Both the position numbers and the translations under genes were made by a program. From a bacterium (GTDB taxonomy: Bacteria; Planctomycetota; Planctomycetia; Pirellulales; Pirellulaceae), in NCBI GenBank assembly GCA_024743355.1, contig JANSWS010000005.1:1-55788 (forward strand): DNA of 55,788 nucleotides, in the 5' to 3' direction. Below, one piece after another: positions 1 through 55,788 of this stretch (positions are counted from its first letter, which is position 1; every line of letters starts with the position of its first letter). Below the pieces are notes generated by a model. It did no database searches. It was not told where the DNA came from and worked only from the letters and a program-made list of their open reading frames with translations.

Positions 1-438
1 TGGGGTAGTGCGGCGGTAGGCCTTTGGGCGACCACCGCGCACAAGGCCCCGGCCGTGCAAGGATGTTGCGGACTCAGAAACACTCCAAGTGCGGGCCATC
101 ACCAACGTTCGTCCGCGTGTTATCGCAACGTGCAACCCCGGCGACGCTGTTAAGCATTGGGTTCGAGCGGGCTCACCCGAAAATGCAAGTACGCGTCAGC
201 GAGTAAGTATCAGTCGCCATCGAGGTACACACTTGCTTGCGCTGCGTGCTTGTATATCTAATGTCAAATTGCTTTACAGCCCTACCTGAAGGGCCACTTA
301 CATATCAGCCCAGGGCAGAGCGTCGCGGCGCAGCCGCAGAGCGTCGCCCTGGGATCGCAGCCAATCCCACACAGATAAGCCCTGCAAGGGCGCACCAAAC
401 CCATGGCGTAGCCGCAGAGTGTCGCCCTGGGCTCGCAG
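1..438. other. Gene-free left edge with repeats
   Basis: I see no convincing coding region. The short open frames here have no recognisable domain, no good ribosome-binding site and overlap one another. The right half (309-439) holds the palindromic and direct repeats listed separately. The region lies just past the 3' end of xylose isomerase, so it is its downstream untranslated region plus spacer. Confidence 0.6.
309..353. repeat. REP-like palindromic element
   Basis: The ends are a perfect inverted repeat, CCCAGGGC (309-316) and GCCCTGGG (346-353), around a GC-rich core that itself contains two copies of CAGAGCGTCGC. On the minus strand it follows the xylose isomerase stop and could fold into a strong hairpin that protects or ends that transcript, though no U-run follows. 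It looks like a repetitive extragenic palindrome; its family is not known to me from sequence alone. Confidence 0.6.
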
Positions 439-439
439 C
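333..439. repeat. Direct repeat pair, 29-bp units 78 bp apart
   Basis: Positions 333-361 and 411-439 match at 27 of 29 bases. Both carry GCCGCAGAG, then C or T, then GTCGCCCTGGG and TCGCAGC. The first copy overlaps the right arm of the palindrome at 309-353; the second starts just before and ends at the xylose isomerase stop. Between them lies a smaller palindrome, GCCCTGCAAGGGC (379-391). Confidence 0.6.
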
Positions 440-1746
440 TATAGATAGCGATTGATCAAGTTCTCAAGCATTTCTTGGCGACCACTGGTATTGGGCTGCG
501 CCTCACCCTTTTGCATCATGTAGGCTTCCAGTTCGGCCAGGCTGGATTGACCACTCTCGATCTTCTGTCCCAATTCGCCATCCCAACTGCTGTATCGTTG
601 TTGGACAAAGCTACTCAGTTCGCCGTCGGCTCGAATGGCTGCGGCAATCTTGAGACCTCGAGCAAATGCATCCATGCCGCCGATGTGCGCGTGGAATAAA
701 TCGATTGGTTCGAAGCTTTCGCGGCGGACCTTGGCATCGAAATTGACACCACCGCTTCCCAGGCCGCCGTGCTTGAGAATGGCCAGCATGCATTGGGTGG
801 TCAAATAGTAGTCCGTGGGGAATTGATCGGTGTCCCAGCCGAGCAACAGGTCGCCCGTGTTGGCGTCGATCGATCCCAAAGCTCCTTGGTGGCCCGCGTA
901 GTCGAGCTCATGCATCATCGTATGACCAGCCAGGGTGGCGTGGTTGGTTTCCAAGTTGAGCTTGAAGTAAGGCATTAGATCGTAGGCCCGCAAGAAGTTC
1001 AGGCAGGCTGCAGCATCGGAATCGTATTGATGCTTGGTGGGTTCCTTGGGTTTGGGCTCGATCAGAAAGGGTCCGCTAAAGCCGATTTGCTTGGCGTAAT
1101 CGACAGCCATATGAAAGAAGCGGGCAAGATGATCCAATTCCCGCTGCATGTCGGTGTTGTAGAGGTTCTGATAGCCTTCGCGGCCACCCCAGAAAACGTA
1201 GTTCTGGCCGCCAAGCTCCTTGGTGACTTCCAGGCATTTCTTGACTTGTGCCGCGGCATAGGCAAACACATCCACATTGCAGCTGGTGGCGGCACCGTGC
1301 ATGTACCGCGGATTGCTGAACAGATTGGCGGTGCCCCACAGCAATTGAATGCCCGTTTTCTGCTGGTGCTCCTTCAGCGATTTGGCAACCCGCTCAAAAT
1401 TCGCGTGGGATTCGGCCAAGCTGCTGCCTTCGGGGGCCACATCGCGATCATGAAAGGCGTAGAAGGGGGCTTGCAGTTTTTCGAAGATCTCGAAGGCAAC
1501 CTCCACGCGACGCAAGGCATTGTCGACGCTGTCCGTACCGTCTTCCCAAGGGCGTACGGCGGTTCCAACCCCAAAAGGGTCGCTGCCATCGCCGCGCATC
1601 GTATGCCAATAGACGACGCTAAAGCGCATGTGATCGCGCATGGATTTTCCTTCCACCATTTCGTCCGGATTGTACCAGCGAAAGGCCAGAGGATTCTTGC
1701 TTTGCGGGCCCTCGTATTCGATGCGGTTGATTTCAGGAAAGTACAT
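439..1746 (-). CDS. xylA: Xylose isomerase
   Basis: Interconverts D-xylose and D-xylulose (also glucose/fructose) in the cytoplasm, using two divalent metal ions in a TIM barrel. The 435-residue length fits the class II family. Visible signatures are the catalytic-His segment [10 protein letters not shown] (around residue 100), VFWGGREGY, the metal/base segment [26 protein letters not shown] and LGWDTDQFP. All key residues appear intact. It is the last gene of a minus-strand unit; the sulfatase stop is 32 bases upstream. Clustering with a secreted sulfatase and an SDR suggests polysaccharide-derived sugar use, which is inference. The 3' end runs into the repeat region at 309-439. Confidence 0.97.
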
Positions 1747-1778
1747 GGTGCAAACTTGGCTTGAAGAGGATTAGGAGA

Positions 1779-3203
1779 TTAATGTTCCAGCAGGGTGTCT
1801 GCCGGTTGGAGATCCGCACGATGCAGATCGATCAGAGACTGGATCTGTTGAACAGTCCCAGGCTGACTGGAAGCCATGTTGTAACGCTCGCCGGGATCAT
1901 GCTCCAGGTGGTAGAGCTTGGGCTTGTCCAATTTCGTAAGTTTTTTGGGTTCGCTGCCGTAGGATCCGTGTTCTTGCAAGTGCAGCTTCCAGGGGCCCAT
2001 GCGAACTGCCATCAGTTCATAGGCGCGGTAGTAAAATAGTGTTTCCCGCGGGCTGTTACCGCTACCCCGCAGCACCGCGGTCAGATCGTAGCTGTCGAGC
2101 CGCCGATCGCGGGGCAGCTCGGCTTCGGCGAGGGTGGCAAAGGTCGCCATCAGATCCATCGTGGAGCCCAGCTCCAATGTCGCCTGATTGGCGGCGATGG
2201 TGCCCGGCCACCACATAATGGTCGGCTCTCGCATTCCGCCTTCCCAGGTTGTACCTTTTCCTTCGCGGAGAAGCCCCGCCGATCCGCCATGGTCTGCCTG
2301 GGAAAGCCAAGGTCCATTGTCGCTGGTGAAGACCACCAGTGTATTCCGGCTGAGTTGCTCGTCACGGAGCACTTTCAAGATCTGTCCAACGCTGTCATCG
2401 ATCTCCTCAACGACGTCGCCATACAGCCCGCGTCGACTGCGGTCCGCAAACTCAGAACTGCGAAAAAGCGGGACATGCGGCATGGAGTGGGCCAAATACA
2501 GAAAGAATGGCTGTTCTGATGGCTCCTTGATGAAGCGTATGGCTTCCTCGGTATAGCGGCGTGTCAGCGTCGTCTGATCGGCAGGACGCTCCACTTCCTG
2601 CTTGTCGCGCATCAGCGGGACGTTGAAATACTCGCTTTTGGGTTCCGTGATCGCGAGCTTTCCCGAGGGGGCGGATGCGACCCGGTCCATATCATTCGAA
2701 TAGGGAATGCCAAAATAGGAGTCGAAGCCGTGCTCAGTAGGCAGGTACTGAGGTAGATGCCCCAGGTGCCACTTGCCAACGCAGCCCGTACGGTAGCCGG
2801 CATCACGCAGCATTTCGGCGATGGTGATTTCCTCGGCCGGCAGTCCGCCGTTGGAATCCGGAAAGAGTACCCGCCGCTGATTGCTGCACATACCGTTTCG
2901 CAGCGGTAGACGCCCCGTCATTAAGGCGGCGCGGCTGGGGGTGCAAACGGGGGCCGCAGAATAAAACTGCAGCCAGCGCATGCCCTCGCTGGCCATGCGG
3001 TCCAACTCGGGAGTGCGGATCGATGGATGCCCGAAACAACTCAGGTCGCCATATCCCAGATCATCGCAAAAAATCACGATCAAGTTGGGTTGGGCGGCCG
3101 CCGAGCGGAGTGTCAACAGCCCGATTGTTTGGCCTATGAATGTCAGAAAGAGCAGGCCTCGAGCCGAGGCGGAGAGTAATCGTCGTGAGTGCACAGGCTT
3201 CAT
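1779..3203 (-). CDS. Secreted arylsulfatase-type sulfatase
   Basis: Hydrolyses a sulfate ester; the natural substrate cannot be told from sequence, but planctomycetes use many such enzymes on sulfated algal polysaccharides. The 474-residue protein starts with a basic n-region and hydrophobic stretch ending near AAAQ, consistent with export. Then come NLIVIFCDDLGYGD (metal-binding Asp pair) and CTPSRAALMTGR, the C-x-P-S-R motif whose Cys is matured to formylglycine. KWHLGH and FTSDNGPW supply further active-site residues. It lies 23 bases after the SDR stop and 32 before xylA, so the three are probably co-transcribed. No maturase gene lies in this window. Confidence 0.93.
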   Translation of the reverse strand: MKPVHSRRLLSASARGLLFLTFIGQTIGLLTLRSAAAQPNLIVIFCDDLGYGDLSCFGHPSIRTPELDRMASEGMRWLQFYSAAPVCTPSRAALMTGRLPLRNGMCSNQRRVLFPDSNGGLPAEEITIAEMLRDAGYRTGCVGKWHLGHLPQYLPTEHGFDSYFGIPYSNDMDRVASAPSGKLAITEPKSEYFNVPLMRDKQEVERPADQTTLTRRYTEEAIRFIKEPSEQPFFLYLAHSMPHVPLFRSSEFADRSRRGLYGDVVEEIDDSVGQILKVLRDEQLSRNTLVVFTSDNGPWLSQADHGGSAGLLREGKGTTWEGGMREPTIMWWPGTIAANQATLELGSTMDLMATFATLAEAELPRDRRLDSYDLTAVLRGSGNSPRETLFYYRAYELMAVRMGPWKLHLQEHGSYGSEPKKLTKLDKPKLYHLEHDPGERYNMASSQPGTVQQIQSLIDLHRADLQPADTLLEH

Positions 3204-3226
3204 CTCCGATGCATAGCGCTGTTTAA

Positions 3227-4063
3227 TCAGCTGCTGTTCTTTTTCAACAGGTAATCGCCCAGCCGAGGAGAAATGGCGGCGGCTGCGAGCAATATTCTAG
3301 CACGACGCGGACGGATGATGGTTCGCTTGCGGAGGGCTGCGGCGTAAAGGATCTCACCAGCCAAACGCTGGGCATCAAGTCCTTTGACTCGTGCGCCTCC
3401 TCCGGGCTGCATCGCCTCTGCCGGCAGATCTCTATGGTGCACCGAAGAGTAGCGTTCTCCGGCATCGCTACGCCGAATGGGACCCGGACAAGCCAGCATC
3501 ACATGTATCCCGTCCACGGCCAGTTCCAAGCGAGCTTGCTGTGCCAACGCCGCTAAGGCATGCTTGGCAATGGCATAGCCGCCGAGAAATCGGGGCGCGA
3601 AAAGACTGGCCAGCGAGCCGATCAATACCAAGGTGCTGCGGTCAGGTCGCAACGCGGGACGAAAACACTGCAACACATTCAAGCTGGAAACCAGGTTCAT
3701 TTCCCACAGCCTCTGAAGATTATCCAGCTGCAGATCCATAATGGTCCCACGATCGCTCTGGCCGACCGCGTTCAAAACAAGATCTACCCCGCCGAATTCG
3801 CTTTGGATCTGTTGCACCCTCTGTTCAAGCTGTTGTCGGTCGAGCACGTCACAGGGCACTGCCGTCAGCTGGCAGTTGGGAGCGGAGGCCAGAAGTGTAT
3901 TGCGGAACGTTTCCAGTTTTTGGGCATCCCTAGCCAGCAATGCGAGTTTCCCAACGCCACCGTTGGCCAACTCGACAGCCATAGCTCGCCCCAGACCATT
4001 GCTCGCACCGCAGACCACAGCCGTTTTTTGTTTCCAAGGCTTTTGGCGTAAGTGACTGGGCAT
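3227..4063 (-). CDS. Short-chain dehydrogenase/reductase
   Basis: NAD(P)-dependent oxidoreductase of the classical SDR fold, 278 residues. The nucleotide-binding motif is CGASNGLG near the N-terminus (family TGxxxGxG), followed by CDV, NAVG (family NNAG), the catalytic Ser in IGSLAS and the YAIAK Tyr-Lys pair. The C-terminus is basic (KRTIIRPRRARILL) with a hydrophobic stretch, as in membrane-associated SDRs of the DHRS7 type; that comparison is tentative. It is the first gene of the SDR, sulfatase, xylA unit and faces pyruvate kinase across a 375-bp divergent spacer. Its substrate is not predictable. Confidence 0.88.
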   Translation of the reverse strand: MPSHLRQKPWKQKTAVVCGASNGLGRAMAVELANGGVGKLALLARDAQKLETFRNTLLASAPNCQLTAVPCDVLDRQQLEQRVQQIQSEFGGVDLVLNAVGQSDRGTIMDLQLDNLQRLWEMNLVSSLNVLQCFRPALRPDRSTLVLIGSLASLFAPRFLGGYAIAKHALAALAQQARLELAVDGIHVMLACPGPIRRSDAGERYSSVHHRDLPAEAMQPGGGARVKGLDAQRLAGEILYAAALRKRTIIRPRRARILLAAAAISPRLGDYLLKKNSS

Positions 4064-4438
4064 AATTCAGCTCGCGGGACGTCGAGACAATGGGAGGAAT
4101 GATCCAGACTACAAGAAAGGTCACGAATTCGGTACAACCGTGAGCATCTTTCTCCGAAAGCCCGTCGGCGTCCAGCGGAAGAGTCGGGTTTGGATCACAA
4201 CTATCAAGGGATATACGATAGACCAAATATTCGACAGCCGCTGATAGGTGGCCCGTAATTCGCCTTTCGCAGAATCATGGTTCGGCTCACTAGGAACCTG
4301 TTAGAAAACCTAAGAGAACCGCGGCTAACGCCAATGCGGCTAATGGTTTTCGGATAGCTGCAAAGCACAGCAGTCTGTCTCCGCCATAAAACGCGTCCCA
4401 AACACCAATCCATCGACCCGAATACATCGAGTATCAGA
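4064..4438. other. Divergent spacer between SDR and pyk
   Basis: This must hold the promoters of the SDR unit (minus) and pyruvate kinase (plus), but I see no pair of near-consensus boxes I would defend. It contains one copy of a dispersed element with inverted ends (4304-4356). No coding frame is convincing. Confidence 0.5.
4304..4356. repeat. Dispersed ~53-bp element, copy A
   Basis: The ends are inverted: GAAAACC at 4304-4310 and GGTTTTC at 4345-4351. Inside are ACCGCGGCTAACGC and GCGGCTAATGG. A second copy at 20491-20543 aligns without gaps and has the same 48-base distance between its inverted ends. This copy ends about 80 bases before the pyruvate kinase start codon. Confidence 0.65.
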
Positions 4439-5884
4439 ATGCTACCCGCCCGTCCCCACTTGGATGAAGCCCGATCGAAAATTGTCGCTACGGTCGGTCC
4501 CGCATGTAGCGAGCTTGAGACGCTCATCAAGCTGGTGGAGCAGGGAGTGGATGTGTTTCGCATCAATGCTGCCCACGGAACGCAGGCGGATTTTGAGGCT
4601 TGGGTCTCCAAGATCCAGCAGGCGCGGGAAGCTACGGGCTTTCCCGTCGCCTGTTTGCTGGATCTGGCTGGACCTAAAATCCGACTCGGACAGCTGTTTC
4701 AAGATCCGTTGGAAGTCGATATCGGTGACGAACTGGAGTTCATCCGCGGAGACCAGGTCGGCGAGGCTCATCAGCTGTGCAGCAACTATCCCAAACTGAT
4801 CGATGAAGTTCAGGCCGATGATCGTATTATGCTCGCAGATGGCACCATTGGCTTGCGAGTGCTGGAGAAGCGAGCGGATAGTTTTCGCTGCCGAGTTCTG
4901 ACCGCCGGTACCATCCGAAGTCGCCAGGGTATCAATCTTCCTGGCGTCACCCTAAGCGTCTCGGCCATGCGTCCCAAAGATGTGGAATACGCGATGTGGG
5001 GAGCTCGGCAAGGAATCGACTTTATCAGCTTGAGTTTCGTGCGGAGCGCCCAGGATGTTCGTTCCTTGAAAGATCTTCTAACATCGCTGGAATCGAATGC
5101 TCTGGTGATAGCAAAAATTGAGAAACGCGAGGCGCTCGATTGTCTGGATGAAATTGTTGAGGCCGCGGATGGAATTATGGTGGCCCGAGGCGATTTGGGC
5201 GTCGAGATCGACGTGGCCAGGACGCCCGTCGAACAAAAACGGATCATTCAAGTCTGTCGTCAGAAGCTAAAGCCGGTCATCGTGGCCACTCAGATGCTGG
5301 AAAGCATGCACGAAAACCGACGTCCGACTCGTGCGGAAGCCAGCGACGTGGCCAACGCGATACTGGACGGCGCGGACGCTTGCATGTTGAGCGGAGAGAC
5401 CGCCATCGGAAACTATCCGGTGGAAGCCGTCGCCATGATGAATCGCATCATGAAGCACACCGAACGCATGTTGATTGATCAGCCCTCCGATAAAGTCGCC
5501 AAGGTCTTTGACCCGAGCGAGCCCATTACTTCGGCAGTGACCTACAGCGCAGCTAGCATTGCCCAGGCGATTGGCGCTAAACTGGTGGTTGTGGCCAGCA
5601 AGACCGGCGGGACTGCCTGGGTCAAATCCAAGCAGCGCAATTTCATTCCCACGCTCGGCATCAGCAGTATTCCGGAGACCCTGCGTCGGATGTGTCTTTT
5701 CTGGGGCATCATGCCTTTTTATGTCGAGCACTTCGATGACACCGCTCATCTGATAGAAGTCATTTCAAAATGGGGCAAGCAACACGAAATGTTGCACGGC
5801 GGTGACACCGTTGTTTTCGTTACAGGCACAGGTATCGTCGACAACGCCCACAACCAGATATTGGTCCATGAAGTTCAGGCGTGA
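4439..5884 (+). CDS. pyk: Pyruvate kinase
   Basis: Transfers phosphate from phosphoenolpyruvate to ADP in the last step of glycolysis. At 481 residues it has the usual bacterial length. Visible are KIVATVGPAC at the N-terminus, RINAAHG (commonly RxNxSHG; here the Ser position is Ala), LLDLAGPKIR, the catalytic Lys in IAKIEKREA, the metal-site motif MVARGDLGVEI and ATQMLESM. The C-terminal allosteric domain is present (TGTGIVDNA). The start is preceded only by a weak ribosome-binding sequence. The gene stands alone on the plus strand; the leuA leader begins only about 30 bases after its stop. Confidence 0.97.
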   Translation: MLPARPHLDEARSKIVATVGPACSELETLIKLVEQGVDVFRINAAHGTQADFEAWVSKIQQAREATGFPVACLLDLAGPKIRLGQLFQDPLEVDIGDELEFIRGDQVGEAHQLCSNYPKLIDEVQADDRIMLADGTIGLRVLEKRADSFRCRVLTAGTIRSRQGINLPGVTLSVSAMRPKDVEYAMWGARQGIDFISLSFVRSAQDVRSLKDLLTSLESNALVIAKIEKREALDCLDEIVEAADGIMVARGDLGVEIDVARTPVEQKRIIQVCRQKLKPVIVATQMLESMHENRRPTRAEASDVANAILDGADACMLSGETAIGNYPVEAVAMMNRIMKHTERMLIDQPSDKVAKVFDPSEPITSAVTYSAASIAQAIGAKLVVVASKTGGTAWVKSKQRNFIPTLGISSIPETLRRMCLFWGIMPFYVEHFDDTAHLIEVISKWGKQHEMLHGGDTVVFVTGTGIVDNAHNQILVHEVQA

Positions 5885-5917
5885 AGTTCAGCGTGAGGAA
5901 ACTTTTCAACTATTGAC

Positions 5918-5946
5918 TTGACGCTGCTGAAATCAAAGGCTACCGT
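5918..5946 (+). promoter_or_regulatory. Possible promoter of the leuA leader
   Basis: A TTGACG box (5918-5923) is followed after 17 bases by TACCGT (5941-5946). The -35 match is good and the -10 match poor (3 of 6). If used, transcription would start about at the ATG of the leader peptide, making it nearly leaderless; an upstream TTGACT at 5913 is an alternative. Tentative. Confidence 0.3.
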
Positions 5947-5953
5947 TACTGCT

Positions 5954-6037
5954 ATGTCGAACACGTATACAAGTCTGCCCGCTGTGATTTTGCTCAGCGA
6001 TCTCTTGTTGCTACCGCTCGCACTTGGCGAGCGTTAG
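5954..6037 (+). CDS. leuL: Leucine-rich leader peptide of leuA (27 aa)
   Basis: A 27-codon frame, ATG to TAG, starts 69 bases after the pyruvate kinase stop and 287 bases before leuA. Nine codons are leucine (residues 8, 13, 14, 17-20, 22, 24), with a run of four at 17-20 read by CTC, TTG, TTG and CTA; the core is ILLSDLLLLPLALGER. The peptide is presumably not functional itself. It would sense charged tRNA-Leu by ribosome stalling, as E. coli leuL does. Support comes from the matching alternative RNA stems at 6015-6106 and from the identity of the downstream gene. AAAGG lies about 14 bases before the ATG. No homology search was possible. Confidence 0.78.
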   Translation: MSNTYTSLPAVILLSDLLLLPLALGER

Positions 6038-6106
6038 GGGTTCGACTTACGCACATTCAGATCGGCAGATCCAAACCCCGGCGCTCGACGAGCTTCGGGG
6101 TTTTTT
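6015..6106 (+). promoter_or_regulatory. Leucine attenuator with alternative RNA stems
   Basis: Four segments can pair in mutually exclusive ways. Segment 1 (CGCTCGC, 6015-6021, inside the leader codons) pairs perfectly with 6027-6033 (GCGAGCG). The longer segment 2 (6028-6042) can instead pair with segment 3 (6074-6087): CGAGCG with CGCTCG and GGGGTT with AACCCC, two 6-bp helices around a small internal loop. Segment 3 otherwise pairs with segment 4 as the terminator. A ribosome stalled on Leu 17-20 (6002-6013) would cover segment 1 and free segment 2 for the antiterminator; one reaching the TAG at 6035 would cover segments 1 and 2 and let the terminator form. This predicts leuA induction on leucine starvation. 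Confidence 0.78.
6073..6106 (+). terminator. Intrinsic terminator of the leuA attenuator
   Basis: AAACCCCG (6073-6080) pairs with CGGGGTTT (6096-6103), and the inner GCTCG/CGAGC can extend the stem. The U-run is six bases (6101-6106). It lies between the leader peptide and leuA, and its left arm is shared with the antiterminator. Confidence 0.85.
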
Positions 6107-6240
6107 CGTATCAAATCACCTCGAAGCATGCCGTCGTGTCACCTGGCAGATGCCAATTTGAGCCCTAAAAATTGAGCCCAAACAATTGAGCACGATTTGC
6201 CAACTTTTTTACAGTGACCCTTAGAAAGCTTGGATGAACG

Positions 6241-7797
6241 ATGAACTCCAATGAATCTGTCAGGCAAATTCGGATCTTTGATACCACCTTGCGAGACGGT
6301 GAGCAGTCTCCTGGTGGGAGCATGAATTTTGCAGAGAAACTGGAGGTCGCTCAGGCTCTCACCGATCTGGGAGTCGACATCATTGAGGCGGGTTTTCCCA
6401 TCGCATCTCCAGGAGATTTCGAATCCGTTCGCGAGATCGCCAACACCATTCGTGGGGCCTCCATCTGCGGCTTGGCGCGATGCAACACGGCCGACATCGA
6501 GCGGGCCTGGGATGCCCTCAAGGGGGCCGAAAGACCGAGGATCCACGTGTTTCTGGCAACCAGCGCCATTCATCGAGAGTTCAAACTGCGGATGTCTCAA
6601 GACGAGATCGTGCAGCGAGCCGTGCAAGGAGTCGAGCTGGCCGTTGGCTTCTGCGATGACGTCGAGTTTTCTCCGGAGGATGCGGCTCGTACCGAGCATG
6701 ACTTCCTATGTCGCGTCGTGGAAGCGGCCATCAATGCCGGTGCGACAACGATCAATATTCCGGACACGGTGGGTTACGCGACACCCCGCGAAATGTTCGA
6801 GCGGATTGAATTGCTGTTGAATCGGGTCCCCAACATTGATCGTGCCGTGTTGAGCGTTCACTGTCACGACGACTTGGGGCTAGCGGTGGCAAATTCACTG
6901 GCAGCCGTGGAGGCTGGGTGTGGCCAGGTCGAATGCACCATCAATGGAATTGGCGAGCGGGCTGGAAACTGCGCGTTGGAAGAGGTCGTCATGGCCATGA
7001 AGACCCGACGCGAGTTTTATCACTGCGAAACGGGCATCCATAGCGAAAGACTGGTTCCCACCAGCCGCCTGGTAAGCAAGATTACCGGCTTGGAGGTGCA
7101 GCGGAACAAGTCGATCGTTGGACGCAATGCATTTGCCCATGAATCGGGTATTCACCAAGATGGGATGCTCAAGGAGAAGAGCACCTACGAAATCATGCGG
7201 CCGCAAGATGTGGGTTTTGCCAAGACAGACTTAGTGCTAGGTAAACACAGTGGACGGGCTGCTTTGGCGGATCGCGCGCGTGCCCTGGGCTTTCACATCA
7301 GCGGCGAGCAGCTGCAGTTGGTTTTTGAGAATTTCAAAGCCCTGGCGGATAAGAAGAAGGAAATCTACGACGGAGACATCGTAGCGCTCATCCAGCAGGA
7401 GATTTCAGGCAAGATTGATGAGGCTTGGAGTCTGGTTCGCTTCGAGGTAGCCAGCGGTTCCAACCGGCCGCCGAAAGTCAGCCTGACGCTGCGACACGAC
7501 GGGCAGGAGTTCACGCGGGAAGTTGAACAGGGCGATGGCCCGATCGACGCGGCTTTCTGGGCCGTGGAGGGCATCACGGGATATCAAGTCGTGTGCAAAG
7601 ACTACCGTGTCCGCAGCGCCACACTGGGGCGAGATGCCTTGGGCGAGGTGCAGTTGGAAGTCGAGCACAAGGGGAAGACCTTCAAGGGGCTGGGCGTGTC
7701 CACCGACACAGTGGAGGCAACCGTGCTGGCCATGCTGAATGCCATTAATCGGATCGCTTCCGCCGATTCGATGACGGAAGAGCCCAACGCGGTTTAA
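6241..7797 (+). CDS. leuA: 2-isopropylmalate synthase
   Basis: Condenses acetyl-CoA with 2-oxoisovalerate, the first committed step of leucine synthesis. The 518 residues hold the catalytic TIM barrel, with IFDTTLRDGEQSPGG near the N-terminus (metal and catalytic residues), HCHDDLGLAVANS (metal-binding His pair) and INGIGERAGN. Then come the linker with NAFAHESGIHQDGM and a C-terminal leucine-feedback domain from about residue 390 (GDGPIDAAFWAV, GVSTDTVEAT). Length and motifs fit the bacterial long-form enzyme. It is preceded by the attenuator at 5954-6106, so feedback inhibition and transcription attenuation may both act. No other leu genes lie in the window. A terminator follows at 7802-7829. 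Confidence 0.97.
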   Translation: MNSNESVRQIRIFDTTLRDGEQSPGGSMNFAEKLEVAQALTDLGVDIIEAGFPIASPGDFESVREIANTIRGASICGLARCNTADIERAWDALKGAERPRIHVFLATSAIHREFKLRMSQDEIVQRAVQGVELAVGFCDDVEFSPEDAARTEHDFLCRVVEAAINAGATTINIPDTVGYATPREMFERIELLLNRVPNIDRAVLSVHCHDDLGLAVANSLAAVEAGCGQVECTINGIGERAGNCALEEVVMAMKTRREFYHCETGIHSERLVPTSRLVSKITGLEVQRNKSIVGRNAFAHESGIHQDGMLKEKSTYEIMRPQDVGFAKTDLVLGKHSGRAALADRARALGFHISGEQLQLVFENFKALADKKKEIYDGDIVALIQQEISGKIDEAWSLVRFEVASGSNRPPKVSLTLRHDGQEFTREVEQGDGPIDAAFWAVEGITGYQVVCKDYRVRSATLGRDALGEVQLEVEHKGKTFKGLGVSTDTVEATVLAMLNAINRIASADSMTEEPNAV

Positions 7798-7801
7798 GAG
7801 C

Positions 7802-7829
7802 AACCGCAGATCGTTGGGTCTGTGGTTTT
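7802..7829 (+). terminator. Intrinsic terminator after leuA
   Basis: AACCGCAGA (7802-7810) pairs with TCTGTGGTT (7819-7827) over nine positions with one G-U pair and an 8-base loop; a short T-run (7826-7829) follows. It lies five bases past the leuA stop and faces the convergent yebC. Confidence 0.65.
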
Positions 7830-7849
7830 CAATCAACTTGCCACGCCGA

Positions 7850-8602
7850 TCAGCTGTTGAGAAGTTTGGCCACCGAGGCGTTATCAAAGTTGAGATTGCT
7901 GGAAACATTCTGGACATCATCGTGATCTTCCAGGGTTTCCAGCAATTTGAGGATTTTTTGTGCCGTATCCTCGTTGACGTCAACGGTAGTCTGCGGGATG
8001 CGAACGACTTCGTTCACGGCCATGACAATCTGGGCTTGCTCAAAAGCCGCTGCCAGCTGCGAGAGATTCTCCGGCGAGGTATAGATTTCGTAGCGATCCT
8101 CGAGCGTTTCCACATCTTCGGCCGAGTTCTCGAGGGCTATTTCCATCATCCGTTCCTCGCTACAGCAATCGCGGTCGATGCCAACTAATCCGCGTCGCTC
8201 GAACAGATAAGCCACGCAACCCGTTGCCCCCAGACTCCCGCCATGAACGTCGAAAATCTTGCGGATTTCTGGGGCGGTACGATTGCGGTTGTCGGTCATG
8301 ATCTCGCACATGACGGCAACGCCTTCGGGGCCGTAGCCTTCGTAAACGGTTTCTTCCACATTGCCGCCATCCAATTCGCCCGTGCCCTTTTTGATTGCCC
8401 GCTCAATATTATCCTTGGGCAAGCTGAGCGACTTGGCTTCTTGAATTGCGTTTCGTAGTCGTACGTTCGCGTCCGGGTCACCGCCTCCCATCTTGGCGGC
8501 GACGATGATGGCCTTTGAGAGTTTCGACCAGAGCTTGCTGCGTTTGGAATCAACGAGAGCTTTCTTGTGTTTGATTCCAGCCCAGTGGGAATGGCCCGCC
8601 AT
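7850..8602 (-). CDS. yebC: YebC/PmpR-family protein
   Basis: YebC-family proteins were first described as transcription regulators, and some members act on ribosomes stalled at proline-rich stretches. The N-terminal signature MAGHSHWAGIKHKKA and the segment LPKDNIERAIKKGTGE are diagnostic. YEGYGPEGVA and TDNRNRTAPEIRKIF mark the middle domain. At 250 residues it has the usual length. It lies 22 bases after the H1-tailed protein and closes the nusA-infB-rbfA cluster, so its setting is translational. Confidence 0.95.
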   Translation of the reverse strand: MAGHSHWAGIKHKKALVDSKRSKLWSKLSKAIIVAAKMGGGDPDANVRLRNAIQEAKSLSLPKDNIERAIKKGTGELDGGNVEETVYEGYGPEGVAVMCEIMTDNRNRTAPEIRKIFDVHGGSLGATGCVAYLFERRGLVGIDRDCCSEERMMEIALENSAEDVETLEDRYEIYTSPENLSQLAAAFEQAQIVMAVNEVVRIPQTTVDVNEDTAQKILKLLETLEDHDDVQNVSSNLNFDNASVAKLLNS

Positions 8603-8624
8603 GAGATTCTAGTGCTCCGCAAAT

Positions 8625-9506
8625 TCAGCGTGGTTTTCGCTTGGTGGATGACTTGGTGCTAGCCTTGGCACTTTTCTTGACCGGTTTGGGAGCAGCCTTT
8701 TTCTTGGCTGCCGATTTCTTGCTGGTGGGGGCCTTCTTGGCACTCTTCTTCACCGCGGGTTGCTGGGTCTTGGGCTCAGCGGTTTTCTTCTCAGCCTTGG
8801 TAGCGGCCTTCGGCTTGGCTGTCTTTTTGGCGGGTGCCGCTTCTTTCTTCGCGGTCGCTCCGGCTTCTTTTAGGATGGCCTTTACCTGTTTGCTTCCCGG
8901 CGAATGGGCCGCGGCGATGGCCAGCTGGTGCAGACAGGATGCGAAATCGGCGCCCTTGGTCTTGGGTACCGTCCGTTCCAGACCTGGAGCCAAGCCTTTC
9001 TCGGCTTCCGATTCGGAAACGATTTCCGTGGCTAGAAGCACGTCCATGATCGAGTTGCTGACAGGGATGGCGTGTCCGCCCAACGCGTTCTGGACAACGT
9101 AGCCGAGTACGAATTTGGTCATACCCGAAAGTCGTTCCAGCTCCTGGACGGCTTTGCCCTGATTCATCTTGATCATATCGTCGATCTCAAAGCTGTAACG
9201 GCTTTCGAACAGCGACTGAAGATTCTTTTTGACGCGCACGGCGGCGGCATGAGGATCCGGCAAGCTGCTCAGCGTTTCGCCGAGTTCACTGATGGTGGTT
9301 ACGCGAATCTCGTTCCAATCAAAGAAGCTATCTTGCAAGCGATGAAATGCCTCGTCGGCCTGTTCATAGGTGGCATCTTCCAGACAGCAGGCATACATCA
9401 TGTGTTCCAAAACGCTGCGATCATTGGGGGCTCGCGAGGGCGTAAAGTGTTTCAGAACAACCTTGTGAAGCAATTGGATACGGTCACCGCGATTCTTGGC
9501 GCTCAT
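8625..9506 (-). CDS. Degenerate endonuclease III-like protein with histone-H1-like tail
   Basis: 293 residues in two parts. Residues about 25-212 resemble the HhH-GPD fold of endonuclease III: the helix-hairpin-helix lies near 123-150 (ERLSGMTKFVLGYVVQNALG, then GHAIPVSNSIM). Aligned to E. coli Nth (LPGVGRKTA and VDTHIFR), the catalytic Lys position is Phe and the catalytic Asp is Ser, and there is no C-terminal 4Fe-4S Cys cluster, so glycosylase activity is unlikely. Residues about 215-293 are almost only Lys, Ala, Pro, Ser and Thr in repeated KKAAPKP-like blocks, as in bacterial histone-H1-like proteins. A DNA- or RNA-binding structural role is my inference. It lies between rbfA and yebC. 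Confidence 0.75.
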   Translation of the reverse strand: MSAKNRGDRIQLLHKVVLKHFTPSRAPNDRSVLEHMMYACCLEDATYEQADEAFHRLQDSFFDWNEIRVTTISELGETLSSLPDPHAAAVRVKKNLQSLFESRYSFEIDDMIKMNQGKAVQELERLSGMTKFVLGYVVQNALGGHAIPVSNSIMDVLLATEIVSESEAEKGLAPGLERTVPKTKGADFASCLHQLAIAAAHSPGSKQVKAILKEAGATAKKEAAPAKKTAKPKAATKAEKKTAEPKTQQPAVKKSAKKAPTSKKSAAKKKAAPKPVKKSAKASTKSSTKRKPR

Positions 9507-9589
9507 ATTTCTCTACGTATTGAATTCCAGGTGTGTCTAGTACATGTTCGGAGCGAGGAGCGTGTTTCTTCAGTCGAGGAAAGCCAGCA

Positions 9590-9994
9590 CTACTCCGAAG
9601 GCTGGGAAGGTGATTCTTCCGCTGTCTGCTGTTGGGCCTCGCGCTGCTCGCGTTCTCGAGCGATCTCCTGCAGGATGCGTCCGACTTCGAGGCTCTTTTT
9701 GACGCCTTCGTCAATCTCAAAAGTGAGTCTGGGTGTATAGCGGGTATCGATCCGTTGGGCAATTTTTGATTGCAGAAAGCCCGCCGAATTGCGCAAACCT
9801 TTCAGGCACAGCTGCTGCTTCGGCTCGTCATCCATAATGGATACCAGGACTTTTGCGGATTTCATGTCAGGCGCCACATCGACGCCGGTTACCGTCACGT
9901 TTTGCACCCGTGGATCGCGCAACTCGGTCAAAATAGCCATACTGACAACTTCGCGGATGGCTTCTGCGGCTTTCAGTAATCGACGACTGGGCAT
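9590..9994 (-). CDS. rbfA: Ribosome-binding factor A
   Basis: Assists late maturation of the 30S subunit, binding near the 5' helix of 16S rRNA. At 134 residues it carries the KH-like fold: an N-terminal helix with [14 protein letters not shown], then [29 protein letters not shown], a near-canonical RbfA core, and the second helix ending in [17 protein letters not shown]. The acidic Gln-rich C-terminus is variable in the family. It lies 165 bases after infB in the nusA-infB-rbfA order common in bacteria. Confidence 0.93.
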
Positions 9995-10159
9995 GACGGA
10001 GTTACAGGCTGAGTTAAGGGCTATCTCAACGTCTCAAGGGCTGCTGCGAAAGACGTCAGGAAATTTGCGAAGACGAATATTGGGAGCTTGCGGGCCGCCA
10101 GATTTTACCTGGTTGGATAATCGGCTGGCCCGAGCAGATCAGCGGTTGATGCAGCGGTT

Positions 10160-12934
10160 TTAGTCAAGTTTGCGGGCAACCTCTTCGATGCGATAGGCTT
10201 CCAGCACATCATCTTGTTTGAGGTCGTTGAAGCCTGCCAGTTTGATGCCGCATTCCATGCCTCGCGGAACTTCTTTGACATCATCCTTATGCCGCTTCAG
10301 TGAATCCAATCCGTAGTCGCCAATGGTACGTCCATCGCGATTGACCCGGATTCTACAACCGCGTTCGATTTGCCCTTGGGCTACATAGCATCCGGCAACG
10401 GCTCCCACACGACTGATGTTGAACACGGTCTTAACCAAGGCCCGACCGAGTTCCACAACTCGCTCTTCTGGACGCAGGCGGCCTTCGATAATGGCCTTAA
10501 TGTCCTCAGCCAATTTGTAGATGATGTCGTATCTCCTTATCTCGACGTTCCTGTCGTCGGCCAGCGAACGCGCGTTTTCATCTGGTATGACATTGAAGCC
10601 GACAATTACGGCTTTGGATGCCGAGGCCAAAGTCACATCCGCGACTGTGATTCCACCAACGCTCTTTTGCAAGGTGCGGATCTCGACTTCGGGATGGATA
10701 ATCTTGCTGAGTTCCTTTTCGATGGCTTCCAAGCTGCCGCGGGCGTCGGCGCGGATGATCAGGTTGAGTTCTACCTTCTCCTCGACCTTGCCCAGCTTGC
10801 CTGTTTGCAACAGATCCTGGAAGGCTTCGAAGGAAACCTTGGGAGACGTTCCCGAGAGGGACTCGGCGCGTGAAGCATCGGAGCGAGCCTCTGCCAATTC
10901 GCGAGCTTGTGCGATGTCTTCCAGCACGTAGAAACGGTCACCCGCACCGGGAGCCGTGTCCAGACCGGTGATGTTGACCGGCATGGATGGTCCGGCGGAA
11001 CTCAATTGTCGATTGCGGTCCAACGTATCGTAGATCGCCTTCACGCGACCGTAGCTGGTTCCGCAGAGCACGACGTCGCCGACATTCAGGGTACCATTCT
11101 GCACCACGACCTTGGCGATCACACCCTTGTCGGAAGCTTGCTCCGATTCCAGGCACACACCGACTCCCGGCCGGTCTGGATTTGCTTTGTAGTCATGCAG
11201 CTCGGCGACCGTCAGCAGTGTTTCGAGCAATTCGTCCATGCCCTCTCCGGTGATGGCACTGGTGCGGACGACTTCCACGTCCCCACCCCATTCACTGGGC
11301 GTCAGCTCGTACTCGGTGAGTTGCGTGAGCACGCGATTGGTATCGACGCCTGGAATGTCGACCTTGTTAAGCGCGACCACGATGGGCACTCCGGCGGCCT
11401 TGGCGTGGCTGATGGCCTCTTCCGTTTGGGGCATGATGCCGTCATCCGCAGCGATCACCAGCACGGCAATATCGGTTACGTTGGCACCGCGGGCCCGCAT
11501 TTCCGTAAAGGCTTCGTGACCTGGGGTATCGACGAAGGAGACGATTCTTCCGTCTTTCTCCACTTGGTAGGCTCGGATGTGCTGGGTAATTCCACCGGCT
11601 TCGCCGGTCACAATGCGAGTTCCAATCAAGTAGTCCAACAGAGAGGTCTTACCGTGGTCTACGTGGCCCAAGAAGGTCACGATGGGTGGTCGTGTGACCA
11701 GAGATTCTTCCGAGTCTTCTTGGCTTTCGATGGCATCGATCAAGTCCTCTTCCAGCGTGGCTGGTTCACGGAACTCGAGTTCAACGCCCAATTCGATGGC
11801 CAATAACTCGGCCAGATCGGTTTCCAGGTTGGAGTTGATGGTCACGCCGTGCCCCATTTGCATCAGTGTGCCAACCACGCGGCCAGCGGGAACCCCGGCG
11901 GCTTCTGAGAAACTACGAACGGTACATGGCAGTTCCAAGACAGCTTTCTCCTTGCGAGGTGCCGCAGTATTCGTTCCCTTGCGAACCAAACGCCTTCCGG
12001 ATCTTTGCGGCCGACCATCATCTTCGCCGTCCAGAATCTTCCCACGGCGGCGTCTTTCGGCTCGGGCTGCGGCGATTCCGGCGCCTTTCTTACGTCCTCC
12101 CTTGCCGTCTTCTTCCTCCGTATCGCGTCGCCCCTTGGCTCGATCCGCGGCGTCTTTGAATTTCTTCAATCCTCCCACGCCGGTAGCCTTGCCGCGTACC
12201 GCTTCCGTTTCTTGCTGCTCCATCTGCTGTTGCACCGGAGCCTTCATACCTTTCTTTTGGCCGCTGATGTCGTCCTTGGTAAAGCGAATCTCGGGCCGTT
12301 GGGGCGCAGGCTCTTTGGACTTCGGCTTGGGCAGAGGTTGGTCTGCCTTTGGCATGCGGGCGACCTTGATCACCGGCTCGCGTTTTTGGGTTGGACGCTT
12401 CTTTTCCTCGCCTGAGTCTGACTTGTCGCTATCGGATCCGATGCGATCTAGACTGCGGACCCGGCGGACACTGGCTGCTGCCGGTGCGATGTAGTCTTCG
12501 CGGCTAATGCGGGTGGGCTGTGTTACTGGAGTTTCCTCGGCGGGCTCGGCAACCACTTCGGCAGGCGCTTCTTCCGCAGCGGCCGGTACAGGAGTAGGTG
12601 CCTCCTCTTCCTTGGTCGGGGCACTGGCTGGAGCAGCTTCCGCTCGCTTGGGCTTCGCCTTGGGAGCATCCAGAACCCGAGGTCGAGACGATAACCGCTC
12701 CGCTAGGGGATTGCTCGGCCGGATAGGGGCTTCGATTTTGGGAGCCGTAGGCTGCGGCTCTTCAGCCTTGGCTTCTCCGCCGGCGAGATGCTTCTGGATT
12801 CGCGCAACCTCATCATCCTCAAGGCTGGCAAGAGCAGAGCCCTTGTTGGTGATACCAATCTTGTTGCAAAGATTCACAAGATCTTTGCTGTCCATGGCTA
12901 GCTCTTTGGCTAACGCGTAGATGCGTTTCGGCAC
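10160..12934 (-). CDS. infB: Translation initiation factor IF-2
   Basis: GTPase that brings initiator tRNA to the 30S subunit. The 924 residues begin with the IF2 N-domain (RIYALAKELAMDSKDLVNLC), then a long low-complexity linker rich in Pro, Ala, Glu, Lys and Arg (residues about 55-330). The GTPase domain has G1 GHVDHGKTS near residue 421, DTPGHEAF and NKVD, followed by domains II-IV. The start is a GTG: MPKRIYALAK is the only N-terminus giving the conserved domain, and GAGGAAA lies about ten bases upstream. It lies 184 bases after nusA; no YlxR-like gene is present between them. Confidence 0.97.
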   Translation of the reverse strand: MPKRIYALAKELAMDSKDLVNLCNKIGITNKGSALASLEDDEVARIQKHLAGGEAKAEEPQPTAPKIEAPIRPSNPLAERLSSRPRVLDAPKAKPKRAEAAPASAPTKEEEAPTPVPAAAEEAPAEVVAEPAEETPVTQPTRISREDYIAPAAASVRRVRSLDRIGSDSDKSDSGEEKKRPTQKREPVIKVARMPKADQPLPKPKSKEPAPQRPEIRFTKDDISGQKKGMKAPVQQQMEQQETEAVRGKATGVGGLKKFKDAADRAKGRRDTEEEDGKGGRKKGAGIAAARAERRRRGKILDGEDDGRPQRSGRRLVRKGTNTAAPRKEKAVLELPCTVRSFSEAAGVPAGRVVGTLMQMGHGVTINSNLETDLAELLAIELGVELEFREPATLEEDLIDAIESQEDSEESLVTRPPIVTFLGHVDHGKTSLLDYLIGTRIVTGEAGGITQHIRAYQVEKDGRIVSFVDTPGHEAFTEMRARGANVTDIAVLVIAADDGIMPQTEEAISHAKAAGVPIVVALNKVDIPGVDTNRVLTQLTEYELTPSEWGGDVEVVRTSAITGEGMDELLETLLTVAELHDYKANPDRPGVGVCLESEQASDKGVIAKVVVQNGTLNVGDVVLCGTSYGRVKAIYDTLDRNRQLSSAGPSMPVNITGLDTAPGAGDRFYVLEDIAQARELAEARSDASRAESLSGTSPKVSFEAFQDLLQTGKLGKVEEKVELNLIIRADARGSLEAIEKELSKIIHPEVEIRTLQKSVGGITVADVTLASASKAVIVGFNVIPDENARSLADDRNVEIRRYDIIYKLAEDIKAIIEGRLRPEERVVELGRALVKTVFNISRVGAVAGCYVAQGQIERGCRIRVNRDGRTIGDYGLDSLKRHKDDVKEVPRGMECGIKLAGFNDLKQDDVLEAYRIEEVARKLD

Positions 12935-13118
12935 GTGCAGTAATTTCCTCTGAAATCATTAAGTGGTAGTGTGTGACACGCAACCGGGTATCGACACGAC
13001 CACTTTACGCACGTGGAGTGTCATCTACATGGACGTTCCCCCTTCGCGAGAGTCACGTCGACCCGGACATGCTGCCCTATCCCCGGAGGAAGTAAGGCAA
13101 TTGTTGCCGACCAGAGAG

Positions 13119-14573
13119 TTAATTCCGATCGGTGGCATCATTCTTGTCCATGGCTTCCTCTGGAGCACTTCCGGTAGGCATTGTTTCAGCCTGACCTACT
13201 TGTTCTGCGACTGGCTCGTTGCCGTCGCTCCCATCATCTTCACCTTCGCTTGCATCGCTGCCCGATTGCTGTTCACCTTCCGCTTCGGAAGTTTCCTCAG
13301 GCTCCGTTGCCGCCGGTGGTTCCTCCACGACGGCAGCCGCCGGTGTCGGGGCAGGGGCTTGACTGGCGGCCAGTTGCTCAGCTTGCTCGCGTTCCTTCTT
13401 CAGTCGTTTCTGCTCTTCCGCGACTCTTTCGGCTTCCTCGGCCTTTTCGTCGGCTTGCTCGACGATAGCGTCGACTTGTTCAGCCGTCATACCGCCCATC
13501 TCCATGAGGGCATCCGGCTCAATTACGGAAAGATCATCGTACGACAAATAGCCCTGTTCCACTAGCCTTTGTGCCAATTCGTCGGTCATTCCTTCCAATT
13601 CCATGAAGGCGCCGACTGCTCGATCAATCTGCTCTTCCAGCTCGCCGGCGGTCATGATCTCGATGTCCCAGCCCACCAATTTGCTGCCTAGGCGGACATT
13701 TTGCCCATATTTGCCAATCGCCTGGGACAGTTGATCGTCCTTGACCAGCACAATGGCTCGCCCGATCATGTCGCACAACAGCACCTGTTCGACTTCGGCC
13801 GGTTGCAAGGCGGCCGGAATCAGAGCCATGGGATCATCGCTCCAACGCACGATATCGATGCGTTCTCCCGCCAATTCGCTCGTGATATTCTTGATGCGAT
13901 TGCCCCGAACGCCCACGCAAGCCCCGACACAGTCGACGCGTTGATCGGAGCTACTGACCGCAACTTTGCTGCGATGGCCGGGCTCGCGGCTGATCGCCTT
14001 GATCTCAATGACGCCTTCGGCGATCTCCGGAATTTCCTGCTCAAATAGGCGTTGTACCAGCTGGGGTTTGGTGCGGCTCAAGATGACTTTGACCCGGTTT
14101 CCTGAGGCTTTGACCTCGTAGACCACGGCCCGAATGCGATCGCCATTATGGTAGGATTCGCCCGAAATCTGCTCTCCGCGGGGCAGAATCGCTTCCATAT
14201 TGCCCAGCTGTACCGTTGTTACGCCTCGGTCGCTGCGTTGTACGGTACCGGTTACCAGTTGACCCACTTGATCGTGAAATTCATCCAGAAGCGAATCGCG
14301 TTCCGCTTCCTTAATCTTTTGGATAATTACCTGTTTGGCCGTTTGGGCGCCGATGCGACCGATTTCTGCCTGGTCAAGTTCTTGCCCATCGACCACGGCG
14401 GTGATGTCACCGGAATCGCGATTGATGGACACTTGGATCTCTGACTCTTCGCCAGAAAACCTACGTACGGCAGTCACCAATGCGGATTCAATGGCAGAGA
14501 AAACGATTTCGCTGTCGATATTCTTCTCGCGGTGAAGCGAATCAACGAGTCTGAGCAATTCAGATGGATTCAT
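13119..14573 (-). CDS. nusA: Transcription termination/antitermination factor NusA
   Basis: Binds RNA polymerase and nascent RNA, modulating pausing and termination. The 484 residues show the N-terminal polymerase-binding domain ([21 protein letters not shown]), an S1 domain ([21 protein letters not shown]), tandem KH domains ([35 protein letters not shown]) and a helix-hairpin-helix region ([21 protein letters not shown]). The tail, from about residue 390, is Glu/Ala-rich and of low complexity. First gene of the nusA-infB-rbfA unit. The usual upstream rimP is absent: the next gene upstream is a ketoacyl synthase. Confidence 0.97.
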
Positions 14574-14862
14574 GCGGCCATTCGTCGAAGCGAGTAATCC
14601 GCGGAATCGTCCTGCGGCCGGATTTCCCGTACCGACAGGGCTCAGTTTTGAGAGCGCCAGCTAGGCAACAACGTGGCGTGCGTTTAATGAGGAATCACAC
14701 CTGCATCAACGAATTCCACCGAACGTCAGAAAATTTCGGCCGACAAAACCATCCGCAGAGGGATCGGGTTCGGTCACTAGTCGATCAATCGTATCGGGGC
14801 CTTGGCTGAGTGTCAAACGCAATCTGCGGCTGTTGAAGCCCCAAATTTGGCAGTGAAAAGTC

Positions 14863-16176
14863 CTAAGAATCAACCCTCGCGACCATGACCCCACAGGCCT
14901 GACCCTGGAGCGTGAAGCTGCTATGCAAAAAGCCGCTGCCGGGCGAACAGGCTTGCGTAGCGGGAGACCAGCGAATTCCTTCCAGTGGCTTTGTCAGGTT
15001 TTGGATGGCAAAAAGCTGCTGGTGTTCCAAAGCTAGCAAGCTGCAGATCAATTCGACAGCGGCACTGCCCGCTCCGAGATTGCCGAAGTAGCTCTTGGCA
15101 GCTGTCACCGGAATATCTTTTTGTTCGGACAAAATACGATTCAGAGCCGCCGATTCGGCTTGATCCGAAAGCGGATCCCCCAGTCCCTGGGCGTGAACAT
15201 GCCAAGAGCTGGGGATTCGATCTCCAGCTGCTTCCAGGGCTTTCCTGAGGGCCAGCTCCGAGGCCAGAGTGAGATGCTCGGGGGATATCGAAGTCCCAAC
15301 GCAGGCGGCGCCGCAGCCGATGATTTCTCCCCACAGCCTGGCGTTTCTTGCCGTCGCATGCTCGAAGGACTCCAGCACGATGGCTCCGGCTCCTTCTCCG
15401 ACCACCATGCCGTCGCTGTCCTGGTCAAAGGGGCGGGCCATTTGGGCCGGGTCAGGTCGCTCCTTGGCCAGTTGGTCCGTCAGCGAAACGTGCAAGGTAC
15501 GCAAAGGATGTAAGCGCGTACCGGTGGCACCCACCAGCATCACATCGGCCGCTCCGCGCTCAATAATGGAAGCCGCTTCGCTGATCGCCAGATTCATGCT
15601 GGCGTCGCGGTCGGTAATGGCATTGTTCGGACCGCGAAAGTCGTTGTAGATCGAAACATGGCTATTGGGCATGTTGGGGAGATACTTCAGTAGCCATAAG
15701 GGATTGACGCGTTGCATTCCGTGTGTGGGCCAATCCGAGGTGCGGAATTGCCCGGCCGATGCCTGTCGGCAGGAACGCAGTCCGTCTGCATATTCCTCCG
15801 GGCGGGTCAGAATATAGTCGCAGCCGAAAAGACATCCGCAGCGATCGGGGTTGCGGTCTTCCCCCAAGCCGCTGTGGCTGAGGGCCTTTTGCGAGGCCGC
15901 GACCCCCATCTCGATTTCGCGGCACATGACCTTCATGTTTTTCTTGATGGCGCGCTGGGTGGGCTTACTCAGGGGGCCATAGTCGGTGATGTCGCCGGAG
16001 AAATCCTTGACCTCGCCACCTGAGCGGAAGGGCAATGCGCTGCAGTCCATGCGTTCCACCGGCCGAACACCAGACACTCCATCTCGCAGATGTTGCCAAA
16101 CGGTCTCCGGGTCCGAGCCAATAGGGCTGACCATTCCGAATCCGGTGATTACGACGCGCTTTCGCAGGCTGGCCAT
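14863..16176 (-). CDS. Beta-ketoacyl-ACP synthase-like protein, active-site Cys replaced
   Basis: Thiolase-fold condensing-enzyme relative of the FabF type, 437 residues from the ATG giving MASLRKRVVITGFGMVSPIG, where FabF homology begins. Compared with FabF, the Cys of the TACxS motif is Asp191 (AITDRDAS), the first His is kept (H328 in WHVHAQG), the Lys is kept (K361 in AAKSYFG), and the second His is Asn366. Claisen condensation by the normal Cys-His-His triad is therefore unlikely. It could be a chain-length-factor-like partner, a decarboxylase, or act in an unknown lipid pathway. It follows a secreted protein gene, probably in one transcript. No other fatty-acid synthesis gene is nearby. 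Confidence 0.85.
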   Translation of the reverse strand: MASLRKRVVITGFGMVSPIGSDPETVWQHLRDGVSGVRPVERMDCSALPFRSGGEVKDFSGDITDYGPLSKPTQRAIKKNMKVMCREIEMGVAASQKALSHSGLGEDRNPDRCGCLFGCDYILTRPEEYADGLRSCRQASAGQFRTSDWPTHGMQRVNPLWLLKYLPNMPNSHVSIYNDFRGPNNAITDRDASMNLAISEAASIIERGAADVMLVGATGTRLHPLRTLHVSLTDQLAKERPDPAQMARPFDQDSDGMVVGEGAGAIVLESFEHATARNARLWGEIIGCGAACVGTSISPEHLTLASELALRKALEAAGDRIPSSWHVHAQGLGDPLSDQAESAALNRILSEQKDIPVTAAKSYFGNLGAGSAAVELICSLLALEHQQLFAIQNLTKPLEGIRWSPATQACSPGSGFLHSSFTLQGQACGVMVARVDS

Positions 16177-16286
16177 GTTGCTCGGGGGGCGAAAATGTAG
16201 CTTGAGACGACAGGCCGCGTGTACGGAAGCAGCCCGTGGGGATGTCCAGTTTTGCCCATGGAGCAAGAACTGACAAGCTCTCTGGC

Positions 16287-17528
16287 TCAGTAGCGGCCGC
16301 GGCTGAGCGGGCTGGTGGGACGGGCGGTTCTGCTGCCGGGGTCGGTCGTCTGTACCCTGCCCGTGGCACTTCCGCGGTACTCAATGAACAGCAACGCGTC
16401 CGTCCTGGCACCGGCAGTTGGCAAGATTTGATTCAGGCCGAACATCTCGGTGCTGCGTCCGAACAGAGTGGGGTCGTATTGCTGCGGCAGGGCAACCACT
16501 CCGCAACTGAGCAATAGAACTTGATCGGCGGGCCAACGAAATCGTTCGTGCAGACGCCAGCTGGCGACTTGCGGAACATTGATTTGCCCGGAGTAAGTCT
16601 GGCCGTTGGAAAGTGGCAAATCCAGATTGACGTTGGCCAGCCTTTCCACTTGGTCGATGTCGCATTTGACCATCAGATCCACGTTTTGCTTGTCCACGCT
16701 CAGCAGCGGACTCAACTGCAAACGGTAGCCTTCGCGAATCTCTCCCGTGGCCGGGACGTAGGGAGGCCAGCCGGCCTGGGCGGGTTGAAGATCAGCCACA
16801 AAGTTTCGACCCCGCAATTGCTCCAGGACCTGGGCTTGGCCGTTGTGGACAACCACGTCGGATGCGTTGAGTTCCCGGAAGTCAACTCGGCTTCGCAGTT
16901 GTGCCAGCAAAATGGCGGCGTTTTCTTTTGGCAGCAGGTAAGCGCTAATACCAGGTGACTGTGCTTGGACGCTGCGCATCAGAGCATGGGCTCGCGTGCG
17001 CCAGTTGGGATTGCCTACCGCCATCAGACGCAGGCCGAACAGCTGTGGTTCGGTGGTGCCGTTCACAAATCGCTCATGAACAGCGCTGACGATCTGGTGC
17101 ATTTGTTCGTTATGGTAGACGCGCAGTGTTTCCCTGTCCGCGCTCAGAATGCCAAACGGATCGCTGAACCAGACATCTGTCCCGGTTTCTCTCAGCACCC
17201 AATCCACGATGGCCTGATGCGGGCGATCGACCGTGGTCAGTTCTTTCGTATAAGGTCTCAGATCGTAGGTCTTCCAGTATTGGCCTGCGTCTTTGGGCAG
17301 GTTGACGGGACCTCCGGTAGGAGCGGCCGAAAGACCGCCGGTTGTGTTTTCAAGACTGGGTACCGCGGATTGGGCCAGGCAAGGGCGGGGCGACCAAGCG
17401 TTGGCCAGCGTGGTTAGGGCTGAGAATGTCAGCCAAAGTAGAAGCCGAGGTAGACGGACCGCGAGCGGAGCTTCAGGCACAGGCAGCGATGTTTCGGCCG
17501 GCACTGACTGGCGAGTGGTGACTTTCAT
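16287..17528 (-). CDS. Exported protein of unknown function, possible secretin-like C-terminal region
   Basis: 413 residues from the ATG giving MKVTTRQSV; GGAG lies about ten bases upstream of it. A hydrophobic segment (LPRLLLWLTFSALTTLA) followed by a Cys-Leu-Ala stretch looks like a signal peptide. I do not recognise the family with confidence. The part from about residue 260 (GYRLQLSPLLSVDKQNVDLMV, later INVPQV and DQVLLLSCGVV) resembles the beta region of type II/III secretion secretins in its spacing, but the length is short and no pilotin or other secretion gene is nearby. It is divergent from the VWA gene at 17848. Confidence 0.7.
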   Translation of the reverse strand: MKVTTRQSVPAETSLPVPEAPLAVRLPRLLLWLTFSALTTLANAWSPRPCLAQSAVPSLENTTGGLSAAPTGGPVNLPKDAGQYWKTYDLRPYTKELTTVDRPHQAIVDWVLRETGTDVWFSDPFGILSADRETLRVYHNEQMHQIVSAVHERFVNGTTEPQLFGLRLMAVGNPNWRTRAHALMRSVQAQSPGISAYLLPKENAAILLAQLRSRVDFRELNASDVVVHNGQAQVLEQLRGRNFVADLQPAQAGWPPYVPATGEIREGYRLQLSPLLSVDKQNVDLMVKCDIDQVERLANVNLDLPLSNGQTYSGQINVPQVASWRLHERFRWPADQVLLLSCGVVALPQQYDPTLFGRSTEMFGLNQILPTAGARTDALLFIEYRGSATGRVQTTDPGSRTARPTSPLSRGRY

Positions 17529-17847
17529 GACGCACTGGATCTCCATAGAGCTCGATGCCTGGCTGGCGATTCACCACGCGTGGACCCCAGCCGTGATGCT
17601 TGGATGGGCTGGTCTTCAGGAAATTAGCGGCAAGCTGCCAATGTCCCAGATTGCCCAGTGGATTCAGGCAACCAGTGGGTTCGATTTCAGCCGGTCCCGC
17701 GCGATATGGTTTGGACTCTATATATCGAAAGGCAATTTGCTCAGCCAAGGTCAATCAATGCCTGCATTTGCTTGACGTCATAACGGAAATTTCTAAGACT
17801 ATGGTCCGCTTTCCGTCTAACCCGGTTGAAATCGAAAGAAGCAGCCG
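17529..17847. other. Divergent spacer, no gene seen
   Basis: This 319-bp stretch separates the minus-strand secreted protein from the plus-strand VWA gene and must carry promoters for both. I could not find a near-consensus -35/-10 pair or a credible short gene. Confidence 0.5.
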
Positions 17848-19209
17848 ATGTCGGGTCCCAGCCAGCAGCATCGCCAGGGAAAAACCAATCAGGCAGCTGA
17901 TCGTCCCTCGCCCGAGAGCCCGGATGCGGACCCTCTCCATCATTCTGAGCAAGCTCGCCTGTGCCCAAGACCCAAGCAGGCTTCCAGTTGGGACGACCTG
18001 CTGACCCACGCACGACGACGACTGGCAGAGCGGGCCTCTGGTCTCAGCGCACCTTTCGCCGTGGGCCCTGCAGGGAGCCTGCTGCGACGGGACCCGCCGC
18101 ACACGCTCGCTTCTGACAGTCTGGATCGGGCCCAAGACGATTCCGATCCGCAGAAACCCCAGCGGCATGAGGCCTCGCTCGATCCAGAAATCGATCATCC
18201 AGAAATCTCGGAGTTAGCGGCAAGCTTTCGCCGCTTACCGGCGGTTGGCTCGGACTCGCGGGGACGCTTGAGCAGGTTTCTGCAGTGGCGTGGCATGCTG
18301 GCCAGTGCGTTGGCTCATGTTGTGATCTTATTTTTGCTGGCGTTTGTGACACTTTCCGTGCCGGATCGGCAAGCCGGATTGGCATTTCAGTCGGCGGTGG
18401 GCGAAAAACCCCCGGATGTCATCGAATTGACACCGGTGCTGCAGGCAGAGGCTCCCGAGGCGACGGAGGCCGCCACCGAAGTCCAGCTGGAGCCCGATTC
18501 TTACGAGCCTTTGGCCCAGGTGACGATCCCGGTAAGCCAAGCCGCTGTAAGCCAAGCCATCGGCGCTCTTTCCCAGCCGATAACGCAAGACGCGGCAGCC
18601 GCCTTGCGTTCTCAATCTCAATCGATCTCAGCCAGTTTGATGGCCAATGCCAGCTTCTTTGGCGCGGCTGCTGGGGGCAACAATTTTTGCTACGTGATCG
18701 ATGCTTCGGGCAGCATGAAAGGCGGGCCCTGGGAAGCCGCCAGAGCAGAATTGCTGAAGTCCATCGGCAGCCTTAAACCCAAGCAGAGATTCTACATCGT
18801 GATGTACACCCGCCAGATCGAGGCGATTCCTCTACCTGGTGAGGATCGTCCGGCGGCCCACCATTTGTACGCCACGGCAGAAAATCTGGAGCATGCTCGC
18901 CGCTGGTTAATGTCAGTTCGAGTGGGTGGCGGCGGGGCGGCTCCCAAGGAGGCCCTGAGCTTTGCGATCGCCAAAGAGCCCGATGCGATCTATCTGCTAA
19001 CTGACGGCGTTACCAGCGTTCGAGACGTCGCTTCCTCGGTCCGGCGAGAAAATCGGGTTCAGGATCTGATTCACGGGGAGCAGGTCAAGGTACCGATCCA
19101 TACGATCGCCTTTTACACGCTGGATGGCGAGCGACTTTTGCGTCAACTAGCCCACGAAAACGGTGGGCAATTCATCTACGTGCCGAAGCCCGGAGGGACG
19201 CGACGCTAG
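17848..19209 (+). CDS. Membrane-anchored von Willebrand factor A protein (paralogue 1)
   Basis: 453 residues. The first ~150 are polar, charged and Pro/Ser-rich and probably cytoplasmic; one membrane helix follows near 150-170 (SALAHVVILFLLAFVTLSV), then a Glu/Pro-rich linker and a C-terminal VWA domain. The metal-ion-dependent adhesion site is intact: D285-A-S-G-S, with the conserved segments LKPKQRFYIVMY and AIYLLTDG further on. The protein at 40510-41523 has the same architecture and shares ASFFGA, YV(I/L)D, SMKG and the P-x-x-AL region. VWA domains bind proteins; the partner is unknown. The start has AAAGAAG just upstream. Confidence 0.85.
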   Translation: MSGPSQQHRQGKTNQAADRPSPESPDADPLHHSEQARLCPRPKQASSWDDLLTHARRRLAERASGLSAPFAVGPAGSLLRRDPPHTLASDSLDRAQDDSDPQKPQRHEASLDPEIDHPEISELAASFRRLPAVGSDSRGRLSRFLQWRGMLASALAHVVILFLLAFVTLSVPDRQAGLAFQSAVGEKPPDVIELTPVLQAEAPEATEAATEVQLEPDSYEPLAQVTIPVSQAAVSQAIGALSQPITQDAAAALRSQSQSISASLMANASFFGAAAGGNNFCYVIDASGSMKGGPWEAARAELLKSIGSLKPKQRFYIVMYTRQIEAIPLPGEDRPAAHHLYATAENLEHARRWLMSVRVGGGGAAPKEALSFAIAKEPDAIYLLTDGVTSVRDVASSVRRENRVQDLIHGEQVKVPIHTIAFYTLDGERLLRQLAHENGGQFIYVPKPGGTRR

Positions 19210-19370
19210 CCTGGCAGATCGTTATGCCTGGCCGTTCTGCAGGCAGCGTCCAGCATGTGGGATACCGCCATAGCCAACATAACCGCTAAGCAGGCGTTCT
19301 TCCGTGATTTCGATTTGCCACCTAAAATGACGTCGCTTCTCACGAACCGCTATGTCATTAAGGGTTGGTC

Positions 19371-20480
19371 ATGGCCACGCAAGTAATGCAAGAACGGCAG
19401 CTCAATTTTTCCCCAGGTCCGGCGGTGCTGCCGGTGCCTGTTTTGGAACATATTCGCGACGAATTGCTCTGCCTGCCCGGGGCTGGGGCATCGATTCTCG
19501 AGGTTTCTCACCGTAGCAAGCAGTACATTGAGATTCAGGAGAATGCCAAGGCCAGTCTGCAGCGGCTTTTGGGGTTGGACGACTCCTATGACGTCTTGTT
19601 TCTTCAGGGTGGTGCCAGATTGCAGTTTTCGATGGTGCCCATCAATCTGTTGAGGGGGCAGCCGGCTCCGGCCCAGTATGTGGTGACCGGGTCCTGGGGT
19701 AAGAACGCGGTCGAGGAGGCCAGACGTGAGGGCAAGGTAGAGATTGTCTACGATGCCAAGGAAACCAATTACGATCGGCTCCCACTAGCGTCGGAATTGT
19801 CCTTCCGCGACGACGCGGCTTACGTCCACATTACCAGCAATGAAACCATTCAGGGGGTCCAATTCCCGTCCGACGTGGATGCCGGCCCAGCCCCTTTGGT
19901 GTGCGATGCATCCAGCGACTTTCTATGTCGCCCGTATGACATTTCGAAATACGGTTTGATGTACGCGTGTGCACAGAAAAATGCTGGCCCCGCCGGAGTC
20001 ACCGTGGTCGTGATCCGCAAGGAGTTGTTGGAACGCTCCGGTGAGGATCTGCCTGGCTACCTCAGCTACAACAATCACGCCCAGGCTGATTCGATGTGGA
20101 ATACGCCTCCGACATTTGCCATCTATGTCCTCGGGCTGGTCACGCGGTGGATTGAAGAAACCGTGGGCGGCTTGGAGAAGATGCATCAACGCAATCAGCA
20201 AAAAGCGGCTCTGCTGTATGACTTGCTGGACGCTTTCCCGGAGTTCTACATTGGGCACGCCAAGAAGTCCGATCGTTCGCTGATGAATGTGACGTTCCGT
20301 TTTCCCAATGACGCGCTGGAGGCAGCCTTTCTGTCGCAGGCCAGCAAGCATGGGCTGACCAACCTGAAGGGCCATCGCAGCGTGGGCGGGATCCGAGCGA
20401 GCATCTACAATGCCATGCCCATGGAAGGGGTCCAGCAATTGGCGAGTTTCATGAAGGACTTTGCGACCAGCAATAGCTAA
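19371..20480 (+). CDS. serC: Phosphoserine aminotransferase
   Basis: Second step of phosphorylated serine synthesis: 3-phosphohydroxypyruvate and glutamate to phosphoserine, with PLP. The 369 residues are typical of SerC. Seen are NFSPGPAVLPVPVL at the N-terminus, LFLQGGARLQFSMVP, VCDASSDFLCRP and the Schiff-base Lys in ACAQKNAGPAGVTVV. The ATG at 19371 is chosen over an upstream in-frame TTG because AAGGG lies at normal spacing. serA, which makes its substrate, follows after a 299-bp spacer with its own structures, so the two may be separately controlled. Confidence 0.96.
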   Translation: MATQVMQERQLNFSPGPAVLPVPVLEHIRDELLCLPGAGASILEVSHRSKQYIEIQENAKASLQRLLGLDDSYDVLFLQGGARLQFSMVPINLLRGQPAPAQYVVTGSWGKNAVEEARREGKVEIVYDAKETNYDRLPLASELSFRDDAAYVHITSNETIQGVQFPSDVDAGPAPLVCDASSDFLCRPYDISKYGLMYACAQKNAGPAGVTVVVIRKELLERSGEDLPGYLSYNNHAQADSMWNTPPTFAIYVLGLVTRWIEETVGGLEKMHQRNQQKAALLYDLLDAFPEFYIGHAKKSDRSLMNVTFRFPNDALEAAFLSQASKHGLTNLKGHRSVGGIRASIYNAMPMEGVQQLASFMKDFATSNS

Positions 20481-20490
20481 GAAGCCGACC

Positions 20491-20543
20491 GAAAACCGAA
20501 GAGCACCGCGGCTAGCGCAAAAGCGACTCATGGTTTTCGGATA
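20491..20543. repeat. Dispersed ~53-bp element, copy B
   Basis: Second copy of the element at 4304-4356, with the same orientation and no gaps in the alignment. GAAAACC (20491-20497) and GGTTTTC (20532-20538) form inverted ends 48 bases apart end to end. Shared blocks are ACCGCGGCTA and ATGGTTTTCGGATAG. It starts ten bases after the serC stop. Confidence 0.65.
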
Positions 20544-20658
20544 GGTTCTAAGTTGGACCGTGACTCACGGGCCTTGAATGGGGTGCGGTTCGGGCGGCCG
20601 CCTTGATTCGGATTTCGGTCTGCGGTTGTTTCCGCGAGCCGTTTTCTGTTTAGCCCAA

Positions 20659-20699
20659 GGAGCCCGGGGCAGGCCACAGATATCCGGGCCTTAAGCTCC
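20659..20699 (+). other. GC-rich stem-loop in the serC-serA spacer
   Basis: CCCGG (20663-20667) pairs with CCGGG (20684-20688), extended by GGAG (20659-20662) with CTCC (20696-20699) across a bulge. No U-run follows directly. It could be a weak serC terminator or part of the serA 5' leader. The rest of this 299-bp spacer shows no gene. Confidence 0.35.
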
Positions 20700-20779
20700 C
20701 GAGCTTGCCTCGAAAAACTTGCGTCAATCTTTAAGTGTTTTTGTTTTCGTTGTTATTAGTTGAATGGAAAGCCTGAGTC

Positions 20780-22411
20780 ATGGCGAAATTTCGCATCGGA
20801 GTTTTGGACAGCATCGCTGAAGAGGGTATAGCGCTTCTGGAAGCCGAAAGCGATTGCGAGTTCGAAGTTCGCACAGGGCTCAAGGGAGAGGAGTTGCGTG
20901 CGGCGCTCAACGAGTTCGATGGCGTGATCATTCGCAGCGGTGTCAAGATTACCGCGGAGTCGCTCGAAGGCAATAAAAGATTGCGGGCGATCGTGCGAGC
21001 TGGGGTTGGAACGGACAATATCGACAAAGAGGCTTCGACGCGTCTGGGCATCGTGGTCATGAACACGCCTTCGGGCAATACGCTGTCGACCGCCGAGCAA
21101 GCATTCGCACTGATGTTGGCGTTATCCCGAAACATTGCCCCTGCCTACCAGTCGCTGTGTGAAGGGCGTTGGGATCGCAAACTGTATATGGGTAGTCAGC
21201 TGGCGGACAAAACGTTGGGAGTCGTTGGTTTTGGACGGATTGGTCGTGAGGTTGCCTTGCGGGGCTTGGCCTTCCGTATGCGGGTTCTGGCCTATGATCC
21301 GTTTCTCACCGAGGAACAAGCAACGAAGCTGGGGGTGGAGCGGTCTGGGACGGTTGAGGAAATGCTTCCCAAGGTCGACTATCTGACGGTCCACACTCCA
21401 TTGACCAACGAAACACGGGGCTTGGTCAATCAAAAAAATCTGTCGCAATTGAAGAAGGGTATCCGCTTGATCAATTGTGCCCGCGGCGGCATTTACGAAG
21501 AACAGGCGTTGGTCGATGGTCTTGCCAGCGGTCAGATTGGAGGGGTCGCCTTGGATGTCTTTGACAACGAACCCTGCACCGACAGTCCTTTGTTTGGCAT
21601 GCCCGGAGTCGTATGCACGCCGCACTTGGGAGCAAGCACGGAGGAGGCCCAGACACAAGTCGCAGTTGAGGGGATCCATCTGCTGATCAATTTCTTCAAG
21701 ACGGGCGAGATCAGGCACGCGGTCAACGTCTCAGCCCTGGATCCCAAGACGCTCGAGGCGTTGCGAAGTTATTTGAATGTGGCCTATCGCCTGGGACTGC
21801 TGCTGAATCAATGGCACGCCGGTCCTATCGCGGAATGCAAATTGACTTATCGAGGTGAGGTTGCTGATCGCGATACACATCTTTTAACCAGTGCGTTTTG
21901 CGCGGGCCTGCTCGAACGGGCCTTGGATGCGGACGTGAATATCATTAACGCGGAACTGCTGCTTCGTGAGCGAGGCATTGAACTGTCAGAGCATCTGAGC
22001 CACGAGATGGGAGCATTCAGTTCCTCGCTGACAGTGGAGGTTAGCGGTGGCGGACGCTCGGTGAAGGCAGCCGGTACGGTCTTCGGGCACAACATGCCTA
22101 GATTGATCATGCTGGATGACTATCGGCTTGAGGCCTATATGGACGGTAAATTGTTGATCTTCACGCATCAGGACGTCCCAGGAATTATCGGCAAGGTGGG
22201 CACGGCTTTCGGCCGGCATAACGTGAATATCGCCCAGATGTCGGTAGGTCGCGCTGAAAATCAACCGGGTGGTCATGCGATTGGTGTTCTTAATTTAGAT
22301 AGCGAGCCGACCGACGACGCGATGAATGATATGATGGCCATCGACGCGGTCGATAAAATTCAATTCATCGAATTGCCGCCTGCCGGCAGTTTGCCTTCCT
22401 GGCTCCAGTAA
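20780..22411 (+). CDS. serA: D-3-phosphoglycerate dehydrogenase
   Basis: First step of serine synthesis, oxidising 3-phosphoglycerate with NAD. At 543 residues it is the long type with three parts: a catalytic/NAD domain (RAGVGTDNID, Rossmann GFGRIGREVA, LINCARGGI, PHLGAST with the catalytic His), an intervening domain from about residue 320, and a C-terminal ACT domain (IFTHQDVPGIIGKVGTAFGRHNVNIAQMSVGR), which in relatives binds serine for feedback. All signature residues look intact. The ATG is preceded by GGAAAG. It follows serC after a spacer. Confidence 0.97.
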   Translation: MAKFRIGVLDSIAEEGIALLEAESDCEFEVRTGLKGEELRAALNEFDGVIIRSGVKITAESLEGNKRLRAIVRAGVGTDNIDKEASTRLGIVVMNTPSGNTLSTAEQAFALMLALSRNIAPAYQSLCEGRWDRKLYMGSQLADKTLGVVGFGRIGREVALRGLAFRMRVLAYDPFLTEEQATKLGVERSGTVEEMLPKVDYLTVHTPLTNETRGLVNQKNLSQLKKGIRLINCARGGIYEEQALVDGLASGQIGGVALDVFDNEPCTDSPLFGMPGVVCTPHLGASTEEAQTQVAVEGIHLLINFFKTGEIRHAVNVSALDPKTLEALRSYLNVAYRLGLLLNQWHAGPIAECKLTYRGEVADRDTHLLTSAFCAGLLERALDADVNIINAELLLRERGIELSEHLSHEMGAFSSSLTVEVSGGGRSVKAAGTVFGHNMPRLIMLDDYRLEAYMDGKLLIFTHQDVPGIIGKVGTAFGRHNVNIAQMSVGRAENQPGGHAIGVLNLDSEPTDDAMNDMMAIDAVDKIQFIELPPAGSLPSWLQ

Positions 22412-22438
22412 GCCGGTCCCTCTTCCGGGCCGATTTCA

Positions 22439-23410
22439 ATGGTCGAATGGACCCAACGCTGTGGCGTTTGCAGATGCTACCTCGACGAAGAAGATCTCTT
22501 TTGCGTTAACTGTGGTACCGAGAGTCCTTGGTCTCACGGGCAAACGGAAAGACTAGACAACGAGGCGGACCATTACAGTTTTGACTGTAAATCTTGCGGT
22601 GCGTCCATGAGTTACGATGCTTCTTCACAAGCACTGCGCTGCCCATTTTGCGGCAGCACCCGCATGGAACGGCAAGCAACGGTGCGGTCCGTTAAGCCGG
22701 ATGGCGTCATCCCCTTTTCCATCGACCGGCACCGCGCGGAAGGAGTCTTGCGAAATTGGTTGCGGACTGGCTTCTGGACTCCTTCCGATGCCGCGCGGGC
22801 GTCACGGGTTGGTGAGATCACGGCCGTTTACGTGCCCTATTGGATCTTTGAGGCAGAAACGGATACTCGCTGGACTGCCGATTCGTCTCCGCCACCGCCC
22901 GGTTCGCGCGGTGACTGGTATCCCTTGGGTGGTAGTCATCAGTCGAGATACCGGGGAATTCTCGTGGCCGGAAGCAGCATTCTTAGCTTGCAGGAAACAG
23001 ATGCCATCGCTCCCTTTGACTTGTCGGACGCGGTCCAGTCGCAAGAGGTGGATCTGAAGAATGCAATTTACGAGCAATTTCGAGTGCCCCGCAAGCTGGC
23101 CAGGCCTGTGGCGCGAGGTGCCATTGAAGAACTCGAACGCGCGGCTTGTGCTCGAAAGGTTCCCAACCGGTCGCGTAATATTCGCGTTAACGTGCGAATA
23201 TCTTCGATGCGGGGATACCCTATGCTGTTACCGGTCTGGATCCTGGCGTACCGTTATAAAAAGGAAGTGCATCGCGTGTTGATCAATGGCCAAACGGGGA
23301 AGATCGCTGGTACATCGCCATTTTCCTATGCGAAACTCTCTGTGCTAGTCATGATCGTGCTGGTGTTTTTGGCGGTGGTGTTCGCGATTGCCATGCTGTC
23401 GAATATGTAA
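22439..23410 (+). CDS. Zinc-ribbon membrane protein of unknown function
   Basis: 323 residues. Two zinc ribbons open the protein: Cys 8, 11, 22 and 25 (CGVC and CVNC), then CKSC and CPFC around residues 50-70. The middle (about 85-290) starts with IPFSIDRHRAEGVLRNWLRTGFWTP, as in planctomycete zinc-ribbon proteins whose role is unknown to me, and includes AVYVPYWIFEAET. A membrane helix closes the chain (LVMIVLVFLAVVFAIAML). It begins 27 bases after serA and may be co-transcribed. A role in membrane-linked protein interaction is possible, but I would not assign a function. Confidence 0.8.
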   Translation: MVEWTQRCGVCRCYLDEEDLFCVNCGTESPWSHGQTERLDNEADHYSFDCKSCGASMSYDASSQALRCPFCGSTRMERQATVRSVKPDGVIPFSIDRHRAEGVLRNWLRTGFWTPSDAARASRVGEITAVYVPYWIFEAETDTRWTADSSPPPPGSRGDWYPLGGSHQSRYRGILVAGSSILSLQETDAIAPFDLSDAVQSQEVDLKNAIYEQFRVPRKLARPVARGAIEELERAACARKVPNRSRNIRVNVRISSMRGYPMLLPVWILAYRYKKEVHRVLINGQTGKIAGTSPFSYAKLSVLVMIVLVFLAVVFAIAMLSNM

Positions 23411-23480
23411 TAGCCAGTGCGTGCTTTCAGGAAGTACCGCGACGGTCTGAGTCCAGTTTTGAAACCCTACATCGCAAGCA

Positions 23481-23495
23481 AAGGAGGAGGCATTG
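23481..23495 (+). promoter_or_regulatory. Strong Shine-Dalgarno deciding a TTG start for ruvB
   Basis: AGGAGG at 23482-23487 lies five bases before TTG at 23493. The first in-frame ATG (23511) would be 23 bases away, too far for this site. The TTG is therefore the likelier start. Confidence 0.6.
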
Positions 23496-24548
23496 GCTCG
23501 GGAATCTATCATGCAATCGCAAGTGCCCTCCGATGAAAACGATGCCGCGCTGCGTCCGAAACGCATCGCGGACATGATCGGACAAAGTCATGTCATCGCC
23601 GTTTTGCGGATTGCCATCGATGCGGCTAAGAAACGGGAAGAACCGCTCGGGCACATTCTGTTCGATGGTCCACCCGGATTGGGAAAGACGACCTTTGCAA
23701 CCTGCATCCCCAGGGAAATGGGTGTCAGCGTCCAGATGGCTAGCGGCCCGGCGCTCAAGGCTCCTAAGGATATCATCCCCTACCTGACCAATCTCGAAGA
23801 TCGGTCCGTGTTGTTCATCGACGAAATTCACCGGATGCCGAAAGCCGTTGAAGAGTATCTCTACACGGCCATGGAAGACTTTCGCATCGATATCGTGTTG
23901 GGTGAAGGTGTCAGTGCCCGGACGCTCAACTTGCAGCTCAAGCCATTCACGCTGATCGGGGCGACGACGCGGGCTGGCATGTTGAGCGGTCCACTGAGAG
24001 ATCGTTTTCAAATCCGCGAACACTTGGGCTTCTACACACACGCCGAGTTAACATCCATTGTCGAAACCAATGCTAAGAAGTTGAAGTTGCAGATTAGCGG
24101 TGACGCTTCGCGTGAGATCGCCAATCGCAGTCGCGGAACGCCCAGAGTGGCCAACAATCGGCTTTTATGGGTTCGAGATTTTGCCATGAGCCAGTCGGAT
24201 GGGTCGGTCGATCGCGATATCGTGCAGCGTGCCATGGAGATGACCGGCATCGACGAATTGGGGCTCGACCGTCAAGATCGCCGCTACCTGGAAACACTCA
24301 TGGGGGTCTTCGCCGGGGGACCGGCTGGAATCGAAGCCATCGCACATACGATGAATGTGCCCTCGGATACTCTGGTGGACGAGGTCGAGCCTTTCCTTTT
24401 ACGCAGCGAGTTGATTATCCGAACGTCACGAGGTCGATGCGCGGCTCCAAAAGGCTACCAGCATTTAAAAATTTCACCTCCCCAAGATGACTCCGCCTCG
24501 GGCAACTCCGCCGCTGGAGATGATGCTCTTCCGCTGTTTCCGGAATAA
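23493..24548 (+). CDS. ruvB: Holliday junction branch migration helicase RuvB
   Basis: AAA+ motor that drives branch migration with RuvA. The 351 residues show LRPKRIADMIGQ, Walker A GPPGLGKTT, Walker B with sensor region VLFIDEIHRM, GATTRAGMLSGPLRDRF carrying the arginine finger, sensor-2 RSRGTPRVANNRLLWVRDFA, and the C-terminal winged helix (DRRYLETLMGVFAGGPAG). In sensor 2 most RuvB read ANRLLRRVRD; here it is ANNRLLWVRD, a local shift of the Arg residues. The start is TTG, chosen for its ribosome-binding site. ruvA and ruvC are not in the window. GGGAATCGATTCCC, a perfect palindrome, lies 32 bases past the stop (24580-24593). Confidence 0.96.
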   Translation: MARESIMQSQVPSDENDAALRPKRIADMIGQSHVIAVLRIAIDAAKKREEPLGHILFDGPPGLGKTTFATCIPREMGVSVQMASGPALKAPKDIIPYLTNLEDRSVLFIDEIHRMPKAVEEYLYTAMEDFRIDIVLGEGVSARTLNLQLKPFTLIGATTRAGMLSGPLRDRFQIREHLGFYTHAELTSIVETNAKKLKLQISGDASREIANRSRGTPRVANNRLLWVRDFAMSQSDGSVDRDIVQRAMEMTGIDELGLDRQDRRYLETLMGVFAGGPAGIEAIAHTMNVPSDTLVDEVEPFLLRSELIIRTSRGRCAAPKGYQHLKISPPQDDSASGNSAAGDDALPLFPE

Positions 24549-24719
24549 GCGAGCGTCACAAAAGAAATCGCGGGGCGCTGGGAATCGATTCCCGGCCGCC
24601 TCTGGCAGTCGTTGGGCTGGTAGAATCTGCAAGTCCCTACCTAATGCTGAGCCCGCGTGGGATTTCTTTCGGACTCCTGAATGGGCGGAGCATCGAACTC
24701 ACCTAGGTTGAGAGTCGCC

Positions 24720-25667
24720 ATGAAATCATCCCCTAAGCGATCTGGTATGCAATCCGTGCCTCGAAGAGAACTGTTAGCCGGTTCTGCGGCCGCCGCCGCC
24801 GGTTTGCTCACTGCGGTCTCCGTCGGAGCCGCCAAGGCTCAGCAACCAGATGCGGATACGAATGAAAATACTACCACTCCCGAGCAGCGACGGGGAAGGA
24901 TCCGACAATCGGTGATGGGCTGGTGCTTCAATCCGATGCCGCCAATGGAACTCGCGAAGCTGGGCCAAGAACTCGGGCTCGTGGCCATAGAAGGAATCTC
25001 AGCCGAGTATTACCCGCAAGTGAAACAACTTGGCTTGGAAATTTCTTTGGTAGGTAGCCACGGATTTGCGACGGGTCCCGTTGATTCCAAAAATCATGCG
25101 GAAGTAGAGAATAAGCTGCGAAGCTCGATCGATACGGCTGTCAAGTTCGGGGCTCCGAACGTGATTACATTTACCGGCATGCGAGTCCCCGGAATGATGG
25201 ACGAAACCGCCAGGCGGAACTGCGTGGAATGCTGGAAACGGGTAATCGGCTACGCGGAGGAGAAGGGCGTCACGCTATGCCTTGAACATCTCAACAGTCG
25301 CGACGATTCACATCCGATGAAGGGTCACCCTGGTTACTTCGGAGATGATCTGGATTTGTGCATGGAGTTGATTCACCAAATGGACTCCGAAAACTTCAAA
25401 CTGCTGTTTGACATCTATCACGTCCAAATCATGCATGGAGACATCATTCGGCGTTTGCGGGCCCTGCATCCGTGGGTGGCACACTACCATACAGCAGGAA
25501 ATCCAGGACGCTTGGAGATCGATGAGCACCAGGAGATCAATTACCCGGCTGTGATGCATGCAATACTGGAGACCGGTTATCAAGGCTACGTCGCTCAAGA
25601 GTTCATCCCAACTTGGGGGGACCCGCGAAAATCCCTGAACCACGCCATCAGCACTTGCGATGTGTAA
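24720..25667 (+). CDS. Tat-exported TIM-barrel protein, hydroxypyruvate isomerase-like
   Basis: 315 residues from the ATG at 24720. The N-terminus reads PRRELLAGSAAAAAGLLTAVS and then AKAQQ, a twin-arginine signal peptide with a likely cleavage site, so the product is probably periplasmic. The mature part is a xylose-isomerase-like TIM barrel: MGWCFNPM, LEHLNSRDD with the metal-binding Glu, LLFDIYHVQIMHGD with Asp/His ligands, HYHTAGNPGRLEID and a final Glu in YVAQEF. This matches the Hyi family, which isomerises hydroxypyruvate or related 2-keto sugars. Substrate is uncertain, and export is unusual for a metabolic Hyi but common among planctomycete sugar isomerases. Confidence 0.85.
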   Translation: MKSSPKRSGMQSVPRRELLAGSAAAAAGLLTAVSVGAAKAQQPDADTNENTTTPEQRRGRIRQSVMGWCFNPMPPMELAKLGQELGLVAIEGISAEYYPQVKQLGLEISLVGSHGFATGPVDSKNHAEVENKLRSSIDTAVKFGAPNVITFTGMRVPGMMDETARRNCVECWKRVIGYAEEKGVTLCLEHLNSRDDSHPMKGHPGYFGDDLDLCMELIHQMDSENFKLLFDIYHVQIMHGDIIRRLRALHPWVAHYHTAGNPGRLEIDEHQEINYPAVMHAILETGYQGYVAQEFIPTWGDPRKSLNHAISTCDV

Positions 25668-26221
25668 GGGGATTGGCTGACAACGGGCTGAGCAGAGCCT
25701 GCATTGCAATTGCCTCCCAGTCTTTCGGAGATTTTGCTTCCAAGAATTTCCCGCTTCTGTTAGGGCAGGTTTCGACCCCGTTTGGAATCCTAATGCGTGA
25801 CCGATCGTCGTTAGTCGATGTGCTCTCTTTTGTCGGTTCAAAAAACCGTTGCAACAACCGGAACCCGTCGGTAACTAAGGTGTCTATACCCAAGTGACAG
25901 GGCGGCGGGATTGGGTCCCGTTGTTTATTGTTGAAAGTGGGGGCCAGGCGCAGACGGCACAGTCTGAGTTACGGTTGGCTTCCACAAAAAAAGAGAAGAT
26001 TTCGCTGACAGCGCCCAAATTCAGGGCCTGTCAGGCCGAAATAATATTCTGAGAAACAATGGGCCAAGCGAAATCGGCGATCGTATGAATCGCGGGGCCG
26101 CAGTTCACGCTAGTGAGCGCGGTGGCCGAGGCAACGCTGCTCTGAGAACACTTACTTTTTCGTTCGCTGATGCTCCGTCGACTTTTACTTTAATCTCTCA
26201 ACTGACATTTTTTCCACTATC
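25668..26221. other. 554-bp spacer, no gene seen
   Basis: No frame here is convincing. A weak hairpin, CGGGA-TTGGG-TCCCG followed by TTGTTTATT near 25908-25930, could end the upstream transcript. The rest is featureless to me and would carry the promoter of the small gene at 26222. Confidence 0.45.
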
Positions 26222-26641
26222 ATGACTCGTGCAGCCACCAAGTTGATCGCCGTCCAGGGCACCAACAGCCCCTCTCAGGTCGACGGTTTTGACTACGCGC
26301 TGTTGGGTTTAAGGGCGAACGAGGCGCGAGTTAGCGTTATCCGCAGGGCTGCTCTTCAAGTGGCTCGTCGCATTAATGGTGCGGCGAACGGACCACGGGA
26401 GGGTAGCGAGATGCGTATGCACCTGGCAGTCAGCACCTACCGACTGTTGGATCCAAGACGCAGGAATCGCTTGGTTGAGCGAGTCCAGTTGAGCGTGTTT
26501 GGAGAAGACGACATGGAGGCGCAGCGACGCTCCCGGCGATCTTTCCTGGTCTCCAAGAGCAACTGCCAGCAAGACCAGCGGGGGCCACGCACACCTGGGA
26601 TTTCAGGTTCTCGATTGGTTTCCGCAGAGCTGGTCGCGTGA
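26222..26641 (+). CDS. Small protein with J-domain-like segment
   Basis: 139 residues. The segment DYALLGLRANEARVSVIRRAALQVARRI and, further on, AVSTYRLLDPRRRNRLVERV has the pattern of the truncated J-like domain found in many planctomycete proteins (LLGL, then LxxAxxxLLDPxxRxxYD), without the HPD motif needed to stimulate DnaK. The rest is Ser/Arg-rich. No membrane segment or signal is evident, and no good ribosome-binding site was seen. I treat it as a probable gene of unknown role; a spurious frame remains possible. A stem-loop follows at 26654-26691. Confidence 0.5.
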   Translation: MTRAATKLIAVQGTNSPSQVDGFDYALLGLRANEARVSVIRRAALQVARRINGAANGPREGSEMRMHLAVSTYRLLDPRRRNRLVERVQLSVFGEDDMEAQRRSRRSFLVSKSNCQQDQRGPRTPGISGSRLVSAELVA

Positions 26642-27041
26642 TGAGAACCGCGGTTTGGAGTGCGGCTTTTTATAGCCGCGCTTGTTCCAAATTTGAGTTG
26701 CGCAGGCGGTCGTGGTAAGCGGCCGACCATGTGTCCAACATCGATCTCCAAGTTGATCTCAAATTTCGCGTAGTGGTTCGTATTCACTCTCGCGTGCCAC
26801 AAGGGTCGCATGGGTTTTCTTTCGATCCTCTTGTCCTGGGTGGTTTGTCTTGCCATTGCCGTGTTTTCAATTTCTTCTGAGCAACAAACCGAGCTTCTGA
26901 GGAGTGCCTACTCAGGCGACGGGCAAGGCCCATCCAAGATGGAACGCTTGTTAGGCTTGCTCGGCTTTTCTTGCCCCGGCGTGCAGTGGTCCGAATCGTA
27001 TAATGGCCCGCGAGCATTAACATTCTTTATGAAGAGATTGC
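26642..27041. other. 400-bp spacer upstream of the MoxR gene
   Basis: It contains the stem-loop at 26654-26691 and otherwise nothing I can name. An open frame from 26810 begins with a hydrophobic stretch (GFLSILLSWVVCLAIAVFSI) but runs on into the MoxR gene in another frame and has no recognisable continuation. Confidence 0.4.
26654..26691 (+). terminator. Stem-loop after the J-like gene
   Basis: GCGGCT (26662-26667) pairs with AGCCGC (26674-26679) around a U-rich loop, and TTTGGA (26654-26659) pairs with TCCAAA (26686-26691) outside it. There is no clean U-run after the stem, so it is either a weak terminator or another RNA structure. Confidence 0.35.
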
Positions 27042-28478
27042 ATGAATCTTTCCAGCGAAAAAACAATTCCCCATACGGACTGCAAGACACTGGCCGATTT
27101 AAAAGCCAGTGGATGGAAATCCAAGCCCGTCAAGCAGGAAATTCTTGAGAATTTCGTCCGCAAGTTGGCCGCGGATGAGATTCTTTTTCCGGGTATCGTC
27201 GGTTACGAAGATACGGTGATACCGGAGATCAATATTGCTTTGTTGTCGGGCCACGACATGCTCTTTCTGGGCGAAAAGGGGCAGGCGAAAAGCCGCTTGA
27301 TGCGGGCACTCGTCCAATTTCTGGACGAACAGATACCGTATCTGGATATCCCCGGCGTACCGATACATGAAGATCCTTTCCACCCCATCACTTCCGTCGC
27401 TCAACGCTTTGTTGCGTCGCACAGTGAAGAGGAAATTCCGATAGCTTGGTGGCCGCGTGAGGAGAGATACGCGGAGCGCCTGAGTCCTGGGACCAAGTTT
27501 GCGGATATCATCGGTGAAATTGATCCTTCGAAGCTCACCGGCGGTGTCAGTATGAGTACCGAAGAGGCCTTGCACTTCGGGCTGATACCCAGGATGCATC
27601 GTGGAATTTTCGCCATGAATGAGCTGCCGGAACTCGACGAACTCGTGCAGGTTGGCTTGTTCAATATTCTGGAAGAACGCGATGTACAGATACGCGGTTA
27701 TCCAGTGCGATTCGATCTGGATATTTTCATTCTCTTCTCGGCGAATCCGAGCACCTATAACCGCAGCGGCAAGGTCATTCCGCAGCTGAAGGACCGCATC
27801 GGATCGATCATTCAAACACACTATCCGCGCGAACGGGACCTGGGCATTGAGATCATGCAGCAGGAAGCTCGGGTTGATCTGGACGGGGAGTATCCGGTGC
27901 AGGTCCCCTATTTCATGGCGGAGATCATCGAGGAGATTACGCTGCAGGCGCGGCGCAGCAAATACATCGATCAGGCTTCGGGTGTCTCCGCCCGATTCAG
28001 CCTGGCGAATTATCGATCGATGATTGCCAGCGCCCGGCAGCGGTCGATCGTACTCGACGAGAAGCCGGCCGTGCCCCGCATCAGTGATTTGGGGCATTTG
28101 TATTCGTCGTCACTGGGCAAGCTGGAACTTGATTTGATGGGCAGCCATCAAATGTCGGAAAAGCAAGTCTTGGACGCACTGATAGCTGGCGCCGTGAAGT
28201 CGGTTTTCGAGCAATACGTCGAGGATTACGGACTGGCTGAAATCGGTGAAATTTTTCGCAAAGGCGTGCGGATTGAAGTCGGCGATATGCTTCCCAGCAG
28301 CAGCTACGCTGAGCGTTTAAAGGCAGTGCCGCCGGCTTGGGAAAAGGCCTTCGAAGTGAATGCCAGCGAAAACGACGCGGTGCGGGCGTCGTGTGTCGAA
28401 TTCGTGCTAGCCGGTCTCTATGCCATCGACCAGATCAGCCGCTCGCAGAAGAACGGCAAGGTCCAATACGAAACCTGA
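27042..28478 (+). CDS. MoxR/magnesium-chelatase-type AAA+ ATPase
   Basis: 478 residues. The nucleotide-binding loop is GEKGQAKS (residues about 77-84), a variant Walker A with Ala for the third Gly. The Walker B region is [11 protein letters not shown], with Asn193-Glu194 in place of Asp-Glu; I recall this NE form as typical of this subfamily. The sensor region [23 protein letters not shown] and the lid follow. Such proteins act with a VWA partner to remodel target proteins or insert metals; here the partner is the next gene, 11 bases downstream. True Mg-chelatase function is unlikely because no tetrapyrrole genes are near. The target is unknown. Confidence 0.88.
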
Positions 28479-28489
28479 AAAGGATATTC

Positions 28490-30196
28490 ATGACGCGACG
28501 CACGACACTGGGAGGTGTGGTTCACACTTACCAAAAATACGATCCAGCCAAATTTCCGAGCCCAACGGCTCCGCCGCCGGATCTATTGTCGCATGCGTTT
28601 GAGCATGCGCTGATGTACGGCAGCTATCGCGAGCTGACCGAAGAGGAACTGGCGCGGGCCGTTGAATTGGACCCGAGTCAAATTGCCGGATTGGGTCCGA
28701 GCATCGACCATCTGCGTGAAATGCTGGAGGAGCGGAAGCGAAAGATCTTGCAGAAGTATGAAACGGAGGCTGTACACCGCAAGGCTGCCAAGGTCTACGA
28801 GAAAAATGCGAAGCGGGGCCAGCCCCCCAAGCCCCTGCAAGGGCTCTATCGACAGGCCGTGCACGGCGAGCAAATCTATTTGCTCGAGCAACTCTATTAC
28901 CAGATCGGCGATGATACTGATCGCTTCGCGGCTCAACTTGTTCATGTTATCGACAGTCTCAGCGACAAATACCAAATCGACGAATTGGTCTCCAAGTACG
29001 AATTCACTGGCAGCGAGCGGATGACGATACCGCAGGCTCTGGAAATCAAGGAAGAGCTGGAGGCGATCGATGAATTGCTCAAACAGTTAGAAGAAGCCGC
29101 CAAGAACGCGCAGATTGGCGTCATCGACATGGAAAAACTCCGCCAATTCGCGTCCAGTGAAGATATGGCTTCCCTGGAAGAAATGCGGAACCAAGTCGAG
29201 AACTTGGTGCGGGAGATCGCCGAACGTCAAGGCTTGGATCGCGATGCGGCCTCCGGAGCATTTCGGCTGACACCGCAGGCCTACAAGATTTTTCAGGGCA
29301 AGCTGTTGGAAAGGATTTTTTCCAGTCTGAAGCCCGGACGCAGTGGCCGACACACCGGACGCATTGAAGGCGAAGGCAGCGTTGAGCTGCCGCAAACGAA
29401 AGCCTACGAGTTCGGTGATAGCCTGGCCAACATGGATACCACGCAGACCGTCATCAATGCCATGCTGCGGGATCCTGACGCAAATCCGCCGCGTTTAACA
29501 ACACGCGATATTGAAGTCCACCGTACACGCAACTCTCCGAAGTGCGGTACGGTTGTGATTATGGATATGAGTGGATCCATGCGCTACGATGGCCAGTACA
29601 TGAACGTCAAGAGAATGGCGTTGGCGTTGCAAGGCTTGATCACCGGAGAATATCCGGGCGACTTTCTACGCTTCATCGAGATGTACACGTTTGCCAAGAT
29701 GCGACAGGCTGGAGAGCTGATCGAATTGATGCCCAAGCCCGTCACCATTCATGATCCCTGGGTTCGCTTGCGAGCTGATATGAGCCGAGATGATATCAGT
29801 GAGCAACAAATTCATCCGCATTTCACCAATATCCAGCACGCTCTTCGCTTGGCCCGGCAAAATCTGGCCACGGTCGACAGCGCCAACAAGCAGATCATCT
29901 TGATTACGGACGGCTTGCCGACCGCGCATTTCGAGGATTCCGTGCTGTATATGCTCTATCCTCCGGATCCTCGCACCGAAGAAGCGACCATGCGCGAGGG
30001 GCATTTGTGCGCCCGCGATGGGGTCACGATCAATATTTTTCTTGTCCCCAGTTGGTCCCAATCGCAGGAAGATATCAAATTCGCCTATCGCCTGGCTGAG
30101 CAGACGAAAGGGCGGGTATTCTTCACCGCCGGCAAAGACTTGGACCGCTACGTCGTGTGGGATTACATTGATCGCAAACGCGAGATCTTGGGCTGA
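28490..30196 (+). CDS. VWA-domain partner of the AAA+ ATPase
   Basis: 568 residues from the ATG at 28490, preceded by GAAAAGGA; this start avoids a long overlap with the ATPase gene. The N-terminal ~330 residues are helical and charged (for example EELEAIDELLKQLEEAAK), likely coiled-coil contacts. The C-terminal VWA domain has an intact metal site: D359-M-S-G-S, the Thr/Asp region IQHALRLAR and IILITDGLPTAHF. The pair parallels ChlI/ChlD, RavA/ViaA and MoxR/VWA systems, where the VWA protein connects the ATPase to its client. Tight spacing to the ATPase supports one transcript and one complex. Confidence 0.88.
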   Translation: MTRRTTLGGVVHTYQKYDPAKFPSPTAPPPDLLSHAFEHALMYGSYRELTEEELARAVELDPSQIAGLGPSIDHLREMLEERKRKILQKYETEAVHRKAAKVYEKNAKRGQPPKPLQGLYRQAVHGEQIYLLEQLYYQIGDDTDRFAAQLVHVIDSLSDKYQIDELVSKYEFTGSERMTIPQALEIKEELEAIDELLKQLEEAAKNAQIGVIDMEKLRQFASSEDMASLEEMRNQVENLVREIAERQGLDRDAASGAFRLTPQAYKIFQGKLLERIFSSLKPGRSGRHTGRIEGEGSVELPQTKAYEFGDSLANMDTTQTVINAMLRDPDANPPRLTTRDIEVHRTRNSPKCGTVVIMDMSGSMRYDGQYMNVKRMALALQGLITGEYPGDFLRFIEMYTFAKMRQAGELIELMPKPVTIHDPWVRLRADMSRDDISEQQIHPHFTNIQHALRLARQNLATVDSANKQIILITDGLPTAHFEDSVLYMLYPPDPRTEEATMREGHLCARDGVTINIFLVPSWSQSQEDIKFAYRLAEQTKGRVFFTAGKDLDRYVVWDYIDRKREILG

Positions 30197-30355
30197 TACG
30201 CGGCGGAGGCTGATGTTGCGGATGTCCGCGGAACACGCTTTGGCGGCGATCGGAAGTCCAGCGTCTTGGCCGACAGTGGCCAGCAGACCTTGCAGACTGC
30301 CCATCTTTCGAGGAAAGTTGTGCCTTCCTCTCGCTCGCTCTTTTAGTGGATCGCA

Positions 30356-31330
30356 ATGGCACAACTTCTCGACAGTCTGCAGGACTTTCCTGACTCCTTG
30401 AGAGGAGGAGCAGTGGCGGTTGGGAATTTCGATGGCGTGCATCTGGGGCACGCTCGTCTGGTGCGGGAGTTGATTGGACAAGCACACAGCGTTGGTGGCC
30501 CCTCAATCGTCTTGACTTTCGATCCGCCCCCCGTGGCCATTCTGGTTCCCGAGCGGACTCCCTCGCCTCCGCTGACATCCCTGCGTCGTCGTGCAGAACT
30601 GCTGGGGTTTCTTGGAGTGGATGTGCTGGTGGCCTACCCCACGGACCGCGAGCTGCTCAATCTGTCGGCCGAGGCTTTCTTTGCAGAAAAAATTGTGGAT
30701 TGTTTGGGCGCGAAAGCCATGGTGGAGGGCCCAAATTTCCGCTTTGGCAAAGACCGGGCCGGCGACACGCAGTTGTTGCAGAATCTGTGTCGTGACGCCG
30801 GTCTGCAGCTGAGCATTGTGCAAGCCCGCGAAGACGCGACCGGCAGCATGATTTCCAGCACGCGCGTGCGTCAGTTGCTGACAGAGGGAAATATCGTCGC
30901 TGCCAACTCGATGCTGACGCGGCCTTACCGCGTGGAAGGCATTGTGACCAAGGGAGCGCAACGCGGGCGTCAGCTTGGATTTCCCACGGCCAACCTGGAA
31001 AGTATTGGCTGCTTGCTTCCCAAGCATGGGGTTTATGCGGGGCAAACCAGCATCGAGGGCCGTGATTATGCAGTCGCGGTCAACATCGGCCCGAATCCAA
31101 CCTTCGGCGAGCAGCAGGATAAGGTTGAAATGCACGTCATCGGATGGTCTGGGTCAGTCTACGGTGAGCGTCTGTTCTGCACGCTGTGGGATCGCGTGCG
31201 CGATATCCGTCGCTTTGGTTCCGCCGATGCTCTGCGTGAGCAACTGCAAGCGGACATTCACGTTTGCGAGCAGCGATTTGAAGAGCGGACTCGAACGCCT
31301 TCGAAGCGGGACGCAAACAGTGAACTTTGA
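30356..31330 (+). CDS. ribF: Bifunctional riboflavin kinase/FAD synthetase
   Basis: Phosphorylates riboflavin to FMN and adenylates FMN to FAD. 324 residues. The N-terminal nucleotidyltransferase half has VGNFDGVHLGHARLV and MVEGPNFRFGKDRAGD with ISSTRVRQLL. The C-terminal kinase half starts near residue 180: VTKGAQRGRQLGFPTANL, GVYAG, VAVNIGPNPTFG and a conserved Glu in VEMHVIGW. Length matches the family. No FMN riboswitch is visible upstream. A 15-bp tandem array begins 46 bases past the stop. Confidence 0.95.
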   Translation: MAQLLDSLQDFPDSLRGGAVAVGNFDGVHLGHARLVRELIGQAHSVGGPSIVLTFDPPPVAILVPERTPSPPLTSLRRRAELLGFLGVDVLVAYPTDRELLNLSAEAFFAEKIVDCLGAKAMVEGPNFRFGKDRAGDTQLLQNLCRDAGLQLSIVQAREDATGSMISSTRVRQLLTEGNIVAANSMLTRPYRVEGIVTKGAQRGRQLGFPTANLESIGCLLPKHGVYAGQTSIEGRDYAVAVNIGPNPTFGEQQDKVEMHVIGWSGSVYGERLFCTLWDRVRDIRRFGSADALREQLQADIHVCEQRFEERTRTPSKRDANSEL

Positions 31331-31633
31331 TAGTCTGGAAACAGCATGCGGCTGCCGTGGGCTGGATGGAGCTCCGGTTCCCCAGAATCTGGTTCCCCAG
31401 AATCTGGTTCCCCAGAATCCGGTTCCCCAGAATCCGGTTCCCCAGAATCCGGTTCCCCAGAATCCGGTTCCCCAGAATCCGGTTCCCCAGAATCGGCATC
31501 GAGGTCCAAGGTGTGCAAACCAATTCGTCCTTACTAAACTGTTGACACTATACCGCGGTCGCCGCCGCCAGCGTTCGGTATTCGGAACGTGGCTTTCCGT
31601 GTTTTCTTTGGCCACATCTTTGCTGGAAGCATC
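31331..31633. other. ribF to DHH spacer
   Basis: This 303-bp stretch is dominated by the 15-bp tandem array (31376-31495). Downstream there is a consensus-like TTGACA near 31542, but I could not place a matching -10 box at proper spacing. No gene is credible; the frames through the array are repeat artefacts. Confidence 0.5.
31376..31495. repeat. Tandem array, 8 x 15 bp
   Basis: Eight direct copies of GGTTCCCCAGAATCY with no spacer. The first two copies end in T, the next five in C, and the last in G. The array is intergenic, between ribF and the DHH phosphoesterase. Because the unit is a multiple of three with no stop codon, it is open in several frames on both strands, which produces false open frames. 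A second 15-bp array lies 2.6 kb away at 34103-34207. Confidence 0.95.
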
Positions 31634-32638
31634 ATGTCGATTAACTGGGATCAGCTTAAAGCACGCATTCACTCCTGTCAGAAGTTCATTTTGTGCAGCC
31701 ATATTCGACCGGATTGCGACGCTCTGGGCAGCGAAATTGGTATGGCGGGGATCCTGGAGCAGCTGGGCAAAAAAGTGCGGATCATCAATGGTCACCCGAC
31801 TCCGGAAAGCCTCAGTTTTATTGATCCCGGTCAACGGATTGAGGTTCTTGGGGAGACGGTCCACGCTGAGGAAATTACGGGTGACTGTTTCGTCGTACTT
31901 GATACCAGCGCTTGGGCACAAATCGGCCCGATGAGCGATGTGCTCAGGGCCTTTCAGGGAACGAAGCTATGCATTGATCATCATATGGGCGAAGATGATC
32001 TGGGGACCGAGTTCTTTAAAGACACTAGCGCAGAAGCCACCGGGCACATTGTCGCCAAGCTCGCCAAGCATCTCGACGTTCAGCTCACCAAGTCGATGGC
32101 CACCGCCTTGTACGCCGCAATCGCCACGGATACGGGTTGGTTTCGCTTCGGATCAACGACCGCCGATACCTATCGCGTTGTGGCCGAGCTAGTTGAAGCG
32201 GGGGCGGTGCCGGCTGACATTTATGGGGACCTTTACGAACGGGATACGATTGGCAGGGTGCGGCTACGAGGTCGCATCTTGGCTCGCACGACGGAAGAAA
32301 TGGATGGCCAGCTGGTTTACACCCACGTGTTGAAAGAAGACTTTGCCGAAACGGGAGCCGTGGCCAGTGATACCGAGGACGCGATCAATATGACTCTGGC
32401 GATCGCCGGTACTCGCGTTGCCGTAATTTTTGTCGAGCAATTAAAGGGCGGTTTCAAGCTGAGCTTTCGCAGCCGCTGTGCGGTAGATTGCAGCCAGTTG
32501 GCGGCAGAATTCGGTGGAGGAGGCCACAAGGCCGCGGCGGGTGCTTTCGTGGAAGGAAGCTTGCACGAAGTCCAAGATCGCGTGCTGCCGGCCGTTCGTT
32601 CCGCGCTTCGGGCGGTTCTCGAGGGCCCCACCAGCTGA
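31634..32638 (+). CDS. DHH-family phosphoesterase (NrnA-like)
   Basis: 334 residues from the ATG at 31634, preceded by GGAAG; an in-frame start at 31589 would add 15 residues without homology. Motifs of the DHH superfamily are present in order: HIRPDCDALGSEIG, VVLDTSAW, CIDHHMG (the DHH signature), IATDTGWFRFGSTT, and the DHHA1 substrate-binding GGGGHKAAAG. It probably degrades short oligoribonucleotides or 3'-phosphoadenosine-5'-phosphate as NrnA does; cyclic dinucleotide hydrolysis, as in GdpP relatives, is an alternative. Confidence 0.9.
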   Translation: MSINWDQLKARIHSCQKFILCSHIRPDCDALGSEIGMAGILEQLGKKVRIINGHPTPESLSFIDPGQRIEVLGETVHAEEITGDCFVVLDTSAWAQIGPMSDVLRAFQGTKLCIDHHMGEDDLGTEFFKDTSAEATGHIVAKLAKHLDVQLTKSMATALYAAIATDTGWFRFGSTTADTYRVVAELVEAGAVPADIYGDLYERDTIGRVRLRGRILARTTEEMDGQLVYTHVLKEDFAETGAVASDTEDAINMTLAIAGTRVAVIFVEQLKGGFKLSFRSRCAVDCSQLAAEFGGGGHKAAAGAFVEGSLHEVQDRVLPAVRSALRAVLEGPTS

Positions 32639-32661
32639 GCTTGCCTTCTAAGAGCAGAGCA

Positions 32662-33882
32662 CTAGTTCGCGTCGTCGCTGGATGCATTGTCGGAAGCATC
32701 CGCCGAACTGGCATCGGATTCCTCGGTCGTCCCAGTGTCTTGTTTGGCCGAGGTATCCTTCTTCTCGGCATCCGCATTTTCATTTCCATCGCCCTCGGCA
32801 GAGGATGCGGACTGCGGATCACTCGAGGCAGTATCTTCGGCGTTGCTATCGATGGATTCATCGGCGGGCTCGTCCACCACTTCGGTGTCCGCGGATTCGG
32901 TCGATTCCTCGGACTCCGCGGTGGGTTCATTTTCACCGCCACTGTCTACCGGCTCCTCAGCTTCGAACGCTTCAGGAAACAGCCTGGCAAATTCTTTGGC
33001 ATAGTGATCTTCACCATAGGTCAGCTCACCTCCCTGGTATCCGACCATGGCTACGCCACCCAGCAGGCACAAGGAACCCAGTAACCATAGCAGACGCATT
33101 CCCAGGTCACGTTTTTTGCGAGCGGACCGCGCCATGGGCACGAGAACCACCGCTAGCAGTGCGACTGCAATTCCCAACCAGCGATGACGGTCAATACTGC
33201 TGGTTTGAAAATCAAACGAAAAGGCACTTCCGTACCCTTCGTGTTGAGCATAGGCCCAGCCCATGATGGAGGCCACGATGCCTCCCAGAGCTCCAAGCCA
33301 CAAGCAATGAAAGGCCGCAGGCTCAAAGGAGTCCCGGTTGAAAAACGAAAGCAGTAGACAAAAGGTGGAAACGCTCAGCAAGGCGATCGGGAAGTGAACG
33401 GAGGCCGGATGGAAGAGGCCTTGAAACGACCAGATACGTGCTGGAAGCGAGGCTGGAATGCTCGCCGCCTCGTCTGCGGGTTGGACCGCGTCTTGATTGT
33501 CCTCCAGCGGAGGGTCAGACCACTGAGCGCCCTCTTCAATCCACAACTTGACGGTTGCCATCTCCACTCCGCTCAGCTGCGGTTTGTCGGGAGGCGGCAT
33601 CCGCATGTCTTCGTCGTCCGTAATCATATAGTCGGTCCACAATGAGCTACTTTCCAAGTCACCTGGCTCCAGGTAAGCCAGCAAGGTTTCCTCATCGTCC
33701 ACGCGGAAATCATTCTTGGCGTCGTCGGGACCATGGCATTCGATGCATTTTGCCTGAAGAATCGGCATGACATCGCGACCGAAATCGATAAAGGAGCCGT
33801 CGCTATCTTGGGCTGAAAGTTGGGGAACGCAGTGCAGCCAGAGATACAAAACGGAAGTCAAAACTAGAGTACGGAAGATCAT
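32662..33882 (-). CDS. Planctomycete-type cytochrome c fused to a membrane domain
   Basis: 406 residues from the internal ATG at 33882, which gives a clean signal peptide (MIFRTLVLTSVLYLWL, then LSAQ); the longer frame would bury it. Next comes one haem-binding CIECH (residues 46-50) in the setting DVMPILQAKCIECHGPDDAKNDFRV and a likely distal Met in MRMPPPDKPQLS, as in the PSCyt1 domain. A block of about four membrane helices follows (HPASVHFPIALLSVS, LGALGGIVASIMGWAYA and others), like DUF2231. The last ~100 residues are Glu/Asp/Ser/Thr-rich and disordered. It likely passes electrons at the membrane; its partner is unknown. Confidence 0.8.
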   Translation of the reverse strand: MIFRTLVLTSVLYLWLHCVPQLSAQDSDGSFIDFGRDVMPILQAKCIECHGPDDAKNDFRVDDEETLLAYLEPGDLESSSLWTDYMITDDEDMRMPPPDKPQLSGVEMATVKLWIEEGAQWSDPPLEDNQDAVQPADEAASIPASLPARIWSFQGLFHPASVHFPIALLSVSTFCLLLSFFNRDSFEPAAFHCLWLGALGGIVASIMGWAYAQHEGYGSAFSFDFQTSSIDRHRWLGIAVALLAVVLVPMARSARKKRDLGMRLLWLLGSLCLLGGVAMVGYQGGELTYGEDHYAKEFARLFPEAFEAEEPVDSGGENEPTAESEESTESADTEVVDEPADESIDSNAEDTASSDPQSASSAEGDGNENADAEKKDTSAKQDTGTTEESDASSADASDNASSDDAN

Positions 33883-34049
33883 TCGGATGTCCTTGAGCGT
33901 CGCTGCGAGGGGCGTGGAATGCGAGGGGAATGGCGGGATGAATTCGGCTTCACGGATCAGGATGAATTCACGATGTGTGGTGGCTGGACTCGCATCGCTT
34001 TTGCCGTTCCGCACGGCTGCCGCAATGCTGGTTGTGGCTGGCTGATGAG

Positions 34050-35279
34050 CTAATCCATCGAAGCCAATTCTGCGCCCAAGACTTCTTCGCTCGCCGGTGG
34101 GCTTTCAAGTTGCCGGTTTTCAAGTTCCCTGTTTTCAAGTTCCCTGTTTTCAAGTTCCCTGTTTTCAAGTTCCCTGTTTTCAAGTTCCCTGTTTTCAAGT
34201 TGCTGGGCGGCCAAGCGGAACATGGCAGCCTTTTCATGATTGCGAGCCAGCTCAAGCCACTGAGCGATGCTCCGCAGGGCGGTAGGATCTTTGTCTCGCG
34301 ATAGGGCCCGCGCTGCGAGTGCTTCGCTGGAGGCTTCGATCAACACGGGCGATTCCAGAAAAGCCTGGAGACCACCAACGTGCAGGTAAGCTGCATCCAA
34401 GTGCAGGTTGTCGACATTGGCCAGCTGAACCAAGACTTCCGCTTGATTCAGATCACGTCCCAACACATGGGCTACGAAGCGCCGCGTCAGCAAGTGTGGC
34501 GTAGTGCCATAACGCAACGAGAGTTGAGCGTAAGCTGTCGCAGCTTCGCGATAGCCACCGGCTCTAAGAATTGCGTCGGCCGCATCCAGCAACTGATCGG
34601 GAACACCACTACCGTGCGTCAAGTCTTCCAGATGGGGACTGTTGTCGCTGACGAGTGTTACCATGCGACCCGCGCCGGAGCTCGACGCGACTTGACGGGT
34701 CCATGGATCATCCAGGCTGCTGATGCTTGGATCAATGCGGGGAGCAGCATTAACGGAAAAGGTCCAAGCCGCTCCGTCCGGATTTGCCACACAAGACGGT
34801 TGGTAATAGGTGGGCGGTTGGTAGTAAGTTATGGGCCGATAGACTTGATAGTAGAGAACTGGTAGCGAGTAGCTGTAATAGAATCCCGGGTGCACGATCG
34901 GACGTGAATGAATCACTAGAGGTCGATGCCAGTGGTATCTGTAGGCGGGACCGTAATAGAAACTCGAGCCAAAGTGGTAGGGACGCCCAAAGTGATAGGG
35001 GTGCCCAAAGTGATAGGATCGCACAGGACGGTACCAGACTGAGGTGCGGACCCGTGTGGTCGCTGCAAAGCCCAGGTTCCCATAGCTGCCCCATGTCGGG
35101 CCGTACCAGCCTACGGGTTGTACTGGGGATATTCGATGAAACCTGGCATGCGAGTAGACCGGCATTCCCGACCCATAGGCCCAAGCTCCGAAAGGTGGAT
35201 AGCCGCCGGCCACAGCCGAACCGCCGCTAGCCAGGCAACTTGAAATGGCCATTAAGGCCGCGATTAGGAGTCTCATCAT
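34050..35279 (-). CDS. Exported His/Tyr/Gly-rich protein with C-terminal pentapeptide repeats
   Basis: 409 residues. A signal peptide (MMRLLIAALMAISSCLASGGSAVA) leads into about 130 residues rich in Tyr, His, Gly and Pro, including tandem YHFGHP, YHFGRP and YHFGSS units and YYQPPTYYQP. A helical part follows (residues about 190-350: DQLLDAADAILRAGGYREAATAYAQLSLRYG), which looks like a TPR-type repeat. Near the end lies a run of ELENR pentapeptides encoded by the 15-bp array at 34103-34207, then a short tail. I do not recognise a family. The YHFG region suggests cell-surface or metal-binding material; this is a guess. Confidence 0.75.
   Translation of the reverse strand: MMRLLIAALMAISSCLASGGSAVAGGYPPFGAWAYGSGMPVYSHARFHRISPVQPVGWYGPTWGSYGNLGFAATTRVRTSVWYRPVRSYHFGHPYHFGRPYHFGSSFYYGPAYRYHWHRPLVIHSRPIVHPGFYYSYSLPVLYYQVYRPITYYQPPTYYQPSCVANPDGAAWTFSVNAAPRIDPSISSLDDPWTRQVASSSGAGRMVTLVSDNSPHLEDLTHGSGVPDQLLDAADAILRAGGYREAATAYAQLSLRYGTTPHLLTRRFVAHVLGRDLNQAEVLVQLANVDNLHLDAAYLHVGGLQAFLESPVLIEASSEALAARALSRDKDPTALRSIAQWLELARNHEKAAMFRLAAQQLENRELENRELENRELENRELENRELENRQLESPPASEEVLGAELASMD
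34103..34207. repeat. Tandem array inside a coding region, 7 x 15 bp
   Basis: Seven units with TTTCAAGTTCCCTGT as consensus. Units 2-6 (34118-34192) are identical; the outer two differ at a few bases (TTTCAAGTTGCCGGT and TTTCAAGTTGCTGGG). On the minus strand it encodes ELENR repeated through the C-terminal region of the protein at 34050-35279. Identity of five copies points to recent expansion, and copy number is likely to vary between strains. Confidence 0.95.
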
Positions 35280-35369
35280 GCCAATCCCCAGTAAAAGCCG
35301 AATCCGTGCTTAATTATCGTTTAAGCACGGGGGAAGGCAAGCAATGGGACGGCAGAATGGTCTTTTGCC

Positions 35370-37067
35370 TCAGCTTTGGATTCTGTTTTCGATTTCTGAC
35401 TCGATATCATCGATTCGAACGCGCGTTTGTTCCAGCGTATCACGATCGCGGATGGTTACGGTTCTATCGATTAGGGAATCTCCGTCGACTGTGATGCAGA
35501 ATGGGGTGCCCGCTTCGTCCTGGCGTCGATAGCGTCGTCCGACAGCCCCTTTCTCGTCGTAGGAGACGCTGAACTTGGGTTTCAAAGCGCGGTAGATATC
35601 TTTGGCGACCTCGGGCATTCCGTCTTTTTTAACCAGTGGAAAGACGGCCGCCTTCACGGGGGCCAGTCTTGGATGCAGCGACATGACCGTGCGAGTCTGA
35701 AGGTTACCCTTGTCGTCGGGAGCGGAATCCTCGCGATAGGCTTCGCACAGAAACGCGAGTGTCGCGCGGTCAGCACCCGCTGAGGGTTCGATGACGTGGG
35801 GGATGTATCTTTCGTTAGTGAGCTCATCGCGGTACGTGAGATCTTTTCCGCTGCCCCGGTATTTGGGTTTTCCGTGTTCATCCAGCTGCACCACGAGGGG
35901 GTCGGATTTTTCGTCGAGTTTGCCCTCCATGTGGCTCCGCAGATCGAAGTCTCCCCGGTGCGCGATGCCTTCCAGCTCGCCGTACTCGCCTGCTGGCAGG
36001 AAGGGAAAGGCGTATTCGATATCGGCGGTACCGGTGGAGTAGTGACTTAGCTCATCCGGATCGTGCTCGCGCAGAATCAGCCTTTCGCCGGCCAGCCCCA
36101 GGTCCTGGTACCACTGCATGCGTCGATCGCGCCAGTATTTGTACCAGCTTTGTGAGGAGTCTGGATGGCAGAAGAACTCGATCTCCATCTGTTCAAACTC
36201 GCGCGAGCGAAAGGTAAAGTTCCGCGGCGTGATTTCGTTTCGAAAGCTCTTGCCAACTTGGGCGATACCGAATGGGATCTTGACGCGGGTGCTATCCAGT
36301 ACGTTTTTAAAGTTCACGAAAATGCCCTGCGCCGTTTCCGGTCGCAAAAAGGCCTTGTTACTCTCATCCTTGAGAGCCCCCACAATCGTCTCGAACATTA
36401 AGTTGAATTCGCGCGGTTCGGTCAAATCGCCACCACATTCGGGGCAGGGGGTCAACAAACCGGATGTCTTTTTGTCCTCGGTCGCAAGATGCTGCAGCAA
36501 AACAGGGAACGAGTCAGCTTTCATTTCGGCCAGACTCTGTTGCAAGCTCGCAAGCGTATTCTCGGGATGTCGAACGAGCGCGAGACCGGGTGCCAGCCTG
36601 CGTCCACCTTTTCGATCCTTGGCCCACTTCGCCAACTTCTCCGCGTCGACTTCGATCTGTTCGGCATCGAAGTTGGACGCGAGCGTTTCGGCAATGGCAT
36701 TGGCCCACTCGGTTTCGCGCATCAATCCCCAAACATGGTCTGCTCGAAAAAGCTTCTTGCATTGCCGACAGGATTGCATCATGTCGGCAAACAAATCGTA
36801 ATGCCCCGAGCATTTCCAAACCTGGGGATGCATGATGATGGTGCAATCCAGTCCGGTCATTTCGTAGGAGTCGGGGGCACCTGGAAGCACCGACAGATCA
36901 TCGTGTCCGCTGACCATGTCCCGCCACCAGGCTTCCTTGACATTTCTCTTTAGCTCGACGCCCAAGGGGCCGTAGTCCCAGAATCCATTCAGGCCACCAT
37001 AAATCTCGCTGGACTGAAAGAGAAACCCACGCCGTTTACAAAGTGAAACTAATTTTTCCATTTCCAT
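35370..37067 (-). CDS. glyS: Glycyl-tRNA synthetase, single-chain (alpha2) type
   Basis: Charges tRNA-Gly. 565 residues of the class II homodimeric type found in archaea, eukaryotes and some bacteria, not the alpha2beta2 form of E. coli. Visible are SSEIYGGLNGFWDYGPLGVELKRNVKEAWW at the N-terminus, Cys pairs CRQCKKLF and CPECGG, motif 2 FRNEITPRNFTFRSREFEQMEIEFF, and motif 3 EPSAGADRATLAFL. The C-terminal anticodon-binding domain follows (APVKAAVFPLVKKDG). The first ATG, with GGAAG nine bases upstream, is chosen. It follows prmC by 52 bases, likely in the rpmE-prfA-prmC-glyS run. Confidence 0.95.
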   Translation of the reverse strand: MEMEKLVSLCKRRGFLFQSSEIYGGLNGFWDYGPLGVELKRNVKEAWWRDMVSGHDDLSVLPGAPDSYEMTGLDCTIIMHPQVWKCSGHYDLFADMMQSCRQCKKLFRADHVWGLMRETEWANAIAETLASNFDAEQIEVDAEKLAKWAKDRKGGRRLAPGLALVRHPENTLASLQQSLAEMKADSFPVLLQHLATEDKKTSGLLTPCPECGGDLTEPREFNLMFETIVGALKDESNKAFLRPETAQGIFVNFKNVLDSTRVKIPFGIAQVGKSFRNEITPRNFTFRSREFEQMEIEFFCHPDSSQSWYKYWRDRRMQWYQDLGLAGERLILREHDPDELSHYSTGTADIEYAFPFLPAGEYGELEGIAHRGDFDLRSHMEGKLDEKSDPLVVQLDEHGKPKYRGSGKDLTYRDELTNERYIPHVIEPSAGADRATLAFLCEAYREDSAPDDKGNLQTRTVMSLHPRLAPVKAAVFPLVKKDGMPEVAKDIYRALKPKFSVSYDEKGAVGRRYRRQDEAGTPFCITVDGDSLIDRTVTIRDRDTLEQTRVRIDDIESEIENRIQS

Positions 37068-37119
37068 TTTGAATGACTTCCGGGGAGGGGCGATAAGGTC
37101 TTTGGTATGAAACAGTCGC

Positions 37120-38025
37120 TCAGACGGAACCGGGCTGAGCCGCTTGCGCCGGTCGCAAGGTCACTACCCGCGGTCGTCCGGCCAGATCCTTGGTGATCTT
37201 TTCCAAGGCCCAATCCGAACCGAGGTAAGCAGGCAATTTTTCCGCCAGCATAGGCGAGAACTCAAACAGCAAATAGCCATCGGGAGCCAGGTGGTTGACA
37301 GCCATTGTCATCAGCTCCGCAATTACTTCCATGCCAGTCGGACCCGCCACCAGTGCGCCGCGTGGTTCATGCTCGCGTACTGTCGCGGGTAACTCGGCAT
37401 ATTCCGCGTCTGAAACATAAGGCGGATTGCTCACGATCAGGTCGAAAACAGGCTTTTGTGGAATATCTGTTAGGAGGTGGCCTTCGACGAATTCGATTCG
37501 GTCGGTGAGTTCATGCTGCGAAGCGTTGCTTCTTGCTACTTCGAGGGCCGCGGCCGAGACGTCAATGGCGACCAGCTCCGATGTAGGTAAATGTTTTGCC
37601 AAAGAGATTGCTACAATGCCGCTACCGGTGCCGACATCCGCGATGCGCAGGTTTTCCTGCCCCCGGGCAGCGGAAATTTGCTTGGCGCGATCCAGGGCTT
37701 CGACGACCAAATGTTCCGTTTCGGGTCTTGGTATCAGCACGTTCGGATTGACTTCGAAACGATCCGAATAGAATTCCTTGTAGCCTACCAGATAGGCTAC
37801 CGGAGTGCCCGCGGCGCGGCGGCGGACCATTTCACGGAAAGCCGACTTGGCTGCCTCTGATGGCTCATCTGAGAATGCTGTATAGAGCTCGATTCTCTGA
37901 CAGTCCAGTGCATGCGCCAGTAGAACCTCGGCATCCAGACGGGGTGAGTCGGATTCATGTTGCTTCAAATAGTCGGTTGTCCAAGTGAGCAAGCGTCCGA
38001 CCGTCCAGGCTTCGGACGCGTTCAT
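37120..38025 (-). CDS. prmC: Release-factor glutamine methyltransferase
   Basis: Methylates the Gln of the GGQ motif in peptide release factors, using S-adenosylmethionine. The 301 residues show the N-terminal helical domain ([22 protein letters not shown]), the methyltransferase motif [14 protein letters not shown] and the substrate-binding NPPY in [11 protein letters not shown], followed by EPRGALVAG. Its ATG overlaps the TGA of prfA (ATGA, 38022-38025), implying translational coupling to its own substrate. Confidence 0.95.
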
Positions 38026-39101
38026 GCACCAACCTCCAAATCTCCGCGGAGTTGATCGCGTTCGTACTCGAGCAGGGCTTCCGTAACTGGCGACAGATCG
38101 CCAGCCATGACCTGGTCTAATTTGTATAGCGTCAGGTTGATGCGATGGTCGGTGATTCGGTTTTGCGGAAAGTTGTAAGTGCGGATGCGTTGGCTTCGAT
38201 CGCCGGAACCGATAAGAGACTTGCGATTTGCCGCCCTCTTCTTGAGTTCTTCCTGCTGGCGGAAGTCATAAATGCGACTCTTCAGGACCCGCAAAGCCTT
38301 GGCCAGGTTTTTGAGCTGACTCTTTTCGTCCTGGCACTGCACGACGATACCGGTCTCAAAGTGTGTCAGTCGGATGGCCGATTCGGTCTTGTTGACGTGT
38401 TGGCCGCCCGGTCCGCTCGCCCCAAACTTGTCGACGCGGTAATCGTCCTTCTTGAGCTCTACCTCGACGTCTTCGGGTTCAGCCATAACCGCCACGGTGG
38501 CCGCGGAAGTGTGCACACGGCCTTGCGTTTCGGTTTCGGGAACGCGTTGAACACGGTGACCACCGCTTTCAAATTGGAGTTCTCGGTAAACCCCTTCGCC
38601 TTCAAAGCCCAGCACGATTTCCTTGAAGCCCCCCCGTTCGGAAGGACTCATGTCCATGATCTCGGTTCGCCAGGACTTGGCCTCGGCGTTCCGCTTGTAC
38701 ATCTCGTACAAATCCCGGGCGAAGAGGGCAGCTTCTTCTCCGCCGGTGCCGGCTCTGATTTCCATCACGCAGCGACTGCGGTTGGCATCTTCGCCGCCGA
38801 TGGTCATCTCCAGCAATTCATCCCATAGCTTCTCTCGTTCCGCGCGCAAGCCGGCCAATTCATCCTCGGCCATCTCACGTTCTTCCGGATCGTCACTGTC
38901 GGACATCACCATGAGTTCTTCGATGTCCTTACTCATCTTCTTGTACGTGCGGAATTTGTTGGCCACCTTCGCCAGCGAACCGTGCTCGCGAGCGAAGGCT
39001 GCCATTTTCCCCGAGTCGGCCATCACCTCTTGCTGAGACATTAATTGCTCAAGTTCCTTGAACCGTTTCAGCTTGCTTTCCAATTCGTCGCGTACGTTCA
39101 T
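38022..39101 (-). CDS. prfA: Peptide chain release factor 1
   Basis: Reads UAA and UAG and triggers peptide release. 359 residues from the ATG giving [14 protein letters not shown]; the longer frame adds 40 residues that do not match the family. The GGQ motif is in [21 protein letters not shown]. The codon-reading tripeptide is P-E-T (in [15 protein letters not shown]), the PxT form of RF1 and not the SPF of RF2. Start and stop are normal, with overlap into prmC. A terminator at 39174-39207 separates it from rpmE. Confidence 0.96.
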
Positions 39102-39173
39102 GGACAGTTGTCGATCTTTTCGAGGTTGTCTGGCAACAGGTAGGTAACAGTAAAACGCTCTCGGAATACGGCC

Positions 39174-39207
39174 AAAAAAAATGCCCGACGTTTGGCACGA
39201 CGGGCAT
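39174..39207 (-). terminator. Intrinsic terminator after rpmE
   Basis: Read on the minus strand, ATGCCCG (39207-39201) and CGGGCAT (39187-39181) form the stem, extended by CG/CG across one T-T mismatch, with eight Ts at 39181-39174. It lies between rpmE and prfA, so either rpmE is mostly transcribed alone or the terminator is partial. Confidence 0.85.
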
Positions 39208-39342
39208 GGGTATAAGGTCAAAGTCGCAGGTCAAGCCTTGGGAGGCTGCAGACAATGCGGCCCGTGCATCAGTGCTACGCGAATGTCGTGCTGAGAATGG
39301 AACATGCCATCTCCGAGCACTCACCGACACGGGGCAAGCTGT

Positions 39343-39588
39343 CTACTTCTTCTTCTTCGCCTTCTTGGGCTTCTGCAGACTTGCATAAGAGCCAGCGGCA
39401 AACTTCTTCTGGAACTTGTCGATGCGCCCGGCTGTATCCACGAACTTCAGCTTGCCGGTGTAGAAAGGATGGCAAGCATTGCAAATATCCAGTTTGAGCT
39501 CAGGTCGCGTGCTGCGGGTCGTAAACGTGTTTCCGCAACCACAAGTCACAGTGGTTTCTTGGTAATTGGGGTGTATTTCAGCCTTCAT
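39343..39588 (-). CDS. rpmE: Ribosomal protein L31 (zinc-binding form)
   Basis: 81 residues from the ATG giving MKAEIHPNY, the usual L31 start; an in-frame ATG four codons upstream is less likely. The zinc ligands are CGC in [10 protein letters not shown] and CNAC in [13 protein letters not shown], so this is the Cys-plus type. The C-terminus is a run of Lys and Ala (KPKKAKKKK), longer and more basic than in E. coli. It heads the prfA-prmC region and is followed by a strong terminator. Confidence 0.94.
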
Positions 39589-39799
39589 GATCGGTCTCAA
39601 CGCATCGCTGTCGTATCAGTCAACGCTACCGGCAACTTCGCCGCATAGCCTCTTTATCGTGCACTTGGAAAGGTCTATCGCAAGGATATAGCTACCCACA
39701 GGCAGAAAATCGTATACTCGACACGTGGATTGCTCAATGGCAAACATTATGTTTCCCCCTCCCTCAGCCTCTGCGGGTTCCATTTTCTGCTGAAATCCC

Positions 39800-40366
39800 A
39801 TGCCATCTCTGCCAAGCCGCCAAGAAAGCTTCGAATTACTTCTGGAATTTGTGGAAAATCAGGGTTTGATCAGGCATATGCTGGCCGTCGAGGCAGCCAT
39901 GCGAGCCTATGCGGGCAAATTCGACCAGGACCCGGAACTGTGGGGCACCGTTGGATTGCTGCACGATTTTGACTACGAACGCTGGCCGGATCCGCCCAAT
40001 CACCCGCTCCAAGGCAGCCAGATTCTGCGTCAGCGAGGTTATCCGGAGGATGTGATCTACGCCATTCTGTCCCATGCCGACTATTTGGCGGCCGACTACC
40101 CCCGCAGATCGCTCATGGACAAAACCCTGTATGCGTGCGACGAACTGTGCGGTTTCCTGATGGCCTGTGCTTACGTGCGTCCGGACAACTTGCAGGGACT
40201 TCAGGCCAAGAGCGTCCGCAAAAAGCTGAAGCAAGCGAGTTTTGCTGCTGCCGTCAATCGAGACGATATCCTGCGCGGGGCGGAAGAATTGCAGGTAGAG
40301 CTCAATGAGCACATCGATTTCTGCGTCCAGGCCATGCAAGGCATCGCAGCGGATCTAGGGTTTTGA
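39800..40366 (+). CDS. HD-domain hydrolase
   Basis: 188 residues. The metal-dependent phosphohydrolase signature is H, then the HD pair in GLLHDFDYERWPDPPNHPLQG, then SHADYL, close to the HDIG-type hydrolases found in many bacteria. The preceding helix (MLAVEAAMRAYAGKF) supplies the first His region, here MLAVEAAM without an obvious His. Substrate unknown; relatives act on nucleotides. It stands alone between minus-strand genes. GGGTTTTGAAAACCC, a palindrome, overlaps its stop codon (40357-40371). Confidence 0.82.
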   Translation: MPSLPSRQESFELLLEFVENQGLIRHMLAVEAAMRAYAGKFDQDPELWGTVGLLHDFDYERWPDPPNHPLQGSQILRQRGYPEDVIYAILSHADYLAADYPRRSLMDKTLYACDELCGFLMACAYVRPDNLQGLQAKSVRKKLKQASFAAAVNRDDILRGAEELQVELNEHIDFCVQAMQGIAADLGF

Positions 40367-40509
40367 AAACCCATGCGGGGAACCGGTGGACTGGAGGCAT
40401 TCAGTGGACTGGAGGCAACCTATGGCCGGTGTCATTCCGGGCTGGTCGCCGCAAGTGAGACCGGAGCGAGGCTATCCAAGGTCAGATGGTACAAACGCCG
40501 CCGCGAAGC

Positions 40510-41523
40510 TCAGCGGCTGCGGAAAAATCCAAATCCGCGGTGGCCCTCGATGGGCGTGAAACTGCCCTGATTTTCCAAAGCGATTTGTTCCAGCGTAAGT
40601 CTACCTTGGTCACTGAAAAGATGGACTGTATGAATCGGTATCTGACGACGCTCGGATGCTTTGGAATTGATCATTCGCAGCATGGATAACGAGTTGTCCT
40701 GAAGCTCTCCATCGGACAGCAAAAAAATCGCATCCGGATTGGCTTCCAACGCGTACATCAATGCCTGAGCAGGCATCGTGGCTCGTCCGAGGATGCGCGA
40801 ACGCAACCAGTTTTTTACGCGATCAATGGTGTCATTGTCCGCTTGGTAGTAACGAAACGATTGCGGAGAGCCGTTGAATAGAAAGGTCGTTTCCATATCG
40901 AAGCAAATCACGAAGAATTCCTGGCCAGGTTTGAGACCATTCAGGCTGTCCAGCAATTGCTGGCAGGCGTAGATCCAGCGGTCTCCTTTCATGCTGCGAG
41001 AGCTATCCAGCACATAGATAAAACGATTACCTTCGGCATAGGCGCCGAAAAAGCTGGCACCCCGTCCGCGACCTTGCGGCTTTAAGCTCTCAGCCACCGA
41101 CTCCATGCTCACCGAAGGCAGTGAGGCATCGGGGGTGGAACCAGTGTTCAAGGTTGGAAGAGAAATATCGACATCGACGGTCAGGTCGGGTTCGGCTCGG
41201 AAGGTGACGATTTCCTGTTCGGACTCGACGGCCAGCTCAAACGTCTGCAGCTCATCCAGGGCGGTTTCCGTGGAATTGTCGATGTCTGCGGAGAGCAATA
41301 ACCCCTGGCCGGGCTTGCCCGCGGTGAATGCCCAGCAAGCCAGTATCAGCAACAGCCCCACGTGAAAAATCAGGCTGGAAAGAAAGGCCACCGCGTTGCC
41401 AGCTCGCCGCTCAAATTGTGGGCTCTGCGGGGGGCGAACTGCATCGCTATTCCCTTGGCTCGTGGGGTCATGCTCGACCGACACGAACTCGGGGAACTCA
41501 TGAGTTTCTGCTGCATCCGTCAT
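40510..41523 (-). CDS. Membrane-anchored von Willebrand factor A protein (paralogue 2)
   Basis: 337 residues from the ATG at 41523. A polar N-terminus of ~43 residues, one membrane helix (about 44-66: AVAFLSSLIFHVGLLLILACWAF), an acidic linker and a C-terminal VWA domain. The metal site is D173-S-S-R-S; the Gly of the usual DxSGS is Arg, but the liganding residues stay. It shares organisation and several segments with the protein at 17848-19209 (ASFFGA, SMKG, LKPGQEFFV, AIFLLSDG, IPIHTV). Two TATAAT-like boxes lie 125-150 bases upstream. Function unknown. Confidence 0.85.
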   Translation of the reverse strand: MTDAAETHEFPEFVSVEHDPTSQGNSDAVRPPQSPQFERRAGNAVAFLSSLIFHVGLLLILACWAFTAGKPGQGLLLSADIDNSTETALDELQTFELAVESEQEIVTFRAEPDLTVDVDISLPTLNTGSTPDASLPSVSMESVAESLKPQGRGRGASFFGAYAEGNRFIYVLDSSRSMKGDRWIYACQQLLDSLNGLKPGQEFFVICFDMETTFLFNGSPQSFRYYQADNDTIDRVKNWLRSRILGRATMPAQALMYALEANPDAIFLLSDGELQDNSLSMLRMINSKASERRQIPIHTVHLFSDQGRLTLEQIALENQGSFTPIEGHRGFGFFRSR

Positions 41524-41647
41524 GTATTTGACCAGCGAAATCGGCTGCCGCAAGTGCAAGGAAAGAGGTTCCCGCTGCCTAAGGTTCCCCCGTCGTTAGT
41601 CCGTGCCATGGGTGCGGTTGAATCGCACGGCATTCAGGACCGACCTC

Positions 41648-41671
41648 ATTATACAGGACGCCGTCATTATA
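41648..41671 (-). promoter_or_regulatory. Tandem TATAAT-like boxes upstream of the VWA gene
   Basis: On the minus strand, TATAAT occurs exactly at 41653-41648 and again at 41671-41666, as part of an 18-bp-spaced direct repeat (TCATTATAC on the plus strand). No clear TTGACA lies at 17 bases upstream of either. They may be alternative -10 boxes for the VWA gene at 41523. Confidence 0.35.
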
Positions 41672-41752
41672 CCGAGCGGCAACTGCGCTGGGCAGTAAGA
41701 GGCTTGGGGGACCTGGTGAGCATCGCGAGTTTCCAAGGGTTCCCCTACAGAA

Positions 41753-41796
41753 AGCTTGTCGGTGGACAGCTTGTAGGCGGACAGCTTGTGGCGGAC
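41753..41796. repeat. Short tandem repeat, ~3 units of 14-15 bp
   Basis: Degenerate direct copies of ACAGCTTGTAGGCGG: an AAAGCTTGTCGGTGG unit, then ACAGCTTGTAGGCGG, then a 14-base ACAGCTTGTGGCGG and a broken fourth start. Intergenic, between the TPR and VWA genes. Its period matches the arrays at 31376 and 34103. Confidence 0.7.
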
Positions 41797-41855
41797 AATC
41801 GCGTCGGCTCGGGTGTGCGACTGCGGATGCTGTTTAGACCGCCCCTCCCGTCCCT

Positions 41856-42650
41856 TTAGTAGCGTTTAGGGCTGGCCGGGGGGGGCGTCTGTGCGGTCCA
41901 GGCTCCATTGGATTGTCCCGACATGGTGTTCTGGGCGATTTGCACGTTGAGACTAGCCACGCGCTGATAGACTTCGGGTTGCAGGCTGTTGATTGCCAGG
42001 CTCTGTTGGTAATTTTGCAAGGCCTGGTTGAGGTCGCCTGAGGCTTCGCGCATTTTTCCTTTCGCCGTCCAGGCGCGATAATCACCTGGATTCAGTGCCA
42101 AGGCTTCGTCCAAATAGTGCTCGGCTGTCTTGGAGTCGCCAAATTCTTGATAGATGCGTCCGAGTTCGACTCTGGGCTCGGACATGGTGGGATTGGCGGC
42201 GGCCCAATTCTTTAGCAGGGTCTGAGCGCTGTCAGGCCGCCCCGATTCTGCCAATAACACCGCCAGGCCTCGATGGCAATCCGTGTGATTGGGAGACAAG
42301 TCCAAGCATTGGTTGTAGAGGGATTCGGCTTGATCGATCAGCTGCTGGTCTTTGCTGCCGACGCCGAGTTTGTGATAGGTAGACGCCAGATTGTAGTAAG
42401 CATCGGGATTCGAACGATCCGAAGACAAAGCGGTTTGAAACTGCTGCAGGGCCTCGTTGTAGCGACCCTGCTGGTACAGCTGCACACCAACCGTGTTCTG
42501 GCCCGTACTCTGCCAACGGCAACCACTGCAATTAAACAGGGCACAGGACATCAACCCGCACAGCAGCGCGATACCTTTCACGCTGCGAGTGCCGTTGCCG
42601 CTGACATTCGAAATATGTGGCTCCACGGCATAACGGGAAGTTGAAGACAT
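41856..42650 (-). CDS. Tetratricopeptide-repeat protein, probably secreted
   Basis: 264 residues. A hydrophobic segment with several Cys (GIALLCGLMSCALFNCSGC) may be a signal peptide or lipoprotein signal, although a perfect lipobox is not seen. Then come about five TPR units: GVQLYQQGRYNEALQQFQTAL, DAYYNLASTYHKLG, LYNQCLDLSPNHTDCHRGLAVLL, RVELGRIYQEFGDSKTAEHYLDEALALNPGDYRAW, and a last NLNQALQNYQQSLAIN. TPRs mediate protein contacts, here probably in the periplasm. The product's partners are unknown. Confidence 0.82.
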   Translation of the reverse strand: MSSTSRYAVEPHISNVSGNGTRSVKGIALLCGLMSCALFNCSGCRWQSTGQNTVGVQLYQQGRYNEALQQFQTALSSDRSNPDAYYNLASTYHKLGVGSKDQQLIDQAESLYNQCLDLSPNHTDCHRGLAVLLAESGRPDSAQTLLKNWAAANPTMSEPRVELGRIYQEFGDSKTAEHYLDEALALNPGDYRAWTAKGKMREASGDLNQALQNYQQSLAINSLQPEVYQRVASLNVQIAQNTMSGQSNGAWTAQTPPPASPKRY

Positions 42651-42836
42651 CTTCTGGTCCTTGCAGGCAGACGAAAAGGTGGATTCGGGCTGAGCCCCGA
42701 AACCGAAAAACTGCCGAACTTTAGTAAAACTCCGTAAACGGTCTCAAGAGGTGATTTCTATGCCAGCATTGGCAAATTCAGGATCCGGAGGCTGGAAAGC
42801 AACCCCGCCAGCATCTGCCAAGACGAATTCCAACTC

Positions 42837-42866
42837 AAAAAAAACGCCCAGGCAATAACCTGAGCG
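42837..42866 (-). terminator. Intrinsic terminator after the MFS gene
   Basis: On the minus strand CGCTCAGG (42866-42859) pairs with CCTGGGCG (42852-42845), seven of eight bases, around a 6-base loop, and eight Ts follow (42844-42837). It ends the MFS transcript ahead of the TPR gene. Confidence 0.85.
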
Positions 42867-42911
42867 TTGTTGGGTCTTGTTAGAAGTGGCGTCTTTGACA
42901 GGCAAGCTGGT

Positions 42912-44477
42912 CTAGCGAACTGGACCTTCGACTCCGCCCGAGGCCTCTTCACCGTCGATCATCAGAGCCTTGTAGCCTCCGATCGACTTGAAGTAGATGA
43001 TTAGAATCAGATAGCAGATTGCCATGATAGCTGGCACGATGGCGGTTAGCTTGAGAGCCATGCGACTGCCGTGGAGCGTTGCTTCGGTAACGGGTTCTTT
43101 GTCGGTGGGGGCGGCAGCTTTTGCATCTTGCCACCAACTGTTCAAAGCGGACAGGTTGTCATTGGTTTCGCCCGTGCTATTCAGGATCTCCATTTCGCCT
43201 GCGAGCGTGGCGCCGTCATCGGAAAGCGTGCTAACTTTTGCCCCGTCAAGCCCGTTGGTTTTGAAGATCAGGAAGCGGTTTTCGTTGTTGGCTTTGTAGC
43301 GAGCATAAGTATCTGGGGAGATTTCTTGCAGCTTCTCCGAAGCATACTTGTCTTGCTTGAAACCAATGCCGGGGCCACCGAGAAAGCCGGCCGAAAGCAT
43401 GCCCACGCCCCCCACGACTCCCAAGGTAACGGCTCCGCCCTTGGGATAGCGTTCGGACACCACCGCCAGCATCGTCGGCCAGAAAAATGTTTTGCCGAGA
43501 CCATAAATGGTAAGCGCGATCAGGGCGGTTGCGGTACCGGCGACGCCACCCAGCGTGTACAGCCCGATTGTTGCCAAGATGGCGCTAACGAATAGCAGAC
43601 CAAGTGGGGAAATTCGGTGCACGATAGGGCCAGCCACAAATCGCAGAATAAACATCAGCGCCGACGTGTAGACGAACAGCCAACGACCCGTCGACTCGTC
43701 CAGAATCGATCCCGTAATACGGGCAATCCACGAATCGGTTCCCAATTCGACATAACCAACCATGGCGTGAATGAGCAGCAAGAAAAGCAAAAGCGGCGAA
43801 ACAAATTGAATCAAAATTTCTGCCAGTGAAACGCCCGCCTTGCTGGCGTCGGTCTTCGGCATTGGCTGGCCAAAAATCATCAGTCCGTAGACGATCACGG
43901 GGATCAAGAAAAGGCTGATCTGAATTTGCCAGGAAACGCTGTCGGCCATGAAAATGGCCGCCACTCCACCCAAGATCAATCCGGCTGGCCAGCCCGCGTG
44001 CAGGATATTCAGATAGTGAGTCTTATTGTTGGGAAAGAGGGTCGCCGTCAGCGGGTTCACGACCGCTTCGCAGATGCCGTTTCCGATGGCGAATAAGAAC
44101 ATGCCAATAAACAGCGTCCAGTAGGTGGGGTCTTTACCGGCCGCCGCATAAACGGCGGGAGCTGCCAGCGTGACAACAGCGGATAGAAAGTGCACCGCAA
44201 AGGCGGTGTACATCAACCGCGCGAAACCGACGGCTTCGGCTAGAAAGCTGGAGATGATGATCACGATGCCAAAACCAATCAGACCGCCACCGGTAATGCC
44301 CCCCAATTCCGTTTGCGTAAATCCAAAAGCCTCTGACCAGGCACTTAACACACTCGCACCGCGGACAGAGAAGCCGACACCGGCGGCAAGAATCGCCACA
44401 AATCCGGCCCACAGCAATCGTTGTGCATTCGGGGCCGCCTCATAGTTCAAAGCGGTGGGATCAGTTGTGTTGCTCAT
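42912..44477 (-). CDS. Major facilitator superfamily transporter with a large late loop
   Basis: 521 residues and about 12 membrane helices, from WAGFVAILAAGVGFSVRG to KLTAIVPAIMAICYLILIIYF. The MFS core motifs are degenerate. FLFAIGNGICEAVVNPLTATLFP and NILHAGWPAGLILGG recall the sugar/FucP-like branch, but substrate cannot be assigned. Between the last two helices lies a soluble segment of about 115 residues (roughly FKQDKYASEKLQEI to VTEATLHGSR), long for MFS loops. The preceding helices are well conserved in appearance. It has its own terminator and faces the NHL gene across a divergent spacer. Confidence 0.87.
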   Translation of the reverse strand: MSNTTDPTALNYEAAPNAQRLLWAGFVAILAAGVGFSVRGASVLSAWSEAFGFTQTELGGITGGGLIGFGIVIIISSFLAEAVGFARLMYTAFAVHFLSAVVTLAAPAVYAAAGKDPTYWTLFIGMFLFAIGNGICEAVVNPLTATLFPNNKTHYLNILHAGWPAGLILGGVAAIFMADSVSWQIQISLFLIPVIVYGLMIFGQPMPKTDASKAGVSLAEILIQFVSPLLLFLLLIHAMVGYVELGTDSWIARITGSILDESTGRWLFVYTSALMFILRFVAGPIVHRISPLGLLFVSAILATIGLYTLGGVAGTATALIALTIYGLGKTFFWPTMLAVVSERYPKGGAVTLGVVGGVGMLSAGFLGGPGIGFKQDKYASEKLQEISPDTYARYKANNENRFLIFKTNGLDGAKVSTLSDDGATLAGEMEILNSTGETNDNLSALNSWWQDAKAAAPTDKEPVTEATLHGSRMALKLTAIVPAIMAICYLILIIYFKSIGGYKALMIDGEEASGGVEGPVR

Positions 44478-44904
44478 TATTTCGTCGACTCACTGAGGAC
44501 AGGGGAAGCTGAAATCGGGCAGTTGCGGGATCGGCGCCGTAGGGGGCGACTGGGATCCAGAGGCGATTCAAGCGGCACTAGCCAAGGTAAAGGGAGCTGA
44601 ATACACCGCTGCGTCGACCTCAGAGACGCCGCTAGAGTAACTGTATGTGCCGCCAAGTTCAACGAGCTAAGTGGCTCATCTGCGAGTATTTTGAACGAAG
44701 CAGGCATATTCGCGGTTTGTGCAGCCCGGCTACTTCGGTCGTCTTGATTAGGTAAGATCTGGCATTCAGGCTGAGAATGCGATCCGCTGCATCCCACCGT
44801 CAGCGAATGTTGTAGGCAGTAGTCCCCCGGGGGCGTGCTCCCCGGGCAGTGCTGCTTGGGGAGTGGTTAGCATTTTGCGGATCTTTGGGTCGAAGCTATG
44901 CCTG
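44478..44904. other. MFS to NHL divergent spacer
   Basis: More than 400 bp without a convincing gene. Near 44820-44870 there is a GC-rich stretch with runs of C and G (CCCCCGGGGG, then CTCCCCGGG and TTGGGGAG) that can fold into hairpins. No tRNA or known RNA pattern was matched. Confidence 0.45.
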
Positions 44905-44943
44905 ATGGAAGCGGATGATTTTTGCAGAGGCCTTCAAGCGGAA

Positions 44944-45042
44944 ATGGGCGACATCTTAGTCTGGACAATTCTGGTCATAGCATCGCTATCCGGATTAATG
45001 GCAGTGGCCGTTGCCCTGCATTTCTTCTCGAAACGCTTTTAG
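44944..45042 (+). CDS. Possible 32-residue single-helix membrane protein
   Basis: The frame encodes MGDILVWTILVIASLSGL then MAVAVALHFFSKRF: a short polar start, one hydrophobic helix and a basic end, a common design for small membrane proteins. An in-frame ATG at 44905 would extend it by 13 residues. It ends 22 bases before the NHL gene, which has a perfect ribosome-binding site, so the two could share a transcript. No strong site precedes this one. Unrecognised; it may be spurious. Confidence 0.4.
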   Translation: MGDILVWTILVIASLSGLMAVAVALHFFSKRF

Positions 45043-45051
45043 ATTGTGATT

Positions 45052-45067
45052 AGGAGGACTGAAGGTG
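45052..45067 (+). promoter_or_regulatory. Strong Shine-Dalgarno deciding a GTG start
   Basis: AGGAGG (45052-45057) is followed by a 7-base spacer and GTG at 45065. No ATG lies near enough to use this site, so the NHL protein starts with GTG. Confidence 0.75.
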
Positions 45068-46183
45068 CGAAGGCGACTTTGGATTTGCTTGATTTTCATG
45101 CAGGCGGCGGTGATGGGCCGGGCTCAGGTTGAAGCACAGCAGATAGAGCGCGCGCAATTCCGCCGAATTGTCACCATCGCCGGCAACGGCAAGACCGGTC
45201 GCGCCGCCGAGCAGGGGAGGGCTTTGGATGTCCCACTCTCAAATCCATTCGGAGTTCAACCTGAGGCGGACGGCAGCTTAATTGTGGCTTCCTACGATCA
45301 ACATGTGATCTATCGTCTCGATGCCAACTATCGCAATCTCAAGCTGATCGCAGGAACCGGAAAGGCAGGACTATCCGGGAGTGACGGGGATCGAGCCACT
45401 CAGGTCGACTTCAATCAGCCGCACGAGGTCCAGGTGGACGCTGAGGGCAACATTTACATCGCGGATACCCAGAATAACCGCGTTGGATTGATCGATGCCG
45501 AGACACGCCGTTGGAAGTTGATTGCGGGAACAGGTGAACAAGGCTTCGCGGGTGATAATGGGCCCGCTCAAAGGGCACTCATGAATCAGGCGTATAGTAT
45601 TGTTCTGGACGAAGATTTATTGTTCATCGCGGATCTGAGGAACCATCGTATCCGCAAAGTGGACTTGAGAACGGGCCGAATTGCAACGGTCTGTGGTAAC
45701 GGCAAAAGCGAGTTGCCGACAGACGGCGGCCTGGCCGTCGAACAACCATTGGCTGGGCCGCGCTCCCTGGCCGTGGATCCAGAGAATTTGTGGATTGTTC
45801 TGCGCGAGGGGAACAGCGTGTGGAGAATCGATCGTCATGACGATCGGATTTATCATGTAGCAGGCACGGGCGAGAAGGGATTTACCGGTGATGGAGGCCA
45901 AGCGAGAAACGCTACGTTTGCTGGGCCCAAGGGTATCGCCGTGGATCCACGCGAGGCCCTGTATATTGCCGATACGGAAAATCACGCCATTCGCAAAGTA
46001 AATCTGAGGACGGGTGGAATCTCGACCGTCGTCGGAAATACAGGGCAACCTGGCTTTGATGGAGATGGCGGCGAAGTAGCCCGCCGAAAACTGGCGCGGC
46101 CCCATGGCGTCTGTCTGCTGCCCAACGGGAATCTGCTGATTGGCGACTCCGAAAACCATCGTTTGCGGATGCTGGAAAGATAA
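45065..46183 (+). CDS. Exported NHL-repeat beta-propeller protein
   Basis: 372 residues from a GTG start. The N-terminus MRRRLWICLIFMQAAVMG then AQVEAQ is a signal peptide. About six NHL units follow, each with a variant of (L/V)IAGTGxxGxxGDxGxA then P.xxxVDxxGxxYIADxxNxRIRK, for example LIAGTGEQGFAGDNG, FIADLRNHRIRK, VAGTGEKGFTGDGG and YIADTENHAIRK. This makes a six-bladed propeller outside the cytoplasm. NHL propellers bind ligands or proteins; no enzyme domain is attached. The preceding tiny frame may be its operon partner. Confidence 0.88.
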   Translation: MRRRLWICLIFMQAAVMGRAQVEAQQIERAQFRRIVTIAGNGKTGRAAEQGRALDVPLSNPFGVQPEADGSLIVASYDQHVIYRLDANYRNLKLIAGTGKAGLSGSDGDRATQVDFNQPHEVQVDAEGNIYIADTQNNRVGLIDAETRRWKLIAGTGEQGFAGDNGPAQRALMNQAYSIVLDEDLLFIADLRNHRIRKVDLRTGRIATVCGNGKSELPTDGGLAVEQPLAGPRSLAVDPENLWIVLREGNSVWRIDRHDDRIYHVAGTGEKGFTGDGGQARNATFAGPKGIAVDPREALYIADTENHAIRKVNLRTGGISTVVGNTGQPGFDGDGGEVARRKLARPHGVCLLPNGNLLIGDSENHRLRMLER

Positions 46184-46427
46184 CGGTCACGCCGGGTAAG
46201 CATTGGCCTGGCGGGCCAAACTGTCTGGTTGCCGCCCGTAAAGACCCCCTCGCTCCGAGGGGATGGGTCCACTGCCGCGAGTGTGGTAGGTGAAGTGCAG
46301 CGTGTTTCCGCTGCCTGGCTGGGTTGTCGGACCGTGGGGATTCCCGGATTCTAGATCGTAATTCCTGGACTCAGCAGGGCCGAATTGCGTAATATGAGGT
46401 CGTCGATCGCTGAGTTGCGAGCAGGCG

Positions 46428-46700
46428 ATGTTGTTAGTAGGGCGAGCATCTGTGTGGGATTGGTTGAGTTATCCGGCCGTACGAGCCGTATTGGCAGTAC
46501 TGGTGGTTTTGGTTGTGGTTTTTGGGGGTATCCAGCTCCTAATTCGCCTACGTGCCGCGACCATCAAACCTGACACGAACCACGATGACTTGGCGAAGAA
46601 CTTCGAAGAAATGCGTCTCGAAGGTGACATCGACGAAGCGGAACTCCGAAAGATAAAGGCGGTGCTCGGGAAATCGCAGGATTCCTTGGCTGAAGAGTGA
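46428..46700 (+). CDS. Small membrane protein with SHOCT-like tail
   Basis: 90 residues. One hydrophobic helix (AVRAVLAVLVVLVVVFGGIQLLI), then a cytoplasmic stretch DLAKNFEEMRLEGDIDEAELRKIKAVLGKSQ, which resembles the short C-terminal oligomerisation motif (SHOCT) where a glycine turn follows an aromatic/Leu helix. The spacer to NHL (46184-46427) holds a hairpin CCCCTCG/CGAGGGG near 46247-46263 but no gene. Function unknown. Confidence 0.65.
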   Translation: MLLVGRASVWDWLSYPAVRAVLAVLVVLVVVFGGIQLLIRLRAATIKPDTNHDDLAKNFEEMRLEGDIDEAELRKIKAVLGKSQDSLAEE

Positions 46701-47040
46701 CGCAGTTTATGCGGCTTAATGCCGTCTTTAAGGCGTCCATCTGGCGGGTTTCAATTTCGCCGGTGACTGGCCGATATGTTAGCTGGACTCAAAGCCACGA
46801 TTGTTCTGCGTTTCTTCTCCAGTCTGGGAGACTGGTCAGTTCCGCAACCCATGTATAAGTTTCCTAGGCTCGAACCGAGGACACGGATGCCCGGACTTAA
46901 TCAGACACACTTGGTCGACTGCTTAAGGACCTCGAGCGTAAAACGTGTTCCGAATGTGACCGATGAGAACGCGGTCAGCTATCCATAGCTAGCTCGCTTC
47001 TCACTGGGATCACTGCGATTCATCGAGCAAAGGAGTCGTT
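46701..47040. other. Spacer before clpX
   Basis: 340 bp without a credible gene. It carries an imperfect inverted repeat at 46858-46883 (centre GGCTCGAACC) that resembles a T-arm on the minus strand but does not build a cloverleaf. The clpX ribosome-binding site AAAGGAG ends seven bases before its ATG. Confidence 0.5.
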
Positions 47041-48333
47041 ATGCCTTCTGGTAAGGATGTTGTTTCAGGTCGTCGTGGCGGCAGCGGATCGAATAAGAAG
47101 AATGCCTTCTGTTCGTTTTGTCGCAAGAGCTACCGTGATGTCGGTCCGCTCGTCGAGGGGCCTGGCGACGTCTACATATGCGGCGAGTGTATCGAGCTCT
47201 GCCAGTCTATTCTGGATCAGGAGCAGAAGCGACGTGGTACAACGAGTAGTTTGTTCAATGAAATCCCTTCGCCCAGGGAAATCGTCGAGCATCTCGATCA
47301 ATATGTGATTGGCCAGTCTTCGGCTAAGCGTGTCTTGGCGGTGGCGGTTCACAATCACTACAAACGCCTTTCCAGTGAGTGGAACGGATCGGACGTCGAG
47401 ATAGAAAAATCCAATATCTTGCTGGTGGGTCCAACCGGCAGCGGCAAGACCTTGCTGGCCAGGACGCTGGCCAAGATGCTTAACGTGCCATTCGCCATTG
47501 GCGATGCCACCACGCTGACGGAAGCGGGCTACGTAGGCGAAGACGTTGAAAACCTGCTGTTGAAGTTGCTGCATGCGGCGGACTTCGATGTGGAGGCCGC
47601 TCAGCGAGGAATTCTGTATATCGATGAGGTGGATAAAGTTGGCAAAACCAGCCACAACGTCTCCATAACGCGGGACGTTTCCGGTGAAGGCGTCCAGCAA
47701 TCGTTGCTGAAAATGCTGGAAGGAACGGTAGCCAATGTTCCACCTCAGGGCGGTCGCAAGCATCCTGAACAGCAATATATTCAGATGGACACGTCGAATA
47801 TTCTGTTCATCTGCGGTGGAACTTTTGTAGGCGTGGAAGAAATTGTCCGCAAGCGCTTGGGCAAGAAGACCCTCGGTTTCGGAGCCTCTGGCCAACAGCA
47901 TGCCTCCGATTTGACGGCAGCCGAATTGATGCCGCAGGTGACCTCGGATGACGTGCTGCAATTCGGCATGATCCCCGAATTTGTTGGTCGCTTGCCGGTC
48001 GTCTCCGCTCTGGCTCCGCTGGACGAAGCCGGTCTGATTCAGGTGCTCACCGAACCGAAGAACGCTCTGGTCAAACAGTTCCAGGCTTTGTTCGGCATGG
48101 AAGACTGCGAATTGATCTTCACCGAAGCGGCTTTGCGTACCATGGCGCAACAGGCTCTCAACAAGTCCGTGGGTGCACGCGGTCTGCGGGGCATTGTTGA
48201 AAGTGTCATGCTCGACATCATGTTCGACCTGCCAGAGCAACCCAAGGGAACTGTTTTCACGATCGACGTGGATGAAGCCGGGGGCCAGCTCAAGCCCTTC
48301 AAGGCTATGCCGACCGAAAAGAAGAGTGCCTAG
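47041..48333 (+). CDS. clpX: ATP-dependent Clp protease ATP-binding subunit ClpX
   Basis: Unfolds substrates and feeds them into ClpP. 430 residues. The N-terminal zinc-binding domain is [20 protein letters not shown] with later CGECIELC. The AAA+ module shows [20 protein letters not shown], Walker A GPTGSGKT, the pore loop [11 protein letters not shown], Walker [10 protein letters not shown] and the RKH loop GGRKHPEQQ. The sensor-2 segment is [14 protein letters not shown] good ribosome-binding site precedes the ATG. clpP is not next to it here. The terminator stem covers the stop codon. Confidence 0.97.
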
Positions 48334-48355
48334 CCATCGGCAGGCACTGGGCTTT
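48325..48355 (+). terminator. Intrinsic terminator overlapping the clpX stop
   Basis: AGTGCC (48325-48330) pairs with GGCACT (48343-48348), extended by inner GCC/GGC. A short T-run follows (CTTTT). The left arm includes the last sense codons of clpX and the TAG stop lies in the stem-loop, so translation termination and transcript end are very close. It faces the convergent gltX. Confidence 0.65.
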
Positions 48356-48430
48356 TGATATTAACTGGCCGCCTGTTTCGGAATTCGGGCAATCTGTGAT
48401 TGATCGAATTCAAATTTCGATTTCAGGCGG

Positions 48431-50026
48431 TCAGCTGGCTTGGCCGACTTGTGCGAGACTTTGGTCGATGCGTCGCAGGCAGCGTTCTTGCCCCAGTATC
48501 GCCAAGCTGTCAAACATTCCAAATCCAACCGCTTTTCCGGTGGTGGAAACACGCAAGGCATGAATGATCTGATTGAATTTAATGCCTTCCTTCTCAACAA
48601 AGGCCTTTAAACATTCTTCGGTCGTTGGAGCGTCGAAGACTTCTAGCTCGGCCAACTGATCGCGGAATTTGCGGAGTAGTTCCACTGCCGTCGCGTCCTG
48701 CGTGAGTCTCTTGTCAAAGGCCGCCTGGTCGTAGACGAGAGCGTCGTCGGGGGTGAAGAAATCTTCGAAGTCCAAGATGTCGCCCGCGATTTTAATGCGG
48801 TCGTCCGCGGCCCTCACGATAGCCAGCAACAAGCGTCGTTCGTCTTGGGCAGGGGTTGGGCTGACAAGTTTTGCGGCTTGCAGGAAGGGCAGGCACATCT
48901 CCGATTTGCTTTCATCGCTGAGCTGATTCATCCAGCGGCTTTGGAAGGCCAGCAATTTCTGGGGGTCAAAGCTGGCGGGGGCTTTGTTGACTCGCTGTAA
49001 GTCAAACAACTCGATCATCTGTTCGCGAGTAAAATCTTCCGTGCTATCGTCCAACGCCCACCCCAACAGCAGCAGGTAGTTCAGCAAGCTGTCCGCCAGA
49101 AAACCTATTTGTCGATAAAAATCGACGATAACCGGATTGAATGTGTCCGCTGAAAAATCCTGCTGTTCAGAGCTGCCAATCCGATCTGCAACTTTTTTGC
49201 CAAGCTCAAACAGCGCAGCAAAATCCTTGTTCTTGAGGTACTTGTCCAGTTTCCGTTTGCTCAGTTTGGCCGTGCCTCCAGGTTCCGCCACAAAGGGCAA
49301 ATGCGCGTAATTGGGTAGCGGGTATCCCAAAGATTGCGCGATGAAGATTTGTCGAGGGGTATTGCTCAGGTGCTCGACTGCCCTGACGACATGCGTAATT
49401 TGCATCTCATGATCGTCGACCACGCTGGCAAGGTGGTAAAGGCAGGTACCATCAGCCCGCTGGATGACATGGTCTTGCTCTTGAGCCCAGTCGAATTCGA
49501 CGCGACCGCGAATTTGATCCTCAAATGCGCATTTGCCTTCACGCGGCATTTTTAAACGCACAACCGCTGAACGGCCTTGAGCTTCAAACTCGGCAGCTTG
49601 CGCGTCCGTTTCCGCCATCCAACGGCGGTCGTAAACGAAAGTTGTTCCGCTTTTCTCAGCCAGTTGCCGCTGTTCTTGCAACTCTTCGGGCTGGGCATAG
49701 TCGCGGTAAGCATGCCCGGATTCGAGCAGATTCTGAGCCGCAGCTGAGTACAACTGGCTTCGCTGCGATTGAAAGTAAGGACCGTGCGGTCCGATGGATC
49801 CCTTTCCATCCGCGGTCGGACCTTCGTCCCAGTTGAGGCCCAGCCAGCTGAATCCGTCAAGAATCGGTTGCAGGGCTTCCGCCACATTCCGGTTGGCGTC
49901 GGTGTCATCAATTCTCAGAATGAATTGTCCGCCCGACTGACGCGCTAGAAGCCAATTGAATAGGGCTGTGCGGACACCGCCGATATGGAGATATCCCGTC
50001 GGGCTTGGGGCAAATCGAGTACGCAT
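48431..50026 (-). CDS. gltX: Glutamyl-tRNA synthetase
   Basis: Class I synthetase charging tRNA-Glu. From the ATG it is 531 residues, beginning [17 protein letters not shown], which sets the HIGH motif (HIGG) at the usual distance; a GTG five codons upstream is an alternative start. The second motif is KLSKRK (KMSKS-like). ILRIDDTD and [10 protein letters not shown] are also typical. The anticodon-binding C-terminal part is present. The downstream strand is convergent with clpX. Whether it is discriminating or also charges tRNA-Gln cannot be told. Confidence 0.95.
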
Positions 50027-50160
50027 GCGGAGTGTCGTCACAAAATTGCGGGGTCATGAATGAAAGACTGGCAGATCTCACCCCCCGCATAGCTTAGGCA
50101 CATTCCTAGGGATGCAAAGTGGGGCTTCCCGGTCGTCAAGCGTGGCCGGCGGTTGCAGTC

Positions 50161-52029
50161 TTAAGCTGCCCGATTTTGTTTCTGCTGCAGGCGCCGCATG
50201 CGGCGACGCTCGGCCTTTGTCAGCGAGCGGCTAGAGTCGCTCGTGTCCGGGCTGTCATCTTCGTTTTGGGCAGTGTCTGCCTGACTCGAATTTGCCTCTT
50301 TCTTGGGAGTTGAGTCATCCGTGGCGGGCGGCTGAAGCCGGAAACGGGCCAAGAAGCCACCGGGTTTTTCGGACTTGGTGGGAGCCTTGGATTTCGTAGC
50401 GGCGGATTTGGCGGATGGGCTCGTGTCGCTTCCGCCGCGGGAAAACCAGCCTTTCTTATTGGAAGAGGTTTCTTCGGACTCAGACTTCTCAGTCTTGGTC
50501 TGGGCCCTAGTCTTACTCTTGAGCCAGCCACCTAACGAGCGAGCGGACGCCTTGGATGGTTCACTCGAGTCGCTGCCTTCCGTCTGAGGCTTCTGCGCTG
50601 GCCGCTTCACCTTGTGAAATTCCGCCGCGTCATCGTCATCCTTGGCGGGCTTTATCCAACTCGAAAAGCGGCCGGCTTTCGCAGTCTTCGCATTGGCCGA
50701 AGCCTTGCTCGCTTCTTTACCAGCCTCGGCGGGTTTCGCTTTACCAGCTTCGGCGGGCTTCCCGGGGACGCTAGATCGCATCTTGCTGGTTTCGGTGGAA
50801 AGCGATTCCGAATCATCGCTGTCAGGCGAGTCGCCGGAGCGGCGGAAAAGCCGACTCAAGCGCGAAGGCTTGAGTGTGGATTTTGCTTGTGGAGCTTGAG
50901 CTTGAGCTTGAGCTTGTGTGGCCCGCTGGCTTTTCTCGATAGACGGTTGTTGCGTCTTCTGCGCGGAGGCTTGAAGCTTGTCCTTGGAGGATAAAGCGTT
51001 TTCTTCTCGCTGGCGTGTAAAGGAAGGTAAACGCAGGTTCCACCTGGACTTGGTATCTGCCTGGTCCGTTTCTTTCTCGGAGGCTTTCCGCGTGGACTCC
51101 GACGATTTTTGCATCTTCGAGTTGCGGGCGAATCGCGAGCTGGCCATGCGGCTTCGCGCCAAGAATCTCTGCTGGGCTTCTTGGTAAACAGCTCTCAGGT
51201 AAGTCAGTGCCGATAGCCAGATGGCGGTGAGCCCGCCAATCCACAGGGCAGCCTTAAGCCAAATACGATACTGCAAGGTTATTTCGAGCAGAAATTCTTC
51301 CTGGGCCAAGGCCGCGCTGCCGGCCCAGGAAGAAAGCCCTGCTAGCCAGAGCACCAGACTCAGCGGCACCGTTTTCAGTTCGCTGCACAATCGTAGACCC
51401 AGCATTCCAATCAGCACCGCCAACGTCGCTGTTGTAACCATGGGACCGCCAAGGCCCAAGTTGATTTGGCACCAACCGTCGATGGCTAGGCCGATCAGTT
51501 CCGACAGGCGGGTGGTTGCATCCAAACTAGCTAGCAAGCAAGTAATCACCAGCCAGAACCAGAGCCGATACTCGCCGCGGTAATCATCCAGCTTGTGGCG
51601 ACGGAGTTGAAAAGTGAGCAATGTGGCGGCCAGGCAAACCAGCCAAAGGTGACTTCCAAACCAGGCCACGATGCTGCTGGGATGGGACGCATCCAGGGAA
51701 GCAGCCAGCGGGTGTCCGTACCACCGCAAAGTGCCGCTGACGTAAATCATGTAGTGCGCCAGCATCAGTATCGTTGGTATCGCGATGCTGAGCACACAGG
51801 CTGCCAGATAGCTCACCCGTCGAACGGGGATGAGCTGGACCAGTCTTTGGCTGCAGGCCTTACGTACCTCGTGGCTATAGCCAGCCCCACGCCGTGCGGA
51901 CGCATCAACTTGAAGGGCTGCTTCCTTATGGGCTGCCGCCGAGGTTGCTCCCAGCGACTGTTCAGATGTCATGCTATCCCGGAGAACTCTCCGTCTGCGG
52001 TCATTCCGCGGATCCCGCGAAAAGGGCAT
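50161..52029 (-). CDS. Multi-pass membrane protein with long Lys/Ser/Ala-rich cytoplasmic tail
   Basis: 622 residues. Residues about 65-310 contain perhaps seven hydrophobic helices (for example VSYLAACVLSIAIPTILMLAHY, LWLVCLAATLLTF, ATLAVLIGMLGLRL). The remaining 310 residues are low-complexity, rich in Lys, Ser, Ala, Glu and Gln, with direct repeats such as PAEAGKAKPAEAGKE and AQAQAQA, and end in SLTKAERRRMRRLQQKQNR. GGGAGAG lies about ten bases before the chosen ATG; an internal ATG at 51972 is an alternative. No family is recognised. A scaffold or DNA/RNA-contacting membrane role would fit the basic tail, but this is guesswork. Confidence 0.72.
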   Translation of the reverse strand: MPFSRDPRNDRRRRVLRDSMTSEQSLGATSAAAHKEAALQVDASARRGAGYSHEVRKACSQRLVQLIPVRRVSYLAACVLSIAIPTILMLAHYMIYVSGTLRWYGHPLAASLDASHPSSIVAWFGSHLWLVCLAATLLTFQLRRHKLDDYRGEYRLWFWLVITCLLASLDATTRLSELIGLAIDGWCQINLGLGGPMVTTATLAVLIGMLGLRLCSELKTVPLSLVLWLAGLSSWAGSAALAQEEFLLEITLQYRIWLKAALWIGGLTAIWLSALTYLRAVYQEAQQRFLARSRMASSRFARNSKMQKSSESTRKASEKETDQADTKSRWNLRLPSFTRQREENALSSKDKLQASAQKTQQPSIEKSQRATQAQAQAQAPQAKSTLKPSRLSRLFRRSGDSPDSDDSESLSTETSKMRSSVPGKPAEAGKAKPAEAGKEASKASANAKTAKAGRFSSWIKPAKDDDDAAEFHKVKRPAQKPQTEGSDSSEPSKASARSLGGWLKSKTRAQTKTEKSESEETSSNKKGWFSRGGSDTSPSAKSAATKSKAPTKSEKPGGFLARFRLQPPATDDSTPKKEANSSQADTAQNEDDSPDTSDSSRSLTKAERRRMRRLQQKQNRAA

Positions 52030-52216
52030 GTTGAGTCTCTCCCGGACCGTTGAAAGAAGTAGAGGCAGCGAAAGAAACGCTCTTGTGAGGGGACAATCGC
52101 AGAATCAACAGTGGATTGCAAGGCAGTTTGTCGTAGGGAATGTAGGGATGTTAGCGGCATAGGCTGTTGCACCGCGCAGATTTGTTAAGCAACCCCGTTT
52201 TCCGGTCGTCCAATTT

Positions 52217-52245
52217 TTGACGCGTTTTCGATGGCATCCTAAATT
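52217..52245 (+). promoter_or_regulatory. Sigma-70-like promoter of the GGDEF gene
   Basis: TTGACG (52217-52222), a 17-base spacer and TAAATT (52240-52245) lie about 65 bases before the start codon. Five of six and four of six positions match the consensus. Confidence 0.5.
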
Positions 52246-52309
52246 TCCTTGCAACCTCAAGATCCACGTCGATCCGCCGGCAAAATGCTCGTACGACTAG
52301 TAAAACACC

Positions 52310-54520
52310 ATGACGCTCGCAAATCTGACGCCTGACGAATCCCTATTGAATACGCCGGTGGGCGGAAACCCGCCCGTCATGCCCCGGCAGCCCGATGTCC
52401 CAGCCTCGGTGGAGGTGGATCGACGTTTGGTTGAGTCACGCTTAGGAATGCACGCGAGTTTGTACTTTGCATTGCGAGCAAAACATCCACCCACCGCCGA
52501 GCATTGTTTACGGGTCGCGCTGGGCTGTTCACGCTGGGCTGGCTGGCGGAAGTTACCCGAGCCCACCAGGGATTTGCTCGAAGTCGCCGCTTTGCTGCAT
52601 GACATCGGCAAGATCGGCGTACCCGACGTAGTGCTCCAAAAGCCTGGCCGTCTCTCGCCCAAAGAACTCTTGATCATGGAGTCCCAACGCCAGCTGGCTG
52701 AGCAACTGTTGGCTACCGCAGGCGCGGGGGATGCGCTGCTGCAAGTCGTTAGCTCGTCTCAGGTGCGGTTCGATCAGTTTGAACAGTTGGATGCGGTTCA
52801 TCTGGCGGCTGGCATGCTGGCCATCGTGGATGCCTTTGATTCCATGACATCCGAGCAGGTCTTTCGAAGGGCCATGAGTCAGGAACGCGCCTTGGAAGAG
52901 TTGTTCGCGCATGCTGGAACACAGTTTGCGCCTTCACTGGTCCAAGATTTTGCAGTTCTCATGCAGGAGCCTAAAGAGGCTCTGGAAGTTGAGCTTCGCT
53001 CTCGATGGCTTGGAAAATTGGCCAGCGACATCGCCCCTGGATTTCACGCGCGCAACGGATTGGGCGAGGGGATGACACGAAACAACTCAGGCACTATCGG
53101 GACTTCCACGCAAGATCTGTTGTTCCACAAGCGGTTACTTGACTCGCTCACCGATGGCGTTGTCTATCTAGGTCGAGATGGCAAGATTCTGAGCTGGAAT
53201 CGGGGTGCGGAACAATTAGTCGGTAGGCAATCAGCCAGTGTGCTTCACCGAAACTGGTCGGCCGAATTGATGGGACTGAGAGACCTGTCCGGTGATAAAT
53301 TGACGGAGGAGCAGTGTCCGCTTCGCCAGCTAGCCCGAACCAATGCACAGTGGGATGAGCGTTATCGAATCCATGGCGCGCACGGCTCGCAGTACACGGT
53401 CTTGCTGCGAGCCATGCCGGTCTTCAGCCAGAACCGTGAATACTGCGGTGTGCTGATCATTCTTCGCAACGCATCGGCGGAAGAGGATTTGCAGGAGAAA
53501 ATCGAGTCGCTGCAAGTCATTGCAACCAGTGATGCTCTAACAAAGGTAGCCAATAGAGCCGAGCTGACCCGGCAGTTGCCCGAATTTCTGTCGCGGCATT
53601 TGCGACAAGGGATTCCTGGCAGTTTGATTATTTGCGATATCGACTACTTCAAGAAGATCAACGACACGTTTGGCCATCAGGCAGGCGACGAGGCACTCGT
53701 TACCTTTGCTGGTCTGCTCCGCGAGAACGCCAGGGAAAACGATCTGGTAGCACGCTACGGCGGTGAGGAGTTTGTGATTATGTGTTCAGGTTGCGATCAC
53801 TCGGCGGCAGTCAACCGAGCGGAACAGATGCGCGTTAACATTCAAATGACGCCAGTGCCTTCACTCGACGGTCGGAATATGACGAGCAGCTTCGGGGTAA
53901 CCGCTATCCAGCCCGGAGACACGCCTGAAACACTTCTGGCCCGCGCTGATCGAGCTCTGATGATCGCCAAGAAAAATGGTCGCAATCAAGTGGTACAGTT
54001 GGGAGCAGGGCAAGCCGATAGTGACAAAGCGGATGCGGCACAGGTTGCTGACTCGGTCCCAGCCCAGAAAACACGGGGTACTTGGAAGCAGTGGTTCTCA
54101 GGCATCGGAGATGCGATTCTCAGCAACGCCTACCTGGCGGCGGTGCCCAAGGAAGTAGTCGTTCAGAAGTTGCACGGGTTCATCAACGATCACCAAGCGG
54201 AAGTGGTCAACGCCGACGAGAATTCGGTGGTGATACGTGTCGACGGAAAGAACTTTCAAGGCCGTCGCGGCGAAAGACCAACGTCGATGATGCTGTGCGT
54301 CGAAATCAAGAACGTACAGTTCGCCTGTAATACGGACCGAGGTACCGTCTACCAGAGTCGCTCATTGTTGAATGTTGATGTTAAACCCTATCGAGCTCGC
54401 GATCGCCGCTCCGAGACGCTCCAAGGGCAAGCGACTCAATTGTTGCTGAGCTTCCGCTCTTACGTGGTCGCTCAAGAGATCGATGAGGCGCTTCGCTCCA
54501 AGATTATGGAGCCTCGATAG
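52310..54520 (+). CDS. Diguanylate cyclase with degenerate HD-GYP and PAS domains
   Basis: 736 residues, predicted cytoplasmic. Residues about 60-230 resemble HD-GYP: LLHDIGKIGVPD is intact (H97-D98) but the HHE and GYP motifs are missing (VVSSSQVRFDQFEQLDA occupies that place). A PAS domain follows near 275-390 (LLDSLTDGVVYLGRDGKILSWNRGAEQLVG), then GGDEF near 395-560 with active site GGEEF (484-488) and an RxxD inhibitory site (R475-END) five residues before it. The last ~130 residues (YLAAVPKEVVVQKLHGFINDHQ onward) form a domain I do not recognise, possibly PilZ-like. It likely makes cyclic di-GMP; the HD part probably cannot hydrolyse it. Confidence 0.9.
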   Translation: MTLANLTPDESLLNTPVGGNPPVMPRQPDVPASVEVDRRLVESRLGMHASLYFALRAKHPPTAEHCLRVALGCSRWAGWRKLPEPTRDLLEVAALLHDIGKIGVPDVVLQKPGRLSPKELLIMESQRQLAEQLLATAGAGDALLQVVSSSQVRFDQFEQLDAVHLAAGMLAIVDAFDSMTSEQVFRRAMSQERALEELFAHAGTQFAPSLVQDFAVLMQEPKEALEVELRSRWLGKLASDIAPGFHARNGLGEGMTRNNSGTIGTSTQDLLFHKRLLDSLTDGVVYLGRDGKILSWNRGAEQLVGRQSASVLHRNWSAELMGLRDLSGDKLTEEQCPLRQLARTNAQWDERYRIHGAHGSQYTVLLRAMPVFSQNREYCGVLIILRNASAEEDLQEKIESLQVIATSDALTKVANRAELTRQLPEFLSRHLRQGIPGSLIICDIDYFKKINDTFGHQAGDEALVTFAGLLRENARENDLVARYGGEEFVIMCSGCDHSAAVNRAEQMRVNIQMTPVPSLDGRNMTSSFGVTAIQPGDTPETLLARADRALMIAKKNGRNQVVQLGAGQADSDKADAAQVADSVPAQKTRGTWKQWFSGIGDAILSNAYLAAVPKEVVVQKLHGFINDHQAEVVNADENSVVIRVDGKNFQGRRGERPTSMMLCVEIKNVQFACNTDRGTVYQSRSLLNVDVKPYRARDRRSETLQGQATQLLLSFRSYVVAQEIDEALRSKIMEPR

Positions 54521-54854
54521 TTGCTTGCTGCTTCGGCTAACGCGGCGTTTGTCGCGCTTCGAAACCGGCCAACAACTCTGCTCAGCAGGGCTCTTAGCCT
54601 GGTGGGTGGAAAGCAGTTTTTTCTTTCTGCTCGACCGGCTGGTGGCTTTCATCACTGAGTTCTCTTTCGCCTGTCTCTACACAGCCGCGTCAATGGGTGT
54701 CAGGGCCGAAACCCTCTCGCTAATGGCCGTTCGCGGCTCCAAGGGCATACCCGGTTGTCAGTTCTTGACGAACCGCATATCGTGCAGAAGACGTGGAAAT
54801 CGCCCCGCGCTCAAAGCGCTTTAATCATCTCAACTACGCCGGGAGAATGCTGCC
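54521..54854. other. Spacer before the superoxide dismutase
   Basis: 334 bp with no defensible gene. It should carry the sodA promoter; TTGACG near 54765 is a possible -35, but the -10 at 17 bases is poor. A U-rich hairpin-like stretch at about 54610-54635 might end the upstream transcript. Confidence 0.4.
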
Positions 54855-55478
54855 ATGGCTTACGAATTACCCCCATTGCCCTACGGATATTCGGATCTGG
54901 AGCCGCACATTGATGCTCAGACCATGGAAATCCATCACACAAAACATCACCAGGCCTACATCACCAAGGTCAATGATGCGATCGCCGGTTCGGAGCTGGA
55001 AGCCAAGTCCGTCGAAGAACTGATTGCAAATTTGGCCTCGGTGCCAGACGATAAACGCATGGCCGTACGCAACAACGGTGGTGGCCACGCAAATCATAGT
55101 TTGTTCTGGTCCGTGTTGGGACCAGGCAAAGGCGGGCAGCCCAGTGGCGATTTGGCTGCAGCTATCGACGCAGCTTGCGGCAGTTTCGATGCCTTCAAAG
55201 AGCAGTTTTCCAATGCGGCAGCCACGCGTTTTGGTAGCGGCTGGGCCTGGCTGTACATGAAGAACGGTGCCCTGCATGTTGGCTCTACGGCCAATCAGGA
55301 TAGCCCTCTCATGGGCGAAGCCATCGCCGGGATCGAAGGTACGCCCCTGTTGGGACTCGACGTTTGGGAGCATGCCTACTATCTGAAATATCAAAACCGA
55401 CGTCCGGACTACATTTCAGCCTTCTGGAATGTCGTTGATTGGGATGCCGTGGCCGCGCGTTTTTCAGCCGCAAAATAG
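54855..55478 (+). CDS. sodA: Iron/manganese superoxide dismutase
   Basis: Converts superoxide to oxygen and hydrogen peroxide. 207 residues, cytoplasmic (no signal). Metal ligands are in [19 protein letters not shown] (first His), [13 protein letters not shown] (second His) and [15 protein letters not shown] (Asp and His). [11 protein letters not shown] carries the Gln position used to tell Mn from Fe forms, which suggests Mn, but the call cannot be fixed. Full family length. Followed by a strong terminator. Confidence 0.96.
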
Positions 55479-55788
55479 CCTGCTAGCAAATCCAAATAGC
55501 CGTTCACCGAAGCCGTTCGCAGAAATCTGTGAGCGGCTTTTTTATTTTCCTCTCGCCTGTACTTCGCGAACTCATTGGGGATCGGCTCCAGGCTGGACCG
55601 GAGCAACTTCTGGCTCCGCGGACATTCCATGAAATTTCTCCCCGGGCAGGGTGTAGATCGTGGTTTGCGTTAGGTAACTTGTTGAGTCGACCTTCGGGTT
55701 CGCGTGCTTGCAATCGATTTTGGGCGTTCCGCCCAGAATAGATTCAAGTCATCCGACGAGCTAATATAGTCGGCAGTTAGATGGAGAA
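55479..55788. other. Right edge, no gene seen
   Basis: After the sodA terminator (55511-55543) no coding frame is convincing. The window ends before the next gene. Confidence 0.5.
55511..55543 (+). terminator. Intrinsic terminator after sodA
   Basis: AGCCGTTCGCAG (55511-55522) and CTGTGAGCGGCT (55527-55538) pair over all 12 positions (two G-U), with a 4-base loop, and six Ts follow. Confidence 0.9.

Follow-up and report, generated by a model that had tools for sequence, protein, structure and literature searches.

Introduction

Ribosome-mediated attenuation is an established kind of transcriptional control, and the leu operon leader of enterobacteria (leuL; Rfam Leu_leader) combines a Leu-coded peptide with the mutually exclusive RNA pairings 1:2, 2:3, and 3:4 and a terminator before leuA. 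The planctomycete locus analysed here shares the Leu-coded leader, the same pairing logic, and the terminator before leuA, but differs in its host and in having a segment 2 that spans the leader stop codon. Comparable elements are known from other phyla. Putative leaders precede leuA (four consecutive Leu) and the DAHP synthase gene aroF (Phe-Tyr-Phe) in Corynebacterium glutamicum, according to the accessible portions of two articles (PMC4046766, PMC11802643). The actinobacterial LEU element, an ORF with a run of Leu upstream of leuA, has such a Leu-rich ORF in common with the planctomycete element, but is described as a pseudoknot whose base stem consists of the Leu codons and the leuA Shine-Dalgarno sequence, and the accessible part of that article mentions no terminator (PMC1262725). 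In Staphylococcus aureus, a Leu-rich attenuator peptide is reported in excerpts to control branched-chain amino acid synthesis (PMC5794164); its leader is Leu-rich like the planctomycete one, but it belongs to the Firmicutes and the likeness is by description only. The Bacillus histidine leader before hisS/hisZ is, as far as the available text goes, an attenuator of the leader-peptide type from a phylum other than Proteobacteria and Actinobacteria (PMC2965389) that differs from the planctomycete element in phylum, amino acid, and gene.

The words planctomyc- or Pirellula are absent from the main text of the latter article, and leuA or leucine from the main text of the closest paper, on reinitiation (PMC4833913). 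A literature search of partial coverage retrieved no report of leader-peptide attenuation in planctomycetes, in agreement with the preliminary description of this DNA, which knew of no earlier account of ribosome-mediated leu attenuation in Planctomycetota.

Structure of the leuA upstream region

The window, i.e. the whole stretch of DNA that was analysed, comprises 55,788 nt of the forward strand of contig JANSWS010000005.1 from the Pirellulaceae genome GCA_024743355.1. Its features in and around the region upstream of leuA are:

4439..5884, + strand: pyruvate kinase gene, upstream neighbour, outside the system
5918..5923, + strand: -35-like box TTGACG from a consensus scan, its first base being the start of the region first noted
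5941..5946, + strand: -10-like box TACCGT from the same scan, separated from the -35-like box by 17 nt and from the leader ATG by 7 nt
5954..6037, + strand: leader peptide ORF, 27 codons with nine Leu, product MSNTYTSLPAVILLSDLLLLPLALGER followed by the stop
6002..6013, + strand: Leu codons 17-20 in a row (CTC TTG TTG CTA), main predicted stall site from the codon list and fold model
6015..6021, + strand: segment 1, 5' arm of the protector, pairing with 6027-6033
6027..6042, + strand: segment 2, with the TAG stop inside it; its partners are segment 3 (through 6028-6033 and 6037-6042) and segment 1 (through 6027-6033)
6074..6087, + strand: segment 3, 3' arm of the antiterminator and most of the left arm of the terminator, from folding and covariation
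6073..6106, + strand: intrinsic terminator (3:4)
6241..7797, + strand: leuA, 2-isopropylmalate synthase (NCBIfam TIGR00973 / NF002086 above cut-off), the regulated gene in the proposed model

The preliminary description had drawn a 27-codon frame with nine Leu codons, a 7-bp protector hairpin, an alternative pairing of 6028-6042 with 6074-6087, and a terminator with a six-base U-run whose left arm is shared with the antiterminator. Direct reading and the codon list reproduced the position and Leu count of the frame, which starts with ATG at 5954, stops with TAG at 6035-6037, and carries Leu at codons 8, 13, 14, 17-20, 22, and 24. Likewise, folding returned every helix in its place. The protector 6015-6021/6027-6033 folds at -11.8 kcal/mol (z -3.44 against codon shuffles), and the terminator at -18.9 kcal/mol with a stem at 6073-6103 and a U-run at 6101-6106. 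The 2:3 pairing joins 6037-6042 with 6074-6079 and 6028-6033 with 6082-6087, every pair being confirmed by folding save the outermost, C6028-G6087, which was read from the sequence, and the antiterminator 6029-6086 folds at -20.0 kcal/mol.

The element matches no Rfam family. At gathering thresholds, Rfam gave 0 matches over the window, and at E-values up to 10 it gave three weak matches over 5885-6240 (E 0.3 to 9.4) to unrelated families, the best being an sRNA. Neither the gathering-level nor the relaxed search returned Leu_leader, and the T-box riboswitch covariance model had no match in the window or over 5885-6240.

From this architecture we infer a transcription start, translation, stalling, readthrough, and a leucine response, which would act together as follows. 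RNA polymerase would start near 5954 and a ribosome would translate the leader peptide on the nascent RNA. When charged tRNA-Leu is ample, the ribosome would reach the TAG at 6035 and cover segment 2 (or be released, whereupon 1:2 would form); with segment 2 blocked, segments 3 and 4 would pair as the terminator 6073-6106 and transcription would end before leuA. During leucine shortage, the ribosome would stall at Leu codons 17-20 and cover segment 1 only, and the free segment 2 would capture segment 3 before segment 4 is made, such that the polymerase would continue into leuA.

The fold model upheld the claim that a stall at Leu 17-20 covers segment 1 only while a ribosome at the TAG blocks segment 2. 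With a ribosome modelled on Leu17-20 of the window RNA and transcription out to 6090-6098, the probability of 2:3 was 0.92-1.0; it fell to 0, and the terminator formed, when the A site held the stop codon; and with no ribosome on the RNA, 1:2 formed. The complete RNA at equilibrium is predicted to fold into the terminator (P 0.92-0.97) whatever the ribosome position. As the terminator is thus favoured in every state, antitermination must be kinetic and arise from ongoing transcription.

Recurrence before leuA in relatives

The LeuA search of GTDB contigs gave 585 confirmed loci, and the best 80 of these were all labelled as planctomycete or just as 'bacterium'; 79 of them together with the window provided 80 testable upstream regions. 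An ATG ORF, 10-50 codons long and encoding five or more Leu within eight codons, was present in 46 of these 80 regions compared to 0.4 in dinucleotide shuffles, the same criterion with other amino acids was satisfied in 0-3 of 80 regions, and the opposite strand yielded one. Elsewhere, ATG ORFs of this Leu density occurred in none of 242 window stretches and in six of 1960 stretches from the relatives' loci. A further 29 loci of the same family (30 of 55 places, one being the window) raised the number of usable loci to 107, with L110 (a near copy of L029) and L046 and L081 (short upstream DNA) left out before counting. In 77/107 loci, an intrinsic terminator follows a leader with four or more Leu in eight (five or more in 70 of these 77), and the conserved frame for which the preliminary description had proposed a search in relatives is therefore present. 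Leaders start with ATG in 73/77 and stop with TAG in 53/77 cases, with the terminator following 24-74 nt after the stop. A terminator was present in 78/107 loci, and all except one of these 78 also have the leader. Culturable relatives with the element include Rhodopirellula rubra (L008) and Neorhodopirellula pilleata (L004).

These numbers bear on translational control, in which the position of the ribosome would expose or hide the leuA start, or leuA would be translated by re-initiation. Reinitiation has indeed been proposed for leader genes near structural genes, and the accessible part of the article lists Planctomycetes as one of the groups concerned (PMC4833913). However, 203 nt separate the leader stop from leuA in the window, and a hairpin with a U-run is kept in 78/107 loci with its arm being the very part that pairs alternatively, which makes translational control very improbable compared to transcription attenuation.

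The element is absent from 30/107 loci, mostly by clade: on the LeuA tree, the leader trait needs eight changes compared to 26.4 for shuffled labels. Whole clades are without it (14 loci of one and seven of another containing Mariniblastus and Blastopirellula), and so are three loci closely related to the window (L005, L086, L088). Since the trait is missing from entire clades, its distribution suggests loss of the element. The loci without leader and terminator before leuA are L034, L039, L043, L047, L048, L062, and L075 in one clade and L050, L053, L056, L059-L061, L063, L065, L066, and L068-L072 in the other.

At single leader positions counted from the stop, Leu is encoded by all six codons, i.e. 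the amino acid is conserved rather than the RNA, and judged by this evolution the leader ORF appears to be translated. Moreover, the rare codon CTA accounts for 23.2% of the 538 Leu codons in leaders compared to 2.0% of 2762 in leuA genes, an enrichment that would be expected if rare codons sharpen the starvation signal. Alternative helices alone would suit any attenuator, including a leucine riboswitch or a leucine-responsive protein acting on leader RNA with an untranslated short ORF. Yet no Rfam family matches the leader region, Leu is kept at the amino acid level despite codon changes, and the leader amino acid changes with the pathway, to Ile at cimA and to Phe/Tyr/Trp at DAHP synthase (see below), leaving only a very slight probability for such ligand- or protein-based sensing.

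Covariation of the competing helices

Both helices show two-sided compensatory changes in relatives, for which the preliminary description had likewise proposed a test. It had named the lack of a conserved leader frame or of stem covariation in related genomes as refuting its reading, and neither is lacking here. Pairing tests were run on 52 loci, as 25 of the 77 leaders have no GG directly after the stop and were omitted, and the alignment holds 48 elements (the 52 minus L040, L077, L092, and L104 owing to poor fit, a long spacer, or a near copy). In the 3:4 stem, 90.2% of cells are paired, 10/12 pairs have two-sided changes, and the covariation score is 0.335 compared to 0.182 (sd 0.012) in shuffled alignments. 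For 2:3 in the register with four G, 75.0% are paired with two-sided changes at 9/11 pairs and a score of 0.226 compared to 0.130 (sd 0.013), and in the register with three G the values are 70.6%, 8/11, and 0.184 compared to 0.123 (sd 0.013). The three-G register ranks below the four-G register because the stop is followed by three G in some of the aligned leaders and by four in others. A single fixed 2:3 register for all loci was rejected, neither of the two fitting every row; they cannot be counted together, and their mixing lowers the 2:3 counts. Shifting the partner by 1-3 columns worsened every measure, for 3:4 and 2:3 alike. RNAalifold displays the terminator alone on this alignment, as is expected when two structures compete, and the stop codon lies inside segment 2 in all 48 aligned elements.

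Since kinship can inflate covariation counts, we added an alignment-free swap test. The non-coding part of segment 2 after the stop pairs with its own segment 3 at -10.49 kcal/mol (52 loci) compared to -8.72 kcal/mol (sd 0.30) for swapped partners, and none of 5000 swaps was as low as the own pairing, a comparison from which relatedness is not fully removed. A wider region, compared in the first 69 loci, agreed, with -19.5 for own and -15.9 (sd 0.37) for swapped partners. Clear in the window, the protector 1:2 is weak but significant in the family at large (77 loci; z relative to codon shuffles averaging -0.65; Wilcoxon P 1e-6). A plain terminator of the pyruvate kinase gene, which does end at 5884 on the same strand, combined with a coincidental Leu-rich ORF is the least probable reading and was rejected, because pyruvate kinase lies in the fetched flank of only 3/107 loci while leader and terminator are kept in 77/107, the terminator stands 24-74 nt from the leader stop, and segment 2 covaries with the terminator arm.

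The attenuator geometry is also reflected in the placement of Leu codons. Over the 52 loci, the fraction of segment 3 sequestered by upstream RNA in the fold model is 0.74 for stalls at Leu codons compared to 0.10 for a ribosome at the stop, climbing to 0.75 at codon -6 and remaining level thereafter. The frequency of Leu is 0.46-0.85 at codons -6 to -14 with a peak of 0.85 at -8, and 0.04-0.08 at codons -1 to -3. This modelled match supports an arrangement in which a stall would free segment 2 and a ribosome at the stop would block it.

Covariance-model searches of genomes

A covariance model built from the 48 aligned leuA elements was run on whole genomes. Within the order, 53/58 genomes had matches at E 0.01, a cut-off that also admits bare terminators, while 59/98 genomes of the class matched at 1e-5 and 22/148 of the phylum at 1e-6. 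In the 50 best-scoring genomes of the order and class searches (window excluded; some in or near the training set), the best match per genome preceded leuA on the same strand in 50/50 cases, and one cimA match in these genomes outscores three of the fifty best matches. Eleven of the 50 belong to a family of another order (f20) whose LeuA is 59-61% identical to that of the window, and in four other loci of this family LeuA is at most 67% identical to any of the 80 named loci. Among 20 further chosen matches from other families of the class, 17 were located before leuA, two before cimA, and one before a DAHP synthase gene. The phylum search contributed 11 examined loci: five before leuA, one of them (L345) outside the class; aromatic leaders before an aroFGH-type DAHP synthase, which differs from the type in Pirellulaceae, in two genomes of a family outside the class (L347 and L349, f55); and four (L348, L351-L353) without a match to LeuA, CimA, or the DAHP synthase of Pirellulaceae. 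The match at L348 holds a short frame, MDAITASFFYGYTVAERM, and the next long frame is, judged by its start, no DAHP synthase. At L368, before a DAHP synthase gene, an aromatic-rich ORF was not found.

Among 20 loci that are second copies in further genomes of this order, a cimA-like gene came next in ten and a DAHP-synthase-like gene in five, and two were not leaders; the genes were recognised by eye, with families confirmed for L153, L155, and L167. No leader ORF was found at L154, one of the ten with a cimA-like gene next. L166 and L171 were rejected as attenuators, their Cys-rich short frames directly before strong terminators probably being the 3' ends of small Cys-rich protein genes. Several candidates from the genome of the window were discarded as well: L113, L115-L117, and L122 are partial model matches to terminators, L119 corresponds to the window terminator read on the opposite strand, and L120 overlaps a tRNA-Glu gene.

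Leaders before other pathway genes

The genome of the window contains two more leaders of this kind, which are its next full-length model matches after the leuA leader. One (L114:1464-1610, contig C291) is a Phe/Tyr-rich leader without Trp, MKTRPYYFYFCGFRPAFTSGAVKGM, before DAHP synthase, with an antiterminator and a terminator built like the leuA attenuator. An Ile-rich leader, MKFTQLICRSIAIIGRHSGGAR, with a terminator lies before citramalate synthase (L118, minus strand, 1501-1603, contig C727), preceded by a perfect TTGACA -35 box and by a -10 box at 6 nt from its ATG. The genome also encodes a second DAHP synthase (51% identical; G000:C767:10712-11704).

Two later locus sets took in 30 of 66 and 30 of 41 places. 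Before DAHP synthase, 26 of 30 family loci combine a terminator with a leader in which four or more of ten codons encode Phe/Tyr/Trp, and an ATG ORF with at least five aromatic residues in ten occurs in 22/30 compared to 0.6 in shuffles, the seven control amino acid sets giving 0-1. Segment 2 pairs with its own segment 3 at -20.6 compared to -17.7 (sd 0.57) for swapped partners, with 0/5000 swaps reaching this value. At one DAHP synthase locus (L183), the leader MIYTHDFYSLRQFYFASGQFYFASGQTV has an apparent tandem duplication of its block of aromatic codons. Leaders before cimA are weaker than those of leuA and DAHP synthase: at least three Ile in eight codons were found in 14 of 30 loci compared to 1.3 expected, an Ile-bearing leader with a terminator is present in 15/30 by a loose criterion, 7/30 regions are without terminator, and some leaders are doubtful (such as L205, L208, and L212, whose terminators stand 72-80 nt beyond the stop). 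No precedent for an Ile leader at citramalate synthase was found in the literature search.

The C. glutamicum leaders of leuA, aroF (AroR), and trp resemble this set in having a Leu leader at leuA and an aromatic leader at DAHP synthase. The planctomycetes differ in that 21/26 DAHP synthase leaders combine Phe, Tyr, and Trp in one leader, in the additional Ile leader at cimA, and, compared to the trp leader, in that none with a terminator was found before trpE (30 loci). Likewise, no cognate-rich leader was found before hisG, ilvB, or trpE (30 loci each); a terminator lay within 1000 nt upstream in 14 of these 90 loci, at least one of which (L259) starts at a contig end with no upstream DNA, and five ATG ORFs stood at the right distance. 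Because these genes need not be first in their operon, attenuation may act elsewhere in those pathways.

Promoter-like sites before the leaders

A scan for TTGACA-like and TANNNT boxes with a 16-18-nt spacer within 90 nt before the leader located promoter-like sites in 47/77 leuA loci compared to 3.3 in shuffles. Of the 47, 17 have the -10 box 6-9 nt from the start of the leader (7 nt in the window), one has it at 1 nt, and the other 29 at 20-61 nt. The remaining loci with 6-9-nt spacing are L004, L006-L012, L020, L041, L080, L083, L089-L091, and L096. Transcription starts approximately 7 nt after a -10 box, which would be at or near the A of the ATG. The leader mRNA of the window, and those with the same 6-9-nt spacing, may therefore be leaderless, going by the position of the boxes. 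A Shine-Dalgarno-like word precedes only 17/77 leuA leaders. Promoter-like sites were also present before 11/15 cimA leaders (0.45 expected) at distances of 6-62 nt, but before none of the 26 DAHP synthase leaders (1.15 expected) in the same scan, such that a leaderless transcript is unsupported there.

Discussion

Taken as a whole, comparative sequence evidence and fold modelling indicate that the element is very probably a ribosome-mediated transcription attenuator of leuA, which is probably switched on when leucine runs short. It appears reasonably likely, with less confidence than for leuA itself, that Planctomycetota possess a ribosome-mediated attenuator network on entry synthases of three pathways (Leu/leuA, Ile/citramalate synthase, and Phe/Tyr/Trp/DAHP synthase), with leaderless leuA leader mRNAs in some of the Pirellulaceae. 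Leader-peptide attenuation, described in the literature consulted for Proteobacteria, Actinobacteria, and some Firmicutes, would thereby be extended to Planctomycetota.

A spatial separation of transcription and translation has been suggested for some planctomycetes, as noted in the accessible part of Boedeker et al. 2017 (PMC5394234), who themselves argue there for a Gram-negative cell plan of the ordinary kind. A switch of this kind needs a ribosome behind the polymerase on nascent RNA, and its conservation would thus imply coupled transcription and translation in its carriers, contrary to such a separation. The element might therefore serve as a simple reporter of coupling in the organisms bearing it. 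Further, in the three-pathway set the amino acid of the leader would name the regulated pathway, which may aid annotation in a poorly studied phylum.
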